Of a stretch of 64,000 nucleotides of DNA, positions 1-64,000 are shown one piece after another. Position numbers and translations under genes: made by a program. The stretch spans positions 4,805,857 through 4,869,856 of the forward strand of contig OY725493.1 in assembly GCA_963281255.1 (NCBI GenBank). Direction: 5' to 3'. The notes below the pieces were generated by a model. That model did no database searches, was not told the origin of the DNA, and worked only from the letters and a program-made list of their open reading frames with translations. This DNA is from Aphrocallistes beatrix. Its lineage: Eukaryota; Porifera; Hexactinellida; Sceptrulophora; Aphrocallistidae. Within the stretch, counting starts at the first letter, position 1, and each line of letters opens with the position of its first letter.

Positions 1-1545
1 GTTGGGTATTTACTTCTCCTTTCGGTTTCCAATATTTCCGCTCAATCTGATCCTCTATTCTACCTGAATACAGAGCTGGAGCTAATCAATCTCTACACGA
101 TTGCTTTGAGTAAGAACGTTAATAATAACCGCAAGAAACGCGATGTTTTCAACACGACAAGCATGCTAGCAGCTGGTATAATCGAGTCGAGATCTCAAAT
201 CGATTCGAATACACTCAGAATTGTGTTTTACGTCTCACAAGGGCAACCAAACACTCCCCACAGGTTTATACCAGCCAATGAGTCGCTTGAGACTTACAAC
301 AAACTGGTAGCACAAGAATACAACTCCATCCTCACAGACCTCTCTTTCATCTCGATCGAGATATACAGCGACCCCATCTTATTCCAGCCCATGACGACTA
401 TAATAGTAGGTAGTATATTGGGATGCTGTGTACTGCTACTGCTCGTGTTTCTGATATTCGTCGTTTTATACCACTGCCTGCACTCCACTAATATTAGAAG
501 TGTCAAATGGTCGCCTGAGAGAGATTTATCATTCACCAATGAGGGCGCCTCTTCTCATTTCAACCTTCAACCTGTCTACGAGAAGGAGATGCTCCCCATA
601 GGTACACAGACCTTCGCAAGAGATTTTCTTACTCACCGCACAGATGGTTTCACATACATTTCTAGTGGAGATGAATTGAGGATGGAAGCTAAGCTCTTCT
701 CTCCCTTCCAAACAGAGGATTCGTTGCCCCTTGTGGGAGAAGAGACTGTCACTCTTCCAGGGGGAGAAGTTAATGGGGAGACGTATTTATACCAATCCCG
801 AGTGGATGCCACTATGACTAGACAGGTCGACACCATCTCACAGCTACGCTCTGATGTTGAGGGCGAAAGGAAGAGAGCGGAGCAAGCAGAGGACACTCTC
901 AACCAGATAATGGCCGCTCGCAGGAAACAGCATTCACTTGTGGGTGACCTGTTCTCTAGTCCGGATGAAGTTAAGAAGGCTGAGGAGAGAGCAAGCACTG
1001 TCTACGAGAGGTCTAAGAGAGAACTCATCACAGGAACCCAGAGACCTTTGAGTACGGAACTTGAAGATAGCCAGGAGTCAGCTAGGTATTGGAGACCCAG
1101 ATCTGCTAAGGTTGCGCCATCAATAGAATCCACTGGAAGTGATAGTACAGCTTTTAAGCTTGCGCCCCAGCCGAAGATCCTTGAGTGGGATACTGACACA
1201 GCTGGCCAGACTAATCGAACGAAACCAGCTCAGCTGACTGGATTCAGAAGTGTGAAGCAGACCAGTGTTATGCCCGTCAGGCCTGGGACACTGCCCAAGC
1301 CTTTGCCTCCTCCTCCTGACATAAAACGACCTCTCCCCGCCTACGGAGCTACGAATAGCAATGAGAAAAGCATTCCGCTACAATCGATTCCTGTTAGGAT
1401 TGTCCGATCTGATGGAGGGCAACCCTTCCGAACTTCAACTTTCAACTCAAGTAATGGGAATTCTGTCCCCTCGACTACAATAAAAGTACTCCCCTCTTTT
1501 AATCCCTTCTACACTACGGCTCAGAAAGACCACACCCAGTTATAA
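1..1545 (+). CDS. Single-pass membrane protein with long cytoplasmic tail (5' end missing)
   Basis: The frame is open from the first base of the window, so the gene or its exon starts upstream. About 514 codons are visible. The first residues are hydrophobic and end in small residues, like the tail of a signal peptide. An RKKRD stretch near residue 46 is a possible furin-type site. A short ectodomain follows, then one strong transmembrane helix around residues 131-157, then about 350 cytoplasmic residues that are acidic and Ser/Pro/Thr-rich, with a short coiled coil near residues 275-305 and a proline run (PKPLPPPPD) near the C-terminus. The layout of a short SEA-like extracellular piece, one helix and a low-complexity tail recalls KIAA1549-type proteins, but I see no diagnostic motif. 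A TTG at 106 was not taken as a start because the frame reads through it. Function unknown. Confidence 0.7.
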   Translation, partial: VGYLLLLSVSNISAQSDPLFYLNTELELINLYTIALSKNVNNNRKKRDVFNTTSMLAAGIIESRSQIDSNTLRIVFYVSQGQPNTPHRFIPANESLETYNKLVAQEYNSILTDLSFISIEIYSDPILFQPMTTIIVGSILGCCVLLLLVFLIFVVLYHCLHSTNIRSVKWSPERDLSFTNEGASSHFNLQPVYEKEMLPIGTQTFARDFLTHRTDGFTYISSGDELRMEAKLFSPFQTEDSLPLVGEETVTLPGGEVNGETYLYQSRVDATMTRQVDTISQLRSDVEGERKRAEQAEDTLNQIMAARRKQHSLVGDLFSSPDEVKKAEERASTVYERSKRELITGTQRPLSTELEDSQESARYWRPRSAKVAPSIESTGSDSTAFKLAPQPKILEWDTDTAGQTNRTKPAQLTGFRSVKQTSVMPVRPGTLPKPLPPPPDIKRPLPAYGATNSNEKSIPLQSIPVRIVRSDGGQPFRTSTFNSSNGNSVPSTTIKVLPSFNPFYTTAQKDHTQL

Positions 1546-2272
1546 CCGAACTTTTTTGTTTTGTTTTGTTTTATTATCTAACACATTTATTGAATATTTT
1601 AATAGCCATGATTATACTCTATTCTTCAACTTTTAAACGAAATCAGCTCTTTCACACGGGATTGTATAATATTTTTGGTAGAACTGTTATATTCCCCAAT
1701 TTCCTTGTTCTCTACTCCCATTGAAGAAAATTGACTATGATGAATAATTGATTCAAATTCAATCTTTAGGTCTATTTCGTGTCGATTTTGATTATGAGAA
1801 TTCATAAAAGCAATATTTCGACGACACTGTCATACATGAATATATCTTACAACGAATTAGTGCACTGAAATTATGTAGTATTCATAATTGAGCCTGAAAT
1901 AACCACTACAATAGTGCTTCTCATAAAAAATAGGTGTACTTTCAATTAAAGAAGGGTAGAGTTTAGGTTTAAAGGAGGGAAGTCAGGTTGCTGACTGCAA
2001 AATCTTATGTATCCAAACTTGAATCGTCGTGTGAACTCAGTGCAATATAAGACTACGTTAGTTTGCTAGTTCACTCAAGCGTTTGTGGCTGTGCATTGTT
2101 CAGATGATTTGGGTAATGAAGCCATTGCATGTGGCATACAACAATTGCTAATACAAAGCCAATCAGCTTATAAGACTACTGTGTTGCGTCTTATAAGACT
2201 GCACATCATTTTATAGCTTCGAGCAAACTTTCTTGTTTGATTTTACAATTTTAATTATCTCTGCTAGCTGGA
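1546..2272. other. Intergenic region upstream of the MRTF gene
   Basis: About 730 bases of AT-rich DNA with T-runs just after the stop of the first gene and no open frame of note. It should hold the 3' UTR of the upstream gene and the promoter and 5' UTR of the MRTF gene. I see no repeat or RNA gene in it. Confidence 0.5.
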
Positions 2273-5200
2273 ATGAATTCGCACTATGCTCCGAGTACTC
2301 AACCTGAATCAGAATCCTCGCGCCTGCTAGCTAGACACATCCCGGAACAAAACTATTCCGGTTCAATTGAGCCGAAGTATCCACGGGAAATGTACGATAT
2401 GCAGGCTAACCTACCTAGCCGTCTCCCAGCCAGCCTTGACTGTAACTACATGAATGAACTCAACTACCAATATCGGTAGGACGATTCTACCTTTCAAACG
2501 CTACATTTCTATTTGAGTTATTGAACCATTTTATTATGTTTAGGGAGACCACAGGGACTGATTCTCCTGGCTTAGGGTCGCTTTATGAATTGCGAGCAGA
2601 CACGCCGATGCAGAAGGAGTACCTGGACCCGGAAATGTGCGAGGGGTTTAGCAGAGGACTCAATATACACAAATCCAATTTCCTTCACACGAACCCTAGC
2701 AAAATATCTCAATCTTGTTCTCTTCAGAAAGTTAGTTACTTCTCTCCCTTGATTATTCTATTTATAACGATTGTATAGCCTACAACGTACATGCGCGTAG
2801 GCACAAAAAGACTTGGCTTGGAGACTACAGAGCAGATCCACGCCAGAAGATCTGATCTCGAAGGGAATTCTGCTGGGAGGAGTTGAGCAGTCTCCAAACA
2901 TTCTACAGAGCCGAATAAAGCTAGAAAGAGCGAAGACTGGCGACATTCTCAAGAAGAAGATCCTAGCCAGACCCTCGAAGTGAGATATTTATAGCTAACA
3001 GATGCCATCAATAACTTGACCAACTTTTACAATTTGTGTAGAGGCAATCTTATTGATGTGAACATCCTCAAAGAGTTCTCTGGCTCTCCCAGACTGCATC
3101 AGAGTCAGATGTCCATCTTGAAGAAGCAGAAAATGCAGACACTGAATGAGAAGATATCTGAACGTCCTCGTGCACAGTCCCTTATCAAGAGAGGCATCCT
3201 CTGTCCGCCTCCACCCCCTCTCAGCGAGTGTTTGCACCGTCTGAGGAACCGTGCGGAATCTAACACCTTGGTATGACACACATGAATAATTGAATGGAAT
3301 GTGTTGAGTGATATTATAGATTTTAATTCTCTTATTTCTAGACTGCAACCATGAATCAAGAATTAGGTTCAATCAACCACTTTACACCTGGAAATCCTGT
3401 CATTTACCCGCCCAATTCTTCTTCAACTCAGTTTGATGAGACATCTCCTTCTTCAGTTCATAGCAGAGAGTGTGAAATTTCGCGAGACAGCGCAGAACAG
3501 CTACGACAGGAGGGGACTACTTCCCGTGAAGCTGACTGTACGATCGTAGAGGACACCGATTTGAATCCTGACAACTCTGCTCTGGACCAGTTCATCGTTT
3601 CCAGCAAGTTCCAGTGTCCAGAGGAGGCGGAGCCTGGGTTCAAACGGTCTCTGTCCAAGAAGATCAGCATCAGGAGTAAGTCGTGTGGCTGGTTTATTTC
3701 TTTTTTTGAAGTTTTAATCGAGTGCTACCCTCTTCAACTCCTGAGTGTACCGTATTACGACTAGATTATATCTATTTAGATCCTCCTACTGAGTCCCCTC
3801 TCAAGAAGGATCTATCCAGCAGCAGCTCTCTGAAAACAAGATCTGGAAAGCGGCCTCGGAAAGGAATCAAGACGTACAAGTATCACGAGTACATCCCGTG
3901 TAACAACTCAAGTAACGGTCTGACCAAGTGCAAGATCCTGGAGAAGACTCAACTCACCAAGACAGCACTGACCGAGTCGAAAGGCAGAAGCAAGGCCAGT
4001 GTGGATATGGAAGTGCAGCAAGAACAGCTGTTACTGCAGCTACACTTGCTGAGGCAACAGTACCCCTCTCTAATGCCTAATATCTACAACCAGCTGGTCA
4101 CACAGCTGTCTCAGATTGAAGGGAAGGCTGCTGCTCCTAAGCGTAGCTACACACTCGAGGAGGTGGAGGCCATGACGGTGAGTTCATTGAAAGCGGTCTG
4201 CAAGGAGAACAGTTTGCCTTCCACCGGCAAGAAAGCCGAGCTCGTTTTGAGACTGAGGGGCTGTAAGGGCGTGGTTGTGGAGAGAACGGAATCGGTGGAT
4301 GTGAGTAAACAGGAGGCACCAGGGAGTACACTTGATCCCGAGCTGTCTAGGCAAGAGATAGGGGGACAGAGTCCTGGGAGCAAGAACGGGGACGACCCAG
4401 CTAATCAGGCCCAATCCCCGAACCCTCACTTCTCTGAGTTGGCTCAGGAACAGATGAACTCGCTCATAGCCTCTCCCCTCTCCGTCCTGTCCCAGTACTC
4501 GGGTGCTAGTTCTGATTCGCTCCAGAGTGACAACTGTAGTTCTGCTGGTAAGGCAGCACAGCTGAATGTGCAGATGAGGGAGAGTGAGGAATTGAGTAAG
4601 ATTGCTGATCGGGATCATCCGAACTTCTCGAACGAGTTTGAATGTTCACAGGATGCAGTGAAGTATTTGGATGATTCGTTGTGTCAGATACGTTCCAACC
4701 ATCAGATTTGTATTGAAGAGAACTCATTCGATAACTCAAAGTATAAGTTTCCCCCTGACGAAGTGGGGAATACGAATCCACATGTATACAAACTCCAACA
4801 AGAACATCCCAATTTCACCACTTCCTCATTGCCTCCTAGTATTCCTGCTTTCCACCCTAAAGTCCCTTTAAACAATCCAGCGCAGTCGGAAATGGTGGAC
4901 TTGATGCATCAGCTCGATAGCTTTGATCACTATGAAATGAATTTGAATAGGTCTCTGCCCGCACACACATATGATCACAGACCCAGTGCTCAGTTCCCAC
5001 CGTACTATCCCGGAGATACACAGGTCTATCCAGACAAGCCTATAGGCTATCCACCTGATTCAAGTTCCTTTCTGGACCACCCATACCCTGATGATATGCT
5101 GTCTTCTTCCAACTATCCGATTGATATGATGGATTGGAACACACCGACAGCTGATGATCCTTATACACTCAACGAATTTAGTAACTATGACTACGCTCAC

Positions 5201-5290
5201 ATGGGCTTAGATTACATTGGCCGTAACCCGTCACTTCAAAACTCGATTTTTCACAGTTCTATGAATAGCTCTATCGAGCATGATTATTGA
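2273..5290 (+). CDS. MRTF: Myocardin-related transcription factor (RPEL-SAP, SRF coactivator)
   Basis: Coactivator of serum response factor; in the family, RPEL motifs bind G-actin so that actin polymerisation frees the protein to enter the nucleus. Six exons: 2273-2475, 2544-2730, 2801-2979, 3042-3270, 3342-3675 and 3780-5290, joining in phase to give 880 residues. Three RPEL-type motifs are visible: STPEDLISKGIL, RPSKGNLIDVNIL and RPRAQSLIKRGIL, the last followed by a proline run. The exon at 3780 carries the basic, SRF-contacting KTYKYHEYIP block, which matches the vertebrate KKLKYHQYIP segment, then a Gln/Leu-rich stretch, then a SAP domain (about nt 4150-4260, VSSLKAVCKENSLPSTGKK). The rest is a long Ser/Pro/Tyr-rich tail, presumably activating. 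I do not see a clear leucine zipper after the SAP domain. Exon borders are my own from splice sites and phase. Confidence 0.9.
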
Positions 5291-5757
5291 TCTACAACTG
5301 AAATTCGTGTGATGATCCGTTTCTATTTTAAATTGACGCCCCTTTGGGACTCTTAAAATAAATCGTGTAGAGAATTCACTGCGCGGACTAGGTGTATATT
5401 AATCTCTTGGAATGTTGAAATTGATTTACCTCTCAGTTAGAATCGGTGTATTTATTTTATTTTCTCCTGACACACCCATATTGGATCTCTGATATGTATG
5501 AATTAGATATTATTAGGACATGTCGTGATGTATTTTATTATAATTTGGTGTGTATATATGGAATATGATTATCTGGTATCTAGAATATTATGTTATATTA
5601 TTACGGGTTTAATAATACAAGATTAAGCAGTCTATTATAGCTATATAGGCGCTAGTAATGATAACTTAAATTATCTTACTATTTTAACTATGAATATTCG
5701 TTTGGGTATGGAGTAGATATTAATTTAAAAATGTTTAACATTCTATTTTAGTTCTTA
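5291..5757 (+). terminator. MRTF 3' region with a polyadenylation signal, then intergenic DNA
   Basis: An AATAAA hexamer lies at 5357-5362, about 70 bases after the MRTF stop, and is a likely polyadenylation signal. The remaining 400 bases are very AT-rich and hold only the presumed promoter of the TRAF-like gene at 5758. Confidence 0.5.
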
Positions 5758-7230
5758 ATGGCGGAAAATAATAAAATTGAACCCTTATTACCAGATGAAA
5801 TAAAGGAATTGGCATTTGTGAAGTCAGAAGACGGAAGTTATAAAGGTTGGAAAAGAGAATTGTTAGTAGAAAAGATAGCAAAAACAGAAGAGAAGTTATT
5901 ATTATGCAAGGTTTGCAATGGATTGCTGAGAGAGGCGAGTTTGTTTGAGAATGAAGGGAAACAAGAACTAAGATGTTCTCTCTGTCTTCCTGAGAATATC
6001 CCCACTCAAAGACAATGTATAATTCAGGAATCAATTAATGAGAAAAATGTGTGTAATCATTTGTTGATTCATTTACAAGAGTTAATTATATTGTTGAATA
6101 TTATTATCGTTTACGTTTAGGTCGAATGTCCACTGAAATCCAAAGGCTGCAAATGGAGCCAAATGCTAACTCAAGTGATATCTCATCTCAACGAGTGTCC
6201 TCTCCTTCCCCTGAAATGTCCACTAGGCTGTGTGACTGACAGAGGAGAGGGAAAGGGTGAAGTTTCGCGATTGGAGAGAAGATTCCTGGAAGAACATCAG
6301 AGAATGAATTGTCCTATGAGGTTGATTAGCTGTGAGTCTTGTAACCGTCTAATCAAAGCTTGTAAAATGAACGAGCACATACAAACGTGTGGGGAATACT
6401 TGGTTCCATGTCCCAACTTATGCGTGGGAGAGGAAGGGCCTACACAGACTAAACGGAAAGACATCGCTACACACTTAGAAGCGTGTCCCTTGCAAAAGGT
6501 AGAATGCCCTTATGCTGAGTACGGGTGTGGAGAGAAGATGGAAAGGAGGACAATTGATCAGCACGAGAGGGAGTCTACTCATAAACACTTCAGAATCACA
6601 ATGCTTCACATGCGAACTGTTAATCGAGAACAAGCTGGAGAAATCGCTAGATTGAAACTGGCTATTGTTGAGAAGGAAAATCAAATTACTAACTTAACTT
6701 CAAGGCATACTAGCGAAATGGCAGCGATGAAAGATGAGATCAACTCCGTTGTATCTGCTATCATCAATCCGCGCAGTGGGTCAGTAGATTGGGAAGTGAC
6801 AGGTGTCACAGATAGAATAAAAAATAAAGATGTTACATTCAGTGATCCCTTTCATGTGTGTTTATACAAATTTCAAAGTGAAATTCATTGGGACTTTGGA
6901 TCTGGAGGGAATGTAAGCGTGTTTGTTCGGATAATTAAAGGTAGCTGGGATGACAAACTAAAATGGCCAGCAAGATACAACATGAAAATAATATTATTTG
7001 ATCAACACGATACTCTTCTCAATCATATCTCTTATCATGAAATGACGCAAATAGATATGGAAAAATTTGCACAATGCTTTCAGAAACCGAAAGGACTCAA
7101 TAATCGTGGCTTTGGTGCATCGAAATTTATGTCTCAAAAAGAAATTCAACAAGAGAGATATTTAAAAAACGATTCTTTATCTCTAAAAATTGTTGTGGAA
7201 TTATTATCAGTATCGAATAATGTTATATAA
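5758..7230 (+). CDS. TRAF-like protein: degenerate RING, TRAF-type zinc fingers, MATH domain
   Basis: Two exons, 5758-6048 and 6121-7230, joined in phase 0 (466 residues). The N-terminal exon has a reduced RING-like cluster (CKVCNGLL, then CSLC) lacking several usual ligands. The second exon opens with TRAF-type zinc fingers: VECPLKSKGC, CPLLPLKCPLGC, CPMRLISCESC, CPNLCVG and CPLQKVECPYAEYGC. A coiled coil follows (about nt 6630-6760), and then a C-terminal MATH/TRAF-C fold (HWDFGSGGNVSVFVRII, WPARYNMKIILFDQ). TRAF proteins link receptors to NF-kB and MAPK signalling through ubiquitin ligation; the weak RING makes ligase activity uncertain. The donor at 6049 reads GTGTGT, unusual but consistent with phase and homology. 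A second gene of similar layout lies at 11145-12377. Confidence 0.85.
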
Positions 7231-7455
7231 ATACTGTGTTGCTTGACTTCACTCTTGTATTCGTCTCAATTTTATACACCGTATATATAAGTAAGCTCCT
7301 CGTCTAATGCTCCGACTCAAAAACTATTCAAAATTCAGGAATTAATTTATGTAAAAAATTAATATTCATTGATTAACTCCATGCCTTGAAAGAAATTAAT
7401 CAAGAACTATGTCAACTTTTTTTTAGACAACAAGATATACATAATTGTTAAACCA

Positions 7456-9141
7456 ATGCTGACCTGGATGCTACCAGACATCGCCTCAACTGGATACTCA
7501 GAGAGGAGTCCAGCCCTCTCTCTCGTCTACATCACACTCCTGTTCCTTCTCTCACTGCCTCAGGCCGTATCCATCAGAGAGCTTACTCTCTACAGACTCG
7601 CGCACTTTGATGCACACGGTTACAGTTACGGTACAACTACAACGCTGGTTGACATGGAGCTAGCTACCATCAACTCCACCACTAACCTAGCTCGTAAGTG
7701 CATACTGGCACCTCTCAAGCTGTTAGGAGTGGGTCTATTCACTGAGTTGGTAGAGCGGAGCATTGGCGCCATGGTTGTCATAATTCCAGACAAACTCAAA
7801 GAATTGGGACAGGAGGCGAGAGACAGGTGGCTGGAGCTGGAAACGCACCTAATGGCGCCTTCTACCCCGATTCCTGTCTTCTTTGCTCCCTCTGAACACC
7901 TGGACTGGACGGAAGTGTATCAGAGTGTGCGAGCTAACGAACTCGTGCACGCATATCCTTTCTCACTGAGCTACCTTGGTTTCATCGTCTCGGACTATAA
8001 CCACGCACTGCGTACCATTTCCCGCTCAGGACAGCCCACACCCCATGAGCGCCAAAACGTGACCCTTCTCATCCTTCAGGGGGCACTCGAGGGGCGAGAC
8101 AAGAGCCCTACCATCACAATATCCGCGAATATCGACACCGCCTGTTCTTCTCCCCTGCAATGCTTCGGGTATCGAGCTTGTGGTAGCGTAGCAAGCCTGC
8201 TCACGCTCGCAAACCTCTTCTCGCGCCTCTACTCACAGGAGCAGAATAGACCCGACTACAACCTCCTGTTCCTACTGACAGTCGGGGGCGGTAGCAATCT
8301 GAATTTCATCACACTCAGAGAGGCGATAGAATCAGCTCACAAGTTGGATACGTCCAACTTACACGTCTTCTCGAAACTGGCCATTTCTCTTGATGACTTG
8401 GGAGAGGAGAAGTTGTACGCACACTTTGTGAGGACTCCAAGTGAGGGGGGATTCGGAGCTGCGTTTATTAACACCTTAGACGCTAACATGAGAGCAGAAG
8501 GTGCTGCTGTGGATCGAGGTGTCAATGTTGTGGTTAGGAAAGCGAAACTGAATGTAGATACGCTAGCCTGGCCGCACGAGCGGTTTGCTCTGAATAGCGT
8601 GGTGGGTACAACACTCTCCTCCCATCAGGAGGCAGACAGTCCCCTCACTCAGTCCGTACTGGACAGAGAGGGGGCTTATCATGAAGATTTCCTGTTCGAA
8701 AATACGCAGGCGTTAGCTGAGACCATTGCTCGACTCGTGTACGGTATTGAGGCGGATACGAATAGTACAACTCTGCTTCGAGGCAGCCATAGCATAGAGA
8801 AGTCACAACTGCATGCGATACGGGACTTTATGTACAAATACCCGAGACCCATTCAAGCACTGCACGCAAGACATCCGTTAATAGTCGCACTTCGAGACCT
8901 GTTAGGTAGTTACACCTCCAAGTTTGACTTTGTAGAGCTCGACTTTAGTAAACGCTACGAAGGAGAGTACAAATTCTACGATGAGTTAGAAGTGATTGCG
9001 GAAGTTAGCAAGGTTAAACCGCCCATTTTTGACCTGATCCTATTCGTGTGTGTCCTTATATACCTGGGAGTGATAGGAGGGGCAATGTACTGGGTGAGGG
9101 AACACACAGGTGCGAAGAAGAGGAAAGAGAAGTATCATTGA
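7456..9141 (+). CDS. NCLN: Nicalin
   Basis: Subunit of the ER NOMO-nicalin-TMEM147 (BOS/back-of-Sec61) complex, which works with the translocon in multipass membrane protein biogenesis. A single uninterrupted frame of 561 residues, very close to human nicalin (563). A hydrophobic N-terminal segment is followed by EFTVYR-like sequence (RELTLYRLAHFDAHGYSYGT), then an M28-aminopeptidase-like luminal fold that, as in other nicalins, lacks a full zinc site. Family landmarks include LFSRLYS..YNLLFLLTVGGG and AWPHERFALN, and a C-terminal membrane helix after RVKP-type sequence (KVKPPIFDLILFVCVLIYLGV). The gene is intronless although nicalin genes in most animals are split. ATG at 7456 directly precedes the hydrophobic stretch. 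Confidence 0.93.
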   Translation: MLTWMLPDIASTGYSERSPALSLVYITLLFLLSLPQAVSIRELTLYRLAHFDAHGYSYGTTTTLVDMELATINSTTNLARKCILAPLKLLGVGLFTELVERSIGAMVVIIPDKLKELGQEARDRWLELETHLMAPSTPIPVFFAPSEHLDWTEVYQSVRANELVHAYPFSLSYLGFIVSDYNHALRTISRSGQPTPHERQNVTLLILQGALEGRDKSPTITISANIDTACSSPLQCFGYRACGSVASLLTLANLFSRLYSQEQNRPDYNLLFLLTVGGGSNLNFITLREAIESAHKLDTSNLHVFSKLAISLDDLGEEKLYAHFVRTPSEGGFGAAFINTLDANMRAEGAAVDRGVNVVVRKAKLNVDTLAWPHERFALNSVVGTTLSSHQEADSPLTQSVLDREGAYHEDFLFENTQALAETIARLVYGIEADTNSTTLLRGSHSIEKSQLHAIRDFMYKYPRPIQALHARHPLIVALRDLLGSYTSKFDFVELDFSKRYEGEYKFYDELEVIAEVSKVKPPIFDLILFVCVLIYLGVIGGAMYWVREHTGAKKRKEKYH

Positions 9142-9331
9142 AGTGGATAAATTATAAATTCCTCCAAGAGTTAGTTCAATGTCTATAGATAGGTTGTTTG
9201 ATTAGTTATTTGAGAATCATGTTTATTTCCAATGCAATTAATAATGACCCACTCTGCTGTCATAGATTATTAATGACATTAATTCTTTAAACCATCGTTC
9301 TTTATTAATTTATAGTCCGATTTAAAACAGA

Positions 9332-10846
9332 ATGGACGGTCCTAACAGCTGGTGTCTGATAGAGAGTGACCCTGGGGTGTTCACAGAGCTGATCAGAGGG
9401 TTCGGATGTGTCGGGGTACAAGTAGAGGAACTGTTGACACTGGACTACCTGGATGACCCAGTCCACCTCTCAGAGAAACTGGAGCCAGTGCACGGGCTGG
9501 TATTCCTCTACAGATGGAGACCAGGTGACCACGCCCCGTCTACAGGGACTGTGGTGCTCAACTCTGTGGATATGGGGCTATTCTTCGCTAAGCAGGTAAC
9601 AGGATGTGGTCACACCTCTAAACAGGGAATATCATTGCATCGATGGACCAATAACACTGCTGCATTTTAACATGTAGTATGGTTAGACTATCAACAATGC
9701 GTGTGCCACTCAAGCAATTCTCAGTGTCCTACTGAACTGCAGACACGCTGACGTGGAGCTGGGAGAAACGCTGACAGGATTCAGAGACTTCGTGCAGACG
9801 TTCAGCCCAGTGGACAAGGGGTTGACGCTGGGGGAATCCACTAAGATTAAAGAGATCCACAACGCGTTCGCTCGAACTCAGATGTTCGCTCTGGATCCTG
9901 TTGAAGCTAAGGAAGGGGATGACGTGTTCCATTTCGTTGCATACATTCCTTACATGGTTAGTTTTGACGCAGTCATCATTTTATGAGATTAAAATAATTG
10001 CATATTTGGCTCCAGGGCCGTATCTACGAACTTGATGGTCTGAAGGAGGGGCCAGTTGATCTGGGGGTGAGTGTGGAAGAGAATCAGAATTGGCTCGTGC
10101 CGGTGAAAGAAGCACTCAAAACGAGAATAGCTTCATTCCCAGCACAGGAGATAAGGTTCAATTTATTGGCGCTTATAACGGACAGGAAGTTGGTATGTGA
10201 AAGGAAAATAAATGAATTTGAAGAACAGAAAAATGCAGCAGCGCTCAAGATGGGTGAGTTTGTTGTCAATGGAATATTATGAAACATAAATATATGCGTT
10301 TTTGTCATATTTAGTGATTATAACAGTGCTCATATGATATCTGAATTTTATTAACATTATGAAAAACTTTTAGTGTAATTTATCGAGTTTGATTTGTGCT
10401 ATAAATTCTATTTATTCGTGTCAGAGGCTGTGCTAATGGGAGAGATGGTAGAGGCGAGCGAGACGGGAGCTCTCTCTTCAGACCCAGAGGAGCTACAGCA
10501 GATCATAGAGAATGCAGAAGAACAAATTGAGAAGTTTCAAGCTTATATTTCAGAGGAAGTGGAGAAAAAAAACAGGTACTAAATAATTTTAAAGTGACAA
10601 TTTTGATTAACTAAACCTTCTATGTGCTTTGGCAGGTATCATATTGAAAACATCAGACGGAAACATAACTACCTCCCCGTCATATTGGAGCTACTCAAGA
10701 TATTGGGAAAGAAGAAGATGCTGCTTCCCTTGGCTGAGAAAGCTAAGGAGAAAGCACTGGAGAGGAGACGAATAAGCCAGGCAGCAGCTGGGAAATCTAA
10801 AAGCAAAGTGCCAACCTCAACAGGTGGAGGTGCTACTAAGAAATAG
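9332..10846 (+). CDS. UCHL5: Ubiquitin C-terminal hydrolase L5 (UCH37)
   Basis: Deubiquitinase that sits on the proteasome through RPN13 and in the INO80 complex. Five exons, 9332-9595, 9687-9956, 10016-10253, 10425-10575 and 10636-10846, give 377 residues, slightly longer than human (329). The start WCLIESDPGVFTELIRGFG is nearly identical to the family. The catalytic Cys is in TINNACATQA (exon 2), the catalytic His in DVFHFVAYIP, and the Asp in GRIYELDGLKEGPVDLG. A coiled-coil stretch and the C-terminal ULD/KEKE tail (YHIENIRRKHNYLPVILELL, then KAKEKALERRR) complete the architecture, so both activity and proteasome docking look preserved. The extra length lies mostly between the catalytic domain and the tail. 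Confidence 0.95.
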
Positions 10847-11144
10847 TGCATTGATTCCTGTGACTACTCATGATTGTGTTGTGCTAATTAGTTTGATTTT
10901 GTTGGTGATAGCTATTAATAAGCAAGGAATTATAGAGTTTCAAGTGAAGTTAGAATCTTAAGCTACAGAAGTTTCCTTAACACCACTACTCCAATAGCAA
11001 GTGTATTGAAGCGTATCTTTCTATTTAAAATTGAAAAAATCCTTTTTTTCAATACATACTAATTGTTCATATATCAAGTTTATTTAATACACTGTTTATA
11101 AAACACTCATATAGACATACAAATAGCAATATCATATCGAAGCA

Positions 11145-12377
11145 CTAGAGAACTGTACTGGTGAAGTTATTGAGGACATCTGGTATGATGATGCCTAGCA
11201 TTATAACCACTGTGTCATCCACGTAATACCGTTCATTCATTAGGTCGAAAAAATCTATATATTTCTGCCAGCCAGCAGAAGTGTTCCTCCTCTCCACATC
11301 CGGTTTTTTCCTGAAGAGAGGGTGCGCGCCTATTGACACAGTTTTTGTATAATGTGGTGTGATTTCTTTCCCACTTTTTTGGTTCATGAGAGAAGCTCTA
11401 AAAAATCCGTGTTTAGTCGGCCATTCGAGCTGGTCGTCATAAGGCCCTTGCATGATGTAGAGGTAGAGGGAGAGATGGGTTCCCGTCCCTGTCCCGTGTC
11501 CGCTCATGTTCAGGCGTGCGCAGAACTGGTATCCATTCCACATAGAAAGGAATGGCGGACTGAATATCTCATTTGAGGCTTCTATCTGTCCGATCACATC
11601 CTTAATGATCCAGTAGTAAGGCGATATGAAGTTACCCCCTTGTACTAGTGACTTGTTCACCAGGTCCCATGCCCCTATAGAGGTGTTAAGAGTCTGGTTT
11701 AATTTCGACTTAGAATTCAATTTGAGAGTTGTGACTTGTTGCGCGAGTTGAGCGCATTTATCTTTGAGGTGTGTATTTTCGTGTTTTAATTTATCCTTGC
11801 GTTTAATTCGAATATTGCAGTCTCTACATAAGCACATCCCATACCCACAATTCTTCATGTGCTCTCGAACCACCACTAATGGTCCAGACCATAGACAGTT
11901 TTCTCTGTCAAAAGGACAATGGACACGTAGTTTCTCAACCTGTTTTTTCACGAATCTGTCTGGGAAGAAATCGCTCGACTTTATCACTTTCCTATCTAAT
12001 GGGCATGTGGTGAGTCCCCTTCTACTTCGATGCTTATCAAAACATGTGGCACAGAACAGGTGCCCACACCTGGTGATCACTGGCTCTCTCAGTAAGCCAG
12101 TGCATATAGTGCACAAGTATTCATCTTTTGTTTCAGTTGACTCCATGAAAATATCGGTATCCCACCCACCTTGTATGTCTCCAAGGGACACATAGAGAAA
12201 CTGAACGACGAGCTCTTCATCTGATGGATCTATTCCTTCATCTGAATCGGGTTGAGGCTCTACTAAGAATGGAGATGTATCTTGCCTTTGGGGGGGAATG
12301 GTTGGTGGAAAGTGTTCTGGGGAGGTATATGGGAGGTTTACATAGTTATCATCATTGTGTGAATATTTAGCAGCCAT
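11145..12377 (-). CDS. RING finger protein with TRAF-type zinc finger and MATH domain
   Basis: Intronless, 410 residues. After about 85 acidic, Pro-rich residues comes a canonical C3HC4 RING: CTICTGLLREPVITRCGHLFC, then CFDKH and CPLDRK. A TRAF-type finger follows (VHCPFDRENCLWSGPL, HMKNCGYGMC), then a coiled coil, then a MATH-like C-terminal domain with WNGYQFCARLNMSG and LSLYLYIMQGPYDDQLEWP, typical of TRAF-C. It therefore looks like an active TRAF-type E3 ligase adaptor, in contrast to the degenerate-RING gene at 5758-7230. A minus-strand AATAAA at 11084-11079 lies about 60 bases past the stop. It is tail-to-tail with UCHL5, about 300 bases apart. Confidence 0.88.
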   Translation of the reverse strand: MAAKYSHNDDNYVNLPYTSPEHFPPTIPPQRQDTSPFLVEPQPDSDEGIDPSDEELVVQFLYVSLGDIQGGWDTDIFMESTETKDEYLCTICTGLLREPVITRCGHLFCATCFDKHRSRRGLTTCPLDRKVIKSSDFFPDRFVKKQVEKLRVHCPFDRENCLWSGPLVVVREHMKNCGYGMCLCRDCNIRIKRKDKLKHENTHLKDKCAQLAQQVTTLKLNSKSKLNQTLNTSIGAWDLVNKSLVQGGNFISPYYWIIKDVIGQIEASNEIFSPPFLSMWNGYQFCARLNMSGHGTGTGTHLSLYLYIMQGPYDDQLEWPTKHGFFRASLMNQKSGKEITPHYTKTVSIGAHPLFRKKPDVERRNTSAGWQKYIDFFDLMNERYYVDDTVVIMLGIIIPDVLNNFTSTVL

Positions 12378-12776
12378 TAAATAGCTTCAAGGTTACAATG
12401 TTATATACAAATTACGAAAATACTGTTTTAGTGGGACTCTCAGCATAATGTAATGGCAAACTAAATGAGAAAATGTATCATACCAATGGCGTATATATGT
12501 AAGAATTACAAAATAAGTTAGCCTTACGCCCAATCCCCCTGCCTATTCCACTGAGAGTACGTAATGAAAGTATCATAAATGTACACAAACATAATAACAA
12601 CTTGATGAAATAAACAGTTTGAGGGGACAATAAAAATCGACAAATGCGATCAATTCAAAACAAGCTGACGCTAACAAGTTATTGCCTTAAGAGGTGATTA
12701 ATATAGAAAATTAACGAAATCACCGTACATGGTAACATAATACTTTGGTATAAAATCCTATTGCAATGCAAACGTC
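12378..12776. other. Intergenic region between the RING-MATH gene and SIDT
   Basis: About 400 AT-rich bases holding the promoter of the RING-MATH gene and the 3' UTR of the SIDT gene, both on the minus strand. No open frame or repeat seen. Confidence 0.4.
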
Positions 12777-15338
12777 TTAAAATACACGAATTTTGCTCTT
12801 TGGAATGTCGCTTATGTTGTCGTCAATCATCGTGATGAATAAGAAATTGAAAAACAATCCGAATGAAGATAGAATATGCCAGATATCATGAGAGTCGTAA
12901 AACCCTAGGAAAATACAGTCATGGTTCAGCATTCTTGACATGGAAGCAGAGAGCTGCCAGTTCGTGACAGAGGAGAAGAAAAAGTAAAGCGCTGTCAAGA
13001 AAAAAACAATTGCAACAACCGAAAGAAATGTAGAGAATAAAAACACAAAGGGTCTATTTTTAAACTCGCAATAAAGGATTTTCATTCCCCAATAGTAGAC
13101 CATATATATGACGAGATTGCTTATGATGAAGAAGAGGAGTGCTGTAGCTGCGTCTAATTTATAGTAAAACAATCCTGTTAGACATACACCATTCACTATA
13201 CATAGAATGATTATGTGTAAAATGCGGGCTCTGTTAACAGGTGGGAAACAGATGTTCTTGCATGAAGATTGTAGAACATGCCACCTTCTCGCCTTAATCG
13301 TATCACAGATAGCATGCCAGAAAAGAGTAGGGTGAGAGAAAAAATAAATGTGTATGCAAATAAAGGATGTTATTCCGATTACGATGAGTGCATAGATAGT
13401 ACGAACTAGAAGGAAGTCCTGGTTCCCAGCAAGAAGCCCGAATGCAGTTAGGATGATGAGTGACCCGAGTAGCATGAACGTGCTGGCCGCACCGACACTT
13501 ATATCCGGGTGTCTGTTCTGATAGAGTTTAAGAATACAGAGCGTACTGATAATGAACATGAACGAACTATCAAACTGGAAATTGATCCCGGAAGGGCAAG
13601 TGTGATAAATTGATGACATGAGACCCTCGCTGATCAGTGCAAACCCCAAGGCGTAATAAATCCCGAAATAAGGTGTGATACCCCTCTCCTTGTACTCTTG
13701 GATCGCTTCCTTTTCGCTTTTTTTTAACATCTGACTGCGTAGGAATTGCTTAACTCCAGTTAGCAGGATAAACGCCACTCCCAGCACAAGATAAGCTACA
13801 TTACTCCATATGTTGTTGAAGGAGACCGCCTCACCTAAAGTGTGAGAGCATTTGAAATTGAAATAACACAAGTCGTTATCGCCGTTCCGGTACAAAAGCA
13901 CACGGAATACGGCAACTTGTACAGCGGGTAATGCGTAGAACATCGTCACTGTAATTACTGAAGTGAGGTATAGCAGGTATTTCTTCCATAAATATATGTC
14001 GTGTTTACGTGAGAGGTCGTGGAGGTAGAAATTGTCTTGGTTATATTTCAATTTCATTTCTCCCTTACTCATCCCTACAACCCCTGCACTGAGGCTTTTG
14101 AAACTCAGAGGGATAGATGGGTCTTCAATGTAACTGTTCACATCTAGTGGGGAGGCATTTTTTGGTAGATCTACGGAAAGCAGGCTTGAATCAGGACGCC
14201 CACCTAAAAATTCGTCATTTCCCACCTGTTTGTTCGAAAGTAGAGGTGTAGTTTGATTCGAGCTTCCTGGTCTGTAATTCCCGATAAACTCCCTGCAGCA
14301 ACCAAGGAACTCAAATGAAATATCGTTATCGTATTTAACAATGTTGGAAAGTTTAGGAGTGTAGAATATGAATGGCCAATTCCTTTCTAAGGCCTTGCTT
14401 CTGTATACCACAATTGTCTCAACGATGAAGAGTGGAATCAGAACGAAGAAGGGGAGTAGTAGCAGCACTAACAGAATCACGACTGGACGCCAATAGTCCC
14501 AACTAGCTAACTCCAATCTGACCATGATATCCACTGTTTTAGTTAGAGATATCTGTTCGGCATCCACCGTATCCGATTCGGAATTAGAACATTTTCCATC
14601 AGGAGCTGACACCAATACGAGATAGTGATCTCGCCCCTTACCATCTGCATTTCTGTCAATAATGATATCAGCTGTCTTATTGAATGTGAGGTAGACACCT
14701 CTGTAGTCTACGGTGCTCAACAGATCATCTACTGGGCATTCTGCTGGCTGTAAGGATGCGACTACGCAAGAGGAGTTGGCCGAGCTAAGGGTCACACGGA
14801 TGATATCAGAAGAAGCGTTTTGTGGAAAGGAAACGCGGAAGTATTGAGGTGATCCATCTGATATGTTCACCGTCGTGGGATTGACGGAATTATTCGGAAT
14901 CAAATTAAAATCAGGGACGATGGTAACTTGTAGAGTGTAGTTGATTGATATCGTGGAAGAGGTGAGTACCCATATGGTGACTCTAGGAGATTCGTTAACA
15001 TGGTCAGAGCAGAGAGTACGCGAAACTTGAGTGTAGCCTATCCCCGTGAATTTTGACAGGTTGAGTGGAAGTGTCCATGATAGGATGGAGTATCTCTGCT
15101 CAACAGAGATCAACAAGGGATATGCTATATCGCTCGGGGTGTTGGTCAGCACGGTCTTGATACGAATTGTCTGTCCCTGCTCTCTCATGAAGGAATAGGA
15201 TTGAACCATGCCATCCTTTAGAGAACCGTTATAGATTTTGTTAATCTCAATCGTTTTGTTGTCCACAGCATTGAGCGTTTGTTGTCCAATTATTTTACTT
15301 ATCAGTGTGAAGGAGAACAGAACAAACAGAATCTTCAT
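12777..15338 (-). CDS. SIDT: SID-1-type transmembrane protein (SIDT family)
   Basis: Multipass protein of the SID-1 / SIDT1 / SIDT2 family, linked to double-stranded RNA or cholesterol transport and related to the CREST hydrolases. One uninterrupted frame of 853 residues, the usual family length (human about 830). A signal peptide leads into a beta-strand-rich ectodomain with many N-glycosylation sequons, a first helix near residue 290, a cytoplasmic loop, and then about ten helices. The CREST-type metal and catalytic residues are present: the Ser of NIWSNVAYLVLG, the His and Asp of GLMSSIYHTCPSGINFQFDSS, and the two His of YDSHDIWHILSSFGLF. Intronless, whereas animal SIDT genes usually have many introns. 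Confidence 0.92.
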   Translation of the reverse strand: MKILFVLFSFTLISKIIGQQTLNAVDNKTIEINKIYNGSLKDGMVQSYSFMREQGQTIRIKTVLTNTPSDIAYPLLISVEQRYSILSWTLPLNLSKFTGIGYTQVSRTLCSDHVNESPRVTIWVLTSSTISINYTLQVTIVPDFNLIPNNSVNPTTVNISDGSPQYFRVSFPQNASSDIIRVTLSSANSSCVVASLQPAECPVDDLLSTVDYRGVYLTFNKTADIIIDRNADGKGRDHYLVLVSAPDGKCSNSESDTVDAEQISLTKTVDIMVRLELASWDYWRPVVILLVLLLLPFFVLIPLFIVETIVVYRSKALERNWPFIFYTPKLSNIVKYDNDISFEFLGCCREFIGNYRPGSSNQTTPLLSNKQVGNDEFLGGRPDSSLLSVDLPKNASPLDVNSYIEDPSIPLSFKSLSAGVVGMSKGEMKLKYNQDNFYLHDLSRKHDIYLWKKYLLYLTSVITVTMFYALPAVQVAVFRVLLYRNGDNDLCYFNFKCSHTLGEAVSFNNIWSNVAYLVLGVAFILLTGVKQFLRSQMLKKSEKEAIQEYKERGITPYFGIYYALGFALISEGLMSSIYHTCPSGINFQFDSSFMFIISTLCILKLYQNRHPDISVGAASTFMLLGSLIILTAFGLLAGNQDFLLVRTIYALIVIGITSFICIHIYFFSHPTLFWHAICDTIKARRWHVLQSSCKNICFPPVNRARILHIIILCIVNGVCLTGLFYYKLDAATALLFFIISNLVIYMVYYWGMKILYCEFKNRPFVFLFSTFLSVVAIVFFLTALYFFFSSVTNWQLSASMSRMLNHDCIFLGFYDSHDIWHILSSFGLFFNFLFITMIDDNISDIPKSKIRVF

Positions 15339-15541
15339 AATCTAGACTAATACGCTATCAGAATCAATTTAATTATATTGTCAAATATAAGCATTTGTTT
15401 GTACAATATTATATTAGGCTCGAGTTCAACCTGAAATCATAGTTTTAAAAAATAATCATGCATTGTGAATCATACTCTAACTCCTTGACTGAGACTAAAA
15501 ACTAAATATTGAATCAGATGAGAAACCCATTTATGCATCAG

Positions 15542-18500
15542 TTATTTCGCAGACTTAATTCGATCCCACACCCAATCTTCCGTCAGCAGATCATCTGCCT
15601 TGCTCGCGGATTCTGGCACGTCTTCTTTCTTTTGAATAACGCAATCAGCTTTGTTCACAACTTCTCCACCATATGCTATGATATACCGTCTGAGTTCCTT
15701 CTGAACATCTTTAGCTAAATCATCTGAAATAGAACACTTGAATCCATCAAAAATATCCGGGAGGGGGTCAACTATGCTGAATGGCCCCTTCTTCAGCTCC
15801 TCTTCATCTTCTTTAACTCGCTTGTTAGGTGACTTACTGCTGTTCCTGGGACTTTTGCGTTTTGAACCGAGTTTAGGAATAGTTATCTCTGTGTCAGATT
15901 GCTCATCTGGACTGAGAGATAAAAGAAGTATTTGCTTTGAATGATAATCAGCGGATAAACTTAACTGGGGTAATCGTTACCTGAATAAGACACCAATGTC
16001 AGTGTGTTCTTTCGATATGGCGTATAGCTTCTTAAGTCTCTCCAAGTTGGTCGCATCGCTCCACCCTTTGTCGTCTCGCATCTTTGCAATCCTCGGAAAC
16101 CTGATTGAGATACCGTCAGCCGTGTGTGTACTGGACTCTGAAAACTCAGCTCCTACGATCTCCCAAACTTGAGATTTCTTCGGGTCTTTCACCACAAAAT
16201 CAGGCACTACGCTTTTATTACACAATAGCCAAGAAGGTACCTGACTAGAATCTTTACCGATTTTCACCATTTCGAATTTCTTCTGAAGTTTCTGAATCTC
16301 GTTATCATCCAGGCCATTACCTGCTTTCGCCACTGTGCACCACCTATCCTTCGCAGTGTCATGCACTCCCATCAAGAAGACAGACATCAAGCCTCCTTTG
16401 TTTCCAGTTCCGTAGTACGCACCGAGAACTACGAGGTCAGCAGAGTCCGCCATAGCTCCCTCTGAGAGGTAGTCCTTCTTCATCTTCAGCCAGTGCCGCT
16501 TCCCTGAGGAAATACTTCATAATAGAATTGTTAACCAATGCTGATGTTCGATTATATTGAATGTTAACACTATATAGTATACAAGCGCGCTTCGCTTGTT
16601 TGTACTGTGTGGCTGGCGGACACAAAGTGTCCGCCGTAGGCGTCCTTTGGGCGCCTAGGCTCACATTGATTAATAATAAGGTAGTTAACATCTCTAAATA
16701 CGTCTGTCTTACTGTTATAATCGAATTTTTTTAAATTTTTTTAATGCGTAATGATGACGTCATAACAGAGTTATGATTGTTAGAACTTAGTGGAGCCATA
16801 GCCAAAATACTCCAACATGCCAAAAATCAGCTTTCTGTGCCTGGCAGTTTCTTCAATCAATTCGTTACAGATAAACATTAATCGAGTTTTAGTAGTCAGG
16901 ACAAGTAACATTCATTCCCACCAACCTGGCTCATATACGCCATCCACTCCCTTCATCACGAGTCCCTCCAGTCCTTGCTTCATAACATTACTCATCATCC
17001 CCTCCAGCTTGTGCTTATCCCCCGGTACGACCAGCTTGCCCTGACTCAACTGGATGTGATTGGGTATCTCCGTAACTACTTTGTGCAGAATCTTCCTTCT
17101 CTCCTTCAGAGGTCTGTTCACTAAGCTCTCTTCGTTCATATACATGATATCGAATATGAACAGACAGCATGTTGCGTCCTAGAACAAACATGATGCATTA
17201 ACCACACATATAATACTTGTAGTTTTAGATGAAATAATAGAGTTACTATTTTGTTACCTGAAACTTTGTTTTCTTGTGAACGCCTAGAGTTCCGAATGGT
17301 AGCGGCTTATTGGTCTTAAGATCCATCAGCAGCACCTCACAGTCCAGTATCAGGTTGTCACCTGATGGACATGCTTTTAAAAGGTATTCAGCAAACTCGC
17401 TAACCTTATGGTCAGCTACTGGCTTAAGGCTCCTAGCATAATACTTAAACTCTTCTCCTTGTTTGTGCACCTAGTTAAATATATAAAAAAGTAGCGAATA
17501 TTTAGTTGTTTCTTTTTGATTTGTTAGACTTACTTGCACCCTTTCTCCATCATATTTGAGTTCAGAGTAGAAACCATTAGGACACCTTTTGAAAGCCTGT
17601 TGGTAGGACTTGCACGCTTCAGCTAGCATAGGCTTGATCGGGACCATTACGTTCGTACGAATGCTCAGCTGCTTCTTCAGAGATCCGAGTCCTCCGCTGG
17701 CCTTAGCCTTCAAGGCCCGTGTCACCACATCTTCGATATCTTGACTCGCCTGGAAGAGTAACATTGTTAACTATGGAGTAGCGGATATCTGCTGAGAACT
17801 CATTTTTTGATCCCCGAATAAAATGCTCGCGAACCTAAAAGTTTACTTTGGCGTGGTACACACAAGGGCAATGACAAACCACCAATTGTGTCGCATAATG
17901 ACAAATAAACCATTCACTACCCCCTGTATTACGATCATGATCTAACTCTTATGTTAGTAGAGACCTGGAATGCAGCATATGCATCAGTTGAAATAGCTTC
18001 CATGACTGGTTTAACTCCAGCGGCAGTTTTGAGGTCTTTCTTTATCAACCTCACGAGGTACTTCAGTTCAACGCTAGTTAGTTTGGTCAAGATACTCTTG
18101 ATGACTTTTGTTTGGTGTTTCTCAGTCCCATCCTGTGACATTTCTTCAAGACAAGTGTCAATATCCGCGAGTGTGACAGAAGGGGAAGCAGAAGCAGACA
18201 CAAAGTGAGAAGATTCGAAGAAGAAAGAGATCGTCTCAGATACATCGCCATTCTGTTCTGTGAGTTCGTTCATCTTGTCGAAATCACAAGAGAATATCCC
18301 AGCGAATAATTTCATCAGTTGTCGGCTCTACACAATTATTCCAAATTTGTTTGTAAATTCTGCATTTACTCAATCAAGTTTAACTTTCAAATCTTACTTT
18401 GAGATGGTATATCCTGAGTTTATCTTTGCCATGTCCTGGCAACAGCATTTGTACGACTTGGATCATCTCGTTTTTCGACAGATCTGAGATATACTCCTGT

Positions 18501-19478
18501 ATCAGATTCTTCTTCGCGATGTGAGAAGAGTTACTCTCAAGTCGAGTACAGAGATCTGTGAAGTCTGAAAAACTGAGAGTGGCTGGATGCTTGGAGCTAC
18601 TGGGACTGCCATTGTTCTGTTTGATAGCTAGGATGCACCAGCTTATAAGCATTATTTCATAACGCCATATGAACCACAATTAAACACGAACAAACATAGG
18701 AGCATGAGTACCCATCAGGATTTAATCTACTAATTTTTATGACAAATATTGCATTTATTTTGTTATTTGCAGGATAAGTATGGATATACTAACTACCAAC
18801 TTAGAAAAATCCGGGCATATATGATACAAATGTTGTCAACTTCCAGAGGCTTTTCCCCTGGACCTCACTGGGGGTGGGGGAGGGGGGTTACAGCGACCCC
18901 AGATCCCCCAGCTTGGCACCATGCCCCCCTCCTCTATTAATCTGGCTACGTCCCTGTTAATAAGTTTTCCTCTCGTAGTGAGAGATTTGAAAATCAGAAT
19001 CAGATTCCTGAGAATCCAGAGGGGATGTCTTAAAGAGACTTACGAGAGCTTTCGGGTGTCTTTTTGAGTGTTGTTTTTGGTTTTGAAGGCGATGCTTTAA
19101 CAGGTGTCTTCCTCGCTTTAATCTTATCCTAGCACAGAACAGAATAAGATCAGTTCAATTATTAAGTTTAAGTTCGGTTACCCTTACCGTCATTGAATCG
19201 ATTAGTTTAAGCAGATCTTTCTTGTCGCTATCTTCTAGATCTCCATAACCTTCCAAGTCATCTGGCTCTTCTATGATGCGAGTAGTGACTCGCACTCTTT
19301 GGAATCCCTGGAAGAGGCAGGAAGGGTGATGCCATTGGTCCATTGTGTCGCCCTCGGAGAAAGGACTGGGCGTTTGCTTGGTTATCCTTAACTCGCCTTT
19401 GTTGATAACTGCTTTACACTTTTTGCAATTACTGCGACCTGTTTTGGCATATTCTGCCTTAAATTTCGTATCAGCCAT
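15542..19478 (-). CDS. LIG3: DNA ligase III (zinc finger, ATP-dependent ligase core, BRCT)
   Basis: Seals DNA nicks in base excision and single-strand break repair with XRCC1, and in mitochondria. Nine exons on the minus strand, approximately 19478-19188, 19128-19044, 18627-18408, 18327-17946, 17752-17536, 17470-17261, 17178-16926, 16506-15980 and 15930-15542, about 860 residues. The order is: a PARP-type zinc finger (NCKKCKAVI, HHPSC); a DNA-binding domain; the adenylation motif FYSELKYDGERVQV with the catalytic Lys; LILDCEVLL; LPFGTLGVHKK; GLEGLVMKG; HWLKMKKDYL; and an OB domain ending EFSESSTHTADGISIRFPR. The last exon encodes a basic linker and a BRCT domain ending TEDWVWDRIKSAK, which implies the nuclear XRCC1-binding form. 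Intron 7 carries a repeat copy and intron 2 a G-rich fragment. No clear mitochondrial presequence is seen before the zinc finger. Confidence 0.93.
16582..16901 (+). repeat. Interspersed repeat, copy 1, inside a LIG3 intron (internally deleted)
   Basis: About 320 bases nearly identical over long stretches to 25094-25627. It starts with three short palindromes: CAAGCG/CGCTTG near 16582, a perfect 9-bp stem with AAA loop at 16615-16635 (GGCGGACAC / GTGTCCGCC), and an imperfect AGGCG.../GGGCGCCT hairpin at 16638-16656. It then runs through AT-rich sequence with TGACGTCATAACAG to a tail ending in TAATCGAGTTTTAGTAGT. Relative to copy 2 it lacks about 165 bases after the TGACGTCA region. It lies antisense to LIG3. 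No coding capacity, so probably a non-autonomous transposable element of unidentified class. Confidence 0.85.
18850..18960. repeat. G-rich/C-rich possible repeat fragment in LIG3 intron 2
   Basis: A block with a run of G-tracts (GGGGGTGGGGGAGGGGGG) and later CCCCCCTCCTC, in an otherwise AT-rich intron, ending with CTGGCTACGTCCCTG. The base composition is unlike the surroundings, which suggests an inserted repeat fragment. No second copy is visible in this window, so the call is tentative. The plus-strand open frame over it is not credible as a gene. Confidence 0.35.
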
Positions 19479-19708
19479 TCAGATTGCTAATTCGCTACCC
19501 CAAACATAATTATAAAATTGCAATTACTATTAGAAAATATATTGTAGGTACTCAGTTTAATCACAAAATTGATTTATTTGCCGGCTATTGCAGTGTTCAG
19601 AGCATAAAATAGAACAGATTCCAACTGAATTACTAGTATGCATTCACTAAGCGATTTGCCGGTGTATATACGTATTTCAACTAGTGGGATGGCAAGCCAA
19701 GAGTCCAT

Positions 19709-22700
19709 TCAAATGAACCCACTAAACTTGTCATTGTCTCTCTTGCTATACTTCCCTCCTCTGCCTCTACCGCCCCCGCCCCCGAATCTGCCCTCTCTTC
19801 TGTCTCGCTCTTGGCGCGCTTTAAACCGGTCAGCCATGGCCAAGAGTTCGTCGGGGACATCTTGCTGTGCCTCTTCCAGAATGTCGATGAGTGGTTGGGC
19901 CCAACGCCAATTCTCTCTCGTGAAAAATGTTAGACTCTTTCCAGTCTTTCCAGCTCTGCCAGTCCTGCCTAGAATTAATTAAATTTCAACAATTAGGGCC
20001 AAAGAAGGTACAAATCTAAAATGTTATGCTTAATTCTCCACATACCGATTCTGTGCACGTAATCCTCGATATGATTTGGAAAATCAAAGTTAACAACATA
20101 TGTGACGTCTGGTATGTCCAACCCTCTCGAGGCGACATCTGTGGCGATCAGGATCCTAACTCTCCCGGTTTTGAAATCGTTCAGAGCCTGTTCTCTATCC
20201 TCCTGAGCCCTATCCCCGTGAATGGACTGTGCTTCAATGGTTTGAATGAAGAAATCTGAAGCCACATCGTCTGCAGTGGCTTTTTTGCTTGTGAATATCA
20301 ACACTTTATCGTTTGGTCCCATTCCGGAAAGAAATTCGTACGTCCTATCAACCAAGAATAAATACGTAAATAAGCTCTCTTACGTAGCCAATAAAATAAA
20401 AGCGAAATTCACCTTTTTTTCTTCTCATTTCCGTCCAGTATTTCTATCGTCTGAGAGACGCTGTGACACGCTTTCAAATCTAAACTCCCCACATACACTT
20501 GGAACGGCTCCTTGAGGTAGCTGTCTGCCAGTCGGCGCACGTCCGGAGGCCATGTCGCGCTGGTCATGATGGTTTGGCGGTCTGGACGTATGTCAATAAC
20601 TAACTTTAGAATCTGGGGCTCGAATCCCATGTCCAGCATTCTGTCGGCCTCATCTAACACGAAGTAAGACACTCCCTTGAGCTTGAGGTCTCCTGACATC
20701 TGGAGATCGTGCAGTCTACCTGGTGTACCGATAACGACCTTTGCTCCCCTCTGAAGTTCTCTTATCTACAAACATATTCTTTAAAATAAAATGCCTTATA
20801 TATTTCCATATACGGCATGGTATAAGCGCTATGTAGTAGTGCTCACTTGTAAAGACCTATCTGCGCCTCCGTATACACAAACAGAATCGAATCCTTTAAA
20901 CTTAAACTTCTTGACTTCAGCATCAGTCTGTATTGCTAGCTCCCTGGTAGGACAAACGACAAGAATCCCTGGTCCATCTTCGTCGTCTGTAATAGCCCTG
21001 GACTGTCCAGAGGTGTGGATCAGACCTGGAAGGAGGAAGGCTAGGGTCTTACCAGTTCCTGTCTGTGCTATCCCCACCATGTCGTACCCCGACAACGCTA
21101 TGGGCCAGCCCTGCTTCTGTATTGGAGTCGGCTCCTACATTAAAACAAGAACTTTCTAACGTAAATTATGAGTGGTTTTAGTCACACTGTAACGTTCAAG
21201 TATTTAGTGAACTTTGTGTTTATACCTATCACTGTAGTAAGTCTTAGGTAATTTAGGGTAGAGCTAAACTTATTGGTATTTCTTCTATAAAAATAATTGT
21301 TTGCGTTCGCGTCATAATAGTGTAAATACTAAATCAGTACAATAGTGTACTTGTATATTGATAATGTGATGCAAATGCTTACAACAAACTTCTGCGCATA
21401 GATCCGCTCTAAAATGTCAGGATAATCCCTGAAAGCTTGTTCGAAGGTCACGACTGGATTCGGCACTACTCTGTTACGATTGCTGAGATCGTAGGCGATA
21501 AGCCCGAAGTTTTCTTTCCGGATACAGTCCACCTCGCTGTCTGTGAACGCAGCGACTACGGGATCTTCATTGTAGAAATCTTTCTTCACAGCTCTTAGGC
21601 CATCGAATTTTAAAGCCATATTCGTTTCTCGCTGCGAATTAATCTACAGTTTTTGATTGTTAATAAAAAATAGATTTTTTCACAGCTGAAAAATATAAAC
21701 GGTTATACACACTTTTGACCAATCAATTCTGGGTGCAGATGGGGCTGGGGGCGGCGAATCGTGTCTACGCTGTTGAAATTCAGAACTCGAATTGTTGAAA
21801 CTAGAAAATCCCGTTCTCTGTCTGGAATCCTCTCTCTCACCGAATCCTATAAAATCTCAGTTAAATCGTGGTGTAACGTATGAAAGTGGAACTGATGAAG
21901 TGCGAGAATACCTCTGGGTTTTCTTATCTCGGAGGAATCGTATCCTCTAAAACCCCTTCCACCAAACCCTCCCTTGTTCCCCCACTCCCCTCCTCTGCTT
22001 CTGTTATCGTCTCCATTCATGGAGTTAAAGGTTTGCCTCTGGTTTGACTCAGTTGTATGTGGTCTATCTCCCCCATAGGAGATAACGATGTGATTTATCA
22101 TATCTGCAGCCAACTCTATCTGCTTCTTTAAACCTATTATCGTTAGGGTCTGGAAAGGACCGCTACCCTGTTCACTTTGTTTAGGCGTCTACAGTTCAAT
22201 GACGTCGGTAACACGTTAATATAATAGTAGTAGTAGTACATACGTAATACACTGAATTGCAAATACCTTGATGCTGCAACCACTGTTTCTCTCTAATTCT
22301 TGTATCTTCGCTCCTTTCTTACCGATTATCCTTCCGAGCATTTCTGTGGGGATCTGCATCTGTTCTCTTTCTTCGTCGTAACTATTCATGCCCCCTGATG
22401 TTCTAAAAGAGCCCTGTACGTAACGTCACCGTAAACTCTATTTTGAATTTACAATATGGATATTTTGGGAATCAAGTCTCTATGGCAATATATTATACCG
22501 AAATTAATTTGCTAAACTCACTCATTATTGGAAGAAAACCCAAAATTTGTTTTAGTTACTTGTTCCTCCCCGATAACCCTACTCCTCCCCCTGGCCAGCC
22601 CTCGGAGTTCTCCGGGGTTTGGTAGACAGCGCGATCCCACTTCTGAAGGCTGCTGGTAGGAATCCCGAGTCGGACCGGAATGGGCCATCCTTCCGCGAGA

Positions 22701-22963
22701 AAAGTTAGCCCCACCACGGGACGGTAGAAACTGCCGTTGTTCTTCTCGTACTAAGACAACATTAAAATAAGTAATATTTTATTTATGGAGTCTCAGTAAA
22801 ATCAAGGACTCTTTCTACCTTCTTCTCTCTGAAACGATTTTAAAGGCCCGCTATCTTGGAACCCTACCCTGTTTCTCGGCGGTTCTTGTTGCAGAGTCGA
22901 GTTAACTATTGTAGTAGAAGGAACCGACCAGCTAGGCTCTCCATCTGATTCCCAGTCACTCAT
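19709..22963 (-). CDS. DDX43: DEAD-box RNA helicase with KH domain, DDX43-like
   Basis: ATP-dependent RNA helicase of the DDX43/DDX53 group. The ATG is at 22963-22961 (MSDWESDGEPSWS). The N-terminal exons are short and Arg/Gly/Ser-rich, followed by a KH domain with the GxxG loop in MLGRIIGKKGAKIQEL (about nt 22350) and its continuation TLTIIGLKKQIELAADMI (about nt 22100). The helicase core follows: a Q-motif region (FEQAFRDYPDILERI, about nt 21450), AQTGTGKT, CPTRELA, VLDEADRMLDMGFEPQI, SATWPPDVRRLA, LIFTSKKATADDVA, ATDVASRGLDIPDV and YVHRIG, with the last motif split by an intron at about 20040. The C-terminus is RGG-like (RFGGGGGRGRGGKYSKR) and ends at 19709. Some internal exon borders are approximate. 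Confidence 0.9.
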
Positions 22964-23171
22964 TTAATCTATTCGCTACTAAGTACACCCTTGTATGCAC
23001 GTATATCCTATATATATATACACACTATGGCATAATGATCAAGATACCACACATATATTATTAACAGACAGTATAGAGCCGATAGCATTACAGTAGCAAA
23101 ATTAAACAAAAATCGAACGAAGCCTAGCTAGAATATGGTTTATTATTTGTTCTTGGTTGCCATGGATGCAG

Positions 23172-24722
23172 CTATCCCCAATGAGCAAGATTCTCCAGTA
23201 GTATGATAATGCCCAATGACAGCGGGTAGAGCAGTATAACGCTGATGAACAGGAAGACGTAGTAGATCCTGAAGAAAGCTAGAGCTGTGATCCCAACTGC
23301 AAACTCTACGAGGAGAATGACAGTTACCTCGGCAGAGAAATACCACTCTAAGTCCCTGAAGAATACAAGCGCTGCGAATACTCCCAAACACAGTGTATTG
23401 TTCATAGTAACCGCTCCGTAAAGTTGAGCGTATGTGAGAGCGATGTTATCTTTCTGCTTTTTCATCGCAAATATGAATGAAGACACAAGCTCGGATGCGT
23501 TTGAGCATACCGGAGTGATGATGAAGGAGAGGTAGAATGAGCTGATTGGAATGTGCTGGGTGTTCTTTGGGTTGGTCATTGCACTGAGTGCACTACACAT
23601 CGGGTCTGAGAAAAATGTTACTAAAAATACGCCGAGTAATAACTGGGTGATAGACTTAATAGCGATTACCCACTTGGGTTGATGCTTCTCTTCGCCTTCC
23701 GCTTCCTTTTCAACATCAGGAGTCTCTTCTTGAGAAACTTTATCTTCCTCATACTTCGCAGCTGCTATTTTCCAAGCGCCGAAGTACTTTTTCTGAAGCA
23801 ACCCTTGTGTTTCATCATTATCCTTGTCGCCATTGTCTGTTGCAGTTTGGATCTGTTTGTTGTACATTGCCATGTAGAACGCCTTTGCTGCGTGGTTTAC
23901 AATCTGAGATTGATGTCGCTGTACCCTGGCGCTGCCCATTTTGATGGACAGGAATAATTGTATGAACAGATATGAAACAAACAATATCGCACAGATAATC
24001 ATCGTTGCGAGAGCCGCGTACTTGACATAGCCTGGTTGTTGCTTAGCGTGGGTTTTGGTTGGCCCAAAATACCAGTCAGCACCTTGTACGATGAAATAAG
24101 GTAGAGCAGTCAACATCATAACAATTGCGACAACTGTTACTAGCATTGAAATCTCCACGCCCTGCTTATATAGACTAAAGCCTGTACAGCGATTATCAAT
24201 TCCGACGGTGCGTTTTCCTTCTTTAACTAGATCGACACGTCCAAGTAATAGAGACACACTCCATGCAACGGTTAAAAGCAGTATTGTACTCCCGGCCAAT
24301 GTACCCATACCAACGGACAGTTGGGTTTGAGCCTCTTCTATGGGTCCAAGCCCAGATACCACAATCATAGCACTGTCGGGAACGGCTCCTAGCACCGGTA
24401 AGACCACGCCCCCAATCAGCCCAGGGGGAATGCCCAAGTCCAGCAAAAGCTCAGCCCCGTCTGAAATCAATTTTGCAGCAACACCAAGCGTTAACCCGTA
24501 GAACAACACAAGAACAATATTCCCGAGTATTTTGTCTGAACATGGAAAGATATTGCTATCACAGTGCTCCAGCCATTCACTTGAATTGCTCTTATTGCTG
24601 GCATTCGAGGTGATTTGGAAGTTCCTAGTAATTGTGTATGAACTTGCTTGCATTATTATGATGAGTAAAGTGACGATTAGAAAGCTTGTCTTAAAACGAC
24701 AATGGAGCGGTTGGTAAGCCAT
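23172..24722 (-). CDS. Cation/Ca2+ exchanger of the CaCA superfamily, plant NCL-like, without EF-hands
   Basis: Multipass exchanger of about 516 residues, intronless. The minus-strand ATG at 24722 (MAYQPLHCRF) is chosen; the frame also extends to a TTG upstream. A signal-like hydrophobic segment and a glycosylated loop lead to two alpha-repeats. Repeat 1 reads GGVVLPVLGAVPDSAMIVVSG, then VGMGTLAGSTILLLTVAW. Repeat 2 reads NASELVSSFIFAMKKQ, then YAQLYGAVTMNNTLCLGVF. The central cytoplasmic loop is acidic, with no EF-hand. The PDS and LYGAVTMNN signatures resemble plant and protist NCL/EF-CAX proteins rather than animal NCX, NCKX or NCLX. Presumed role: exchange of Ca2+ (or another cation) for Na+ or H+ across an internal or plasma membrane. 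Ion specificity cannot be read from sequence. Confidence 0.82.
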   Translation of the reverse strand: MAYQPLHCRFKTSFLIVTLLIIIMQASSYTITRNFQITSNASNKSNSSEWLEHCDSNIFPCSDKILGNIVLVLFYGLTLGVAAKLISDGAELLLDLGIPPGLIGGVVLPVLGAVPDSAMIVVSGLGPIEEAQTQLSVGMGTLAGSTILLLTVAWSVSLLLGRVDLVKEGKRTVGIDNRCTGFSLYKQGVEISMLVTVVAIVMMLTALPYFIVQGADWYFGPTKTHAKQQPGYVKYAALATMIICAILFVSYLFIQLFLSIKMGSARVQRHQSQIVNHAAKAFYMAMYNKQIQTATDNGDKDNDETQGLLQKKYFGAWKIAAAKYEEDKVSQEETPDVEKEAEGEEKHQPKWVIAIKSITQLLLGVFLVTFFSDPMCSALSAMTNPKNTQHIPISSFYLSFIITPVCSNASELVSSFIFAMKKQKDNIALTYAQLYGAVTMNNTLCLGVFAALVFFRDLEWYFSAEVTVILLVEFAVGITALAFFRIYYVFLFISVILLYPLSLGIIILLENLAHWG

Positions 24723-25093
24723 TCTACTCAATGAAAGAAAGAGAAGTTCTTAGAGAGACACGCTATGTGAAAAAGTACAATTGATTAGTAATAGATATTG
24801 TTTGTATTTATGTAAAATTTTAGCTGAATCTGCCTACAAATTCATTAACCAGTATGATTTCTTATATCACAAGATTAAGTTCAAACCACTCTGGATTCCT
24901 TTTTACAGAAGCTAATGATGAAAGGTTAAAAAGGCATTACGCATCACTTATACATCCTAATTCTGTAGAATGGGAACCACAACCTTTCAATAATCCTCGT
25001 GATTCCAGATAATAATGGACCAAGGCATGAGCCACGGCCGAACGTAGAACAGGATCTTTACAATTCTTTTTAGTACCTGTATTATTAAATTAT
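24723..25093. other. Region upstream of the exchanger with short unexplained open frames on both strands
   Basis: After the exchanger start this stretch holds three short overlapping frames. On the plus strand, a frame following TTTTAG at about 24824 encodes ESAYKFINQYDFLYHKIKF and ends in a stop about 10 residues later. A second plus frame from ATG 24854 gives about 52 residues and ends in TAATAA. On the minus strand, an acceptor-like site (ATACAG) near 25080 opens a frame of about 43 residues containing DPVLRSAVAHALVHYYLESRG. At most one can be a real exon, and none resembles a family I recognise. Confidence 0.25.
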
Positions 25094-25627
25094 CAAGCGC
25101 GCTTCGCTTGCTTGCGCTGTGCGGCTGGCGGACACAAAGTGTCCGCCGGAGGCGCCTTTTGGGCGCCTGGGGTCACATTGATTAATTATAAGGGAGATAA
25201 CATCTCTAATACGTCTATCCTACTGTTATAATCGATATCGCACGAAAAATCACCAAATTTGTCAATTTTTAAAAATTTTTGATACGTAATGATTACGTCA
25301 TAACAGTGATGATAGTTGCATCATATGTGAGATATATTAATATACACATTCTATTAAAATTTCAGCCTTCTATCACCTAAAATGGCTGAGTTATGGTCGA
25401 AAACCTGAATTTTCTAATTATAAAAAAGGTGACAATGACGTCATAATTCCATGATGAGTGGACATTTTCGTCTGAGGTCAGAACTTAGTGGAGCCATAGC
25501 CAAAATACTCCCACATGCCAAAATCAGCTTTCTGTGCCTGGCAGTTTCTTCAATCAATTCGTTACAGATAGATAGATATATTACACAAATAAACATTAAA
25601 CATTAATCGAGTTTTAATAGTAAGGAT
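25094..25627 (+). repeat. Interspersed repeat, copy 2 (longer copy)
   Basis: About 534 bases, in the same orientation as the copy at 16582-16901. The 5' end carries three tandem hairpins: CAAGCG-CGCTT-CGCTTG at 25094-25110; GGCGGACAC-AAA-GTGTCCGCC at 25127-25147; and AGGCGCC-TTTTG-GGCGCCT at 25150-25168. All three stems are perfect. An AT-rich body with two TACGTCATA/TGACGTCATA motifs follows, then a block shared with copy 1 (AGTGGAGCCATAGCCAAAAT, CTTTCTGTGCCTGGCAGTTT) and an AT-rich tail. It has no open frame of note and sits between the exchanger and ZMYND12. Probably a non-autonomous mobile element. I could not identify convincing target-site duplications. Confidence 0.85.
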
Positions 25628-25795
25628 AAACGCATGTACGCAGGTGGAGATCTCTACTACGCTGTACTTTATCGTGGCGTGCATAACATTTCGTTTCTAT
25701 AAACAACACAATTAGGATAAAATGAAGGTAATCAATTCGTTATATAAGACTTAAGTGAACTGATGGAGTACCATATATCATATTTCTCAGTAGGG

Positions 25796-27108
25796 TCATT
25801 TCGTAAGAGCGTTTAGAATCTGATCTAACTCGGAATGTGCAATAGTATCACATTGTAATGCCTCTTCTCCGAACTGCTTCGCATTTTTCCTATCTTTGTA
25901 TAGGAAATAGAGCATACAGAGACTTGACAGTAATTGTTTCAGGGCATCGTCTCCGAAATGGTAGGCTTTCTGGGAATGGTGCTGGAGGAGCGCTTTCAGC
26001 GTCTCAGAGGACTCAGCTTGAACTGAAGGTCCGAACTCTATCTTATCCGAAACTCCATCTACGGTGACATTTTAAAATTGTAATGCGAGTAAATTTCTGC
26101 TGATAACTAATCTATATTATTTTAGAATTTAAATACTTGAGAGCCAACCTTTAGCGTTGATATCTTGTAGACATATCTGGAGAATTTCGAGAAAGTACTC
26201 AGTCCAAATTTTAATAACCAACTTGTGAAATGGAAGTGCCACGATCGGTTTGCCTTCTTTAAGAAAAGTGTTGCCCAAATAGAAATACCCGCCAGCTACA
26301 AGCCTATGTGTAGTACCATTTACCAAACTTGAAAGGTAGATATCATTCGCAAACGAATTTCTAGCTTTTTGTGTCTGATTTTGAGCTAAAATACATAAAA
26401 TATAATATTTGGCTTTTCCTTATAGTATTTTAGATTCTATCAAAACAGTACCAAAGTAAAGCAGTCCGTATATCCTGTGGAGTTTGCTCTGCATCGAGTG
26501 TAGCTCTCCTTGGCTCGTATGCTTAGCTTTCTCGGGCTGGATGAGAGAGAACCTAGCCTGAGACAGATACTCATCTGCGTGATTAAGTCTCATCAGTCCA
26601 ATGCTAGCCTCTGCCAGTACCAAGAAAGGCTGTACCATATCCAGACCTCCAGTGCCTGAATTAGATAAACGATTAGAGTATTACTGCACAGCTCTGAACA
26701 AATGGAACATGGTAGCCACTACATACCGTATAGCTCTTTACTAAATTTGAGGCATTGCAATGCAGCAGGAACTGCTAAATTGTGTCTCCCGCCAAACAGG
26801 AGAGTTTTCCCTTCTTCCAAAGTAAGTCCAACGATGTCTCTGAGCATCCTCGCCCTCTCCTCTGCCACTCTGTCCTGGGCGGTCCTGCCCACGGGCTGAG
26901 TGAGTGCGAGGGCACGTAGGGGTGCGAGGAGGGGGCAGATCTTACAGTGGATCCCGTCCCAGTCCAGCTTATGGTGCTGCTCCCCGCAGTAGAATGTTAC
27001 GCGACATTGCGGGCACTGCAGTATCGCTGTTTGCTGGCAGAGCTCACAGAGGGATTTGGTGCCCTTAGGGTTGCTCAGGGGGTTGACTGGAATGGCAGGG
27101 ATTGACAT
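25796..27108 (-). CDS. ZMYND12: MYND zinc finger protein 12
   Basis: Axonemal protein with a MYND finger and TPR-like helices, associated with inner-arm dynein components in sperm flagella of other animals. At least four exons, about 27108-26715, 26640-26450, 26390-26129 and 26065-25796. The MYND cluster is in the first 60 residues: CELCQQTAILQCPQC, then YCGEQHHKLDWDGIHCKIC. Helical repeats follow, with family-typical AVPAALQCLKFSKELYG, FLVLAEASIGLMRLNHADEYLSQA and GGYFYLGNTFLKEGK. The last exon encodes SETLKALLQHH to LDQILNALTK and stops at 25796. Its neighbour ARL13B, also ciliary, is 165 bases upstream on the same strand. Confidence 0.88.
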
Positions 27109-27272
27109 CTACTTTCAATTCAAAGTATAACGAATAATAAATTAAATATTTGTATATACAGTACGTAGTAATGTATACATAATGTTGTTTTACAAGAGGC
27201 AAGCAAATTAAAATAACATCCAAATACCAGGAGTTAGTATAAGATTAGTAAGAGGCACAAGTGATCAGTTTG

Positions 27273-28805
27273 CTAGTCAAGGTTTTCAGCTAGGTCGGGC
27301 AGGGAATTGGATTCTTGGATAGAATTTAGAATTTGATGCGTTTGCATGGGTTCCTCCCCTTCTTCACTGTCCGGAGTGAAGGGTCGGCACCAGGGATTGG
27401 ACGGCATGAGGGGGTACACTTCATTTTCCATCTGTCTCTGCGATTTTTGAAACGATTGGAAAAGCGAGGAAGGAGGAGAGCCTGGAGAGGATTTGAGGGG
27501 TCCAAGTGGAGAGAGAGAAGTAGATTCCATGGGTGCAATTCGATTCCGACGACCTCTTTTGTGAAAAAATGAGTTGGAAGGGCCTTCGTGTATTGTGTGA
27601 AGAGGTCGTTGCATCCTAAATTCATCCTCCTTATGATGAGAAGCCGGGATTCCTGGGTCTGAGTGAATGTGCTTAATATACACTCTCTCTTCCACATCCA
27701 GCATAGTCCTGTTACGGAGTCCTCCAGTGTTCCTCTTCGAGGCGTCTTCGAAGTATTGCGCTATTTCTGCAGCAGCCTCCTCGCTATCAGGAGGAGCAGG
27801 CCCTTCGCCATGTTCACACGATGCACGGTTCATAGGATTAGATATGACTACGTTCTCCCGCGTCTCAGCCTTCTCAACTGCCCTGGCTATTGGGAGAAAC
27901 GGATTCTTATCACCCGAATTAGGACGATCCTGAGTCGGCCCCGCTTCCAGCTGTCTCTGCTCCTTGATCATCCTGACATGCTCAGCCCGCTCTCTCCTCT
28001 CCCTCTTCTCTCTCTCTAACTGTTCGCTACTGTCTGCACACACGCGGGATTCCAGCTTATTCCAATGGCTGCGGACTGCACGCAACAGCCAAGACAAACT
28101 CTTGAGGATGACTTTCTGTCTCATTTCTTTACCCTGGTTGATTGCACTGCAGTAGCGAAACCTTATCAGCTCTCTCTCCACAAGACTGGAATAGATGTCC
28201 ATTGTAGCACTCCCACAATGGACATCTTGACTGGACATATGCACTGCGTCTTGCTGGAGAGTGTCTCCTTTGTATGGATTACATTCCTCGCTGTCTGCTC
28301 GGATGACGTCACTCCTACTATCGAGGTTGCGCTCAGATGTGTCTAAGCTGTTGGTGTCAGTCATCTGGCTCGGACAAGAGTCTTCTCTCATCCCAAACAG
28401 CCGCTCAACACTGTCAGCACCGCCAGGCGGTAGCATATCCTGTTTATTCCCGAACACAAGAATCGGTTTGTCCTGCATTAACGCGTGCTGAGTCACCTCA
28501 GATAGAACTTCTCGCGATTCTTCTAACCTTTCTAGATCCGACACGTCGAGAATGAAGAGAGCTGCATGCGCCATTGCGTAGTAGTTATGCCAAATCGTAC
28601 GGATAGAGTGACCACCGCCCAGGTCTATGAATGTGATCTGGGCCCTTTTGTGCTTGTAACAGACCTGTCTGTATCCGATGGTAGGCACCACGTAGGCTGG
28701 AGGCTCATGCAAGAGGTTAGCGAGAAGTGTGGTTTTACCCGCGTTATCCACACCCAGTAGGAGAATGGTCACATTGTATACCGCCTGGGAATGTAGACAT
28801 AGCAT
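27273..28805 (-). CDS. ARL13B: ARL13B-like ciliary small GTPase
   Basis: Atypical Arf-family GTPase that acts as a GEF for ARL3 and is required for cilium signalling; mutated in Joubert syndrome in humans. Intronless, 510 residues. The P-loop is GVDNAGKT (residues 18-25). The switch region reads FIDLGGGHSIRTIWHNYY, preserving the ARL13B-specific Gly in place of the usual Gln. NKQD is intact. An insertion of about 80 residues, Ser/Asp-rich, follows NKQD, before the last GTPase helix (LSWLLRAVRSHWNKLE). A charged coiled coil (QLEREKRERRERAEHVR) and a Pro-rich tail follow. The vertebrate cilium-targeting RVEP motif corresponds in position to RIAP here (NRIAPMEST). Palmitoylatable Cys residues near the start are limited to Cys3. 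Confidence 0.9.
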   Translation of the reverse strand: MLCLHSQAVYNVTILLLGVDNAGKTTLLANLLHEPPAYVVPTIGYRQVCYKHKRAQITFIDLGGGHSIRTIWHNYYAMAHAALFILDVSDLERLEESREVLSEVTQHALMQDKPILVFGNKQDMLPPGGADSVERLFGMREDSCPSQMTDTNSLDTSERNLDSRSDVIRADSEECNPYKGDTLQQDAVHMSSQDVHCGSATMDIYSSLVERELIRFRYCSAINQGKEMRQKVILKSLSWLLRAVRSHWNKLESRVCADSSEQLEREKRERRERAEHVRMIKEQRQLEAGPTQDRPNSGDKNPFLPIARAVEKAETRENVVISNPMNRASCEHGEGPAPPDSEEAAAEIAQYFEDASKRNTGGLRNRTMLDVEERVYIKHIHSDPGIPASHHKEDEFRMQRPLHTIHEGPSNSFFHKRGRRNRIAPMESTSLSPLGPLKSSPGSPPSSLFQSFQKSQRQMENEVYPLMPSNPWCRPFTPDSEEGEEPMQTHQILNSIQESNSLPDLAENLD

Positions 28806-29010
28806 CGCTAATTTCGGACCACCAAATAAAACTCTAGTTGCTTGGAGGTAAATGTGTTAAATATTACAATCAATTAACGCGTTAGTATCTAATCCATTAA
28901 ATCCACCATCCAAATTATCCTCCAATATTTTGCACGTAACACAAGCATACATAGCACATTCCATTGCTCATTATACACATACGCAGGTATAGATAAAAAT
29001 AGTATAATGC

Positions 29011-30348
29011 TCAACAAGCAGAAAAGTCCCACAAACGAACTGTTTTGTCGTAGGAGCCAGAAACGATCATTCTGTCATTAAAATGCAAACACGTGACCCC
29101 ATCCGTGTGTCCATGAAGTGTGAGAATCCGCTCTCCTTCCAAATTCCACACTTTGAGTGTTCGATCGTCAGCCGCGCTTACAATTTTCCAGTTGTCCGCT
29201 TGCAGGTGTCGGATGACCCCTCTGTGACCCTCAGAGCTGATCCAGTCCACGGTACGGGTACACTGGAGACTGTTCATGTCCCAGATCTTCAAGTGACTAT
29301 CCAGACTTCCACTAAAATAAGTATCACATAAAAACAGCTTCACAACGTGTTGAAAGGTGGGATTCAATTCTAACCTGATTATTCTCTTTCTGTCAAAATG
29401 CAGACACGTGACAGCACCTTGATGCCCATGCAGAGTATGCAGACAATTCCCTACCCAGTCCCAAATACGTATGGAGCAGTCCTTGCTTCCGGAGACAATG
29501 CGATCCTGGTTGAACTTGACACTCAGGACAGCCTCCTGGTGGCCTCGCAGTGTCTGGAGACACTTCTCCTCGGATATGCTCCACACTTTCAAACTGGTGT
29601 CGTAGGACCCACTCACCATGTAGTTAGCATCTGCGTCTAGACATCTGACAGTGTGTGAGTGACCAGTTAGCGTTTTCCTACAGGGAATATAATGAATTCC
29701 TGCTGATCCGCAATTATATTCTTATACGTGCCTGCAAGTAGCTTTACTCCACTCCCTATTGCTGGTGAGATCCCATATGCGGATGGTCTTGTCAGAAGAT
29801 CCACTGATCAGTCTGTTATCGAACAGGTGTAGACACCTGACAACCCCGCTGTGTCCCAGCAATGTGAAACAGGCCAGTTCAGAGTTCGTATGCATATCCC
29901 ATACTTTGATTTTGTTAGTGGATCCGCTTACAATACGCACCTCATCGAACTGAATACAGGAAACGGCCTCTTCTTGCATTTGACTGTTCTGTATTGAGAA
30001 TGTCCTGACGGAGTATCGACCCTTACGCCAGTTACGCTTGAGGCGATAGCGTTCTTTGAATTGGCGTTGCCAGTCAATGAGTTTCTACATTTGCTAAAAG
30101 TTTAATTTTTCTGCCTCATTCCTATCATAATAACATACCTGGTTAATAAGGAAAGATCTGGACAGGAATTTTTCTTCTCCAGGAGAGAACTGCCATTCTT
30201 CTTGCTGACACAAATTCTCCCATAACTCAGAGCTCCCCACAAGATGGTACCAGGAGCGACATACGCGACTGCACTGTGAGAGGCTGTGGGGGTCCAGGTA
30301 GGTTAGGATCTTGAGAGAGATGTCTCGAGGCAGCCAAATAAGAATTCC
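29011..30348 (-). CDS. F-box and WD40 repeat protein, FBXW7-like (5' exon not found)
   Basis: Substrate receptor of an SCF ubiquitin ligase by architecture. Exons about 30348-30139, 30084-29732, 29677-29375 and 29311-29011. The F-box is in the first visible exon (WLPRDISLKILTYLDPHSLSQCSRVCRSW), followed by a linker with NWRKGRYSV like the NWRRG segment of FBXW7, then seven WD40 repeats each with SGS.D..IR.WD-type ends (for example ISGSSDKTIRIWDL, VSGSYDKTVRLWDF). The intron at 29731-29678 appears to use a GC-AG donor, and the 63-base intron at 29374-29312 has no stop and keeps frame. No in-frame ATG precedes the F-box before an acceptor at 30349, so the start exon must lie upstream and is not identified. 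The exact substrate is unknown. Confidence 0.82.
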
Positions 30349-30493
30349 CTAAAATAGTTACCATCAGGTAGCAATTCCCAAAAGTTAGTCGATGAGGGTA
30401 TTATTACAGTAATTAAATTTTGGAAGATTTTCAAAGACAATTGTATATTTATTAAAGAATATAAGTAACAAAGTATAAGGCATATAGTCGAAC

Positions 30494-31621
30494 TTAAATT
30501 TTTAACTTATTAGTTACTGCTTCATCAGTAATTTCACTCCGATCCTGATTTGTAGCAGTCTTCTCTCCATTACTATCTTCAAACTGAACATATCTCGATT
30601 TGATTACTTCATCAGTGCATTCCACCTCTCGAAACTCGTCTGTACGATACAACTTATTATAGATAGCAACAAGATCCTCATATGGAATGTTCTCTAGCTG
30701 GTTTGTAGTTAGAAACTTATCTGTAGCGTATTTCTTGATGAATTCCACTATCTCTGCAGGATGAATGTTTTCTCTGGCTAGGTCTTCTCTTGTAAACGGC
30801 ATTTCTGGCCTATAATGCGTGACAAATCCGGGGTATGGATTCTCGTAGACGAGGAATATCTTCATTGACTTGGCAATCGGCAGATCTTTTATTGACATCT
30901 GAGGACATTTGCCTAGGCAACTAATGATCACACATCTACATGAACATGCTAAGTTAAGCGACTTTCTATCCAGATAATCGGCACATTTGAAATGGCCAGC
31001 ATTGAATGCGAGAGAAGCAGGAAGAAGTCCGTCCTTGTTCCTTATGTTTGCTTCCATTCCATAGGTAGCTACGAGTTGTAAGAAAGCTAAGTCCCCCTTA
31101 CTGGCAGCTACATGGACACATGACCATCCCATCAGCGGATCTCGCTTGTTGACCTCCAGACCGTTGTCCAACAGGTACTTCGCAACCTCGAGTCTAACCG
31201 GCCACCTGCTCTCGTCAGGTGGAAGCATGGTTTCCGGTGGGCAGTTGTCCGGCTGTTTTTCAACCGGTTTATCAGCACCGAATTTGAATTTAATGTTGTC
31301 ATCTCTGTTCTTGAAGTTCAGTTCGTTGAATATGCAGAAGCTGAGTAGAGTTTCTCCGTTTATTGTGTCTGAGATGTGTTCCTTGAGATACGCAATAGTG
31401 TCTGTCTCCCCAAGGATAGGCTCCAGCTTATTTTGATCAAAACAAACTTCTATACATTTTCTTAACCTCAAGAGAGATGCTTGGTAGAGATCTTTATACT
31501 TGACTACAATGGGGCGTGGGGGAGGGGGTGCGTTCTGTCCTCTCCTACCCCTCTGTCCTGGAGGCTGGAAGTTTATCCGGACCTGGTTTCTATTCTGATT
31601 CGGATTGTTTCGAAACGCCAT
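30494..31621 (-). CDS. Ankyrin repeat protein of unknown function
   Basis: Intronless, 375 residues. A Gly/Arg/Pro-rich start (RNQVRINF, APPPPRPIVVKYKDLYQ) leads to about three ankyrin repeats (YLLDNGLEVNKRDPLMGWSCVHVAASKGDLAFLQLVATYG, here spanning residues about 150-215). A short Cys-containing segment (ACSCRCVIISCLGKCP) and a C-terminal region of about 130 residues that I do not recognise follow, with GFVTHYRPEMPFT and FIKKYATDKFLTTNQL. No MYND, SOCS or death domain is evident. It lies between the F-box/WD40 gene and TRIM-NHL on the same strand. Confidence 0.75.
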   Translation of the reverse strand: MAFRNNPNQNRNQVRINFQPPGQRGRRGQNAPPPPRPIVVKYKDLYQASLLRLRKCIEVCFDQNKLEPILGETDTIAYLKEHISDTINGETLLSFCIFNELNFKNRDDNIKFKFGADKPVEKQPDNCPPETMLPPDESRWPVRLEVAKYLLDNGLEVNKRDPLMGWSCVHVAASKGDLAFLQLVATYGMEANIRNKDGLLPASLAFNAGHFKCADYLDRKSLNLACSCRCVIISCLGKCPQMSIKDLPIAKSMKIFLVYENPYPGFVTHYRPEMPFTREDLARENIHPAEIVEFIKKYATDKFLTTNQLENIPYEDLVAIYNKLYRTDEFREVECTDEVIKSRYVQFEDSNGEKTATNQDRSEITDEAVTNKLKI

Positions 31622-32093
31622 TTAAATTGAATGCTACTGAAAAAAACAATGTATTTGTGCTCAATTAAGATAACTTTTTATTAATTAAAACACTTTGATG
31701 CATCAAGAGTCAATGTGCATTGTCTTATAACAATAGAAAAACTCAGTATATGCACAGGAGATTACCATTTCTGGAAATTCTTAGAAAGATTCCTATGGTA
31801 GAACAAATGTTTTCATAGTAATAGGCAATTGAATTTTGGTTAACTTTGTATTCCATAGCGGTTAGTAGCTGTTTCTAATACCAATTTAGTTTTTATTCAT
31901 TCAAGAATACAAGTACGTATTTGAAATAAGCATTTGTACATAAAATTAAGGACCAAATATAATTCTAAAGCAAATCAACACACTTAGATAAAAATTGTTG
32001 GGATTCTCAGCCATACAACATTGATAAAATGTCAAAAAATACTAGGTTCTACTAGCTAGGGGGAAAAGGCGTAAAAAATCAACTAAACAACTA
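31622..32093. other. Intergenic region between the ankyrin and TRIM-NHL genes
   Basis: About 470 AT-rich bases; expected promoter of the ankyrin gene and 3' UTR of TRIM-NHL. Nothing else recognised. Confidence 0.4.
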
Positions 32094-34046
32094 TCAAATT
32101 ACATAAACAAGATTGGCTCTGGTGTCAGTGAGTATCAGACGTCCAGAACTGGTGACCGCCACTCCGCCCGGTCGCTCAAACTGAAACTGAAAATACTCAA
32201 ACACAAGGTTCCCTCGACGATCATACTTGAAAACCTGCCTTAATTCCGTGTCAGTGAACAGGAAACTGTCATCTAGAGGACAGTAGGCGAAGAAGAGAGG
32301 AAATTCCATCTTTCCCTGGGGAACGCGATTAATGAAAGAGCGAAGATAATCGCCTCGCAATGAAAACACGTGCAGACACGGGTTCCCTTCGTCTAAGACT
32401 ACGATTTCCCGATTCACCACATTCACATCACATGGTTGATTCAATTTATGGTCCCCGTCACCCTCGATCACTTGACGCAGAGCAAAGTTGGCTTTCTCAC
32501 TGCCATCGTACACCTTTACAGCTCCACCCAACTGCTCCGCCCGATCTGCAACGTACAACCAGTCATCTTCAGTCACGTATAGACCCTCAGGGTATAAGAG
32601 TTCGCTAGAAGGATCTTCATCTGATGGCATGCCAACCACAGCAATGAAAATGCCATTCATATCGTAGACAATCACACACTTATTGGCAAGGTCAGTGATG
32701 TAAAGCATTTCATTCCTCACCGCCACCCCCCATGGAGATACCTGAACGTTACCCAGCGACCAGCCGGAATCAATTTTAAACTGGCGGATGAACTTCCCAC
32801 CCTCTGAGAATATGTGCACCTTAGGCTCTTCCGAATCGATAACGTAAATTTGTTGGTTTTCATCTGTCACTACGCTGACTGGTTTTTGTAGTCCCAATTT
32901 TCCCGCCGAGCGCAGCTTCAATATTTCGCGTGAAACACTCATTTTATTTATGTCTGCTTCCAACCCGAAGTCTGGTACGATCCTGATGTCTGGCTTATTG
33001 GGAAGTTGTGTCATAAACTCATGATTCTCTGAGATGGTTTTGTGACACATTTTCTTTAGAAAATGTGACTTTTCGAGTATGGTTGAGGGGGGTGTATAAT
33101 TTCGAGTCATTTCTAGAATGGTCTTAGTTTGTGAGAGGTGATTTACAATGGATGAAATCGACTCGAGTGATTTGCTAATATCATCGCGTGTTTTAGAAAA
33201 TGTTTTTCTCATTGTCTCTATTTCGGATTCCTTTTTACTTCGCAGTTTTGTTATTAAGTCATCATAATATTTTGTGATATTTTCTTCCACAGTGATTTCT
33301 TCCTGAGGAAGCGAGTTTCTGACTTGAGACAGCCGTGTTTTTTCCTCAAGAAACTGACTAATCTCTTCCTCGAGGTTCTGATACGTCTTGTCTAGTTCCT
33401 GTACAGAACTGCACAGAGCCTGTCCTGGCTTGAGTAAATCGTGTCCATGATGTTCTGCCGTTATGCAAATCGCACAGCCGAGCGCCTGATCTTTCTCGCA
33501 GAAGAATTCCAGCAGGGCAGTGGGGTGCCTGGGACAGGGACCGAAGTGTGTGGGGTGTGACTCCATTGGAACAGAGTTCGACACTAAACAGGTCATGTTG
33601 TACTTATTTACTACGGCATGGTATTTCGCTCCACTCGTGAATTTACGATGCGCTTCGGAATCATGCTCACACATATACTTGGCGCAAGAAGCACAGTAGT
33701 ACGTAGCTATTTCCGCTGGCTTCACTAAGCAGTCACTACACTTTCCTTGTTTTGTGAAATATTCCTTCACCTGTTCCGTAGATGCCACCTGTTCAGCGAG
33801 AAAATTTTTCTCTAGACCTAAGGTAGAAAATGTCGTTTTCGGACCGCAAACGAAACAGGAAAATGTCGATCGCTGACTCCGAAATAAGCCTTGTGGTTTT
33901 GTAATGCATTTTTTGCACATGATGTGGGAGCATGGTAGTATGGCGGAGTCAGGGGAGAATGCGTGGCATTGGTTGCAAGATAGGTTGACTTTGAATGAGT
34001 CAAGAAGATTGAACGAATTTCCTTTCACGAATTTCACTTCACTCAT
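32094..34046 (-). CDS. TRIM-NHL protein (RING, B-boxes, coiled coil, NHL repeats)
   Basis: Tripartite-motif protein of 650 residues, intronless. An atypical RING (CNQCHAFSPDSAILPCSHIMCKKC) lies in the first 70 residues. Two B-boxes follow: CSDCLVKPAEIATYYCASC near residue 103, and CPRHPTALLEFFCEKDQ..CAIC near 170. A coiled coil of about 100 residues leads into six NHL-type beta-propeller blades from about residue 375 to the end (for example PWGVAVRNEMLYITDLANKC and RPGGVAVTSSGRLILTDT). In TRIM2/3/32/71-type proteins the NHL propeller binds RNA or protein targets and the RING conjugates ubiquitin. No filamin domain is present between coiled coil and NHL, which makes it closer to TRIM32/TRIM56-like layouts. 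A shorter RING-less relative is at 53224-54471. Confidence 0.88.
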   Translation of the reverse strand: MSEVKFVKGNSFNLLDSFKVNLSCNQCHAFSPDSAILPCSHIMCKKCITKPQGLFRSQRSTFSCFVCGPKTTFSTLGLEKNFLAEQVASTEQVKEYFTKQGKCSDCLVKPAEIATYYCASCAKYMCEHDSEAHRKFTSGAKYHAVVNKYNMTCLVSNSVPMESHPTHFGPCPRHPTALLEFFCEKDQALGCAICITAEHHGHDLLKPGQALCSSVQELDKTYQNLEEEISQFLEEKTRLSQVRNSLPQEEITVEENITKYYDDLITKLRSKKESEIETMRKTFSKTRDDISKSLESISSIVNHLSQTKTILEMTRNYTPPSTILEKSHFLKKMCHKTISENHEFMTQLPNKPDIRIVPDFGLEADINKMSVSREILKLRSAGKLGLQKPVSVVTDENQQIYVIDSEEPKVHIFSEGGKFIRQFKIDSGWSLGNVQVSPWGVAVRNEMLYITDLANKCVIVYDMNGIFIAVVGMPSDEDPSSELLYPEGLYVTEDDWLYVADRAEQLGGAVKVYDGSEKANFALRQVIEGDGDHKLNQPCDVNVVNREIVVLDEGNPCLHVFSLRGDYLRSFINRVPQGKMEFPLFFAYCPLDDSFLFTDTELRQVFKYDRRGNLVFEYFQFQFERPGGVAVTSSGRLILTDTRANLVYVI

Positions 34047-34431
34047 TTCTACTGAAAGAATAATAAAGAAAGTTCAACGATTACCTCTCTCAACGATATA
34101 AAGATATTTATATCCCAAATGTAGACTTGTAATTAAAAATCTAAGCATATTTTGATTCAAATTTCAGGTCTATAAACTAATTAGATATTCGTGTCGGCAT
34201 AAGCCCTGTTGTTATTTTGCCGAGAAGAATGCTTACGGGGTCAATAGCTGAGTGCGGTTTAAAGTACTACAATCACTACTGAGAAATTTCAGACGTAAAC
34301 AAAACGACTTAGAGGGAGTGCAGAGTTAAGTTCACTCGTCTAACTATTGCATAGGTTGTTGCACACTTGTGTAGAGTGATTAGTGAGCTCGTAGCTCACG
34401 TGCTATGTGAACTAAGAGCAATTAGCATAAA
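34047..34431. other. Intergenic region upstream of TRIM-NHL
   Basis: About 385 bases with the presumed TRIM-NHL promoter and the 3' UTR of the next gene. No open frame or repeat seen. Confidence 0.4.
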
Positions 34432-35317
34432 TCATGTACAGTTGACAGTCAAAACATAACTACGTAAAAGGTTACTATTATCGTCTTTAAACATATCAAA
34501 TGGCTTCTGAAATTTTACTATATCATCGTTATTTATAACAAAACTGACCTGACAATTATGCATGCAGAAAGCATCCATGAACGGTTCCATGTTGATTAGA
34601 AGAAGCTGTATTTGTGCCGGAGTAAAGTGTGGAAATAGCTTCCTAAGAACAACGTTCCTCTGAACATCAGAAAATTCAATGAACCAGGTTTCAAGTTGAG
34701 TCATTCGACTCTTGAACTGTTTTCCATCCACCCCTTCCAATCTGTGGGTGTGTTTCAACTGGATGAGAGGGGAATTGTTTGAAAGGTTGGGGGTACTAGT
34801 TTGGAAACGATCATACATCCGAAAAGAGATCTCATCTTAAACAAGAATTGAGATCAATATAATCCTCCTATAGATTTGAATTAATAGATAGCATACCTAG
34901 TGACAAGTTTGATGGAGAGTCCCTAGCTGAAAAGTGTTGCGCAGTTAGAATGTTGAGGGAACTACGGTTCATCGGTTTGTGGAAGTAGCGAGGATTGCTA
35001 TTCAAGCCTGTAACCGCCTGTCCATTGTGCAACTGCGTCACACTCTGGAATGGAGAGTGCGAGTCTCCGTTCTCAATGATGGGGTAGCTGTGATGCCCAT
35101 CGCAAACTCTTTTCAAGTTTGAGCCTGCAACAGAGGGAGGCGGGCACGGAAACTCTTGAGGCGAATCCAATCTACCAATCCAATTCGCAGCGGGCCTAGC
35201 GCCACTCACATCTGAATATCTATGCACAGGCTTAGGTGGACATACTTTCTTTGGCCAGCTGTTGTTCCTTATGAAAGAATCGTTCTGTTGGAGCGTCTCG
35301 ACTGCTCCCGGTCCCAT
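34432..35317 (-). CDS. Unknown protein, disordered N-terminus with a C-terminal helical domain
   Basis: Two exons, 35317-34897 and 34835-34432, joined in phase 1 (274 residues). The first half is Pro/Ser/Asn-rich and probably disordered. The second half holds a helical block beginning LETWFIEFSDVQRNVVLRKL and continuing FTPAQIQLLLINMEPFMD. The W-F-x5-D-x-Q-R pattern resembles short helical domains found before F-boxes or in Smaug-like proteins, but I cannot assign a family. The gene ends near PFDMFKDDNSNLLRSYVLTVNCT. It faces the C92-like gene at 36427 head to head across 1.1 kb. Confidence 0.6.
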
Positions 35318-36426
35318 GAGGTGTAGGAGTGAGCAGCTAGAACGAGCGGACCCATGAACACACCTAGATTTTGTTCAATACTGATTACGAGGTCAATGTA
35401 GCTGCTCCCATACTCAGAACTACTGAAGTCAGCGTATTAAACATAATTATATAATATATACGTATTTACATCTCAAGGTAGATCAATGATCAATGCTACA
35501 TCAGTCTCGTATCATTTAACTTGTCAATGCCGTTCGCAAACGTAAGTAGTTATTACAATATAAAAGCACTTTGTTATAAGACATTATATCTACCCTTGCA
35601 TTCCTGTTATACAATCCATAGTGTCATGATTGAAATGTGAGAAACCTATGTTGGTAAATGTTATTTTTGAAAATCTACAACGAATTGAGATGAAATTTTA
35701 AGAACAAAATATTTCAAAACAAGTCCGTTGGTTTAGAAAACAATACAGCAAGATTACGTATGCCGTCGTATAATCAACCAAACCTATTATTACCCGCCTC
35801 CTAATCGATAAATAGCAGTTACGATTCCACCGTATGGAAATACAGACATCATTATTATAGAAAAAACTAATGCGACTAGATCGTTCAGTTCTTACATCAG
35901 TTTAAAGGGGAAAACCTCATTTCAATCTTGAGGGAGCAGCGATACAAGTATAAATTGTGCAAATATTTCAAAATAGCGTAGCAAGTATTTTAATTCAGAG
36001 GCCTCATAAGTATCTGGAATCAATACTCTCAGGTTTAAATGCAGTCATGGGGTTCATTTAAAATTGATTCCATACAATTAGAAGACACAAGCACCTAATT
36101 ATGCTCGATAGCATAATGAAAAGTTGTAGAAAAGTATTTAATTGCCAATTTATTATTAATCGCAACAATGTAAATTGATGACAGAGATCATCATCTTATT
36201 TGAATAGCTGCATTCACAATTGTTGTACGATGATCATGACACAACAAGTAATATATTCTTTTGTTTGTATTACACGAGTATCTACAATTTATATTGTTTG
36301 AATTCAATGCCTAGATAGGCAATAAAATAAAGAATTGATTATTCACAACATTGAATTAATTCTATAAAACTATTTTAAAAAATTTAGTGACTTTATAATA
36401 TCCACCGATTCTGCAATAATACAAAA
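35318..36426. other. Intergenic region between divergent genes
   Basis: About 1.1 kb of AT-rich DNA between two genes that point away from each other, so it should contain both promoters. I see no convincing open frame, RNA gene or repeat. Confidence 0.5.
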
Positions 36427-37957
36427 ATGGGAGGAAAGAATTCACACCCAAAGAGCAAGAAGAATCCAGAAAAGGACGGAATCGCATTAGATGCACTGGC
36501 AAGCTATTGGGAAACAGGAGACCTGCTGGCGCTAAAAGAACGTGAGGGTGTCGGGTATTATTTCGCTGTGTTAGCAATCCCCCCGTCAACCCTTGAGGAA
36601 CCAGTTCCCCCCCTCGCTATCTTCGGACCAGACCATCCTATCAGCATATCCACGCTTAAGAGCCGTCCTGTCAATGTGAAGTCTGCGATGACTCTAATGT
36701 TCTTCCAAGGATTCACTGAAGTTTTATTTGTTAAAATGGGACTGGGTGCAAAATTCGAAAGGTAAGAGATTAGATAAACCACCAATGTTATCAATTAACA
36801 CTGACCCTTGTACATTCTAGGCTGCTGGATATAGCAGATGAGCTGAGGAAGGAAGGATTCTCACCAGAAGAGCAAGTAATCATCAACAGGACACCGGAAG
36901 ACAACAAGCTAGCTCTCTCACTTCACACGAACGCATTCACATTAGCTACAATTTACTCAAAGCTCGGTGTCCCTATGAAGCCTATCTCTGAGCTAACTGA
37001 GGCTTCTCTTATCGGGCATCCTTCCCTGGTGCTAAACCATATGAAGATTAAGGGACTGCATTCTGAGACCAAAGTGATTCGGCCTGAAAACATTCCTGGA
37101 CCCGTTTCTCATTCGAAACCTGCTCCACTCTTCTCACAGCTCATCGACGGGATCATCTCGGATCATGTGTCTGCAGAGGAACACTTTCCTCTGGAGAATA
37201 TAGCGAAGGATCTCAAAACAGGTTTGATGGCGCTGATATTTATTTTCTTAACGGTAGGGGTTCTCACTGAGCAGAAAGTTATCTAATTTATCATAGGCGA
37301 CCTCATACTGATGGGTGGAGTGACAAATAGCGGTGCTATTATCAAGCTATTCGATAATGTGCCATTCTCGCACATAGCTATAGTACTCCGGTCTACATAC
37401 ACACCGGAAATATTCATCTGGGAGAGTTCTACCAACCGCGCCAACCTACCCGACCTCAAGACAGGCCAGGCGAACCAGGGAGTTGAGATTCTCCCGCTCA
37501 AACAGAAGATATACAGTGGTTGGTATAGCTCTGTGGCAGTTAGGCAGTTGGTCGGGTTGAGTGAAAAGGAGAGAGAAGAAATGGAGCACAAAATTTTCCA
37601 GTTCATGAGAGAGATGAATGGAATCGTGTATGAGACAGATAAAGTAAGATTACTTGTATAGAGATTCAATTGATATTCATTAGGAAAGTGTTAATCGCCA
37701 TCTCTTTCTAGGTACAGTTAATTCTCTCAAGCTTAGACTACATGGAAGGGAAACTGGACCTCTTAAGCAATACTGAAGAAGACTTATCCTCACTCTTTTG
37801 CTCCGAGGCTATCGCAGCATTGTACCAGCAAGCAGGCCTCCTGGACAAAGAGAAAGTCTCCAACACCTACTCAGTACGAGATTTCCATAGCAAATCCAAT
37901 TTGCAACTGTTGAAGGGAGAACTTGGGAAGGAAATCTACCTCAAGCTGAAGCTGTGA
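36427..37957 (+). CDS. Permuted papain-fold (YiiX/C92-like) protein, probably N-myristoylated
   Basis: Four exons, 36427-36761, 36821-37221, 37297-37643 and 37712-37957, all in phase, 442 residues. The N-terminus MGGKNSHPKSKK fits the myristoylation consensus (Gly2, Ser6) followed by lysines, so membrane attachment is likely. The C-terminal half has the hallmarks of the permuted NlpC/P60 fold: GDLILMGGVTNSGAIIKLFDN followed by FSHIAIVL (His), an acidic residue downstream, and LFCSEAIAALYQQAGLL (the likely catalytic Cys). Such proteins are cysteine hydrolases, typically amidases, peptidases or acyltransferases, but the substrate cannot be read here. The N-terminal half is a conserved-looking globular region I do not recognise. 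Confidence 0.75.
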
Positions 37958-38095
37958 ATTTGCAAACAAAGTATGCTCATAAGTCTTCATCGGCAATTAT
38001 GAGCTTGGTCTACCAAATTCTCATTTTATTTCCTAATTATTATAGTCTATATCTATCCTAACAGTTAGAATATTACCACCCTGAGGTGTTTGTAA

Positions 38096-38419
38096 TTAAT
38101 ATATAATAAACTGTCCCCTTGCTTCCATTTTGTCTCTACAAAATACAACAAGACATCAAACTAATTTTGAGAATGTAATTAAGCGTAAATATCCAAAGTA
38201 ATACATTGGGTCCTACCTGGGTTCCATTTCATTGTATATCACAGATGGGTAAGGGACTCCACCCCATGGGATGGCTAGGGTTGGGAGCGAGTGTGTGCTG
38301 AAGCTGGAGGTGAGCTCCTGAGAGCGGGCGAGGGTCACAGGATCAGAGAGACATGGACTGACTCCTGAAAAGTGGGTAGGGTCAATATTTTGCTCTTCAG
38401 CCTTTGCATTGGTTGCCAT
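38096..38419 (-). CDS. Small two-exon gene, 80-residue unknown protein
   Basis: Exon 1 is 38419-38217 (MATNAKAEEQNIDPTHFSGV at the start), ending in a good donor (CAG|GTAGGA). An acceptor (TTTTGTAG) at 38136 opens exon 2, 38135-38096, which adds RDKMEARGQFIIY and a stop in phase. The protein is Pro/Ser-rich with a GVPYPSVIYNEMEP segment and has no membrane helix or signal peptide. The composition and a clean, phase-correct splice argue for a real gene. Small axonemal microtubule-inner proteins have this kind of size and composition, but that is only a guess. It is tail-to-tail with the C92-like gene, about 140 bases away. Confidence 0.5.
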
Positions 38420-39016
38420 TTAATTGAAAGCTGAGTGTAAGGAGGATTCAATAAGACTAGCAATTAACCAACTTAATTTTTCAATATCACGATGGATAAG
38501 AACATTCTTGTTGTTGAAGTTCATGACTACGTGTATGCTAGGTCATTGGGAGTATGGTGTTTTGTCTATTTCTCTGTCACGATATAGAATTTGTACTCAT
38601 TTCAATACTTAAAGATCAATAACAATCTCCTCGTGATTAATTAGACCATGATTTGAGCAAAATATCCTAGACTTTTACTGACAAATCGGTCAACCACTCG
38701 CCTGAACCAAAGCAGTATTTTTGACAGAGCAATCATTAAACAGATTCCATATTACTGAGTTGAGAGCATTTGAGTTTATTTAATTGTTTATTTATAACAC
38801 AACACAATCACGAATATAACGTATCAGTACAGAATAAGCACTTGAGAGATAGAGTATTACAATGCGATGAGTTAGGCCGCGTATGAGTCGCACAATCAGC
38901 TTAGGCGAGGAATTAGTTAAGAACTGCAGATACATAATTACATTCTGACCAATTCGAATATACACACAATTGATTTGAAGAGAGATTATATTTACAAACT
39001 GCATAATGGAGGAATG
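38420..39016. other. Intergenic region between the small gene and the SPATA22-like gene
   Basis: About 600 AT-rich bases: the promoter of the small gene and the 3' UTR of the SPATA22-like gene, with a minus-strand AATAAA at 38780-38775. Nothing else recognised. Confidence 0.4.
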
Positions 39017-40096
39017 TTAAGCTTCGAGTAGATAAGGTGGCATCTTGCTCAGGAGGCGGTTAGATCGTGCAACAAGAGCAGCCCAATTGTTAATCTCGTC
39101 CATCTTAGCAGCTCGAACGTCAAACGTTTTCAAGTAAGAATTTTTCGCATCATAAGACCCTATTATTCGGTATATCTTATCCAGTTGAGCAGTAACAATA
39201 GGGCTCTCCATTTCCCAATACACACATTTGAGAGTGTTCGCCTGTATTACTGATGGCTTAGTATGGGGGGATTTTAGATAGAACATTTTGCTATCAGCCT
39301 GCTCGGTCTGATTCCCTGTCGAAGAAAAGGGAGTTGGTTGTTGAATAAAACAGCCGAAAATCTCGAAGAGAATGTTGAACCTCTCCAGCAGGGGGAGCCA
39401 GCGTGCGGTCGCTTCCGGATTGACTGTGATTAGCTGGAGACCGCGGCTGAGCGGATGGTCTTTGACATCTGGCCTTGCTTCTTTCGGAGCTTGCTGCTCG
39501 GTTTTGTGGAAACTGGGATGATTGCTCGGAAGCTTTATTCCCGGTCTTTGAGGTATCGCTATGTTGGGATCAGCGTTCTCTTTGAGCTGCTGGTAGGGGT
39601 AGACCGGAGAGGGATAGCCAGAGGCGCAGCCGTTCGAGCTAAAGGAACCTGCGTTGAATGGTGGAATCATGCTCTGATTGGGAATGGAAGCGATCGGGTA
39701 GTTGGGAGTATTGTTGGAGGTAAAAAAGTCAGACTGCAATTGATTATAAGGATCGTTCATTGTGAGTGGATATTGCTGCTTGTAAGAGTCATGGGTGTCG
39801 CCACCACTATAGTATCCATATCCGGGATTTGCAGATGAATTAGGCTCCGGATTGAAACAAACTCGTTTTTGTGCCGTCTGTTGCTCATATGCATTGAATC
39901 CTAAGCGTACAGTTGGAGGCAGAGGGGCAGAAGGAGGTAGAAACTGGTTAGCAACCATGCCATCAGATGGTAGCTCATAATTAGCCGCTGGTTGTGGAAA
40001 TAATGACTCTCTGAATCGCTTCCTATTCGGTCCACCGAACGATGGTGAAGGGAGGAGCCCCAAATTATTTTTGTTCGTGTGGTTAGCTTGGTACAT
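39017..40096 (-). CDS. SPATA22: SPATA22-like meiotic protein
   Basis: Intronless, 359 residues. The N-terminal 220 residues are low-complexity (Pro, Asn, Ser, Tyr). The C-terminal domain of about 130 residues matches the pattern of the SPATA22 C-terminus: FNILFEIFGCFIQQP, a later TLKCVYWEMESP, then RIIGSYDAKNSYLKTFDVRAAKMDE, corresponding to the family R.VGNYD.K......VRPA...E signature. SPATA22 partners MEIOB in binding single-stranded DNA with RPA during meiotic recombination. If correct this gives a non-vertebrate example of a protein best known from vertebrates. The call rests on the C-terminal pattern only. Confidence 0.6.
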   Translation of the reverse strand: MYQANHTNKNNLGLLPSPSFGGPNRKRFRESLFPQPAANYELPSDGMVANQFLPPSAPLPPTVRLGFNAYEQQTAQKRVCFNPEPNSSANPGYGYYSGGDTHDSYKQQYPLTMNDPYNQLQSDFFTSNNTPNYPIASIPNQSMIPPFNAGSFSSNGCASGYPSPVYPYQQLKENADPNIAIPQRPGIKLPSNHPSFHKTEQQAPKEARPDVKDHPLSRGLQLITVNPEATARWLPLLERFNILFEIFGCFIQQPTPFSSTGNQTEQADSKMFYLKSPHTKPSVIQANTLKCVYWEMESPIVTAQLDKIYRIIGSYDAKNSYLKTFDVRAAKMDEINNWAALVARSNRLLSKMPPYLLEA

Positions 40097-41207
40097 TTTG
40101 TATCTAATAGCGTGGGTTAGACAGGTGAAAGGGCTGATGTTTAGGTTATCTACGCAATTATAATTAAGATTTGAATACTTCTAGATGAAAAACATCAAAG
40201 ACTTATTGGAAATTGCAAATGTGCCAAGGGGTTCATCCATATGCTATTACTACTACGTCTGCATGTTAATTATTAGGAGGTGGCATGTTCAAAGTTTTGT
40301 GTGGTGAGTTATTAATGTACAACGATACTATTAGTCCATGAATACGAGTATAGATAATTAATCATGGATATTCACTCTGGTAAATCAGAAATAAAATTGT
40401 TTGTTGTTGTTGTTTTTATTGGTGAACAATATAATACAATTCATGGTAAATCGATGATTGTTATGAAAAATTGAATGAGAATTGTTAATTTTAAGCTTAT
40501 TATATTAGCATCAGTACCCTGCCTGGACCAGGAAAGGTTCAAATAGAGTGCTAAATATTAATTTGTTCAAATGAAATTAATTGATAAAGTGCGAAATAAG
40601 TGTACATATTCAATATTCTCGATGAATGATCTAGAACCGACATAAATAATGTTATAGCATATTTCCAGACTTATAATTTAAAATACTGATTTAATCAAAT
40701 TACGAACTAGCAGCAGGACGTTAATTATACAAATCGGGATTAGGACAAGTGCGAGAGTCAATTTTGTACGTAGTAGATGATTGAACAACGGTATGCAGGA
40801 AAGTTTCATTTTTTTAATGAGAAACAACTGGCATCGCCAAAGTTCAACCATCATTGAACCAGCTTATCACACATCCTTAAAAGAAGTATATGGAAATAGT
40901 TAAGGCATCAGCTCAACGAATTGGCAGTACAGGAATTTAATACAAGTATTGAATAAACAATGACATTTAGAGTGAACAATATAATTTAGTTCAGGCAAGA
41001 GCCATGTAGAGTTAGAATAGATCAAGAATATATACATATTTGTTCCGATTTCAAAATTTGATGTGTTAAAGCGAATAATTTCGTGATGTGTAGAGTGATA
41101 TGGAGTGTAGTGTCCGACAGTACAGATCTCTATCTGTTTGTAATAATGCGTGAGTATATACATAATTTTCACATAAATGATAACGCCGTGTGTTGTCTAT
41201 CCAAGAA
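40097..41207. other. Intergenic region between the SPATA22-like gene and the PIM-like kinase
   Basis: About 1.1 kb of AT-rich sequence, which should hold the SPATA22-like promoter and the kinase 3' UTR. No coding potential or repeat recognised. Confidence 0.4.
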
Positions 41208-44200
41208 TTAATGTTTCCGAAGGTAATCCCTGTAGGGATGGTTGTACTGGTTGTAGGCCAGTGGGGTGTGTGTTTTCTTAACGGGTAGCTTGTCTGTGTT
41301 TGGAGTTCGTCGCGAGTTAGGTAGGTAGGGTTGATCGAGTTTTATTTCTAAGCTACTTTTAGTACTAACGGTCTCTATGTTATTACAAACTTGCTTCTCT
41401 GTGTCTTTATCCGTCCTGATTTTCCTTCGGAGGACCATGGATGTTCGAGTTATAACTGAATTTCCTGAAGTTAAATTTTCAGTTACTTTGTAAGTAAGTT
41501 CTGAGTTCTTGGGCATCTTATCTCCGCAGGTAATCTTGACAGCACCTGTGGCAGTATTCCCTTTGCTTGTCTTGGAATCAAGTCTGACAACCATTGGCTT
41601 GACTTGTTCATCTAGTGAGAGGAGGTCAACTTTGGCTTGTTGGCATACGTCAGGTTTCGCAGGAGTAGGGATGCAGGTGTTGATGAGTGAAGACGCTTTA
41701 CAGGCGATTGTCAGAGGAATGTTTTGCCTCGGTTTAGGAGGCGGGATGCTGCATGTCTCCATGAATGGATGCTTCAAAATCTGATCAAGGGTTGGCCGAT
41801 CACTAGGATTGACGGCAAGCAACTTCATGATTAAATCTTCTGCACCTAGAAAAGTTTAGCGGACAATAAGATTTTAAGTAAACATGTTTTAATCTTAGTT
41901 GTGAAGTAATAAAATGCAAAATGAACTTGGTTGATTAAGTACTTGCTCTCCATTGAGCTATCCTGACTCATTATTAGATCATCTTAGTTTAATCAATTTG
42001 AGCTACGAAATAATGCAAGGTGGATTTAAGAGGAAAATTTAAGTGGAGGCGTACAGAGTGGGTTGGGTTATAAAGAAATATGATATCTATGAATACTTCA
42101 ATGAGTCGTGGGTTGCAATTACCAGATGTGCAGCAGATAATAATCAATACACGTCACGTTGTCAGGGTTACTTTGCAGACGTTTCTAATAGTAAACAACA
42201 TGGAGTAAGATTTTGCTGATTGTAAGGAGGGAAGTTGACCCTCTTTGGTCTACTGTATCAAAGGAGAATGAAATTATACTTACCATCAGAACAGGGTTCA
42301 GTAAAGGTTGGCTTCGCTTCTGCAATTTCAAAGTCTTTATCAAATGGTATATTTCCTTGGAGCATATCAAAGAGAAGGATTCCCAGCGACCAAACTGTAG
42401 CAGGCTCTGCATGGTATTCTCGTTTCTTGATCCATTCAGGCGGGGAGTAGACAAAAGTACCTACAAATCATAAGGTGCGAGGTTAAAATTATTGCAACGT
42501 AATTTTAAAGTAATTCATGGCTGTTTATCAAAGTAATTACCTTCAAAAGAATGGTAAGGCCGTGTGTAAAAATGTGTTCCTGACCCAAAGTCGATTAGTT
42601 TGATATTTCCAGAATCTTGGTCTATCAGAATGTTTTCATCTTTTACGTCTCTGTGAAACACTCCCTGTTCTTGACAATGTTGTAGAGCTTGTACCAATTG
42701 GAATATGATTTTACGACTCATTTTTTCACTCAAAACCCCTTTTTGGGTAATCAAATCAAACAGATCCAAATGTTTTCCTTTAGGTCTCTCCATCACCATG
42801 TAGACGGTATCATCCTCTTCAAAAGTTTCTCTCAATTGGATAATGTGTTTGTGTTTCAGTTTTGTAAGTAGCTCTACTTCCAATGGAACATCCTTTGAGT
42901 TATTAATCTAGAATAATTGAAAATGTAAAATGTATTTGAAAGGAATGACCTCAAAGGAAAACGCTAAACGATGATATATAAGTAGATGATGTGTTCAACA
43001 AGTTAAGATAGTCAGGATTTAAGATATAAATAAATTAGATTAGGTCTCTGAAATTGTTTTCACAATCACACCAACTAATTTGCAATTGGGCAACAGGTGG
43101 AGGATGAATGACGCGTATGACTTTCATTTTTGGATCAGAGCAAAACCACTTTTTCAAGTAATGAATGTGAAATGTATAATTCACAATTACATCAAAAAAT
43201 TAGTCTGACAAAATCCACAAATCTACAACTCACTTTTCCCCAATGGTGGACAGATTTCCTGGGTAGAGTTTTGATGGCAATCTAGAGAAAAACAAACGGG
43301 TTAAATAACTGTACAGAGTTAATTGGAATTTAACGTCTAGCAAGATATGTGTTAGGTAATATATTCAAGATAACATATGTTAATATCAGCCCATGGAATC
43401 GAACTCATTGATGAAAATTTTAGATGATTGCGAAAACATTTTATAATGAAGTTCAACCGAACAGTCAACTTGGTTCAAAGTCGTAACCATCTGGTATGCG
43501 AGTGTAGAAAGTAACAATTTAAAAAGTTAACAGCTAATCTCTATCACGATTTGTTATCGTTTCCTAGGATACAAACCACCTGAACTGAAGCCAATAATAT
43601 AATCGCTCGTTTGATAGAACAGTGATAGGGGGCGATCTTTCAATTTTTAATCTATTAATAACGGTTGCACCTTATATAGAACAACGATGAGTAAAATTAT
43701 AATTTAATTTCCTACGAGTTCGCAGTGTAATTGTATATTTCTACTCCCACTCACTTTCCCCAGTTATAAAGTATAATCAAACATTTCTTCCACGTGCAGT
43801 GCAGCGATATTAAATAATTAGAGTAGGATAGGTAGTGCAAAGAAATTCCTTCCAAGTCATAAAATTCTTAATAAGGTCAATAAAAATTTATCATCGGATG
43901 ATCTAGTAGCTATGTAATTAGGCAGCAGCCCATTTGCATAGATTAATTTGTATCAAATGTCTCAATGTTAATAATGCTTAGAGCAAAAAAAGTTGGTAAG
44001 GGGTTAGCGTAAGCGATATGATATCAATATGTTTAAATTATCCAGTAGTATTGTATGACCATCCAGATTATAATATGCGAAGAAATATCAAATGACTGGA
44101 TTGTTTTAATCGAGGAATTATCCGCATGTCACTTTTTAAATGCAGACCTGAATTTAAACTATGAAGTACCACATATAATTTGTGTGAAGTCCACCCCAAA

Positions 44201-46174
44201 TTTATTGAAAATGCATATCAAGATGAACTTTATTTATCAACATCAATTTTGAATAACTAACTTGAGCTAGAATTAAAGTTTTACAATATGACTTGAATAT
44301 GATCCCTTTACGCAATTCTTAAACTTAATAATAAAACTACATGGCTCATTGTTGCAATACAATTAGTAGACCAATTAATAATTCTAATTACGTCATGATT
44401 TAATAATATTCTGATTCCTTGCGTGTTAAGGATAGTTCCGATTAAAAAATAAAATTACTAAGTATTACGAGCAATGAATAGACTGCACTTTTAGTACGGA
44501 TATTTTAAGAATAATTTTCGCTAGAAAATCGAACGCACTTAGAATCATGTGCAGATGGATGAAAAGCTATCCTAATACATACATGCCTTATAATAATGAT
44601 CTTTTCCATTAACTTTGATTAATAAATCATCAGTCATCAATAACATGGAAACCTATGTTAACCCCAATGTAACATAATGTTCAAGTGCTAGATGAAAGTT
44701 GCTGACTTCCAAATGAATTCACTACATGTTAATTGCACCCATTTATTACTGACATTACAGGTATCGTGTAGATATCGAAATGGTATAATCTTGATATGTT
44801 AAGGTGTTAATTCCAATTTGTATCTCTCCATTTATGGAAAAATCTCATTTAATTTATAACAACTGACAATTACAGATTTCCGTATCTGGCCAATTCGAGG
44901 AGTTACATATGCGCTAATATTTCATTATTTAATGAACCCAAGATAATGCGAAATCCGTAAAACGCGTTGTTGCATCGTAGAAAGTAGCCCATTAATATTT
45001 AGATTACAATGAAGCCTCATTAAATAAAGAATCTCGATTCTAGAATAGTGGTGACACAAGCAGAAACAGGATTCACATGTTGAAACAAATTATGGCTTTT
45101 GAAGAATAATTTGACAACTTTTGTAGCTCCATAATGTTCAAGGATACATGCCCTTGTCATCATTAACTCTATAAGAACTATGTTATTTCAAATGAAACAT
45201 GCCCACGTTTGCTACAAGGTGGAGTTAGAGAAATTAATCACTAATTATATAATTATAATTGCAGAAAATGAGAGTACCTTGCATATTGGTGGAAAAAAAC
45301 TCCAATAAAAACGTCTCTACTCATCAAGGGAGCAAAAAGTGTATAATGTGGTAGACAGTTAATTATAGCACTACGGAGTTATTTAGCCATTTTAAGTGGA
45401 TTACAAGGAACGAGTGAAGTGTTTTCAAATTAAAATATTGTCAACTACATTAGAATGACTATCTTGGATAAAGAAATATCTCGAAATAAATTCTTTTATC
45501 TGAAATAGCGATTATTAAATACAACCCTCATTTCAAATTAGCTACCCACAGGAAGAAAATTGTCTGCTTATCTCTATTTTATTGGAAAATGTCTGACTCG
45601 TACTCTATGCATAATTACTACAAATTTAGATATGTAACTCTCCGCTTCACTGATCGCTGATCTAATAAATCAGTGGCCTAGCTAATAAGACAAACATCCA
45701 GTTGATGATATGTTGTCATACAAAGTTCCAATACTGCATTAATGAAGCAGATAGTAAAGTGTCTAGTGAAATGTTTTTTATAGAATTTAAAAAAAATGAT
45801 GATCATAACTAAAAAAATCGGATAAGATTTTTACTTAAAGAAAGAATTAGATTATTATTAATGAATAATATGATGTTGGTACGGTGGGCTACTACATAAC
45901 ACTCAACCCAGCCTGCAGCCTTGATTCAAATATACTAACATGAAATAGCAAAACAAAAACAAGATTTAACATACCTTAAGTCCAGGGTTTAGGAGATGAG
46001 AAGCTTCATAAACGACTCCAAATCCTCCTCTCCCAATCACATTTCCAAGCTGATAAACGCTATTTAGCTTCTTTGTACCCAAATTACTAAAGAAATACAA
46101 AAATAAATCCAGAAATTACAATCGTAGATGTGTGAAGAACCCCATACTTACCAATTCTCCATCGGTTTCGACAT
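41208..46174 (-). CDS. PIM-like serine/threonine kinase
   Basis: Six exons, 46174-46152, 46086-45975, 43281-43234, 42907-42541, 42460-42284 and 41845-41208, in phase, 454 residues. The kinase domain has the Gly-rich loop IGRGGFGVVYEA, the ATP Lys in IAIKTL (Lys49), the hinge MERPKGKHLDLFDLIT with the Pro typical of PIM kinases, HRDVKDEN (catalytic Asp148), IDFGSG, then FVYSPPEWIKK and VWSLGILLFDMLQG, all close to PIM1-3. PIM kinases are constitutively active and need no activation-loop phosphorylation. A C-terminal extension of about 170 residues, Thr/Lys/Pro-rich, is longer than in vertebrate PIMs and looks disordered. The intron between exons 2 and 3 is 2.7 kb, by far the longest in the window. 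Confidence 0.88.
43282..45974 (-). other. Long intron of the PIM-like kinase gene
   Basis: About 2.7 kb of AT-rich DNA between the exon with the Gly-rich loop and the exon with the ATP-binding Lys. It is bounded by GTATGT and CTCTAG sites. I see no gene, RNA or copy of the window's interspersed repeat in it. A plus-strand frame at 44055-44252 is not convincing. Confidence 0.6.
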
Positions 46175-46451
46175 TTGTCCACAAATTTTCTTTTGTTATG
46201 AAATCAGTAATGTTTGTATTCACCGTATTAAAACTAATAATTATAGCACACCTTACTTTATTATATATATACTCAACTCAATATGGCTCTGATAGACATA
46301 GAAACTACTAGCAGTAGAAACTGTGGATCCCTGAAAGTTAACTAAGAATAATGGTTAATTTCGTAATAAAATTAGCCATAACGGATATAACAATATAATC
46401 TGTTTAGATAGGTACATAAATAAATAAATATATAATATCGCTGTTTAGGTG

Positions 46452-48288
46452 CTAGGTAATGCTTGATGCGGTCGAAGCGCGGAAGGACATCGAAGTGCTT
46501 GGAGGAGGAGCAGGTGTCTCTGGTATGAAGGACACAAGGTTTCCATTCTCGTTTTCCTTCCTTTCCTGGTTCTGCCATTCTTCAATCCTACTTGAGTGCT
46601 CGTCACTCAAAGCGTACAGGTCAACAGAACGCATAGAGTGGGATCGCTTCGGGGTGAGCTTGAAAATAGAAGGCGCCTGGCTAATTCGAGTTGATTTGAC
46701 TCCAAACGGATGGAAATACGCTCTCGCTCGAGGCGTGTAAACTAGGTTCTTTGTACAGTGGGTAGGCAAGAAGATGGAAGGCAGTGATACCTCATCTGAG
46801 ATGTCGAAATATGAGTGAAATTTCTTGACAGGTGCCAGACGATGAAGGGTGGCTAATTGCATTTCAATGGCACGACTGACTTGATTTCTAATTTTGTCAC
46901 GAAGATGAGTTTGCTTCTTTATCACATATTCTGCAAACACCTCAAGTCTCTGTAGAAAGTTACCCTGTACCATCTCTTCCCAGTTCGGTTTTGGATACGA
47001 GACAATTACACGTTTTTTGACCGGAGGTTTTTCTAATAGGCTTGAAGCACTGATCAGGGGTGAGGTAGATTTATCTGCTAACTGTGGGAGTGCATCAGAT
47101 CTCATATTTGGTTGGGATGAAGAGATTTGATTGTTTAAACTATCAAAAAGTTCTTCAATCTTTGATTCATACTTCTCTTGCTGAGTTTTCAACTGAGATG
47201 CCATCTGTAGAATTTCATTCTGAAGTCCTGAATTGCTTGATTCAAGAAAGCTCAGCTTTTCTGTCTGTTCTTCTTGGATAGAAATAGCCCCTAAGAATAT
47301 TACTCATAAAATAGAGATCATTCAATTATTCATGGTGAATCAGGTTACATCTAGTTCACAAGAGACGAAAATGAAGACGACTTTGAAATAAATTAGATAT
47401 GACTATTTGGCTATCAATAATTAATTTTGAGGGAATTCGTTTCGATAATGTTGCTTACTGCCTGCCATATACGTATATTAAGTAAAATAACATACATATG
47501 TTGTATTGGACCAAATATTGAAAAGTTATGCAACTAGTATCACATGTTTGGATGACGTCGACAAGAATTAATTAAGTCAAATAATTAGAATCTCCTTCTC
47601 TCACAATGCAGAAAGAAGATTTACATAATTACCTTCTTCAGCTTCAAATTGTATTCTGTCCATTTCTTCTTCATGTGATTCTTGCAGCTTTCTCAGCTCT
47701 TCATCTCTCTCTGACTGAGCTGAACTCAGAGTAATGTACCCCAAATCTGCGATGACCTCCTCCAACTGAGTCGTATTTGTACCTGTCTCTTTAGAGAACG
47801 GAATCTCCACATTAATCCAACAGTGAGATAGCAGCACAGAGTTTGTGGTGGCGGGAGATGAGGAATCGAGAAGTCTCAACGAGTGCTCTCGCCAATTTGT
47901 ATCTAGAATCTCCCTCGCACGTCTGACGTTGTGGTTAAGTGACTGGGTTGCAATGGAGTCTAAAATAATGTTGGTTTGTAGATAATACTTTCGACTATGT
48001 TATACTTGTACAATTGCATTATAATATTTGCTGTGATCATGATCGTCTATAGTTAGAAGAGTACATAGTTTGAAATTTAAATTAATTAAAGAAGTAATTT
48101 TATTACCATGGTTGATTTCTTCTAACGATAGTTCAGTCTCAGTCACTACAGTGTTTGGAATGGAATCGGACACTAGGTGATGCAGAGGAAGATGTAACAT
48201 CGCAATGATGTCATTCTGTAGTGATTCAGGGTGGACGGAGATAGCCAATGAAATTATTTTGGATGAGACATCTTCTTTGGACAATAAT
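46452..48288 (-). CDS. Coiled-coil protein of unknown function (5' exon not found)
   Basis: Visible exons at about 48288-48108, 47950-47632, 47290-46452. The first visible exon starts after an acceptor (TGTTTAG) and has no ATG in frame, so a start exon between 48289 and 48619 or farther upstream is missing from my model. The middle exon encodes a beta-rich start (SVLLSHCWINVEIPFS) then a coiled coil (SERDEELRKLQESHEEEMDR), which continues in the last exon (LKTQQEKYESKIEELFDSL). The tail is Pro/Ser/Arg-rich with a VYTPRARAYFHPFG segment. No family recognised; coiled coils of this type are common in centrosomal and ciliary proteins. Confidence 0.55.
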
Positions 48289-48619
48289 CTAAACAAAAAG
48301 GACAGTATTAACCGTTACACAACCTCGATGTGTCTAACTCTAATGGTATATTATTGTATCATGCAAACTAGTCTGAATTAGGCTCCTCCACTACTGTGGA
48401 GTCAAATTAGATGTACAATACTACAGACTGGCCTCCGATAAGATGGGAAACATAAACATTTAAGGAATAATATATATTAACTGACTCTAAGTCTGGAACA
48501 AAATAAAAATTATACATATATACCAAACTAATTGTATCGCAAAACAAAGGAATTTAGTTAAAATTGAATAACAAAAAGAAAGTTAGATGGACTGAATATA
48601 AAAGGACTTCGGTAAGACT

Positions 48620-49297
48620 TCAGGTCGCATAGCGAGCTGAGGACATCTCTGTAAATCTAAGCTGAGGGGATTCTGAAAGTGGTATGTGGAAACTGATGAA
48701 TTGTTTCAGCTTTTTCGGGATGCAATTTGTGGTTGTTTCGAAAATTCCGCTAGTTATGATCTTTTGTGCAGCCAGAGTTTTAAGCTTTACAGGCGGAGCG
48801 AGCCATGAAAACTTATAAAAAAGTTCCTTCAGTTTAGAAGCAAGGGATAAAAAGAGAAGAGCTGAAAAGGTGTTACCATTTTGATCAGAGAAGAAGGGAT
48901 ACGCATCATTCTCAAGCAACATGATCATAATGTACTTTTGTTTTAGTATAAAAATTAGTTTATTTGAACCCAATGAGCTGGAACAGCGGTAGGATTGGTA
49001 TATGTCCAATGACAAATGCAGAGGAGTTTTGAGCTCATAATGAGTACGGATGTTTGGGTTGGCTCCCTTCTGGATGATGTACTCTACCATGGGAATGTTG
49101 GAGTTGGAGACAGCATGGTGCAATGCTGTATATCCATCAATATCTTGTTTGTTGATGTCAGCTGGTGATGAGGATATAAGGTGTTGCAGCAATGGTAAAT
49201 TGTCACATCTACTGGCTTTCAATATGTCTTCCGGGGTCTTGATGAGGTACTCAGATTTAGAGGTTTTTTGGTCGAAGGGTACATCAATGAAACTCAT
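48620..49297 (-). CDS. Ankyrin repeat protein with SOCS-box-like C-terminus (ASB-like)
   Basis: Intronless, 225 residues. Ankyrin repeats run from about residue 25 to 150 (LPLLQHLISSSPADINKQ, DGYTALHHAVSNSNIPMVEY and GANPNIRTHYELKTPLHLS). The C-terminus reads VKLKTLAAQKIITSGIF and then CIPKKLKQFISFH, the pattern of a SOCS box (Leu-Cys/Ala rich first helix, then LPLPKRLKEFL). ASB proteins use the SOCS box to join an Elongin-Cullin5 ubiquitin ligase and ankyrin repeats to choose substrates. The Cul5-box Leu-Pro-x-Pro is reduced to CIPKKL here, so ligase assembly is inferred. The ATG at 49297 has no in-frame ATG upstream. Confidence 0.65.
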   Translation of the reverse strand: MSFIDVPFDQKTSKSEYLIKTPEDILKASRCDNLPLLQHLISSSPADINKQDIDGYTALHHAVSNSNIPMVEYIIQKGANPNIRTHYELKTPLHLSLDIYQSYRCSSSLGSNKLIFILKQKYIMIMLLENDAYPFFSDQNGNTFSALLFLSLASKLKELFYKFSWLAPPVKLKTLAAQKIITSGIFETTTNCIPKKLKQFISFHIPLSESPQLRFTEMSSARYAT

Positions 49298-49530
49298 GAA
49301 TGGATAAGACTATCGATATTAAAATGAAAGATGAGAAGGGAACTTATATTGAAGCTAAAGGGTGCTTAGCCTATACGTGCCCAGCTTCATTCTATAATTA
49401 TAAAAATACAGATCACGAGTATGTGACTTCATAAAATAAACTAATTTATATACAAATTACTAGTTTAATTATGTCCCGTGCAAAATAATTACATGAGACC
49501 ATAAAGTGATGAACTCTGCTGGGTAGTGTA

Positions 49531-50003
49531 TTACCTAGTTGAGGATTCGCTCTTTTGATCTTTGCCCATTTGCAACAATTCTCCATCAGGTTCTGAAATG
49601 TGAAACATAGCGTGCTTACAACTTGTTTCAGACGAGGCAGTTTGTAATGGGATTTCGAATGTAAAGCAATTGTCTTTAACTGAAACATTCATGACGAGTG
49701 ACTTGTCAAATCCCAAAGGTTGCTTGATTCCTATATCATATGGCTTTAAGACATTGAAATAGATGTTGCCACCATATGGACACATCATCTATGAACTCAC
49801 CTATTATTAGGAATCTGTCATACTGCGGTTCGTGAGTCCAGACCGTGACGTCATGGTTTAGAATCGGAGGAATACTCTGATCGCTGTTTATTCGCAAATT
49901 AGAACCATCGGTTCCGATATCTTCCTCGCTATCTTCATGCTCAGAGTCAGAATGAGTTAACTATAGTAAAACTGTTATATAATTATTCAAATCGAGGCGG
50001 TCG
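49531..50003 (-). CDS. Small protein of unknown function, multi-exon, start uncertain
   Basis: An exon at about 49961-49804 encodes an acidic stretch (HSDSEHEDSEEDIG) followed by ILNHDVTVWTHEPQYDRFLII, ending at a strong donor (G|GTGAGT). After a 73-base intron an exon at about 49730-49531 continues GIKQPLGFDKSLVMNVSV and ends SESSTR. The upstream start exon is unclear: ATG TCG GAC near 50030 is a candidate, but it has no good donor. I do not recognise the family. The gene is divergent from the receptor-kinase fusion gene, with starts only about 110-140 bases apart, so the two may share a promoter. Confidence 0.45.
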
Positions 50004-50140
50004 ACAAAGGATAATTGAGTCCGACATAGCTACTGCTTAGTAGGTTGACTCTAAGGAAATCTGATCTACACGAATAATCAGATAGGCACGAGGAGAATGA
50101 TCAATAATTTAAGTACAGAGAATTGCTAGATACAGAGAAA

Positions 50141-52925
50141 ATGGAAACAGACACAGGATGCGAAAACGTGTGCGTTCTTTGCATTAATGAGAGTTCGAGA
50201 AGACTAGGAGATTTATTCAATCAAGATACCTACCAATACTTCAGTTTATTATACTTTATTGGTAGTCTGTTCAGTATTGTGAGTCTATTGATAGTTGTTT
50301 CCTCTTATCTCGTGCTGAAACCGATTCGCAAGCACCCAGCTCATTTGGTACTATGCCGCGTTGCATCAGATTTTATTGTTAGCATTACACATATCGTGTT
50401 TTATTTAGACAACACTAATGCAGATAAACTTTTTAATCATACACTCAACGATATCAATTCATCATGTCGTTTCTACTCGCCACTGATTAACTTCGGGATG
50501 TTCTCAGGGTATGCATGGAATTTCATTATGTCAGTGGATTTACTCCTAGCAGTGAAACGCCCCTTCCAACTCCATGGGAGTTACCTCAAGTACTATCATG
50601 CTGCAGTCTGGACAGTTAGTGCGATTTTGACGCTTGTATTCATCGTGAGTTTCTATGCTTGGAAACCAAATGGAATGTCAATGTTTTTTCATTGCTGGGT
50701 AAACGTAGAAGACTTTGATGGCTACATCGCTTTTTCAGGTTTGATTTACTATATACCAACTTCAGTCTTATTTGTCATCGGATGTATATTTGTATCTCGC
50801 GTATTAAAAAAATTGAAAGCTGTAGCTCTTTTCAGTCCAGAAATCAAGAGCCACATTACTAAGCACAGTCTAGGGATGTTATGTGGATTAGGTGTTGAGT
50901 GGCTGCTTACATTGCTGCTATGGCTAGTCTCTATTATAATCAATTTAAATAATGTGTCAACACTGCCATCAAACAACTGCAGTAGTACGACGCCAAAGTT
51001 CGGATTCGATTGCAACCCAGCGTTTGTAAAATATTCTCAACTAATACTGACCTATTCTTACGTCACTATCCATTCGGTTAGAGGGTGCATAGTGCTTGCT
51101 GCTTGGCTGTTTTCAATATACATAATTACTAAAGCTGAAAGAAAGAAGAGAATAGACACAGAGCGTAAAATTAACATAAGAAAAAGGTTTGGTACTACTG
51201 CACACAATGGAAGACATTGTAGTGATTCTTCAGCATCGAATGATCGAGAGAGAAGGTTCACTGATGAAAGTAACGAGAGAAGGCCTCTGGTTATGCCTGA
51301 TAGTGAGAGCAGTGAAAGCGGATTGGTAGAGTACATGTTCAATAGCGAGCTGAGAAGATATGCAGTAGTCTGCATCAATTACTCCCTTTTAGACTCTGCG
51401 AAAACTGCTCAATCACAAATTACTGGAGATAATTGTTCAAATATTCAACAAAATGTAAGTTTATTTTCATAATTTATGTTCCTACAACTGCCTTGATTCT
51501 ATACTCTCTCCTTCGACAGGTGACTCTAGAACAAGTAATACTGAAGTCTGAAAGTCGCTACCAAGGAAGAAATGAGGTTAGAACTATACAGATACCGGCC
51601 TATTTCATGTATCATAAATTTCAATTCATTAACTACTCCCCTCTCCTTTTCAAAAACCTGAGAGATCTGAGGGGAATAGATGGAGGAGAATTCATGAAAT
51701 CTTTTCCACTTGAAGACAATGAAACAGCCGCAATGGCGGAGAGATTTACAGAAGGGAAAAGTGGGAGCTTCTTCTACTATTCACATGATAAAAAATATAT
51801 TGTAAAGACGATCAATAAAGTTGAGATGAATTTTATGGTTCGAAACATACAAAAATATTACAAATACTTGAAAAATAATCGTGATTCATTGCTGACAAGA
51901 TACTATAACATGCTAAAGCTCAGATTCTCAAAAGAACAAGAATACATTTATGTGGTTGTAATGGAAAACGTGTTTTACCTCCAGGAAGGGCTAGTACTGG
52001 AGGAGAGATATGATCTAAAAGGATCAATCACAAACAGACAGACTCTGAAAAGGGGCATGGAACGGTCAAAATATAAAACAATGAAAGATATGGATCTGGA
52101 CGGCTCATTCAAAATAGACGTATCTGTAAAGGACCGATTGTTAAAACAATTGGACAAAGATACAAACTTTCTACGAGACATAGGTAATTAATTCATTGAC
52201 TATGGATTTTGCTAACTTATTTCCGGTTAAGTCATTTTGGACGGGGAAACCATAGAAATGTGGGTCCAAGCTATAAATAGAATGGACCCCAGGTCATTGA
52301 AGGATAATTATTAATAATTGTTAAACCATATACAGTGGACCCTGCTAGAATATGTATATTATCTGATTGAATGGCTGCTTCTATAGGTTCGATGGATTAC
52401 AGCTTATTGATGGGTGTTACTATAAATCGTAATGAAGAGGAAAAAAGTTTCAGCACAAGCATGCAAACTAATGTCCACAGCGAGACTGAAAAAGAAATAA
52501 CAATAGTAGGAGAGGACCTGAGCTACGATTGGGTGAGCTCCAAACCGGAGGATCTGCATTGGTACAGAAATGGCAAGTATAAGGAGCACACTCCTTCAAA
52601 GGTTTCAGACCAAATATTGGTTAACGTTGATACAATTAATCCAGCAGAAAGCATCTTCACTCATTTCAGGCGAGGTTTTTTCAGACTGCCTGGAGAGAAA
52701 ATATCAAACAACCGGCATTCTAACAGGGAATCACATGAAAGAGAGCCGTGCTACCTCTATCTAGGACTAATTGACGTGCTGCAGCCTTATGATCTGAACA
52801 AAAAATCGGAAAATTTCGTAAAAACAAAGGTTCGAAGGCTTAAAGAGTCACACATTTCAGCTGTGGAGCCTGGTTACTACAAGACTAGGTTCATGCGTTT
52901 TATGCGAGACAGTGTGTTCTACTAA
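50141..52925 (+). CDS. Seven-transmembrane receptor fused to a phosphatidylinositol phosphate kinase (GPCR-PIPK)
   Basis: Three exons, 50141-51454, 51520-52183 and 52387-52925, in phase, 838 residues. Residues about 35-335 have seven hydrophobic helices; the first loop carries KPIRKHPAHLVLCR. A cytoplasmic linker, Arg/Ser/Glu-rich, leads to a type I/II PIP kinase domain from about residue 440 to the end: GKSGSFFYYS, then YIVKTI (ATP Lys534), RYDLKGS, a DTNFLRDIG stretch, MDYSLLMG (Asp663), GLIDVLQPYDLNKKSE (Asp789) and a C-terminal VEPGYYKTRFMRFM. All three residues needed for catalysis in PIP5Ks are present. The exon 1 to 2 joint falls just before the kinase N-lobe. The architecture equals the GPCR-PIPK (RpkA-type) proteins of Dictyostelium and oomycetes. 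The ATG at 50141 is used; the frame extends upstream only to a TTG. Confidence 0.9.
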
Positions 52926-53223
52926 CTGCGAATTAGCAGGAGTGTACTTTGCTAATATATAGACTGTATTAAATTAATATTACACTAATCTTGTTATAAC
53001 AAACGAATGTCAGCAAATATTTTAACAATGGAGCAACAATTGAGCAATCGATGCGTAGTATTTCCAGCTAATATATCCTCCTGATTTGCTTGGAGTGGTA
53101 TTTGTGCTCAGTCGAAGATTACATTACATAAAATGACGATAATCTCATATAGGCTATATATAGATTGGAAGAAGGGATAAGAAAGTATCAATTTTTACTA
53201 ATTAGCTTGGTTTGAATCAGAAA
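52926..53223. other. Intergenic region between the receptor-kinase gene and the NHL gene
   Basis: About 300 AT-rich bases with the 3' UTR of the fusion gene and the promoter of the NHL gene. Nothing else seen. Confidence 0.4.
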
Positions 53224-54471
53224 ATGGCATCTCGCCCAAGTAGTCCCAGCTGCCAAGATGATATGCAAAAAATTCTTTCGCAACTGAAACAGCACATTGA
53301 CTTGCGCAAAAAAGAGCTTGAAAGTAGCTTTAACACTATTTTGGATCGACTAACAAAGAAGAAGGAAAAGCTATTCCAATCACTGGACAGTATATTGATG
53401 AATACGGAGGAGGAAATAAGGAAAAAGTACCTTCTACCAGAAGAATATACACACAAGAGAGCTACCGCAATCGGAGGACATTTGGCCTCTCCAGAACACG
53501 TCACGTTTGAAGAACCTGAGCACTTCTCGGCTAGCCTCAATGTGAACGATGACGATGAAAAGGTGGACATACCATTCGTCAGTATTCTCAAAGACCCACT
53601 CGAGTTAGATTTCTTCGTAGATAATTATTTCCAAATTAAGATGATAACGAATCAGTACATTTACAAAAAGCACCCGAAATGGCAAATGAATGTGATGAAG
53701 GGTTTAGGATCTCCAAAAGGAATTTGTGTATGCCAGTATACCGGGACGATTTACGTAGCAGAGAGTGGACGTAACTGCATTCAAATATTCGACAAAACAG
53801 GCGCGCACGTTCGAATTGTCAAGGACCTCAAGATGTCAGCGCCACGCTACCTCTGTCTGGATGAGAAACATATCTTTGCGAGTTGTTGGGACAACCAGGT
53901 GCTCTTGAAACTGGACAGGAACACCGGCATTAGGATAGGGTACCATCATGCTAAAGAATACATTACTGGAATCACAGTTGATAAACATGAAGATCTGTAT
54001 GGGTGCTTATGGAAACAGAACACGATCGTGGTGTGGGGTAAAGACTTAGTGAAGCGATCAGAAATTAAACTAGACGATTTATTTATAACTGAAAACACAC
54101 GAATATGCGATATCTGCTATTCAAACAAAACGTTCTACATTCTCTTTGAGAATTCTTGCTTTCCAGTGCAAACGTTTAACAAGAAAGGTGACTTGATTAG
54201 GTGTGTGGTTAAAGAATCAGATATCAAATGCAGCCAGCATATCGCGATAGACCACGATGGGAACATACTAATTAGCGACACCCGTGAAGATGAAAGGAAT
54301 ATCAGAATATTCTCAAATATCGGTGAACCTGTCCACTCCATTCAGGTGAAACATTCCCAAGGAAAGGAGAAGGAGAAAGGCAAAGCAGTCGGTCTGTTGG
54401 ACGGAATCGGATCGGATCCGATTGCAGGGAATATCTACATCTGTGACTCAGATCACATATACAAGTATTGA
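53224..54471 (+). CDS. NHL-repeat protein with N-terminal coiled coil (RING-less)
   Basis: Intronless, 415 residues; ATG at 53224 (MASRPSSPSCQDD), the upstream in-frame TTG being ignored. The first 80 residues form a charged coiled coil (KKELESSFNTILDRLTKKKEK). From about residue 150 an NHL-type beta-propeller follows (GSPKGICVCQYTGTIYVAES, then QHIAIDHDGNILISDT). There is no RING or B-box, so it resembles the C-terminal half of a TRIM-NHL protein such as the one at 32094-34046. A role in protein or RNA binding is likely, without direct ligase activity. Its last 24 bases overlap the 3' end of the convergent gene at 54448. Confidence 0.75.
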   Translation: MASRPSSPSCQDDMQKILSQLKQHIDLRKKELESSFNTILDRLTKKKEKLFQSLDSILMNTEEEIRKKYLLPEEYTHKRATAIGGHLASPEHVTFEEPEHFSASLNVNDDDEKVDIPFVSILKDPLELDFFVDNYFQIKMITNQYIYKKHPKWQMNVMKGLGSPKGICVCQYTGTIYVAESGRNCIQIFDKTGAHVRIVKDLKMSAPRYLCLDEKHIFASCWDNQVLLKLDRNTGIRIGYHHAKEYITGITVDKHEDLYGCLWKQNTIVVWGKDLVKRSEIKLDDLFITENTRICDICYSNKTFYILFENSCFPVQTFNKKGDLIRCVVKESDIKCSQHIAIDHDGNILISDTREDERNIRIFSNIGEPVHSIQVKHSQGKEKEKGKAVGLLDGIGSDPIAGNIYICDSDHIYKY

Positions 54472-55399
54472 CTTGTAATTGCATTGTTTTAGTCTTGTTG
54501 TGTAGGTTTTAGACATTATTTTTGTATATTCTAAATGGTGTGATATTAGTATATAGATAACCTGTGATCTTGTATCGCGAGAATAACGCTCTAAGATAGC
54601 ATCAACATCCCCGTTTTCAGAATCTTTTGCTTTTTGTAGCACTACATCCGCATTAAAATTGAAATTTCCCTCTTTTATACTTTCCTTCAGAGGCTGGATC
54701 CTAAACTTCCATCTCCGCCCATGCGTATTGTACGCCTCCGTAGCGCAGAATACTTTCTCCCAGTTGTTGATCACTTGTTGTTTTCGAACTAGTTGCAATT
54801 CGCCAGTCGTTTTCTGCAGACGTTTAAGGGAGTGATCGACTATTGCTTGTCTCTCCTTAACTTTGTCTTCAAGATTATCAAGTAAGAGCTTACGTTCAGT
54901 AAATGGAACGGAGTAGCACTTAACCTAAAGGAATACGTCCAATATAGTTGATTGCCGCTACCGTACACAGAGCATAATTAATTCCAATACCATTTCAACA
55001 AGTTCTGCAATCGAGTTCTTCAGTCCCGAATATTTCTCCAAGAAACCTCGTAATTCAGAATCCCTACTCCCGATTCTATCCAATTGATCGTCCATCTGCC
55101 CGATATTGCGGGACAGATTCTCAGATAAAGCTGTGAAGATATCGCTGACCTCCTGCTCTGTTAGGAAGTCTACCTCTCTCACCTGAACATCAACTTCTCT
55201 CAAAACTATTAGACAGTTAGACTCATGCACTAGTATCTATTTAAGATTAGAAAAGTGTCTACGAACCAGACTTAGTTGGATGTGTAGTGGTTTTGTTTGG
55301 CGTCTGCGTGTCCGTCTTCTTTCTAACCGATTTTGAATTGTCAGAAGTGCCCTGTTTAGAAGATCTCACACTTTTGGTTTGCTTTGGCGAAGACTTCAT
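54448..55399 (-). CDS. Coiled-coil protein of unknown function
   Basis: Three exons by my model: about 55399-55265 (MKSSPKQTKSVRSSKQGTSD, Lys/Ser/Thr-rich), 55227-54972 and 54925-54448. The first intron would be only 37 bases (GTTCGT...ATACTAG), the only solution I found that keeps frame. The middle exon encodes VQVREVDFLTEQEVSDIF and helical sequence; the last encodes KVKCYSVPFTERKLLLDNL and charged coiled coil. The final residues after RYSRDTRSQ may be read through an unused donor (CAG|GTTATC), so the true end could differ. About 240 residues in total. No known family recognised. Confidence 0.5.
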
Positions 55400-55537
55400 A
55401 GCAATGTATACAGTGGAACTAATTATAAAGACATAATATAGCATAAGTAAAATATATGTAACATACAGTTCAAATGAATAATTACTATGATCATCGTGTA
55501 GTATGTAATGAGAACAATCAACATTGAAACAATTAGT

Positions 55538-56107
55538 CTATGAGAATTTATAGAACGCTAGTCCTATTCCAGTCAGAACGGATAATACCATAGTTGCATA
55601 AGCTGACTTGTACAGTTTGGGGAGCGCAAACCCGTAGCCTCTGTCCCACGCTATATGCCTCAGGCCCCCCCATACGAAGTACCCGAACGGAATACCGAGG
55701 GTAAGCTTGACAGCTGTCACGGCTGGAGCTGGGATCTGGAGGTCTCTGAGAGCGGTGAGAAGACTGTCAAAACTCGTAAAGTTCATGAAGTAAAGGTAGA
55801 TGCCGAACGTAGACATGCAAGTCGCTATGAACACTTCTGTCGTGCGATATGCTATAGACATGGTCCAGGTTATCTGCGGCTTGTAGATGGTGAGGTGTGG
55901 GGAAAGAGGTCGTTTCAGACGCTTCTGTTTCGTAAAAAAATCCTCTGACAAAATGGGAGTGTCATTGGGGTCCTGAGTATTAGCTCCAGTTATCTGTAAG
56001 AGCTGAGGAGCTGTGAAAATGTATGCCCGCGAGATTCGAGGAATTTTTGGATTTGTAAGGGATATACGTTGCGTACCATAACGCAGTGAAACGTTGAGGA
56101 ATGCCAT
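55538..56107 (-). CDS. SDHC: Succinate dehydrogenase cytochrome b560 subunit
   Basis: Membrane anchor of mitochondrial complex II. Intronless, 189 residues from ATG 56107; the frame opens further upstream, but the sequence from 56107 (MAFLNVSLRYGTQR) looks like a mitochondrial presequence. The signature KRPLSPHLTIYKPQITW, three membrane helices and GGLRHIAWDRGYGFALP identify the family. Ser84 and Arg88, corresponding to the ubiquinone-site Ser and Arg, are kept (WTMSIAYRTT), but the His usually before that Arg is Tyr. The His that ligates heme b in the family (YHxxNGIRH) is Phe144 here (YFVWGGLRH), read directly from codons TAC TTC. The anchor may therefore lack one heme ligand. Confidence 0.9.
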   Translation of the reverse strand: MAFLNVSLRYGTQRISLTNPKIPRISRAYIFTAPQLLQITGANTQDPNDTPILSEDFFTKQKRLKRPLSPHLTIYKPQITWTMSIAYRTTEVFIATCMSTFGIYLYFMNFTSFDSLLTALRDLQIPAPAVTAVKLTLGIPFGYFVWGGLRHIAWDRGYGFALPKLYKSAYATMVLSVLTGIGLAFYKFS

Positions 56108-56300
56108 TGCTAATTGCTGAGAAGTAATCATACAATATTGTATCATTAGTAAATAGGTGTGATAGATCATTAGTAATAACTGTCTGCGTGTTTATTAAAC
56201 TAGAGAAACAAGATCTAATTCGCAAGCCCATGACTAAATTAATTTCCTAATTAGCTCTACATTGTCCTAAATGAACTCGCAGCCTAGCAATGAAGGCTCT

Positions 56301-58574
56301 CTAAGGATGTCTTTCAGCATTCTTCTGCGGATCAGGAGCGATTTTTATCATGTCATCAATCCTTAGAATAGTGATCGCAGCTTCTGTTGCAAACTTGAGA
56401 CTTTTAATCTTCCCAATTGTTGGCTCTAAAACTCCTAACTGCTTGTTGTCTTTCACAGTACCTGATAAAAGAATTAACATTATGGTCTGTTGGTAGTCAA
56501 TTTTAAGTGTTCAATTTCGCAGAATTACCTTTGTATAAGTCCAGTCCGCACCATTTGAGCTTGTCCTTGTCAGGGACTGACTGGGACAGGTTGTGGAGGG
56601 CTCTCAGCCTAGCGACCAGGTCGGTGGAGTCTAGGGCTGCATTCACTGCGAGCGTCTTAGGAATGACGAGGAGAGATTTCGCAAACTCAGCTATTGCGAT
56701 CTGCTCACGAGAGGACATAGTGGTTGCAAAATTTTCTATAAATAAAGATATATAATTATTGATATACCCAGGAAAACAAATATTAGAACGATACTGTAGT
56801 CCAGGTAGTAGGAGTATTGTTTCCCACTCAATTAGTATTAACTAAAAGTCTATTCACAAAGGAAAAGGAAAAATATAATCACCATCTTGTGATGGAGCAT
56901 AAGATTCCGTATCGTAGACCTACCTAGGTAAATGGAGAGAGCTGCTTCACAAGCTCCACCCCCTGGACACACGGAATTGGACTCTATGACTCTGCGCACC
57001 ACAGAGAGTGCATCATGAACTGACCGCTCCATCTCATCAATCATAAAGTCGTTAGCCCCTCTCAGTATGATGCTAGCTGAACTCTTCGCCTTTACAATTA
57101 CAAAATTTTTTTGTTGAATAGGCATTTAAGCGTAAATTCGTTGTTAGTATTATTAACGTATCTCTACCTGAGTTCCTTTGATTAGCATCAACTCGTCGTC
57201 CGATATTCTCTCCTGGACTACCTCGTCAGCATGGCCTAGCATCGACGCTTCAAAGCTCTCTTCTCCCTCCATGTTAGCCAGCGTCGAGCATAGCTGGCCA
57301 CCTGTCATGCGAGCTAGCCTCTTCAAATCCTCTTTCTTACACCTCCGAACAGCCATCACCCCTAACCGAGTATATATAGCATACTACACACAAGATGGAG
57401 GTACGTGCTGAATCGTGTTTCGAAATTCAAACCTGCATCTATGAACGGTTTCAGATTCTGGTCATCTATCCCTCCCGTGACTAGGACAACATTAGCGCCA
57501 GCTGTCAGGATCTTCTTGATCCGCTCTTTCGTTATGTCAGTCTCTCGCTTACGAATATCTTCCAGATTCTCAGGATTGTCGATCAACACCTAATTATTCG
57601 GAATATCATTAATAGACATTTATAATATAAATTTAGATGTTAAAATAGTGCAAATACACAAATGATGTCTTACGCTAACGCCCAGATTCATTCGGGCCTT
57701 GTTAAGGCTGAAGTCGAGGAGAGCTAGCCTCGCCGGTTGGATTCTCTTCACCATCAGCTGAGAAGCGACGGTGCAATTAAGCGCATACCCATTCACGAGG
57801 AGGGACTCCCTGCTGCTCTTTCCGTGCGCTTTCAACACGTTGATTGCCTTAATTGGGCATTTCACTTCTCCTTTCGCAGAAGTACGCTTGATGGAGAGGC
57901 AAGCTTCTACCACCATGTTGGAGAAAAATTCAGAGTCGGGACCAATGATCTTAGAAGACATTGAGGTTTTAGCTACGTTCACCAGACATTCTCTTCCGAT
58001 GTCTTCAGCCTACAGAGAGAAATATGGGATAGACAGCTGCTCTCTCAAACCGTTCTGTTGGCATTCATACCTTTATTACGAGGTTGTCTTGGATATACCT
58101 CACCGCTTCTTTACAAGCGAGTTTATAACCGGAGATGATGCTGGTAGGATGTATCTTGTACTTCACCAATTCATTCGCGTTTTTTAACAACTCTGCAGCG
58201 ATAATCACCACAGATGTCGTGCCATCTCCAATCTCTTGATCTTGTAACTCTGCTAGCTCGCACAAAACCTGTAAATGCAAGCAATATATACAATCCTTTT
58301 CATAGGTTTCAATTATAGTTATTACTAATATATGTATAATATATATCACCTTAGCAGCGGGATGTTCAACTTCTAACATCTTAAGTATGGTTGCGCCATC
58401 ATTCGTAATAGTGACATCGCCAATATCATCAACCAGCATTTTGTCTAGGCCCACAGGTCCCAGAGAAGACTTGACAATATTCGCGATCGAAACAGCAGCC
58501 ATCACGTTTTGGTTACGTACATCTTCTCCTGTTTTGCGTTCGCCTCCCACGGACAATTTGACTGATGTAGACAT
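56301..58574 (-). CDS. TCP1: T-complex protein 1 subunit alpha (CCT1)
   Basis: Alpha subunit of the cytosolic chaperonin TRiC/CCT that folds actin and tubulin. Eight exons on the minus strand, from about 58574-58350 to 56463-56301. The family core is nearly identical to other animals: [29 protein letters not shown], the ATP motif [16 protein letters not shown], the apical-domain LVTGGIDD segment, [33 protein letters not shown] and [25 protein letters not shown]. The protein ends [13 protein letters not shown], shorter than the vertebrate C-terminal tail. The 5' end faces the SEFIR-Death gene with about 620 bases between. Confidence 0.95.
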
Positions 58575-59193
58575 TACTTTCCTAGCTGCAACAGTACAAA
58601 CATTAATATTTGGGGTAATTAGTGGAAAACTAACACATTTCTAATTTGTACCATCAAGTTATTGGTAAGCACGAACATTCTACGTAAATTGGCGCAGATG
58701 GAGCGGAAATTAGCTGCCTATCATAATTTTTTTGATAACAGACCACTTTATATTGAATAGTGGAAGCTTGACAGTGTAAAAAAACTATTATAGGGTTTAT
58801 AATAATGCTAAATATGGTGCTGGTTTCATGAAGATGGCAGAATTGCTTAGTTTCCATACGCTAAATTGGCTGGCACTAATCAGTTCAATAACTTCCAGTG
58901 ATCATAGCTCTGAGATAGATATGCTGCAGTATGTTATGTACTTTCGTGACGCACACACGCAAGGAGTTTCTAATACAGTGCTACAAAAATAATTGAAATA
59001 TAATTAAATATGACAAAATATTTTAAAATATGACTAAAATAAGCTCTTTATGTGTGAACTGTAATGTTTCTATATATACGTATATGTCACATGTACAAAT
59101 TTATGGATGTACCAGACTTTATATAAATAGAAATGTAGACGGAGGTTTGTAAGGGAGATAACATTGCTTGGCACATTTTAGATCTAACTATTC
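58575..59193. other. Intergenic region between divergent TCP1 and SEFIR-Death genes
   Basis: About 620 AT-rich bases that should hold both promoters. At about 59150 the sequence TAAGGGAGATAACAT matches a stretch of the interspersed repeat copy at about 25189, over about 15 bases only. A minus-strand frame at 58857-58654 is not credible. Confidence 0.4.
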
Positions 59194-60444
59194 ATGGCAT
59201 CAAATAACATGAGTGAATATGAACTCCAACCGAGAGAAGGTAAGAACATAGTAAGTGCATTTATTACATTTGAATTTATATATGGTATATTATTCTAGAG
59301 GAGGATGTGTTGAGGGAAATCAATCAAATCAATCAGAATTTTTCACCGGTCTATAAAAAAGTGTTCATATCTTACTGTAAAGACGATCCGACAGACCCTT
59401 ACTGGATTAAGACTGTGTACCAATTCGTGTATTGCCTCCTAGCGCTAGGCATCGATGTAAGCGTAGACTTCCTTGAAGATAACGGAGGGGGTAACCTTGC
59501 TTTCGAGATTGCGAATAAAATCGAACTTTGTGACAAGATTTTAATGATAAATAGCCCTGAGTATTACAGGATTATTACCAAGCAAGAACCACGCGAAGAC
59601 CAGACTTCGAGGAGCGTAGCGTTTGAAGGACAGCTTATCTACTCTGAATTGTTCAAACAAAATGGAAAGAAGGTCATTCCTATATTTCTTAAAAGATACC
59701 CTGGTATGTTGGGGATCATCCCTCCAGCCTTCAAGACGAACACAACCTACATTTTGAAGGTGTCGCCTACTTGTTTAGACTTGACTAAATACGACAAATT
59801 TACACAATTGGCTTGCTCGTTAATAGGAATTAACGTCAAGGAATGGGGAGGTTAGTGCTTGGTCTTAGAATGAATCATGCTAGAGTTAATTAGACCTTTA
59901 AAAACAGATCATTTCTACACTTCAAAAATGTGTAAAATTTACTAAATTTATCTCTTATAAAATACGTAGGTACTGTGAACTTGAACTCGTGCAGGTCTAT
60001 CCAACTCGTGGAGTTAGTATCGAATGTAGAGATCTTCCCAGATCTAGACAGACGGCTGAGCGAGGGGAGTCCAGAGGGATTTCTTACTAGTCTCCTGCCA
60101 TTTGTGATGCCATTCTGGCAGCGCCTGGCCCTGGAATTAGAGGTGAATCTGAAAACGGTTAAAGAACTGTATAGCAAAGAATCAGAAAAGGAACAATGCT
60201 ATCAATCACTCTACCAATGGTGGAAGTAAGTCACACAGTTATACAAAATGAAATTGGCATTATTATTATTAATATTATTTAAAACGCTTTCAATTCTAGG
60301 AAGCAGCCTGAAGCCACGTTTAGAGACCTGATAGCAGGGCTGAACGCAGTGATCGGAGTTGACACACGGATGCTTATCCAGAGGATAGAGAAGTATGCGC
60401 TGCAGCAGCAACGATCAGCTAACGAGCAAGATCCAAGCAAATGA
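59194..60444 (+). CDS. SEFIR-Death domain adaptor protein
   Basis: Four exons, 59194-59239, 59299-59850, 59970-60225 and 60300-60444, in phase, 332 residues. Residues about 30-190 form a SEFIR/TIR-like domain: KKVFISYCKDD, the ALGIDVSVDFLED box, LCDKILMINSPEYY and VIPIFLKRYP. The wording of the box 1 and the central D motif is closer to SEFIR (IL-17 receptor, Act1/CIKS) than to TIR. Residues about 205-312 have Death-domain features (FWQRLALELEVN, LYQWWKKQPEATFRDLIAGL). With no signal peptide or membrane helix it looks like a cytosolic adaptor, by analogy with MyD88 (Death then TIR) but in the reverse order. It probably links an IL-17R-like receptor to kinases, which is inference. Confidence 0.75.
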
Positions 60445-60556
60445 ACTAACTAATGTACGGCTGAAGTGATCGGGTTTTTAACAAAGACAAGCGTGCTTGT
60501 GTAAATAAGATTGAAAGATGAGAGTGTGTAAACTTTATAAAGATAAATATTATCCA

Positions 60557-63500
60557 TTATTTGGGTATCATAGTTGCCAGGTAGAGCCATATAGAGAAAA
60601 TGGTATTAGGGTAAGGATAGACGTAGCAAGCGATAACGAATTCAACCCCCGGCTCTTGACACGTGTGTATCCCAGTGGCATAGACTTGTTCTTCGAAGCC
60701 CTTGGAAGAAGTTGGGACGAGGTGCATAGGAAAACCGACGATCTGGTATGCAGAGAAAAGAGACTCGAATGCTTGCTTCAGCTCAGCTTCAGGTAAGTCG
60801 GGATAAGATTCCTCGAACTTGACAAGATGTTCTCCTAGCATTGCACATGCAGGTCTGTTCCATTGCGTTATAAGCCTACTGCGCCATGACTCTATCTTGA
60901 TCTGCAGCTGATGCTGAATCATATCCTGGAGCTTGAAGGCCTTCTCCATATCTGGAGGTGTGTACAACAGCTCTGACGGTTGTAGACTGTACTGTAGAAT
61001 CCAGTCCGGGAGGAGGCAGGTCTTCCACTTACGGCCGTTTGTAAATGCGTAATCTATGTCGGAAGGCTTGGTGCAGGGTTGAATGTTGAAGTGTATCTTC
61101 TTAGCTGCTACTATGGTGTATATGTGTAGGAGGGGACAGTTCGTGTCAGAAGTGGAGAAATTCTCTCCGGTGGAAGGATTCCACAGACGTAGGTTGGATG
61201 AGAACTTGTCTTTGCTTAGTACGTATGCTGTAGAACCTTCTGGAACTGCGAAACCTAACACTAACCACGACTCGATATTCAGGAAGAGGAAATAATTCAA
61301 CAGAAGAGTGGCGTGTTCCTCTTCATCTCCGCACCTCAGTTTTAAGAATTCTTCTGCCGGCACCCAAACATCCGATAATCCTTTTAGGCACTGACTATCT
61401 GGGAGGAAAGGAATGAGAGAGACGAACCTAGAAATCCTCTCCAACTGCGGAAGTGTGAAGCTGTCATCTATCGGTATGAATAGTTCCGGTGGGTTCAATG
61501 GCATAATGTACCTGTTAACCAACACCTGTCTCCCGTGTATATCTCCTACGCTGATTGTGAATACCCGATCAGGGAAGCTATCAGTTAGAGAAGATATTTC
61601 ACTCTTAAACTTCTCCACCAGTTTCTTGTCATCTTTATCAAGTAATGCAGCGTAAATGGATTTCTGTGGTTTGATGAGAGGATCGAGGGTTATGAACATA
61701 CTCAGCTGCATATCAACGTCCTCCATTCTACCTACTCTCTCGTAGCCGAAAAGAAGCTTGGGAGCTCTGACCTAGCAACGGACCACGGATAAGATATTTC
61801 ATTGGACTGTATAGAAAATAATGAGTAATTGCTCCCCTACCTTGAATGTCCCATCAATCCTAGAGTTGATAAGAATGGTGTGGAATGGGATTTGGAAAGA
61901 TCCCATCCACTTATAATCCAACCTCTCCTGCACATTAGTAGCCCGCAGCCTTTCATCCTCCAATGCATCCACTCGCACCAAGTCAAACACGTTGAAGTAG
62001 ATGACGTCATTGTTGGATAGAAGAGAGTCAGCGGAGAAGGTTTGCTGTGTCAGAGCAGAGGTGTGGTAAGGAATGATGAGCTCTTCGTTCCAGTTAGGGT
62101 TCACTCCCAGGGACTGTTTAGTCCTACGAGTTAAAAGCAAAACTTAAAACATTGGCAATACTATCAATCCTGCTATACTGAATACCTGTAGGTTGTTCCT
62201 TGGAATCTAACCTCTATGAAAGGTTGCGTCTCATTCAAAGTTTCGCCTTCATCACTCACTACATCCTCCTCTCTCCGATCCAATCCAAGCGCCCCCACTC
62301 CCTGCGCGCTACTGCTCTCTCGCCACAAACTGGTCGCCGCGCGGCTTCTATTCTCTCTGGAAATAGCCGCGCTTGAGTCTGACACGCGTGAAGGGAAGTT
62401 GTACCCCTGTAGCACCCTGACTACCAGATTGAGCTGGCGAATGTTGGCGTGCTTTGAGGAGACAGTCCTCCGAGGCACCCGCTTAGGATGCAGGGGGCGT
62501 TTGGGGGCGAATAGGGCAATTATATTGTTTCTTAGAGTAGTGATGTTAGGCACAGGATCCTCAATCACTACCTCATCCAGTGAGTATTCAGACCCCTTCG
62601 CCTGCTGCTTTAATTCCCTCCGGATGGACTGGTAGAAGGATTCCATTCCATGGTGCCAAGGTGTGAATTCTGTGTCTACGTCCTCTGGGTGCGTTCCTAA
62701 GCGAACTGAACTTCCTGCCAACTGCGTCTCGTCATCGAAACGAATCGACCTTGTAGGACTCAGCTCAAACCTTGAAATAAGAGCCTATAACAGGTGTTCA
62801 TAGCAGTGATTCCCAATATGGACCAACTTGTGTTTATCTTCAAAGTGTCTGAATGCGGGATTTGAATTGAAGTCTATCTCAGTCAGGAAAGGCCGCACCA
62901 TGTCCATCCGTGTGAGTGTGAATCCGTTGCCGCAGTCCTCACCGGGCAGGGAACGCAGCAACTGGAGGAGGGGGAGATTTCTGGGGTCATTGGGGTCCAG
63001 GCGGGAGGAAGCAAGTGACGCTCTGATCTTCCCTGCATCTGAAAATAAATGTGAATGTACCTCATTAGAATTACCCGTAATATTACGCAATGAATCGATG
63101 TTGTTCATGAATCGAAAAGTTGTATTATAATGTACCTAATGGCATCTTTGTCAATTTCCCGAATCCGCTCCATTCATTCCTCTCAGCCACCTGTCGTCCT
63201 CCATACAGCTCTAAGCTAGCATTGATAGCGCCAGTAGTGTAAGGCAGCGTCCTGCCCCCCAGGGGTACACTCGCCCCCACGCCTAGCTTCGGCGGGATAA
63301 CCTTTTCGTAGGCGAAGTCCAGCGAATGGAACACGGGCGCAGAGGCTGGCTTCTGAGCTGGGTTGGAGGAGGGGATGGGGTAGGGTACTTCTGCTAGGAG
63401 GGTGTGCGTGAGGGAGGATTGGTAGACCTCTATGATGATGGAGTCAGGCTTCTGACGGAGTTGTAACTGGAAATGCTCCTAACACACATGAGTACTGCTA

Positions 63501-64000
63501 ACATCAGACCTTATAAAGTAAGGTATCGGTTTGTAAACGCACTTGAAAGTCTGTTATGAAATCTTGCTTCAATTTCCGGTGTTTAGTTTCGCAGACAGTT
63601 TCACCGTTAATCTTAACACGCAAGAAATAACTAATCTTCTCGACATCTCTCCTGCGTGACAATTCCCTTTGGTCCTCGATCTTGCTGGAGACTGGCATGT
63701 TCAGGTAGAGTTCTGGAGTTAAGATGGGCTGTCCGGGGTGTCTGCGGTTAGCGAGGTACTCCTCTTCTAGCCGACGCCGGACTGCTTCCTCCGCGAACTC
63801 CGTGGGAGCCATGGGGGGCGGGGCATCGAGAGGGAAGGAGATTCCGGATGCTTGGCTCCCATTCAGAAGTTCCTGTCTCGTTTCTTGATCCCGTCTCCAC
63901 TGGTCGTATTCCACTTCGTAATTAATTCTCTCTGCAGACAATTTCTCTTCAAATTCTTCCTTCAGCTCGATCAACTCCTGCTCAATCTCAGTCATGAAGT
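60557..64000 (-). CDS. CC2D2A: CC2D2A, ciliary transition zone protein (C-terminal part, 5' end outside window)
   Basis: Component of the MKS/B9 complex at the ciliary transition zone; mutated in Meckel and Joubert syndromes. The 3' part of the gene is visible in about six exons: from the window edge to about 63541, about 63478-63140, about 63040-62790, about 62780-62190, about 62125-61845 and 61735-60557. A coiled coil (IEQELIELKEEFEEKLSAER) comes first, then a C2-like region (FQLQLRQKPDSIIIEVYQSS), a second C2 domain with FIEVRFQGTTYRTKQS and NPNWNEELIIPYH, then DYKWMGSFQIPFHTILINSRIDGTF-like sequence. The last exon has the transglutaminase-like domain (GDEEEHATLLLNYFL, VPEGSTAYVL, FNIQPCTKPSD), ending FSIWLYLATMIPK. 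The ATG at 63995 is probably internal, as human CC2D2A has several hundred more N-terminal residues. Confidence 0.92.

Follow-up and report, generated by a model that had tools for sequence, protein, structure and literature searches.

We identified on the forward strand of the window, the 64,000-nucleotide stretch of the Aphrocallistes beatrix genome analysed here, a gene which by its architecture, kinase clade and 7TM homology is a GPCR-PIPK (type IV PIPK). The gene model comprises one spliceable frame, a 7TM region of the family type and intact catalytic residues. It is probable, in our judgement, that this single-copy glass-sponge gene encodes a predicted receptor joined to a PIP2-making kinase, in which a conserved helix, the LR helix, corresponds to helix α1 of the kinase and the receptor would control the kinase through its pairing or orientation.

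Members of the GPCR-PIPK family have been described before in amoebae, oomycetes, choanoflagellates and sponges. The original prediction had treated an occurrence in animals as unconfirmed, which was not borne out: an Amphimedon GPCR-PIPK was listed in 2011 (PMC3206951) and in 2018 (PMC5784254), and the available text of a 2025 survey (PMC12716839) assigns GPCR-PIPKs among animals only to sponges, with Oopsacas in the sampled proteomes. The abstract of PMC5784254 calls every GPCR-PIPK species unicellular, and the accessible part of its own text lists the sponge Amphimedon. The present gene adds a complete single-copy member from a glass sponge, in whose genome five further PIP kinase loci allow comparison.

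Gene model and genomic setting

The gene at 50141..52925 (+) consists of three exons and two canonical introns and yields one protein of 838 residues, with the sole stop codon at the end. Its features are as follows.

50141-51454 (+): exon 1, 438 codons, residues 1-438, ATG at 50141; N-terminus, seven membrane helices, variable linker and LR helix
50231..51145 (+): 7TM core, residues ~31-335, from hydropathy, the GPCR-PIPK 7TM profile and the model of the Oopsacas ortholog
51296..51436 (+): conserved LR helix, residues 386-432, proposed kinase helix α1, from conservation, structure alignment and profile match
51350-51388 (+): LR(x)9SL motif within the LR helix
51455-51519 (+): intron 1, 65 bp, GTAAGT..CAG, phase 0
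51520-52183 (+): exon 2, kinase N-lobe with the glycine-rich loop, K534 (AAG at 51805-51807) and DLKGS motif
52184-52386 (+): intron 2, 203 bp, GTAATT..TAG, phase 1
52387-52925 (+): exon 3 with D663 (52395-52397, in MDYSLL), an insert, D789 (52773-52775), KKSEN with E801, and the stop codon
52968..52973 (+): ATTAAA just past the stop codon, possible polyadenylation signal by motif only

The coordinates and residue numbers of the original prediction proved exact, the frame running from 50141 to 52925 without an internal stop. Its central claim, that one spliced frame joins seven membrane helices to a full PIP kinase retaining K534, D663 and D789, was confirmed as a gene model.

Alternatively, exon 1 could be a 7TM receptor gene and exons 2-3 a neighbouring kinase gene, fused in the gene model only. 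Exon 1 alone is a 438-codon open frame which ends inside the intron, its stop codon finishing at 51472. In addition, a database search with exon 1 returned six proteins from other contigs, each an exon-1-only ORF of 424-436 residues with 50-51% identity and, to judge from this similarity, presumably from glass sponges; that they terminate near the same exon 1 end would fit a separate receptor gene. However, all six carry the conserved exon 1 end followed by '..VS' and a stop a few to about 15 residues on, and '..VS' is the translation expected when a GTnAGn donor is read through, as it is at the GTAAGT donor of the window. The ortholog of Oopsacas minuta (LOD99_4998, P0001) has both domains in one protein, although P0001 is itself a database gene model, and further database proteins carry 7TM and PIPK together. 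The conserved LR helix, whose counterpart in ordinary PIPKs is part of the kinase, sits in exon 1. Intron 1 has a phase of 0, canonical splice sites and a length of 65 bp, and short introns are usual here, with one of 81 bp in the adjacent chaperonin gene. Exon 1 searched against its own genome matched only itself, with no second 7TM match. One transcript for the 7TM and PIPK parts is indirectly supported by the one-protein ortholog and the exon-1 ORFs, and two separate genes appear very unlikely.

The contig that contains the window is 5.3 Mb long, in a genome of 100.5 Mb. Animal-type genes surround the GPCR-PIPK gene, encoding a SID-1 channel, TRAF/MATH, B-box/NHL, Sdh_cyt and a chaperonin. 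With the long contig of the sponge's own assembly, the glass-sponge ortholog and these neighbours, the view that contamination is unlikely was upheld. A PIP kinase model searched against the genome gave 10 exon-level matches, two of them in the GPCR-PIPK gene and eight in five other loci: C6 and C17 are PIP5K-like open frames, C12 is a PIP4K-like open frame, C18 is a spliced PIP5K-like gene, and C16, within a 2125-residue frame, is called PIKfyve-like by assumption only. By these searches the GPCR-PIPK gene is single-copy in the genome.

The receptor and kinase halves and their family

Hydropathy analysis revealed seven hydrophobic segments in residues 35-330 at a threshold of 1.3 and six at the stricter 1.6. 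The ortholog P0001 has six segments at 1.3, yet seven helices in its predicted model. Pfam 7tm_2 matched residues 34-262 with an E value of 2.4e-12, above the curated cut-off (6e-13 with exon 1 alone). A profile built from 13 GPCR-PIPK receptor regions, with no glass sponge included, scored the 7TM region of the window at 139 bits, against 4.7 bits for the best of 200 shuffled sequences, and three further membrane proteins encoded in the window were absent among the top 13 matches listed. The corresponding scores were 47 bits for 7tm_2 and 28 bits for Dicty_CAR, although scores from different models are not strictly comparable. By sequence, the 7TM region is homologous to those of other GPCR-PIPKs.

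The kinase half matched Pfam PIP5K over residues 508-834 with an E value of 1.9e-68, above the curated cut-off. K534, D663 and D789 lie on the IVK, MDYSLL and IDVLQ motifs and are identical in all nine other kinases aligned; the glycine-rich loop, DLKGS, MDYSLL and the activation-loop (di)lysine are all kept. The kinase domain is thus apparently intact in its catalytic residues. Residue E801 in the activation loop is Glu also in five receptor-type and three PIP5K rows, whereas the sponge's own PIP4K has Ala. We take Glu at this position to favour PI4P over PI5P. Against solved structures, PIP4K2 chains matched the window protein slightly better than PIP5K1A; therefore, the search alone gives no support for a PIP5K-type substrate. 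In the fold comparison with the model of P0001, PIP5K1A and PIP4K2A were less than 1 Z unit apart.

That the kinase domain is a pseudokinase scaffold of the receptor seems improbable. The accessible text of PMC12716839 describes GPCR-PIPKs as having no identified ligands, with G-protein involvement not known and the experiments on lipid signalling missing, which leaves room for a scaffold. Against it, the window protein and its ortholog both retain the catalytic residues despite only 55% identity between the two, and loss of RpkA in Dictyostelium leaves cells low in PIP and PIP2, as described in PMC3206951.

The family of the kinase was addressed by two trees, from both of which the sponge's own C18 PIP5K and C16 kinase were left out. 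The receptor label in these trees includes ORFs with fewer than four helices detected (P0005, P0008-P0010, P0012, P0016, P0017, P0021 and P0023), which are probably truncated and were labelled by the LR helix plus a partial receptor. The first tree, with 61 rows of the 124 sequences matching the kinase profile, revealed a 37-row clade at 100/99, made up of 34 rows labelled 7TM and three labelled solo. Two of the solo rows, P0027 and P0032, were relabelled for an LR(x)9GI helix at their start, and the third, P0062, sits on a very long branch. The second tree had 52 rows, after removal of the receptor-type P0028, P0036, P0067, P0098, P0112 and P0113 and the solo P0062, P0069 and P0088; all nine were among the ten rows flagged as long in the first tree, and the tenth, the sponge's own PIP4K, was retained. 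All 30 receptor-type kinases split from the 22 stand-alone kinases on a branch of 99/97, and two of the sponge's own PIP5Ks clustered with an insect PIP5K at 100/100. The kinase-domain phylogeny suggested with the original prediction thus places the kinase in the GPCR-PIPK clade and separates it from the stand-alone PIP5Ks of the same sponge.

Membership in the stand-alone Type I PIP5Ks was also tried: grouping with animal PIP5Ks, with the window and Oopsacas kinases forced together with the two own PIP5Ks and the insect PIP5K, was rejected by the AU test (p-AU 0.0018).

Conceivably, a receptor could have fused recently, and in sponges only, with one of the sponge's own PIP5Ks, independently of the protist GPCR-PIPKs, as domain fusions recur and the sponge genome has three stand-alone PIP5K-type genes. 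The kinase tree and the AU test, which included two of these three genes, disfavour an own-PIP5K origin, and the 139 bits of the receptor half came from GPCR-PIPKs outside the glass sponges, making such a recent origin extremely unlikely. The kinase clade together with the 7TM profile match indicates that receptor and kinase alike are members of one known family and that the fusion is old.

The LR helix as a proposed kinase helix α1

Identity to seven close homologues is 70% in the LR helix, 53% in the 7TM core and 26% in the intervening residues 336-385. According to the available text of PMC5784254, most GPCR-PIPKs have the motif LR(x)9GI, but 9 of 60 non-oomycete gene models lack it, so it is diagnostic and not required. 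The motif of the window, LRRYAVVCINYSL, keeps the LR pair, the spacing and the final hydrophobic residue, with the Gly replaced by Ser. Literal LRxGI was not matched in the glass-sponge sequences, which have LR(x)9S[IL].

The 2018 study (PMC5784254, van den Hoogen) argued, in the text available, that the LRxGI 'linker motif' lies outside the kinase, being near the 7TM region, amphipathic and predicted to be helical. The LR helix would then stand outside the kinase fold, as a helix 8 lying on the membrane or as a linker particular to the family. The LR pair itself is without counterpart in the 22 aligned stand-alone kinases, in keeping with that view. However, the helix is found about 50 residues beyond the 7TM core, after a variable stretch, and in the predicted model of P0001 it lies between segments with pLDDT below 50.

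Structure and profile alignments, in contrast, place the LR helix on α1. When the P0001 model was superposed on PIP kinase chains, 49 of the 50 rows listed had an alignment whose first model residue lies within 389-398, the sole exception being PIKfyve; the comparison covers the kinase part, and kinase chains filled the listed rows. In the best row, S407-I408 would fall, if the alignment is ungapped, on G69-I70 of zebrafish PIP5K1A (numbering via K171, from the accessible text of PMC4570271). The folded model is that of the Oopsacas ortholog, with a mean pLDDT of 69.9 and values below 50 at 355-389, immediately ahead of the helix, and AlphaFold may place the LR helix by memory of solved PIPKs.

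Alignment of the LR-block profile against the profile of stand-alone kinases set GI on GI with a score of 16.95, equalled by 0 of 200 and 0 of 600 column shuffles, although the hhalign probability was low (13.9%) and column shuffles lose helix periodicity. All 37 chosen proteins gave an LR block, under a pattern that demands [GSA][IVL] and with P0024, P0028 and P0029 set by hand. A profile from the eight glass-sponge sequences only did not rise above chance against the stand-alone N-terminal region (59 of 200 shuffles as high), and its failure to match α1 is a point for the linker view. At the proposed α1 position, Ser is found in 8/8 glass-sponge-type GPCR-PIPKs and in 0/51 other PIP kinases, which have Gly or Ala, the fused rows of this count having been chosen by a pattern permitting only G, S or A there.

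P0027 and P0032 are database kinases that lack a receptor and in which the LR(x)9GI helix begins no later than residue ten. They are either truncated ORFs or GPCR-PIPK kinase halves split at the boundary between receptor and α1. That such receptor-less proteins still start with the LR helix speaks against a helix outside the kinase fold, though possible truncation softens the point.

Taken together, the correspondence of the LR helix to α1 in sequence and predicted structure has moderate strength, and a helix outside the kinase fold is the less likely reading, at perhaps one chance in four. On balance we lean towards LRxGI being α1 of the PIPK fold, with the receptor joined at a dimerisation element so that it sets kinase dimerisation or orientation, and with the glass sponges having retuned the helix by replacing a small Gly or Ala with Ser. 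Helix α1 forms part of the dimer interface in solved PIP kinases or borders on it. The available text of PMC4570271 describes α1 contacts in the PIP4K2B dimer and contacts of the α1-α1a loop in the PIP5K1A dimer. A literature search by motif and family names, with supplements beyond its reach, did not find the α1 reading of LRxGI in print, weak evidence that this reading may be new.

Proposed mechanism, relatives and neighbouring genes

If the LR helix is α1, the receptor is joined directly before the element through which PIP kinases pair. We propose that the membrane receptor senses some signal and that the protein converts PI4P to PI(4,5)P2 at the membrane in which it resides. A stretch that is variable and probably flexible would tether the receptor to the dimerisation and orientation element of the kinase; the receptor would hold the kinase at its membrane and set the pairing or orientation of the kinase, thereby controlling its activity. 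A rigid lever is disfavoured by the variability and low model confidence of the residues ahead of the helix. Endosomal or phagosomal membranes are a possible site by analogy with Dictyostelium RpkA, which is endosomal/phagosomal as described in PMC3206951. We infer that the window protein is expressed and active, and its substrate, dimer control and location are deduced in the same way; direct coupling of a ligand to PIP2 would be the outcome. If true, the α1 reading turns an unexplained motif into a known structural element and offers a testable switch idea for receptor-fused lipid kinases across the whole family.

The best of 146 database matches (120 listed) was P0001 of Oopsacas minuta, a hypothetical PIPK-domain protein, with 55% identity over 97% of the length. 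Similar to the window protein, it has a 7TM region, an LR(x)9SI helix and an intact kinase, and sequence divergence is the only difference seen. The main text of the Oopsacas genome paper (PMC10280926), as available, is without mention of PIPK. The next match listed, LOC135805550 (P0002) of the calcareous sponge Sycon ciliatum, has 27% identity over 77%; it shares seven hydrophobic segments and a PIPK, and differs in its LR(x)9GI motif with the standard GI. A profile search for a wider distribution gave seven proteins among the matches listed, all already known.

By its description in PMC3206951, the RpkA homologue of Amphimedon queenslandica (XP_003387269, 824 residues) belongs to the same family and length class. 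Dictyostelium RpkA, likened from the same source, has the same architecture in an amoebozoan and was studied by knockout and localisation. The oomycete and choanoflagellate GPCR-PIPKs share the architecture, type IV kinase and LRxGI motif, according to the available text of PMC5784254 and PMC12716839; oomycetes, as described there, have 9-13 GPCR-PIPKs per species, whereas a single gene was found in the present genome, its motif having Ser in place of Gly. The stand-alone PIP5K and PIP4K kinases differ in having no receptor and in forming a separate clade.

Several other genes of the window were observed. A single open frame of 854 residues at 12777-15341 (-) matches, with an E value of 1.5e-133, the family of SID-1 double-stranded RNA channels, and a B-box/NHL protein is encoded at 32094-34073 (-). 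Directly downstream of the GPCR-PIPK gene, on the same strand, 53206-54471 (+) is one open frame with an NHL repeat. The open frame at 59274-59855 (+) has weak matches to TIR_2 (28.7 bits) and SEFIR (25.0 bits), barely over the cut-offs, and may encode an IL-17-receptor-type signalling domain in a sponge. Before the GPCR-PIPK gene, an opposite-strand open frame at 49736-49960, a putative gene, has its upstream end about 180 bp from the gene start at 50141, so that a shared promoter is possible.
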